Shown here in pieces: positions 1 to 16,360 of a DNA stretch of 16,360 nt. Origin of the DNA: Sphingomonadales bacterium. GTDB lineage: Bacteria > Pseudomonadota > Alphaproteobacteria > Sphingomonadales > Sphingomonadaceae. Both the position numbers and the translations under genes were made by a program. The stretch is taken from assembly GCA_020200935.1 (NCBI GenBank), contig JAIVHR010000169.1, forward strand, positions 1-16,360, written 5' to 3'. Every line of letters begins with the position of its first letter. Position 1 is the first letter of the stretch. Below the pieces are notes generated by a model. The model was not told the origin of the DNA, made no database searches, and saw only the letters and a program-made list of their open reading frames with translations.

Positions 1-643
1 CTCTCGCGCCATGCGCCGCGAAGGCCGAATACCCGCCGTTATCTATGGCGACAAGAAGGATCCCGAGCCGATCCAGATCGAGGAGCGCGAGCTGATGAAG
101 CTGCTCCACACCGGCCATTTCATGAATAGCCTGGTCGAGATTGATCTGGCGGGCAGCAAATCGCGCACCTTGCCGAAGGACATCCAGCTCCATCCGGTCA
201 CCGACCGGCCGTTGCATGTCGATTTCCTGCGCATCGGCAAGGGCGCCAAGGTCACCGTCGACATCCCGGTCCACTTCAAGGACGAAGAGGAATCGCCGGG
301 TCTCAAGCGCGGCGGCGTGCTCAATGTCGTGCGCCACGAGCTCGAGCTCAACTGCCCGGGCGACAACATCCCCGAGGAGATCATCATCTCGCTGGTCGGT
401 CTCGAGATCGGCGATTCGGTGCATATTTCCGATGTCGATCTGCCCGAAGGCGTTACCTCGGCGATCGACGATCGCGACTTCACCATCGCCGGCGTCGTTG
501 CCCCGTCGATCCTCCGCAAGGAAGATGACGAGGCCGAAGCAGCCGAAGGCGAAGAGGGCGAAGAGGACGTCAGCGCCGACGAGGTTCCCGCCACCGAACA
601 GGAAGGCGGGGAAACCGAAACCGGCGAGGACAAGGGCGAATAG
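1..643 (+). CDS. rplY: 50S ribosomal protein L25/general stress protein Ctc (5' partial)
   Basis: L25 binds 5S rRNA in the large ribosomal subunit. The reading frame is open from base 2, so the true start lies left of the window. The first ATG (11) is internal, because the preceding residues Ser-Arg-Ala join the family's conserved ASRA-x-RREG-x-(I/V)PAVIYG segment. The visible 214 residues cover the 5S-binding domain ([16 protein letters not shown], about residues 60-75 from the ATG) and the C-terminal TL5/CTC beta domain with [12 protein letters not shown]. After about residue 168 comes a long tail of Glu, Asp and Ala, usual for alphaproteobacterial L25. The TAG stop is followed 32 bases on by an intrinsic terminator, so rplY probably ends its transcript here. 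Pth, its usual partner, follows on the same strand. Identification is secure. Confidence 0.95.
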
Positions 644-675
644 TCCCTCCCCTCCCGGCCCGGCCTTTTGGAAAG

Positions 676-715
676 CCGGCCCCTCCCATCGCGGACGGGC
701 CGGTTTTCTTTTTTT
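676..715 (+). terminator. Rho-independent terminator after rplY
   Basis: CCGGCCC (676-682) pairs with GGGCCGG (697-703) and is followed directly by a T-rich run (704-715, a single C interrupting). A second hairpin, CCGGCC...AAAGCCGG just upstream, shares the left arm and could compete with it. The position 32 bases after the rplY stop fits termination of the rplY transcript. Confidence 0.8.
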
Positions 716-752
716 AGGTGACCGACAAGACGGTGCCCGACCGATGGTCGCA

Positions 753-812
753 CTTCGACAAGCTCAGTGCTAACGGGTTTCCACTGATCCGTTGGGCCTG
801 AGCTTGTCGAAG
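753..812. repeat. REP-like inverted repeat of the sphingomonad CTTCGACAAGCTCAG type
   Basis: CTTCGACAAGCTCAG at 753-767 is perfectly inverted as CTGAGCTTGTCGAAG at 798-812, with a 30-base spacer. Inside the spacer a second stem is possible between AACGG (772-776) and CCGTT (789-793), so the whole element could form a long cruciform or hairpin. From general knowledge, this 15-mer is a frequent intergenic repeat in sphingomonad genomes. It lies between the rplY terminator and pth and ends 26 bases before the pth start, so it would be within a pth leader transcribed from upstream. Confidence 0.8.
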
Positions 813-838
813 GCCGCCTCTCGGGAGGAACTCGAACC

Positions 839-1408
839 GTGCAACTCTGGGCAGGCCTGGGAAATCCCGGCGCGGACTATGCCATGCACCGGCACAATGT
901 CGGCTTCATGGCGGCCGACGCGATCGCCGAAATCCACGGCTTCGGCGCGGTGAACAGGAAATTCCAGGGCTGGGTGCAGGACGGACGGATCGGCGGCGAG
1001 AAGATCCTGCTGCTCAAACCCGCGACCTACATGAACAAATCGGGCCAGGCGGTCGGCGAGGCGATGCGCTTCTTCAAGCTCGCGCCCGAGGACATCACCG
1101 TCTTTTATGACGAGCTCGATCTCGCGCCCTTCAAGGTCAAGGTGAAGCGCGGCGGCGGCACCGCCGGCCATAACGGCATCCGCTCGATCGGCCAGCATAT
1201 CGGCGTCGAGTTCCGCCGCGTGCGGATCGGCATCGGCCATCCGGGAGACAAGGCGCGCGTCACCCGCCATGTGCTCGGCAATTATGCGAAATCCGAATTC
1301 GAGCCGCTGACCGACCTATTGGGCGCGATCGCCGCCGAGGCCGATTGGCTCGCCAAGGACGACGATGCCCGCTTCATGAATGAAGTGGCGCTGAGGATGC
1401 AGGGATGA
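839..1408 (+). CDS. pth: Peptidyl-tRNA hydrolase
   Basis: Pth cleaves the ester bond of peptidyl-tRNAs released from stalled ribosomes, recycling tRNA in the cytoplasm. The 189 residues match the family length. The N-terminal signature GLGNPG-x-Y...HRHNVGF is present with Asn9 and the catalytic His19. KPATYMNKSGQAV (60-72) holds Asn66, YDELDL holds Asp91, and GGGTAGHNG holds Asn112, so the complete set of known functional residues is there. The start is a GTG at 839, supported by GGAGG at 824-828 and by the protein beginning MQLWAGLGNPG. The stop overlaps the next start (ATGA, 1405-1408), which suggests translational coupling to the membrane protein downstream. The rplY-pth order is a conserved pairing. 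Confidence 0.96.
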   Translation: MQLWAGLGNPGADYAMHRHNVGFMAADAIAEIHGFGAVNRKFQGWVQDGRIGGEKILLLKPATYMNKSGQAVGEAMRFFKLAPEDITVFYDELDLAPFKVKVKRGGGTAGHNGIRSIGQHIGVEFRRVRIGIGHPGDKARVTRHVLGNYAKSEFEPLTDLLGAIAAEADWLAKDDDARFMNEVALRMQG

Positions 1409-2262
1409 CCATGGCGACGGGCCGCCGCGCCTGGCTTACATTTCTTCTGCTCTCGCTCGGCGCGGTCGCGGCCGGATCGGTGACCTTGCTGCTGAATCGC
1501 GGCGCACCGTCCTCCGTGCTCTTCAACCCCGCCGGCTGGCTTATCGGCCTCGCGCTCTCGCTCCTCCTGCTCTGCTTCGGTGGCGGTCCCGGCATTCAAC
1601 GCGCGATCCTCGCGATCACGCCGATCGGTCTCGCGGCGACGTTGCTCGCCGCTCCGGTGGAAGCGGTCCATCGCTGGATCGATATCGGCCCGATACATGC
1701 CAATATGGCGGCGTTGCTGATTCCCGCCGCAATTGTCGCGATCGCCCGTACGGGACTTCGCCACCCGTTCACGCTGTGCGCGATCGCGGCGATCGCGACG
1801 CTGCTGATCGCCCAGCCCGACGCCTCGCAGGCGACGGCCTTCCTGCTCGCCTGCTGGGTCGGACTGATCCGCGAGCGCATATCCGGGCGAGCAAAGCTCG
1901 CCGCCTTGGCCCTTGCGGCGGTCCTTGCCGCCGTCGCCTGGCTACGCCCCGACCCGCTCGAAGCGGTCGCCGAGGTGGAAGGCATCGTCAGGCTCGCCTG
2001 GTTGCTCTCGCCCGCCATCACGATTTTTGGCGTGCTGGCTCTCGCCGGCGCTTCGCTCGCACCGCTTGCGGCGGCGCCCTCGCCGGGCGGCTCGGCGACG
2101 ATGCTCGCCGTGTATTTCGCCACCGTCGCCCTGTGCACCCTGTTCGGCAACTTCCCGGTGCCGCTGATCGGCCTCGGCATGAGCTTTCCGCTGGGTTACT
2201 GGCTCGGCATCGGCCTGCTCTGCGCGCGCAAACCGGATCGACCCGCCGCCCGAACCGCATAG
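1405..2262 (+). CDS. Polytopic membrane protein with degenerate FtsW/RodA (SEDS)-like motifs
   Basis: This 285-residue protein is very hydrophobic, with about eight likely membrane segments. No enzyme family can be assigned firmly. Three SEDS-like patches occur in the right order. HRWIDIGP (89-96) resembles the RWIDLG motif of FtsW, LLIAQPD...TAFLLA (133-148) resembles LLAQPDLGT, and a C-terminal GNFPVPLIGLGMSFPLGYW (248-266) resembles the MLPTKGLTLPLISYGGSS region. SEDS glycosyltransferases run to about 370-410 residues. The missing length falls between the second and third patches, where the large extracytoplasmic loop with the catalytic Asp normally lies, and the SYGG signature is altered. 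The gene starts at the ATG overlapping the pth stop, with ATG 1411 as an alternative. A catalytically dead SEDS relative is my inference; an unrelated membrane protein remains possible. Confidence 0.75.
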   Translation: MTMATGRRAWLTFLLLSLGAVAAGSVTLLLNRGAPSSVLFNPAGWLIGLALSLLLLCFGGGPGIQRAILAITPIGLAATLLAAPVEAVHRWIDIGPIHANMAALLIPAAIVAIARTGLRHPFTLCAIAAIATLLIAQPDASQATAFLLACWVGLIRERISGRAKLAALALAAVLAAVAWLRPDPLEAVAEVEGIVRLAWLLSPAITIFGVLALAGASLAPLAAAPSPGGSATMLAVYFATVALCTLFGNFPVPLIGLGMSFPLGYWLGIGLLCARKPDRPAARTA

Positions 2263-2348
2263 CCCTGGGGCGAAAGTTGAGCCCTCGCCAACAGAACCTC
2301 CACCTCCGCCGGATCTGTGATAGGCTCACCGACAGGAGGAGACCCGCC

Positions 2349-3350
2349 ATGACAGACTTTTCCCGCCGCCAGCTGCTCGCCGGTACCGCCGCGATCGGGG
2401 CGCTTGCCGCGATGCCCGCGGGGGCACGGGAGGAGACACCCTCCCCTGCCGGCGATCCTGACCTTACCGGCAAGTCGATCCTCATCACCGGCTGTTCGTC
2501 GGGATTCGGCTATCTCGGCGCGCTGTATTATGCCCGGCTCGGCGCCAAGGTGTTCGCGACAATGCGCAATACGCCCCGCCCCGAAGGCGAGGATCTGAAG
2601 CGGATCGCCGCGGCGGAAGAGCTCGACCTCCATGTGCTGCGGCTCGACGTGCTGCTCGACGAGGAGATCGCGGCCGCTGTGGAGGCGATCGAAAACGAGC
2701 TTGACGGCGCCGGGCTCGACGTGCTGGTCAACAATGCCGGGATCGGCATTTCGGGACCGGTCGAGCTGCAGGACATGGAGGCGACCCGCCTCGTCTTCGA
2801 CACCAACGTCTTCGGCTATCACCGGCTCGCCCGCGCCGTGCTGCCGGGGATGCGCGCAAAGGGCGGCGGACAGATCTTCATGGTCTCCTCGCAGCTGGGC
2901 CGCGTCATCGTCCCGGGCGCCGGCCATTATTCGGCAACCAAATTCGCGACCGAGGCGCTGGCCGAACAGCTCGCTTACGAGCTCGTGCCACACAATATCG
3001 AGGTGACGATCATCGAACCCGGCGGCTACCCGACCGAGGTCTGGCAGAATCGCAATATCTACACCGCCGCGCTGGTCGAGCGTGCGTCGGAGATCCGCAA
3101 ATCGGGCTATCCGCAAATGGTCGCGCAGATGGGAACCGAGGACGGTTCGGGCCGCAGCACCGATCCGCTCGACGTGCCGCGCGCAATCGCCGAGATCATC
3201 GGCATGGAGCCCGGCACCCGCCCGCTGCGGCGCGCCGTTCATCCGGGTTCGATCCCACAACGGGCGATCAACGAGGTATGCCGCCAGACGCAGCTCTCCT
3301 GGCTCGGCGACACGCCCTACGGCCCGTGGATTCGCGCCGCCCAGAGCTGA
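2349..3350 (+). CDS. SDR-family NAD(P)-dependent oxidoreductase with Tat signal peptide
   Basis: This is a classical short-chain dehydrogenase of 333 residues. The cofactor loop is TGCSSGFG (47-54), followed by a basic Arg73 in ATMRN that favours NADP(H), Asp100, NNAG (128-131), Asn153, Ser181 and the catalytic YSATK (Tyr194, Lys198). All key residues are intact, so it should be active; the substrate cannot be told. Ahead of the Rossmann fold sits SRRQLL (5-10), a hydrophobic stretch and an AGA cleavage site near residue 26. This is a typical twin-arginine signal, which would export the folded protein with its cofactor to the periplasm. The frame is open far upstream, but AGGAGGA at 2334-2340 and the signal peptide fix the start at 2349. 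It may be co-transcribed with the upstream membrane protein, 86 bases away. Confidence 0.88.
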   Translation: MTDFSRRQLLAGTAAIGALAAMPAGAREETPSPAGDPDLTGKSILITGCSSGFGYLGALYYARLGAKVFATMRNTPRPEGEDLKRIAAAEELDLHVLRLDVLLDEEIAAAVEAIENELDGAGLDVLVNNAGIGISGPVELQDMEATRLVFDTNVFGYHRLARAVLPGMRAKGGGQIFMVSSQLGRVIVPGAGHYSATKFATEALAEQLAYELVPHNIEVTIIEPGGYPTEVWQNRNIYTAALVERASEIRKSGYPQMVAQMGTEDGSGRSTDPLDVPRAIAEIIGMEPGTRPLRRAVHPGSIPQRAINEVCRQTQLSWLGDTPYGPWIRAAQS

Positions 3351-3429
3351 TCCGGGGCGCGCGCAATATTTCTTTGTAAAGCATCGCCGAGGAGAGTAAC
3401 CGAGCCGCTTCCTTAGGGGGGAGCGCGCT

Positions 3430-4488
3430 ATGAGCGACGTGATCGTTCTCGAGAATGACGAAGATACGGCTGCGATCACGCCGCCGCCGCCGGTTGAGAT
3501 CGAACAGCCGCCGCCGGCGCCGGAAACGGCCGGCGATCTGATGAGCCCGCCGATCGGCGTTTTTTCCCCCGATCAGACGGTGGCCGAGACCGTCGAACAG
3601 CTGCGCGAGCTGACGCGCACCGCCTTCATCACCTATTGCTTCATCACCGATCCGGCCGGCAAGCTCGACGGCCTCGTCGTCATGCGCGACATGCTGCTCG
3701 CCGAGTCCGACACGACCTTGGGCGAGATCATGCTGTCCGAAATCTTCGCGCTGCATGAGGACATGCCGCTCGCCGATGCGCTGAAGGCGGCGCTGGCCAA
3801 GCATTTTCCGGTCTATCCGGTGGTCGACGATGCCGGCGTGCTGAAAGGGCTGATCCGCGGCGATCGGTTGTTCGCGGAGCAGGCGATCGAGATGAGCGCC
3901 CAGGCCGGCAGCATGGTCGGCGTCGAGAAGGAGGAGCGTTTCGCCACGCCTCTCGTCCGCAGCCTGCGGTTGCGCCACCCCTGGCTCCAGATCAACCTCC
4001 TCACCGCCTTCGTCGCCGCCGCCGTTGTCGGCGTCTTCGAAGACACGCTGAGCCAGCTGGTGATCCTCGCCGTCTTCCTGCCGGTGATGGCGGGCCAATG
4101 CGGCAATACCGGCTGCCAGGCGCTCGCCGTGACCTTGCGCGGCATGACCCTCGGCGATCTCAAGGGCGATTTCACGCGCAAGCTGATCATGAAGGAAGGA
4201 ACGCTCGGCCTCGTCAACGGATTGCTGGTCGGCGTCACCGGGGGGCTGGGCATGTTCTTCTATGCCCAGATGCAGGGCGAGGCGAATCCGTGGCTGTTCG
4301 GCCTTGTCGTGATGTTCGCCATGATCTTCAGCTGCATGATCAGCGGCCTTGCCGGAGCGATCATTCCGTTGACGTTGAAGAAGGCGGGCGCCGACCCCGC
4401 GACCGCCTCGAGCATCTTCCTCACCACGGCGAGCGACATCGCCAGCATGGGCGTCTTCCTGAGCCTCGCGACGCTGCTGCTGCTTTAG
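3430..4488 (+). CDS. mgtE: MgtE-type magnesium transporter lacking the N domain
   Basis: MgtE proteins are inner-membrane Mg2+ channels gated by cytoplasmic Mg2+ sensing. This 352-residue version has a proline-rich, acidic N-terminus (1-33) in place of the usual helical MgtE_N domain. Two CBS domains follow (about 36-95 and 100-155), then an amphipathic linker and a five-helix membrane domain (about 187-352). Family motifs include LPVMAGQCGNTGCQALAVTLRG (217-238; compare LPLLAG-x-GGNAGNQ) and DPATASSIFLTTASD (322-336), whose Asp336 matches the pore-lining Asp of MgtE. Full-length MgtE is about 450 residues, so gating by the N domain is absent, as in other short proteobacterial members. A purine-rich AGGGGGGAGCG stretch precedes the start. 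I see no obvious Mg2+ riboswitch in the 79-base leader. Confidence 0.9.
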   Translation: MSDVIVLENDEDTAAITPPPPVEIEQPPPAPETAGDLMSPPIGVFSPDQTVAETVEQLRELTRTAFITYCFITDPAGKLDGLVVMRDMLLAESDTTLGEIMLSEIFALHEDMPLADALKAALAKHFPVYPVVDDAGVLKGLIRGDRLFAEQAIEMSAQAGSMVGVEKEERFATPLVRSLRLRHPWLQINLLTAFVAAAVVGVFEDTLSQLVILAVFLPVMAGQCGNTGCQALAVTLRGMTLGDLKGDFTRKLIMKEGTLGLVNGLLVGVTGGLGMFFYAQMQGEANPWLFGLVVMFAMIFSCMISGLAGAIIPLTLKKAGADPATASSIFLTTASDIASMGVFLSLATLLLL

Positions 4489-4519
4489 CTGGAAACCGCG
4501 CCAGCACATGACTAGGTAG

Positions 4520-4543
4520 CCCTCTCCCCGGACGGGGAGAGGG
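4520..4543. repeat. Perfect 10-bp palindrome covering the ychF Shine-Dalgarno
   Basis: CCCTCTCCCC (4520-4529) and GGGGAGAGGG (4534-4543) are exact reverse complements around a GGAC loop. The right arm is the only Shine-Dalgarno-like sequence ahead of ychF, ending 7 bases before its ATG at 4551. Folded RNA would therefore hide the ribosome site. No T-run follows, so it is not an intrinsic terminator. A related, weaker copy lies at 14265-14285. Confidence 0.75.
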
Positions 4544-4550
4544 AGATACT

Positions 4551-5651
4551 ATGGGTTTCAAATGCGGCATCGTCGGATTGCCCAATGTCGGCAAGTCGAC
4601 GCTCTTCAACGCGCTGACGCAGACGCAGGCGGCGCAATCGGCCAACTATCCCTTCTGCACGATCGAGCCCAATGTCGGGAAGGTCGCGGTGCCCGATCCG
4701 CGCATCCACCGGATCGGCGAAATCGCCAAATCGGCGCAGATTATCGAGACGCAGCTCGAATTCGTCGATATCGCCGGGCTCGTCCGCGGCGCATCGAACG
4801 GAGAAGGGCTCGGCAACCAGTTCCTCGCCAATATCCGCGAGGTCGACGCGATCGTCCATGTGCTGCGCTGTTTCGAGGATGACGACATCCAGCATGTCGA
4901 CCAGCGGATCGATCCGATCGCCGATGCCGAGACGGTCGAGACCGAACTGCTGCTCGCCGACATGGAATCGCTCGAACGGCGGGTCGAGAATGCCAAGCGC
5001 CGCGCGACGAGCGGCGACAAGGAGGCGAAGGCCATAGTCAACGTACTTGGACAGGCGCTCGATCTGCTCAAGGACGGTAAGCCAGCCCGGCTGACCGAGC
5101 CCAAGGACGACGACGAGGCGCGCGTATTTCGCGAGGCGCAGCTCCTGACGGCAAAGCCCGTGCTCTATGTCTGCAATGTCGGCGAAGAGGATGCCGCGAA
5201 CGGCAACGAACACAGCGCGCGCGTGTTCGAGAAAGCCAAGGCCGAGGGCGCCGAAGCGGTCGTCATCTCGGCCGCGATCGAAGCCGAGATCGCGACCATG
5301 CCGCCCGACGAACGCGCCGATTTCCTCGCCGATCTCGGGCTCGAGGAAACCGGCCTCGCCCGCGTCATCGGCGCCGGATACGAGCTGCTCGACCTGATCA
5401 CCTTCTTCACCGCCGGCCCCAAGGAGGCGAAAGCCTGGACCGTTTCACGCGGCGCCAAGGCACCGCAGGCCGCCGGCGTCATCCATTCCGATTTCGAACG
5501 CGGCTTCATCCGCGCCGAAACGATCGGCTATGAAGACTATCTGGCGACCGGCGGCGAGGCCGGCGCCCGCGAGGCCGGCAAGCTGCGCCAGGAAGGCAAG
5601 GAGTATGAAGTCTCCGACGGCGACGTCATGCTGTTCAAATTCAACGTCTGA
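4551..5651 (+). CDS. ychF: Redox-regulated ribosome-binding ATPase YchF
   Basis: YchF (OLA1 family) is an Obg-like P-loop ATPase that binds ribosomes and is linked to translation and the oxidative-stress response. The 366 residues match the family almost exactly in length. The P-loop GLPNVGKST is at 9-17 and the switch motif DIAGLVRGAS at 73-82. NVGE at 209-212 replaces the GTPase NKxD motif, which explains ATP rather than GTP use. A helical insertion spans about 125-200, and the TGS domain fills the C-terminus (about 281-366, ending DVMLFKFNV). Cys36 in PFCTIEPN corresponds to the conserved redox-sensitive cysteine described in E. coli YchF. In many alphaproteobacteria ychF directly follows pth; here three genes lie between. 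Its ribosome site sits inside a palindrome. Confidence 0.97.
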   Translation: MGFKCGIVGLPNVGKSTLFNALTQTQAAQSANYPFCTIEPNVGKVAVPDPRIHRIGEIAKSAQIIETQLEFVDIAGLVRGASNGEGLGNQFLANIREVDAIVHVLRCFEDDDIQHVDQRIDPIADAETVETELLLADMESLERRVENAKRRATSGDKEAKAIVNVLGQALDLLKDGKPARLTEPKDDDEARVFREAQLLTAKPVLYVCNVGEEDAANGNEHSARVFEKAKAEGAEAVVISAAIEAEIATMPPDERADFLADLGLEETGLARVIGAGYELLDLITFFTAGPKEAKAWTVSRGAKAPQAAGVIHSDFERGFIRAETIGYEDYLATGGEAGAREAGKLRQEGKEYEVSDGDVMLFKFNV

Positions 5652-5684
5652 CGTCGTTTAGCAGGCATTCGCAGGAGTTTCCCC

Positions 5685-6131
5685 ATGCGTTATTTCGAGG
5701 ATATCGAGGTCGGGTCGCGATCGAGCTTTGGTCGCTACGAGGTGACGCGCGAGGAGGTTATCGAGTTCGCCTCCAAATACGATCCCCAGCCCTTCCACCT
5801 TTCCGACGAAGCCGCGGCGCAGACCTATTTCGGCAAGCTCTCCGCGTCGGGCTGGCACAGCTGCGCGATGACGATGCGGATGCTGGTCGACAATATGAAA
5901 GGCGAGAAGAGCGCCGGGCTGGGTTCGCCGGGGCTCGATGAGATTCGCTGGCTAAGACCCGTCTATCCCGGAGACGTGCTGCGCGTCGAGACCGAGATCG
6001 TCGACAAGACACCCTCCAAGAGCCGGCCCGACATGGGCTCCTTCAAGAGCCTCGTCACTGTCTTCAACCAGGAAGATCAGCCGGTCATGACGATGAAGTC
6101 GATCGGGCTGATCAGAAAACGGCCGGAATAG
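5685..6131 (+). CDS. MaoC-like (R)-specific enoyl hydratase family protein
   Basis: This 148-residue protein has the single hot-dog fold of MaoC/(R)-hydratase proteins, which add water to enoyl-CoA thioesters or catalyse related steps. The hydratase-2 motif is recognisable as FASKYDPQPFHLSDEAA (28-44), with Asp33 and His38 as the catalytic pair. The opening FEDIEVG-x-x-x-x-FG and RPVYPGDVLRVE (about 91-102) are further family landmarks. It starts at an ATG 33 bases after ychF with AGGAG at 5673-5677, so it is probably in the same transcript, a common arrangement in alphaproteobacteria. The exact thioester substrate cannot be read from the sequence. The TAG stop lies inside the outer arm of a large inverted repeat shared with the end of the convergent apt gene. 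Confidence 0.9.
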   Translation: MRYFEDIEVGSRSSFGRYEVTREEVIEFASKYDPQPFHLSDEAAAQTYFGKLSASGWHSCAMTMRMLVDNMKGEKSAGLGSPGLDEIRWLRPVYPGDVLRVETEIVDKTPSKSRPDMGSFKSLVTVFNQEDQPVMTMKSIGLIRKRPE

Positions 6132-6217
6132 TCGTGCTCCTGCGAAAGCAGGAGCCCTAAGCGGCTGAGGGAATCACTTGCGGCCCTGGGCTCCTGCCTT
6201 CGCAGGAGCACTATTCC
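6125..6217. repeat. Large symmetric inverted repeat between convergent maoC-like gene and apt
   Basis: The arms at 6134-6157 and 6188-6211 are inverted copies matching at 23 of 24 positions. Each arm is also a hairpin by itself, an 8-bp GCTCCTGC/GCAGGAGC stem with GAAA or CTTC loops. The symmetry continues outwards (GGAATAGT at 6125-6132, ACTATTCC at 6210-6217, one bulged base), taking in both genes' stop codons. It probably acts as a bidirectional transcription barrier or mRNA 3' end protector. It has no T-tract, so it is not a standard intrinsic terminator. I recall GCTCCTGC...GCAGGAGC elements as dispersed repeats in sphingomonads. Confidence 0.8.
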
Positions 6218-6747
6218 CCCTCGAATTCGACGAGCGAACCGACCATGATCCCCTCGGCTTCCAACCTTTCGGCGCCGCCGAGATCGGGAAGGTTGACGAC
6301 GAACAGCGCTTGGGTGACCCGCGCGCCCGCTTCGCGCAGCATGCCGAGCGCCGCGCATGCCGTACCCCCGGTGGCGATCAGATCGTCGATCAGCAGCACA
6401 TTCTGATCGCCACGGATCGCATCGTCATGCATTTCGAGGCTGTCGGACCCATATTCGAGCGCGTAATCGACCGAACGCTTGCCGCCAGGGAGCTTGCCCG
6501 GCTTGCGAACGAGCACCAGCCCGACGCCCAACGCCTTGGCGACCGCCGCACCGAAGACGAAGCCGCGCGCCTCGATCGCGGCGACCAGATCGATATCGCC
6601 CGAGGCCAGCGCCGCCAGCCGGTCGATCGACTTGGCGAACCCCTCGGCATCGAGCAGCAGGGTCGTGATGTCGCGAAAGGCGATGCCCTGGGTCGGGAAG
6701 TCGGGAATCGTCCGGATCAGCGCCTTGAGATCGTCATTGCCGCTCAT
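6211..6747 (-). CDS. apt: Adenine phosphoribosyltransferase
   Basis: Apt makes AMP from adenine and PRPP in purine salvage and is a soluble homodimer. The 178 residues are of normal length. The N-terminal IRTIPDFPTQGIAFRDITTLL (11-31) and ARGF (60-63) are diagnostic for Apt within the PRTase family. The PRPP-binding loop VLLIDDLIATGGTA spans 117-130, with the acidic pair at 121-122. The flexible loop RKPGKLPG (81-88) and VDYALEYG (93-100) are also present. It lies 48 bases downstream of petC on the same strand and is probably read from the bc1 promoter. No strong Shine-Dalgarno is visible, and the start codon lies within a nested palindrome (6744-6789). Its stop codon lies in the inverted repeat shared with the MaoC gene. 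Confidence 0.96.
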   Translation of the reverse strand: MSGNDDLKALIRTIPDFPTQGIAFRDITTLLLDAEGFAKSIDRLAALASGDIDLVAAIEARGFVFGAAVAKALGVGLVLVRKPGKLPGGKRSVDYALEYGSDSLEMHDDAIRGDQNVLLIDDLIATGGTACAALGMLREAGARVTQALFVVNLPDLGGAERLEAEGIMVGSLVEFEGE

Positions 6748-6789
6748 GCCGTCACCCGGCCTGCGCGAGGACCGGCGAGTCCGGCATGA
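6744..6789. repeat. Nested palindrome containing the apt start codon
   Basis: TCATGCCG (6744-6751) pairs with CGGCATGA (6782-6789). Inside it, CCGGCCT (6756-6762) pairs with AGGaCCGG (6768-6775, one bulged base) around a five-base loop. In the - strand mRNA this makes a two-tier hairpin whose 3' arm contains the apt ATG. It fills nearly all of the 48-base petC-apt gap. It may be another dispersed repeat, a partial terminator, or a translation control for apt. Confidence 0.6.
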
Positions 6790-6795
6790 CGCAAG

Positions 6796-7623
6796 TCAAT
6801 GCTTCTGGTCGCGCCAGACATTCCGCTTGGCGAGGAAGGCGAGCACGGTGGCGAAGGCGAGGAAAATCAGCACCGCCCATCCGGTCGATTTGCGCGCCTC
6901 AAGCTTCGGCTCGGCGGTCCAGATCAGGAACGCAGATACATCCTTCGCCATCTGCTCGACGGTCGCCTCGGTGCCGTCGTCATAGGTCACCTGCCCGTCG
7001 GCGGTCAGCGGCGGCATCATGGCGAGATTGAGATTGGGAAAATAGGGATTGTAGTACAGCCCCGGGCCCGGACGATTTGCTTCCGGCAGTTCGGCGGGAG
7101 GATCCTCGTATCCCGTCAGCAGGGAATAGACATAAGCCGCGCCGTCATGCCGCGCCTTGGCGATCAGCGAGAGATCGGGCGGGATGGCATTGTTGTTCGC
7201 CGCACGGGCAGCCGCATCGTTGGCATAGGGCGACGGGAAATAGTCGGACGCGATGCCTTCGCGCATCTCGGCCTCGCCGGTCTCCGGATTGATGTCCGGA
7301 ATCTGCCATTGGGCGGCCAATGCATCGACCTCGGCCTCGCTGAATTCGAGAGCCTGGAGATTGCGGAAGGCGACATAGCGCAGAGAATGGCAGACCGCGC
7401 AGACCTCTTCATAAACGCGATAGCCGCGCTGAAGCTGCGCGCGATCGAACCGGCCGAAGGGCCCGTCGCTGGCGAAACTCACCTGCTTGGGATGGTGATG
7501 GAACTCATGCTCGACCGTCTCTTCGGGCGGATCGCTCAAATAGGCGCTGGCGCCGACGATGAGCGAATAACCGAGCACGACGACGAAGCCGAGGCCGACG
7601 AGAAATCCGATGACGCGTACCAT
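6796..7623 (-). CDS. petC: Cytochrome c1 of the bc1 complex
   Basis: Cytochrome c1 accepts electrons from the Rieske protein and passes them to soluble or membrane cytochrome c on the periplasmic side. The 275 residues begin with an uncleaved-looking hydrophobic signal (4-27). A His-rich EHEFHHHP follows (38-45), then the haem-binding CAVCH (75-79) in VYEEVCAVCHSLRYV. The sixth ligand Met is Met202 or Met203 in LAMMPPL (200-206). PDLSLIAKARHDG...YVYSLLTGY (150-172) is a family hallmark. The C-terminal anchor is about 247-267, leaving a short basic cytoplasmic tail. It starts 13 bases after the end of the cytochrome b tail, with AAGGGG as ribosome site. Unlike cytochrome b next door, it looks fully intact. 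Confidence 0.96.
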   Translation of the reverse strand: MVRVIGFLVGLGFVVVLGYSLIVGASAYLSDPPEETVEHEFHHHPKQVSFASDGPFGRFDRAQLQRGYRVYEEVCAVCHSLRYVAFRNLQALEFSEAEVDALAAQWQIPDINPETGEAEMREGIASDYFPSPYANDAAARAANNNAIPPDLSLIAKARHDGAAYVYSLLTGYEDPPAELPEANRPGPGLYYNPYFPNLNLAMMPPLTADGQVTYDDGTEATVEQMAKDVSAFLIWTAEPKLEARKSTGWAVLIFLAFATVLAFLAKRNVWRDQKH

Positions 7624-7636
7624 TCTTCGAAACCCC

Positions 7637-7834
7637 TTATGCCGACGGCTGCGCTGGCGTGTCGCCCGGAGGCGGTGCGCTGCCGAGCCCCGGCGGCGCC
7701 GGCTCCTCGTCCCGGTGCAGCACCGCTTCGGTGATCGAATTGGGCAGCGGACGCGGACGCTCGGTGCGCGAGACGATCGGCAGGATGATCAGGAAATGGG
7801 CGAAATAATAGATCGTCGCGGCCTGGCTGATCAT
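7637..7834 (-). pseudogene. Detached C-terminal fragment of cytochrome b (helix H and tail)
   Basis: The 65 codons start at an ATG overlapping the stop of the truncated cytochrome b (TGATG). They read [23 protein letters not shown] and then a proline-rich tail beginning RPRPLPNSITEAVL. ISQ-x-AT-x-YYFAHFLIILP is the terminal membrane helix of alphaproteobacterial cytochrome b, and LPNSI is also seen in such tails, so this is the lost 3' end of petB in another frame. If the overlap allows re-initiation, a single-helix peptide could be made. I annotate it as a fragment because the preceding helix G is missing from both pieces. Confidence 0.8.
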
Positions 7835-8820
7835 CACAACAGGATGATGATCGAGCCGAACATCGCGATCACGCCCCACAGCTTGGCCGGCAGAATGAAG
7901 TCCACCGTGAAGGCGCGCAAAACCGCGTAGAAGGGCCAGAAATACCATTCGGGCACGATATGCGCGGGGGTCGAGAGCGGGTTGGCCTCGATATAATTAT
8001 CCGGGTGGCCGAGGAAGTTCGGCGCGAAGAAGACCAGGATCGACAGCGCGATAAGGAAGACGCCGACGGTCCAACCGTCCTTGGCGGTATAATAGGGATG
8101 GAAGGGGATCGTGTCCTGCGGGCCTTTCACATCGATGCCGGTCGGGTTGGACGAGCCCGGCAGATGCAGCGACCAGATATGCAGGATCACCACGCCGGCG
8201 ATCACGAAGGGAAGCAGATAGTGAAGCGAGTAGAAGCGCGTCAGCGTCGCATTGTCGGGCGCGAAGCCGCCGAGCAGCCATTGTTTGAGCGGGTTGCCGA
8301 TCAGCGGGATCGCCTCGAACAGGCCGGTGATCACCTGCGCCGCCCAGAAGCTCATCTGCCCCCAGGGAAGCACATAGCCCATGAAGGCGGTCGCCATCAT
8401 CAAGAGGAAGATGACGAGGCCGAGCAGCCAGACCATCTCGCGCGGCGGCTTGTAGGAGCCGTAATAGAGCCCGCGGAAGATGTGGATATATACGACGATG
8501 AAGAAGAAGCTGGCGCCGTTGGCGTGCAGATAGCGCATAAGCCAGCCCGAATTGACGTCGCGCATGATATGCTCGACCGATGCGAAGGCGACGCCCGTAT
8601 CGGCGGAAAAATGCATCGCCAGCACGATGCCGGTGACAATCTGGATGACCAGCGCGACGCCCGCCAGCACGCCGAAATTCCAGAAATAATTGAGATTGCG
8701 CGGTACCGGATAGCCGGCGCCGACCGAATTGTAGACCAGTCGCGGCAGCGGCAGACGCTCGTCCATCCACTTCATGAAGGAGTTTTTCGGGGTGTATTGC
8801 GCAGCCCAGGGGAAGCTCAT
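7834..8820 (-). CDS. petB: Cytochrome b of the bc1 complex, truncated by an internal deletion/frameshift
   Basis: Cytochrome b carries both b-type haems and the two quinone sites of the bc1 complex. This frame gives 328 residues, against about 400-430 expected. Haem ligands His99/His113 and His200/His214 are present with the normal 13-residue spacing. So are the Qo-site PEWY (290-293) and helices A to F. The protein stops right after [16 protein letters not shown], in the middle of helix F, at tandem TGA TGA codons. Helix H and the tail continue in a shifted frame (7637-7834). The loop after F, helix G and the start of H, about 45-50 residues, are absent. One base-call error cannot explain this; it needs a deletion of 3n+1 bases, real or from assembly. 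It starts 11 bases after petA. Confidence 0.85.
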
Positions 8821-8831
8821 GTCAGTCTGCC

Positions 8832-9404
8832 TCAGCCGATCGTAACGGTGGTGTCGGAGGTGAATTCATATTCGGGCACTTCGAGGTTGGTCGGCGCAGG
8901 GCCTTTGCGGATGCGCGCCGCCGTATCGTAATGCGAGCCGTGGCAGGGGCAGAAATAGCCGCCAAACTCGCCGCGATTCTCGCCCTGCGCCGCGCCCAGT
9001 GGCACGCAACCGAGGTGGGTGCAGACGGCGAGCGTGATCAGCCAGTTCTCATGCCCCTCGACAGTCCGCTCGGCCAAGGTCTGCGGATCGCGCAGATCAC
9101 CCAGCGGCACGGCATTGGCCTGCTGAATCTCGGCCGGCGTGAGGTTGCGCACGAAGAGCGGCTGCTTGCGCCAGATCGTCTTGATCGCCTGCCCCGGTTC
9201 GATCGCCGACAGGTCGACCTCGATCGAGGACAGCGCCAGCACGTCGGCCGACGGATTCATCTGGTTGAGCAGCGGCAGCAAGGTCACGCCGGCGCCGACG
9301 CCAGCAACGCTCACTGCGGCAATGTTCAAAAAGTCCCGCCGGCGCACGCCGTCTTCGCTTGGCGTATCGCCTGCCGGGGTCTGCGTGTCTTGGACCGTCG
9401 CCAT
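8832..9404 (-). CDS. petA: Ubiquinol-cytochrome c reductase iron-sulfur subunit (Rieske protein)
   Basis: The Rieske protein takes the first electron from quinol at the Qo site and hands it to cytochrome c1. The 190 residues carry a twin-arginine motif RRRDFLN (21-27), then an uncleaved membrane anchor (about 28-47), as usual for bc1 Rieske proteins. The cluster-binding boxes are CTHLGC (128-133) and CPCHGSH (152-158). Cys128, His130, Cys152 and His155 bind the 2Fe-2S cluster, and Cys133 and Cys154 form the stabilising disulfide. The frame is open far upstream, but the start MATVQD at 9404 gives the right family length and a plausible AAAGG ribosome site. It is the first gene of the - strand petA-petB-petC-apt cluster. 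Confidence 0.96.
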
Positions 9405-9430
9405 ATCCAGCCTTTGAGGTTCACTTGGGA

Positions 9431-9467
9431 CGGGGGCAATGCGCGGCGCATACCGCACCTGCCCCCG
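9431..9467 (-). promoter_or_regulatory. GC-rich stem-loop in the petABC leader
   Basis: CGGGGGCA (9431-9438) and TGCCCCCG (9460-9467) form an 8-bp perfect stem. Immediately inside lies the near-palindrome ATGCGC-G-GCGCAT (9439-9451). In the petA direction the structure ends 26 bases before the start codon, within the presumed leader mRNA. It could be an mRNA stability or attenuation element, or a protein-binding dyad. No T-tract follows in either direction. Confidence 0.55.
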
Positions 9468-9484
9468 GCGGCTTGTTGGCGGCC

Positions 9485-9513
9485 TGATAGCCGCGTTGGA
9501 GGCGGTTTGCCAA
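9485..9513 (-). promoter_or_regulatory. Candidate promoter for petA-petB-petC-apt
   Basis: On the - strand, TTGGCA (9513-9508) is followed after 17 bases by CTATCA (9490-9485), a fair match to a vegetative -35/-10 pair. Transcription would begin near 9478, leaving a leader of about 74 bases that contains the stem-loop at 9431-9467. The location between divergent petA and trmL is right for a promoter. Sequence match only. Confidence 0.4.
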
Positions 9514-9534
9514 CATCGTTTTTGATGCCGCTCT

Positions 9535-9564
9535 GACATGGCCCGCGACATGGCTTGTGACATG
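9535..9564. repeat. Three GACATG direct repeats at 12-base spacing
   Basis: GACATG occurs at 9535-9540, 9547-9552 and 9559-9564, the first two extended to GACATGGC. The 12-base period is close to one helical turn, so a protein could contact all three from about one face. They lie in the 186-base petA-trmL divergent region, just upstream of the candidate petA promoter and before trmL. An operator is possible. Chance is also possible, since the unit is short. Confidence 0.45.
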
Positions 9565-9590
9565 CGGCGCCCGCGCCCTATGGCGGACTC

Positions 9591-10055
9591 ATGCGGATCG
9601 CTCTCTATCAACCCGACATTGCCGGCAATGTTGGAACAATATTGCGTATGGCGGCCTGTTTCGGGGTGCCGGTCGATATCATCGAGCCCTGCGGCTTCCC
9701 TTTTTCCGATCGCGCTCTCAAACGCGCCGGCATGGATTACGCCTCCCAAGCCGAGACGAGCCGCCACGCCGATTGGGAGAGCTTCGCCGATTCGGTCGCC
9801 GGGCGCCGGGTGCTGCTGACCGTCAGCGGCGATACCGCGCTGCCCGACGCGGTCTTCACCGCCGACGACATACTGATTGCCGGCTCCGAATCGGCCGGCG
9901 TACCGCCACATGTGCACGAGGCGGCGGCGCTCCGGCTGCGCATTCCGCTGCGGCCGGGCATGCGTTCGCTCAACGTCGCGGTTGCAACCGGGATCGCGCT
10001 CGGCGAAATGCTGCGCCAGACCCGGCGATGGCCCGGCGGAGACAAGGCACCGTGA
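9591..10055 (+). CDS. trmL: tRNA (cytidine(34)-2'-O)-methyltransferase
   Basis: TrmL is a SPOUT-class methyltransferase that 2'-O-methylates the wobble base of certain leucine tRNAs using S-adenosylmethionine. The 154 residues fit this minimal, knot-only family. Motif 1 is ALYQPDIAGNVGTILRMA (4-21), with Asn13, Gly15 and Arg19. Motif 2 is ILIAGSESAGVP (94-105), and motif 3 is IPLRPGMRSLNVAVATGIALGEML (118-141), which forms the knot around the SAM site. The usual motif 2 is FGSE-x-x-GLP, and the IAGSESAGVP form here is only a mild variation. The start is the ATG that places motif 1 at the family's usual distance; the ribosome site is weak. The stop overlaps the hemF start (GTGA), so the two are co-translated. 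Confidence 0.93.
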   Translation: MRIALYQPDIAGNVGTILRMAACFGVPVDIIEPCGFPFSDRALKRAGMDYASQAETSRHADWESFADSVAGRRVLLTVSGDTALPDAVFTADDILIAGSESAGVPPHVHEAAALRLRIPLRPGMRSLNVAVATGIALGEMLRQTRRWPGGDKAP

Positions 10056-10906
10056 TTGAACTCGACGACCAGCAGAAGAGCGCGCGCAAGAACTTCGAAT
10101 CGCTGCGCGACCGAATCTGCGCCGAATTCGAAGCAATCGAGGATGAAGCAGACAGCAAGGCCCGCTTCGAATTCATCACCTGGGATCGCGAGGAAGAAGG
10201 CGGCATTCCGGGCGGCGGCGGCGTCCGCGGCGTGCTGAAGGGCGAGGTGTTCGAGAAGGCCGGGGTCAATGTCTCGACGGTCGCCGGTAATTTCAGCGAG
10301 GATTTTGCCAGGACGATCCGCGGCGCGGAGGAGGATCCGCGCTTCTTCGCGACCGGCATCAGCCTCGTCGCGCATATGCTCAACCCGCATGTCCCCGCCG
10401 TGCACATGAATCTGCGCTTTTTGACGACGACGCGGCGCTGGTTCGGCGGCGGCGCCGATCTCAACCCGCCGATCCCCTACAAGGAGGATACCGACGCCTT
10501 CCACGCCGCGCTGCTCAGGGCCTGCGAGGCGCATGAGCCGGGCGATTACGAACGCTTCTCGAAATGGGCCGACGAATATTTCTTCATCCCGCATCGCGGC
10601 GTTCATCGCGGCGTCGGCGGCATCTTCTTCGACCATCTCGAGATCGAGGACGAGAAGGGCTTCGCCCAGCATCTCGCCTTCAGCGAGGCGGTGGGCGAGT
10701 CCTTCCTCAAGGCTTTCCCGGCGATCGTCCGCAAGCGGATGAAGGAGGATTTCACCAGCAGGGATCGCGCAAAGCAGCTCGCCTGGCGCGGCCGCTACGC
10801 CGAATTCAACCTGGTCTATGATCGCGGCACATTGTTCGGGCTCAAGACCGGCGGCAATATCGACGCCATCCTGATGAGCCTGCCGCCGGTTGCGGTCTGG
10901 GATTGA
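10052..10906 (+). CDS. hemF: Oxygen-dependent coproporphyrinogen III oxidase
   Basis: HemF converts coproporphyrinogen III to protoporphyrinogen IX with O2 in haem synthesis. The GTG at 10052 overlaps the trmL stop and gives 284 residues, close to the 299 of E. coli HemF. An open frame extends upstream but only as a shadow of trmL. Family landmarks are PGGGGVRGVLKG (53-64), FFATGISLVAHMLNPHVPAVHMNLRF (98-123) and WFGGGADLNPPIPY (130-143). YFFIPHRGVHRGVGGIFFDHL (176-196) and WRGRYAEFNLVYDRGTLFGLKTGGNIDAILMSLPP (245-279) complete them. All conserved His residues, including 108, 118, 181 and 185, are there. It implies an aerobic lifestyle, in keeping with the bc1 operon across the divergent region. 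The stop overlaps the next start (TGATG). Confidence 0.96.
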   Translation: MIELDDQQKSARKNFESLRDRICAEFEAIEDEADSKARFEFITWDREEEGGIPGGGGVRGVLKGEVFEKAGVNVSTVAGNFSEDFARTIRGAEEDPRFFATGISLVAHMLNPHVPAVHMNLRFLTTTRRWFGGGADLNPPIPYKEDTDAFHAALLRACEAHEPGDYERFSKWADEYFFIPHRGVHRGVGGIFFDHLEIEDEKGFAQHLAFSEAVGESFLKAFPAIVRKRMKEDFTSRDRAKQLAWRGRYAEFNLVYDRGTLFGLKTGGNIDAILMSLPPVAVWD

Positions 10907-11496
10907 TGGGACTCGAATCGATCCCGCCCGGCCGGATCGCCACTATCGTCACCTATCTCGACATGCGCGCGCGACCGAAGCGGGCGCCGATGCCCGACTC
11001 CCCGTTGCGGCTCGTGCGCTGGCCGGCGCCCGTCGATGGCGAAAAATACCGGACGCTGTTCGCCCGCATCGGCGGACCGTGGCTCTGGTTCTCGCGGCTG
11101 GCGATGGCGGACGAGAAGCTCGAGGCGATTCTCCGCGATGACGGCGTCGAGATCTTTGCAGTCGAGGACCGCCAGGGCATCGAGGTCGGCATGCTCGAGC
11201 TCGACTTTCGCGAGGCCGGCCAATGCGAACTCGCATATCTTGGGCTGGTGCCCGAACTGGCGGGGCAAGGCCATGGCCGCTGGCTGATGGCCGAAGCGCT
11301 TGCGCGCGCCTGGCGCCAGGATGTCGAGCGCGTCCATGTCCAGACCTGCACGCTCGACCATCCCGGCGCGCTCGGCTTCTACATTCGATCGGGCTTCACC
11401 CCGCGCGGCCGGGCGGTCGAGAGCTTCGATGATCCGCGGCTCAACGGGCTGCTGCCGCGCGAGATGGCACCGCACGTGCCGATCATCGAAGGCTAA
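10906..11496 (+). CDS. GNAT-family N-acetyltransferase
   Basis: GNAT enzymes move an acetyl group from acetyl-CoA to an amine on a small molecule or protein. The 196 residues show motif A as LGLVPELAGQGHGRWLMAEAL (112-132), where GQGHGR binds the CoA pyrophosphate. Motif B is HPGALGFYIRSGF (152-164), the usual C-terminal GNAT core. The N-terminal 50 residues are poorly conserved and hold no recognisable extra domain. ATG 10906 overlaps the hemF stop as TGATG; a TTG one codon earlier is less likely. The substrate is unknown. Its place in a trmL-hemF operon does not suggest one. The stop codon overlaps that of the convergent membrane protein gene (CTAA at 11493-11496). Confidence 0.88.
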   Translation: MGLESIPPGRIATIVTYLDMRARPKRAPMPDSPLRLVRWPAPVDGEKYRTLFARIGGPWLWFSRLAMADEKLEAILRDDGVEIFAVEDRQGIEVGMLELDFREAGQCELAYLGLVPELAGQGHGRWLMAEALARAWRQDVERVHVQTCTLDHPGALGFYIRSGFTPRGRAVESFDDPRLNGLLPREMAPHVPIIEG

Positions 11497-12302
11497 CGAT
11501 GGGCATGGGGAAGGGTCGCTGTTCGCCCTTCTGCAAGCTGCCTGTAGATCGCCAGGGACATTAGAACGGAAAGGACCATCAACGTCGTTAGCCCCAAAGC
11601 GAGGACTGTCATCAAGATCGGGTTTGGCGAGCCCCCTCCTTCGCCGCCCAATCCTGTCAGCACAAGCAGGACACCCACGATCAGGAGGGCAACGAAGATG
11701 AGAAGGGTCGTGAGAACAACCACGAGCAAATAGAACGCGAACATCCGAAAAAAGTTACCGCTCGTAATCTCCCACGATCTTCGAACCACGGAAATTGGCC
11801 AGCGAGCTTGCTCCGCAACAAGCACTGGCGCGACCACCGTGAGCCGTACTTGAATATAAATTTGAACTGCGAACGCAACCAGAACACCCCAAAAACCGGC
11901 CAGCCCCAACACCGTATCGAGCAGGAGTAGGGCAGCGGCTACCAAGATATTGACCAGGCCGAGATAGCCGAACCGCGACAAAGCTGTCGCTATCGCCTGT
12001 TTCGCGGCTCGCCCTTCGCCCAGCATGACCCCGCCGAGGATTGCCAGCTGTCCCGCCCAAAAGGCGACCACCAGAAATAACATCCACGGCAATAGCTGTT
12101 GTCCGATCGCACTGACCTCTTGCGGTGCCGGTTCGGGCCCGAGCGCGGCAAGCCGTTCGAGCGGAGCAGAGAAAAAGAAAAAGATAAGGCAAGGCAGCAG
12201 GAAAAAGGCGCCGCCGAGCGCGATCAGCAGCTGGCGGTTGGCGACCAGCCTCGCGCGGACATCGTCCCACGCGGCGCTCGGCGAAAATCTCTTGGCGGCC
12301 AT
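11493..12302 (-). CDS. Multi-pass membrane protein of unknown function, lower GC than neighbours
   Basis: The 269 residues contain about six membrane segments (roughly 25-44, 72-95, 111-133, 136-158, 186-218, 229-252). The start [21 protein letters not shown] and the loop [20 protein letters not shown] (174-193) recall sphingomonad proteins annotated as glycerophosphoryl diester phosphodiesterase membrane domain. That link is from memory and weak, and no catalytic domain is present. The frame is open upstream to 13010, but that part is antisense to lipB, so ATG 12302 is chosen. Hand counts give 33 and 31 G+C per 60 bases at 11521-11580 and 11821-11880, against 40 per 60 in lipB at 12601-12660. 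The composition suggests acquisition or relaxed selection. It is divergent from lipB and convergent with the GNAT gene. Confidence 0.8.
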
Positions 12303-12377
12303 GGCCAGCGGTTTGGCCGAGTGGCCGGGCCGAGACAAGCCCTTGATCCACCGCCCCCGGCCGCGCATCTCTGGCCG

Positions 12378-13037
12378 ATGGAGCAGGCGGAGATCGAATG
12401 GCGTGTGTCGCCGGGACTGACCGAATATCCGGCGGCGCTTGCCGGGATGGAGGAGCGCGTCGCGGCGATCCATGCCGGCGAGGCGCGCGAGCTGATCTGG
12501 CTGCTCGAACACCCTCCGCTCTATACCGCCGGCACGAGCGCCGCCGAGGCCGAACTGCTGAGCCCCGATCGCTTCCCGATCTACCGGGCCGGGCGCGGCG
12601 GGCGCTACACCTATCACGGGCCCGGCCAGCGCGTGGTCTACGTATTGCTCGACCTGGCGAAGCGCGGGCGCGACGTACGCGGCTTCGTCCATGCGCTCGA
12701 GGGATGGATGATCGCCGCGCTGGGTGATCTCGGCATCGAATCGCGCCGCGAGCCGGGCCGGATCGGTATCTGGACCGACGATGGCGAGGCCGAAGCCAAG
12801 ATCGGCGCGATCGGCGTTCGCGTGCGGCGCTGGGTGAGCTTTCACGGCATGGCGATCAATGTCGCGCCCGATCTTTCCCATTTCGAGGGCATCGTGCCCT
12901 GCGGAATCGCCGAATATCCGGTGACCAGCCTCCAGCGACTCGGAAAATCCGCCGCGATGGAATCCCTCGACCGGGCGTTGCGGGCACAGTTCGGCGATTT
13001 TCTGCGGCAATTAAAGGGTGTAGAAGAAAAGACTTGA
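12378..13037 (+). CDS. lipB: Octanoyl-[acyl-carrier-protein]--protein octanoyltransferase
   Basis: LipB moves octanoate from acyl carrier protein to lipoyl domains of enzymes such as pyruvate dehydrogenase, the first step of lipoate synthesis. The 219 residues show [24 protein letters not shown] (70-93), matching the RGG-x-x-T-x-HGPGQ signature. [22 protein letters not shown] (141-162) contains the catalytic Lys141, and IVPCGI (172-177) contains the acyl-carrying Cys175. All catalytic residues are intact. The start at 12378 gives the family length. The ribosome site is poor, and the open frame extending upstream reads through the divergent membrane gene, so it is rejected. LipA is not in the window. 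Confidence 0.95.
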
Positions 13038-13061
13038 GTGTGGCAATCGCGCCGCTATGTT
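13034..13061 (+). promoter_or_regulatory. Candidate promoter for the small lipoprotein gene
   Basis: TTGAGT (13034-13039) and TATGTT (13056-13061), 16 bases apart, are a good vegetative-type -35/-10 pair. The -35 overlaps the last codon and stop of lipB. Transcription would start near 13068, giving a leader of about 54 bases before ATG 13122. Sequence match only. Confidence 0.4.
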
Positions 13062-13121
13062 CTGATTCGATCCGTTCGTCGCACCTGTGGCACGGGTCAT
13101 CGTAGCAATGGGAGTATATCG

Positions 13122-13409
13122 ATGCGTAAATCACTCAAACTTTCGACCGGCGTGTTCCTCGCCGCCGGACTGGCGCTCGCCGCCTGCGGTGAAACCGAGA
13201 CGGTGAGCGAGGACGATACCGCGGTCAGCGACGTCGATCCCGGCGAGGCCGACGGCACGATCGACGACACCACCGCGGTCGACGCCACCATCGGCATGGA
13301 TGACGACACCGCGGTCGACGGCGTCGCGCCCGATGGCATGGCACCCGAGGAAGAAGCTCAGGATGGCGCCGTTCCCGCCGAGGAAGATGGCGAGGGCGCA
13401 AGCGAATAG
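13122..13409 (+). CDS. Small acidic lipoprotein with DDTAV repeats
   Basis: The 95 residues open with a lipoprotein signal. There is a basic start (MRKSLK), a hydrophobic core and a lipobox LAAC with Cys22, followed by Gly-Glu-Thr. The residue after Cys is Gly, not Asp, so outer-membrane sorting is plausible. The mature 74 residues are almost all Asp, Glu, Ala, Gly, Thr, Val and Pro, without aromatic residues, and must be disordered and highly negative. The unit DD-T-(T)-AVD recurs at about residues 28-32, 51-55 and 63-68. The frame is open back to 13038, but the signal peptide and the GGGA site at 13111-13114 fix the start. I do not recognise a family. A cell-envelope role such as cation binding is speculation. 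A terminator follows, so it is probably a single-gene unit. Confidence 0.8.
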   Translation: MRKSLKLSTGVFLAAGLALAACGETETVSEDDTAVSDVDPGEADGTIDDTTAVDATIGMDDDTAVDGVAPDGMAPEEEAQDGAVPAEEDGEGASE

Positions 13410-13432
13410 GTCCCCAGCCTTGGACCGAAGGG

Positions 13433-13466
13433 AAAGGCCGTCGGGCGACCGGCGGCCTTTCTTTTT
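13433..13466 (+). terminator. Rho-independent terminator after the small lipoprotein gene
   Basis: AAAGGCCG (13433-13440) pairs perfectly with CGGCCTTT (13453-13460). The stem can extend through the inner TCGG/CCGG with a mismatch to a GCGA loop. CTTTTT follows at 13461-13466. It lies 23 bases after the stop. Confidence 0.85.
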
Positions 13467-13609
13467 GTCGGGCTGGTTGGCGGTGCTCGACGGCGGTTCG
13501 GAGCTTCGAAACGCGACGGGCGCTGCGCCGATCGCGATGATACTGAGGAAAAGCAACTTATCTTCGCCGAAAAATCCGTTAGAAGGCCTGCAAGTTTGGG
13601 AGAGTATCG

Positions 13610-14251
13610 ATGGTTCGAACCGCACTGAAACTGGGGCTCGTCGCATTGGCGAGCATGGCCGCTCAACCGGCGGCGGCGCAGGTCTTCTTCTATCCGCCCG
13701 AGCATGAAGGCGCGCCGGTGACCGGCGCCGAACCTGGACTGTTCGTGCCGTCGATGCCCGGCGCCAACCCGGCCGACTATCGCGCCAACCTCATCTGGAA
13801 TCTGCGATCGAGCCTCAATGTCGCGGCGCTCAATTGCCAATATTGGCCCTATCTCAACGCCGTCGACAATTACAATTCACTGCTCCGCCATCATGCCGAC
13901 GAACTCAATTCGGCCTATGAGGCGCTCAAGGATTATTTCCGCCGCACCGGGGGGCGCAGCTGGCAGTCGACGATGGATACCTACACGACCTCGATGTATC
14001 AGGGCTATATCCGCATCGGATCGCAGCGCAGCTTCTGCCACGCGGCCGCCGAAACGATCCGCGATGCGCTCGCCCGCCCCAAGGGGCAGCTCCACCTGAC
14101 CGCAGCCAACCGGATGCGCCAGATGCGCAACAGCCTCGTCAATTACAGCGACAACACCCTGCCGTTTAACGAGCCGGTCCCCGTGCCCCCGCTGCCGCGG
14201 CTCGACGACGCCTGCTGGCGCGGCGACCAATACGACACGCGCCGCTGCTGA
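13610..14251 (+). CDS. Exported protein of unknown function with four cysteines
   Basis: The 213-residue product begins with a clear Sec signal (MVRTALKLGLVALASMAAQPAAAQ), with cleavage expected after AAA at residue 23. The mature part is rich in Tyr, Asn and Arg, looks mainly helical (about 57-175) and ends in a proline-rich stretch (184-197). Its four cysteines (76, 143, 202, 213, the last residue) could form two disulfides in the periplasm. I recognise no domain; it may be a sphingomonad-specific family. ATG 13610 is preceded by GGGAGA. The 15-base leader GGGAGAGTATCGATG resembles that of the lipoprotein gene (GGGAGTATATCGATG; 13 of 15 identical), so the two may share control. The 143 bases between the terminator and this start hold no clear promoter match. 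Confidence 0.82.
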   Translation: MVRTALKLGLVALASMAAQPAAAQVFFYPPEHEGAPVTGAEPGLFVPSMPGANPADYRANLIWNLRSSLNVAALNCQYWPYLNAVDNYNSLLRHHADELNSAYEALKDYFRRTGGRSWQSTMDTYTTSMYQGYIRIGSQRSFCHAAAETIRDALARPKGQLHLTAANRMRQMRNSLVNYSDNTLPFNEPVPVPPLPRLDDACWRGDQYDTRRC

Positions 14252-14264
14252 CCGCACTTTTTCT

Positions 14265-14285
14265 CTCTCCCTAAGGGGGAGAGGG
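14265..14285. repeat. Palindrome whose right arm resembles a Shine-Dalgarno ahead of the kpsC-like gene
   Basis: CTCTCCC (14265-14271) pairs with GGGAGAG (14277-14283) around a five-base loop. The right side reads GGGGAGAGGG (14276-14285), the same ten bases as the right arm of the 4520-4543 palindrome. It is again 7 bases before a possible start codon (TTG 14293). No T-tract follows. Confidence 0.6.
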
Positions 14286-14292
14286 GAATAGG

Positions 14293-16360
14293 TTGCAAAT
14301 CGCCTCACCGCTCTCCATCCCGGCGCCGATGAGCGATCCGGTCCATCACCGCCTGCCCTTCGCGCATCTGCTCGTGCCGCGGCCGTCGGTCGCCGCACTG
14401 CCGCGGCTCGACGCCTTCCTGCCCGACATCAAGGCGGTCGAACGAAATCCGAAGCCGGGCGCGCAGACCGAGGCGATCGCCGGCTGGGGCTACAAGCCGA
14501 CGGCCGGCAAGGCGCGCGACCTGGCGCGCCATACCGGGCTGCCGTATGTGGCGCTCGAAGACGGCTTTCTGCGCTCGATTGGCCTCGGCGAAGCCGGCAC
14601 CCCGCCGCTGAGCCTCGTCGCCGACGATCTCGGCATCTATTACGACGCGCGCGGCCCTTCGCGGATCGAGCAGCTGCTCGAAAGCGGCGCGGGGCTGACG
14701 CCCGAAATTATCGTCCGCGCGACGGAAGCGATGGCGCGAATCGTCGAGACCGGCCTTTCCAAGACCAACGCCGCGCCGCCGCTAGCCGAGGATGCGCTGC
14801 CCGCCTCCGAAAACCGGCGCGTGCTGATCGTCGACCAGACCGCCGGCGATGCCTCGATCGAAGGCGGGCTGGCGGACGCCGCGAGCTTCGTCGCGATGAT
14901 CGAGGCGGCGAAGCGCGACGAGCCCGATGCCGAGATCGTCGTCCGCCGCCACCCGGCCGTCGCCGCCGGTCTCAAGCGCGGCTGCATCCCCGAAAGCGCG
15001 CTCGGAGGCGTGACGTTGCTCGATATCGAAGCCCGCGCCGCCGACATTCTCGGCCGGGTCGACGCCGTCTATTGCGTCTCGAGCCTGATGGGTTTCGAGG
15101 CGCTGATCCGGAAGCTGCCGGTACGCTGTTTCGGCATGCCCTTCTATGCCGGATGGGGTGCGACGCGCGACGAAGTCGATTGCGAACGGCGCAGCTCGAC
15201 GCGCAGCCCGGCGGAGATCTTCGCCGCCGCCTATCTGCTCTACAGCCGCTATGTCGATCCGATCTCGGGCGAGCCTACGACGCTCGAGGCGACGATCGAA
15301 CGGCTCGCCGACTGGTGCGACATTGCCGACCGGAATGCCGGCCATTTCGCCGCGCTCGGCTTCACGCCCTGGAAGCGCGCGGCGGTGCGCAACGCGGTAT
15401 CGGGTCCGCGCGCCTCGATCTCGTTCCATGGTTCGCTGACCCGCGCCGCCGACGAGATCGAGCGCCGCGGCGGACGGCTGCTGGTCTGGGCCGGCAAGGA
15501 ACATGAAGCGCTGCGCCACGATTTCGCCCGGCTCGACCTGCCGCTCTGGCGGATGGAAGACGGGTTCCTGCGCTCGCGCGGGCTCGGTTCGGATTTCCAC
15601 CTTCCGGCCTCGATCGTGCTCGACGATATCGGCATCTATTTCGACCGCCACCGCCCCTCGCGGCTCGAAAACATCCTCGCGAATACAAACTTCCCGCCCG
15701 AATTGACCGCTCGCGCAGCAGCGCTGCGCGAGCGGCTGGTCGAACTGGGGCTCAGCAAATACAATGTCGGCGCGCCGCCGACATTCGCGCCGAACAGCGG
15801 AAGACGGACGGTTCTCGTCGTCGGCCAGGTCGAAGATGACCGCTCGATCGAGCGCGGCACTTCGGACATCGCCACCAACCGCGCTTTGCTAACCGCCGCG
15901 CGCGCCGACCATCCCGACGCCTTCCTCGTCTACAAGCCGCATCCCGATGTCGAGACTGGCAATCGGACCGGCACGATTCCGGAAAGCGAGCTGGCGCGGC
16001 TCGCCGACCATGTCGCGCGCGAGGCCGATATCGACGCCTGCCTGCGCGCCTGCGACGCGCTCGCGACGATGACTTCGCTCGCCGGCTTCGAGGCGCTGCT
16101 GCGCGGCAAGCGCGTCGTCACCTATGGCCAGCCCTTCTATGCCGGATGGGGGCTGACCGAGGATCGGCTCGACTGCGAACGGCGGACGCGAAAGCTGAGC
16201 CTCGACGAACTCGTCGCCGGCGCGCTGATCCTCTATCCGCGCTACATCCATCCGCCGACCGGCCTGCCCTGCCGCCCCGAAGAGATCGTCGACTGGCTCG
16301 CCGACGCCCCGCCGCCCGGCCACAAGCGTTGGCGCTGGGCGCGCGCGCTCTGGGCTAGCC
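14293..16360 (+). CDS. kpsC: KpsC/LpsZ-like capsular polysaccharide Kdo transferase with tandem domains (3' partial)
   Basis: KpsC builds the poly-Kdo linker that joins group 2-type capsule to its lipid anchor, using two GT99-type modules on the inner face of the membrane. The frame stays open to the window end. From ATG 14329 it gives 677 codons, about the full 675 of E. coli KpsC, so the stop should lie just outside. Two homologous modules are visible. EDGFLRS is at 14557-14577 and 15556-15576, and FYAGWG followed by D-CERR is at 15142-15159 and 16135-16152. This gives a repeat length of about 330 residues. DDLGIYYD/DDIGIYFD, PSR and GFEAL also recur. I chose TTG 14293 because of the purine-rich site 7 bases upstream. 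ATG 14329 has no ribosome site but is the conservative alternative. No other capsule gene is in the window. Confidence 0.88.
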   Translation, partial: MQIASPLSIPAPMSDPVHHRLPFAHLLVPRPSVAALPRLDAFLPDIKAVERNPKPGAQTEAIAGWGYKPTAGKARDLARHTGLPYVALEDGFLRSIGLGEAGTPPLSLVADDLGIYYDARGPSRIEQLLESGAGLTPEIIVRATEAMARIVETGLSKTNAAPPLAEDALPASENRRVLIVDQTAGDASIEGGLADAASFVAMIEAAKRDEPDAEIVVRRHPAVAAGLKRGCIPESALGGVTLLDIEARAADILGRVDAVYCVSSLMGFEALIRKLPVRCFGMPFYAGWGATRDEVDCERRSSTRSPAEIFAAAYLLYSRYVDPISGEPTTLEATIERLADWCDIADRNAGHFAALGFTPWKRAAVRNAVSGPRASISFHGSLTRAADEIERRGGRLLVWAGKEHEALRHDFARLDLPLWRMEDGFLRSRGLGSDFHLPASIVLDDIGIYFDRHRPSRLENILANTNFPPELTARAAALRERLVELGLSKYNVGAPPTFAPNSGRRTVLVVGQVEDDRSIERGTSDIATNRALLTAARADHPDAFLVYKPHPDVETGNRTGTIPESELARLADHVAREADIDACLRACDALATMTSLAGFEALLRGKRVVTYGQPFYAGWGLTEDRLDCERRTRKLSLDELVAGALILYPRYIHPPTGLPCRPEEIVDWLADAPPPGHKRWRWARALWAS

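Follow-up and report, generated by a model that had tools for sequence, protein, structure and literature searches.

The cytochrome b gene petB is cut in this stretch of sphingomonad DNA, and the cut is probably a local deletion introduced during assembly, a reading to which we give a probability of about 0.77 on the sequence comparisons described here. The window, meaning the whole stretch of DNA analysed, is an entire contig of 16,360 bases. By all appearances its source genome is a MAG of the genus Parasphingopyxis (Sphingomonadales), a draft of 343 contigs that is 66% complete. A sequence-only reading had left three explanations side by side, namely an inactivated bc1 complex, an odd split protein and an assembly that had dropped bases. 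The last of these is now the best supported of the three, an intact copy of 439 codons (P0002) having been retrieved.

The 5' piece of petB (7834..8820, minus strand) is a frame of 328 amino acids. It carries two pairs of spaced histidines, His99/His113 and His200/His214, the members of each pair lying 14 residues apart, and a PEWY motif at residues 290–293. The two histidine pairs of cytochrome b are its haem ligands. Against Pfam, this piece matches Cytochrome_B at positions 3–186 of 189 and the first 45 of the 102 positions of Cytochrom_B_C. The frame terminates within helix F, and helix H and the C-terminal tail resume in another frame as the 3' piece (7637..7837, minus strand), which encodes 66 residues followed by a stop. 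Read as an open reading frame from the ATG at 7834–7832, the 3' piece comprises 65 codons and runs to 7637. The TGA of the first frame (7836–7834) shares a base with this ATG, forming a TGATG overlap at 7832..7836 on the minus strand. On these points the sequence-only reading was accurate: it had recognized that all four haem ligands and PEWY are kept, that the frame stops inside helix F with helix H and the tail in a different frame, and its position for TGATG was exact. Among the features of a bc1 cytochrome b, the histidine pairs, PEWY, the N-terminal domain and an operon shared with the genes for the Rieske protein and cytochrome c1 are all present in the window. A C-terminal domain with helices E–H in one frame is absent from this assembly and present in the presumed second assembly, from which P0002 comes.

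P0002 was retrieved by searching a large protein collection. It is an NCBI protein of 439 amino acids from a MAG of Parasphingopyxis sp. and is encoded on a contig of 16,514 bases. Its first 327 and last 66 residues are identical, residue for residue, to the two petB pieces of the window, and the 46 residues between these blocks have no counterpart there. Residue 328 of the 5' piece is Leu where the intact copy has Phe, and the TGA follows. By codon arithmetic, 138 bases separate the codons of Leu327 and Val374 in P0002 versus 2 in the window, so that 136 bases (3 × 45 + 1) are absent at the break point (7837..7839, minus strand). The sequence-only reading had put the loss at 45–50 residues and about 145 bases of the form 3n+1; the residue range and the form hold, and the number of bases is 136 relative to P0002. 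By hydropathy, the missing block spans the end of helix F and the whole of helix G. In the helix lettering of bc1 structures, the 136 bases encode the end of helix F, the F–G loop, helix G and the G–H loop. Residues 8–411 of P0002 align with solved bacterial cytochrome b chains, for example PDB 1zrt, and both alignments shown are gap-free through the missing block. P0002 also fills Cytochrom_B_C (102 of 102 positions). Judged from the codons of P0002 rather than from the DNA of the intact copy, the sequences at the join share at most one base. The sequence-only reading had foreseen that a further 3n+1 bases might restore one continuous frame of about 410–430 codons, and the single 439-codon frame of P0002 comes close to that.

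The ends of the window indicate where P0002 may come from. At the left end lies a 5'-truncated L25 gene (2..643, plus strand), whose frame is identical to P0121. This protein of 213 amino acids is assigned to two contigs, of which the longer measures 16,514 bases and the other is presumably that of the window. At the right end lies a 3'-truncated capsule-type gene (KpsC-like, PF05159; 14329..16359, plus strand). Its counterpart P0241, of 677 amino acids and also from a contig of 16,514 bases, stops at the same end residue as the window protein and is identical to it at 676 of 677 positions, the exception being position 601 (Gln in the window, Glu in P0241). Eight relatives were fetched of the 119 others listed; at this codon Glu is also found in P0242, and the other seven have Gly (six) or Leu (one). 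From the identical figure of 16,514 bases we infer that P0002, P0121 and P0241 are encoded on one contig. If they are, its ends coincide with those of the window to within about 2 bases on each side, and it probably represents the same interval assembled a second time. The match at both ends would point to a single sample as the source of the two contigs. To the extent that the three proteins share a contig, another assembly contains this locus with petB intact. The two contigs differ in size by 154 bases, that is, the 136 of petB plus 18. A tandem repeat with a period of 18 bases (13261–13320) is a candidate place for these other 18 bases. This repeat lies in a frame for a small acidic protein (13128–13409) with imperfect tandem repeats of period 18 (13261–13320) and period 21 (13201–13242) and no match to any Pfam family.

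The alignment with petB of close relatives that the sequence-only reading had proposed found the gene uninterrupted in all nine genus mates, residues 1–327 being matched within open frames of at least 427 amino acids in each. Likewise, petB runs uninterrupted through helix H in 80 of 80 loci from genome contigs, these being the best 80 of 596 confirmed; one of them (L063) has its 5' side cut off by a contig end. The two sets overlap, since for example L002 and L087, and L003 and L090, share genomes. The strict spelling HIVPEWY scores 72 of the 80 relatives; the remaining eight (L011, L025, L040, L046, L047, L048, L049 and L051) are likewise intact. Eight other loci, which carry PEWYY or PEWYL, are intact too, which gives the full count. 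The wider family search covered 99 genomes, with that of the window among them, and 98 gave a petB match. Apart from the window's genome, one long frame was lacking in three cases: a gene in two frames (G016), a gene on two contigs (G072) and a genome with no match (G079). The first of these (G016:C1:2761518-2762497) is broken near residues 214–225 in a single-contig genome that is 86% complete with 7% contamination, and the break is possibly a long-read indel error. No protein of about 328 amino acids was present among the 120 matches listed of 8000 scored in the protein collection.

Two other unusual petB-like sequences were encountered. In the genus mate G003, the full petB match is accompanied by a shorter petB-like stretch within an open frame (L091; G003:C3, about 330829–331065, minus strand), whose N-terminal 47 residues are joined at a shared Tyr-Phe-Trp to the part after PEWY. 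The haem-binding helices are missing from it, and helices F, G and H are seemingly kept. The other is P0001, a partial cytochrome b of 456 amino acids from a Sphingomicrobium MAG, encoded on a contig of 11,516 bases. At the start of helix G its chain returns to an earlier segment and repeats it, which looks like a further petB assembly error near the same place.

TGATG had been taken by the sequence-only reading for a re-initiation junction. In intact relatives, the codon series TAT-GTG-ATG often precedes helix H. TGATG occurs within the 24 bases around the site in 30 of the 87 loci scored (of 89; L021 and L064 were left out), in 27 of them as GTGATG, and near the site in five of the nine genus loci. 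No Shine-Dalgarno-like sequence was seen by eye ahead of the ATG at 7834. TGATG is no sign of an evolved re-initiation site, because GTG-ATG is common in intact relatives; as judged from these codons, it is a fortuitous out-of-frame reading of an ordinary codon pair and not an evolved junction.

The genes next to petB are intact, as the sequence-only reading had also found. On the minus strand, petA, encoding the Rieske iron-sulfur protein (8832..9404; Pfam UCR_Fe-S_N and Rieske), lies upstream and petC, encoding cytochrome c1 (6796..7623; Pfam Cytochrom_C1), downstream. All 190 residues of the petA product align in each of the nine genus mates. The petC product also aligns in all nine, over the whole of its 275 residues in seven and over residues 1–253 and 1–273 in the other two. 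We saw no gene decay near petB in 14 other well-conserved window genes (L25, pth, SDR, YchF, MaoC, apt, petC, petA, trmL, hemF, GNAT, lipB, 13610–14251 and the capsule-type gene). Each is present in five to nine of the nine genus-mate stretches, with gaps of at most 4 residues in the aligned parts. Two further frames (11493–12368 and 13128–13409) are poorly conserved, with scattered gaps of up to 12 residues relative to genus mates. For MgtE and the frame at 1405–2262, no orthologue was found in the genus-mate stretches; MgtE of the window matches its own Pfam domain at positions 1–124 of 125. Elsewhere in the same genome, a COX1-family gene (PF00115) and a full-length CydA-family gene are both unbroken. 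Because PF00115 takes in cytochrome c oxidases as well as quinol oxidases, the COX1-family match fits either type and is given no weight here.

Most likely, then, cytochrome b of this organism is encoded by a single ordinary, uninterrupted gene within a petA-petB-petC operon. We infer that the loss arose in assembly rather than in the cells: 136 bases would have dropped out as the contig was assembled, for instance where the assembler bridged a short gap in coverage between two pieces. Such a loss would shift the frame and create the apparent stop, with TGATG as a by-product. Several observations favour an artefact: P0002 is intact on a contig whose ends appear to match those of the window, the draft source genome is fragmented and incomplete, petB is unbroken in the nine genus mates and in the best 80 of 596 loci, and no decay was seen in the well-conserved genes nearby. 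Assembly error is known to account for many of the putative pseudogenes in published bacterial genomes (PMC11017572). Other observations count against it. The join is clean and therefore not a simple repeat collapse. The contigs are set apart by at least one residue (601 of the capsule-type protein) and by some 18 further bases, and could therefore belong to two strains. The COX1-family gene, the CydA-family gene and the other window genes tested are unbroken, and the assembly is therefore not broadly bad.

These same observations lend some weight to the main rival, a real and recent deletion of the 136 bases in a strain or sub-population, inactivating cytochrome b and with it the bc1 complex while intact cells coexist. 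Affected cells would respire via a quinol oxidase, for example cytochrome bd, and the full-length CydA-family gene means that loss of bc1 could be survivable. The clean, repeat-free junction and the differences between the contigs in one capsule-type residue and about 18 bases are what such an event might leave. However, the short form has no further record among the 120 matches listed, what remains of the petB protein is identical to the intact copy beside intact petA and petC, with no sign of relaxed selection, and the intact contig seems to share both ends with the window, as expected of one sample. A lone record, an unrelaxed operon and shared ends are also compatible with a very recent deletion, and we regard a real deletion as the less likely reading, with a probability of roughly one in five. 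The inactivation of bc1 envisaged by the sequence-only reading thus takes second place to an assembly loss and survives in the narrower form of a partial-population event.

A working two-piece cytochrome b, in which pieces of 328 and 65 residues, the latter translated by re-initiation at TGATG, assemble into a bc1 complex lacking helix G in a sub-population, is highly improbable. None of the four haem histidines is lost, PEWY is present and TGATG could couple translation, but the end of helix F is absent along with the whole of helix G, when even in the split b6f type subunit IV retains helices E, F and G. TGATG is moreover a chance GTG-ATG reading present in intact relatives, with no Shine-Dalgarno-like sequence seen by eye ahead of the ATG, and no such form occurs in any relative examined; the odd split protein of the sequence-only reading is therefore not supported. 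We consider it just as far-fetched that the window petB is a decaying paralogue of a functional petB elsewhere in the genome. A second copy may be missing from a genome that is 66% complete, and the genus mate G003 does have an extra, internally deleted petB-like frame. Nevertheless, the check for a second petB suggested by the sequence-only reading returned a single match in the source genome at that completeness, and eight of the nine genus mates have one petB match only. The window petB also adjoins intact petA and petC, and the intact P0002 seems to derive from the same locus.

Set beside known systems, the 5' piece shares its haem histidines and PEWY with bacterial bc1 cytochrome b (PDB 1zrt), whereas the window lacks 46 residues, helix G among them, and its frame is broken. 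The b6f complex likewise has cytochrome b in two polypeptides, b6 and subunit IV. There the cut falls after helix D, the listed solved b6 chains matching P0002 only to residue 226, and subunit IV holds helices E, F and G together. In the window the break follows residue 327 in helix F and helix G is absent, so the arrangement is not that of b6 and subunit IV, as the sequence-only reading had already argued. Like the spurious assembly pseudogenes of PMC11017572, the case has a gene broken in one assembly and a near-identical intact counterpart in another. That study treats frameshifts and internal stops at genome scale, whereas the present case is one locus. Acidophilic Acetobacteraceae offer another comparison: parts of PMC10715153 describe a deranged or non-functional alphaproteobacterial bc1 complex, with other routes of quinol oxidation, bd oxidases being named. 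In that group, the loss extends across taxa and affects conserved ligands of both the Rieske protein and cytochrome b, whereas the window keeps all ligands and lacks one block of 136 bases. The window thus resembles neither the b6/subunit IV split nor the deranged bc1 of Acetobacteraceae. The phrase 'split cytochrome b' was not met in the portions of the literature sampled on petB and bc1.

If the split protein worked, a bc1 complex would be able to do without helix G, contrary to the pattern of both bc1 and b6f. The case serves rather as a caution, in that a draft genome can present a clean out-of-frame loss with a tempting TGATG at the junction while an intact copy exists in an apparent second assembly. 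In this apparent Parasphingopyxis draft, the cut in petB most likely reflects faulty assembly or, at best, a recently broken variant rather than a new split enzyme.
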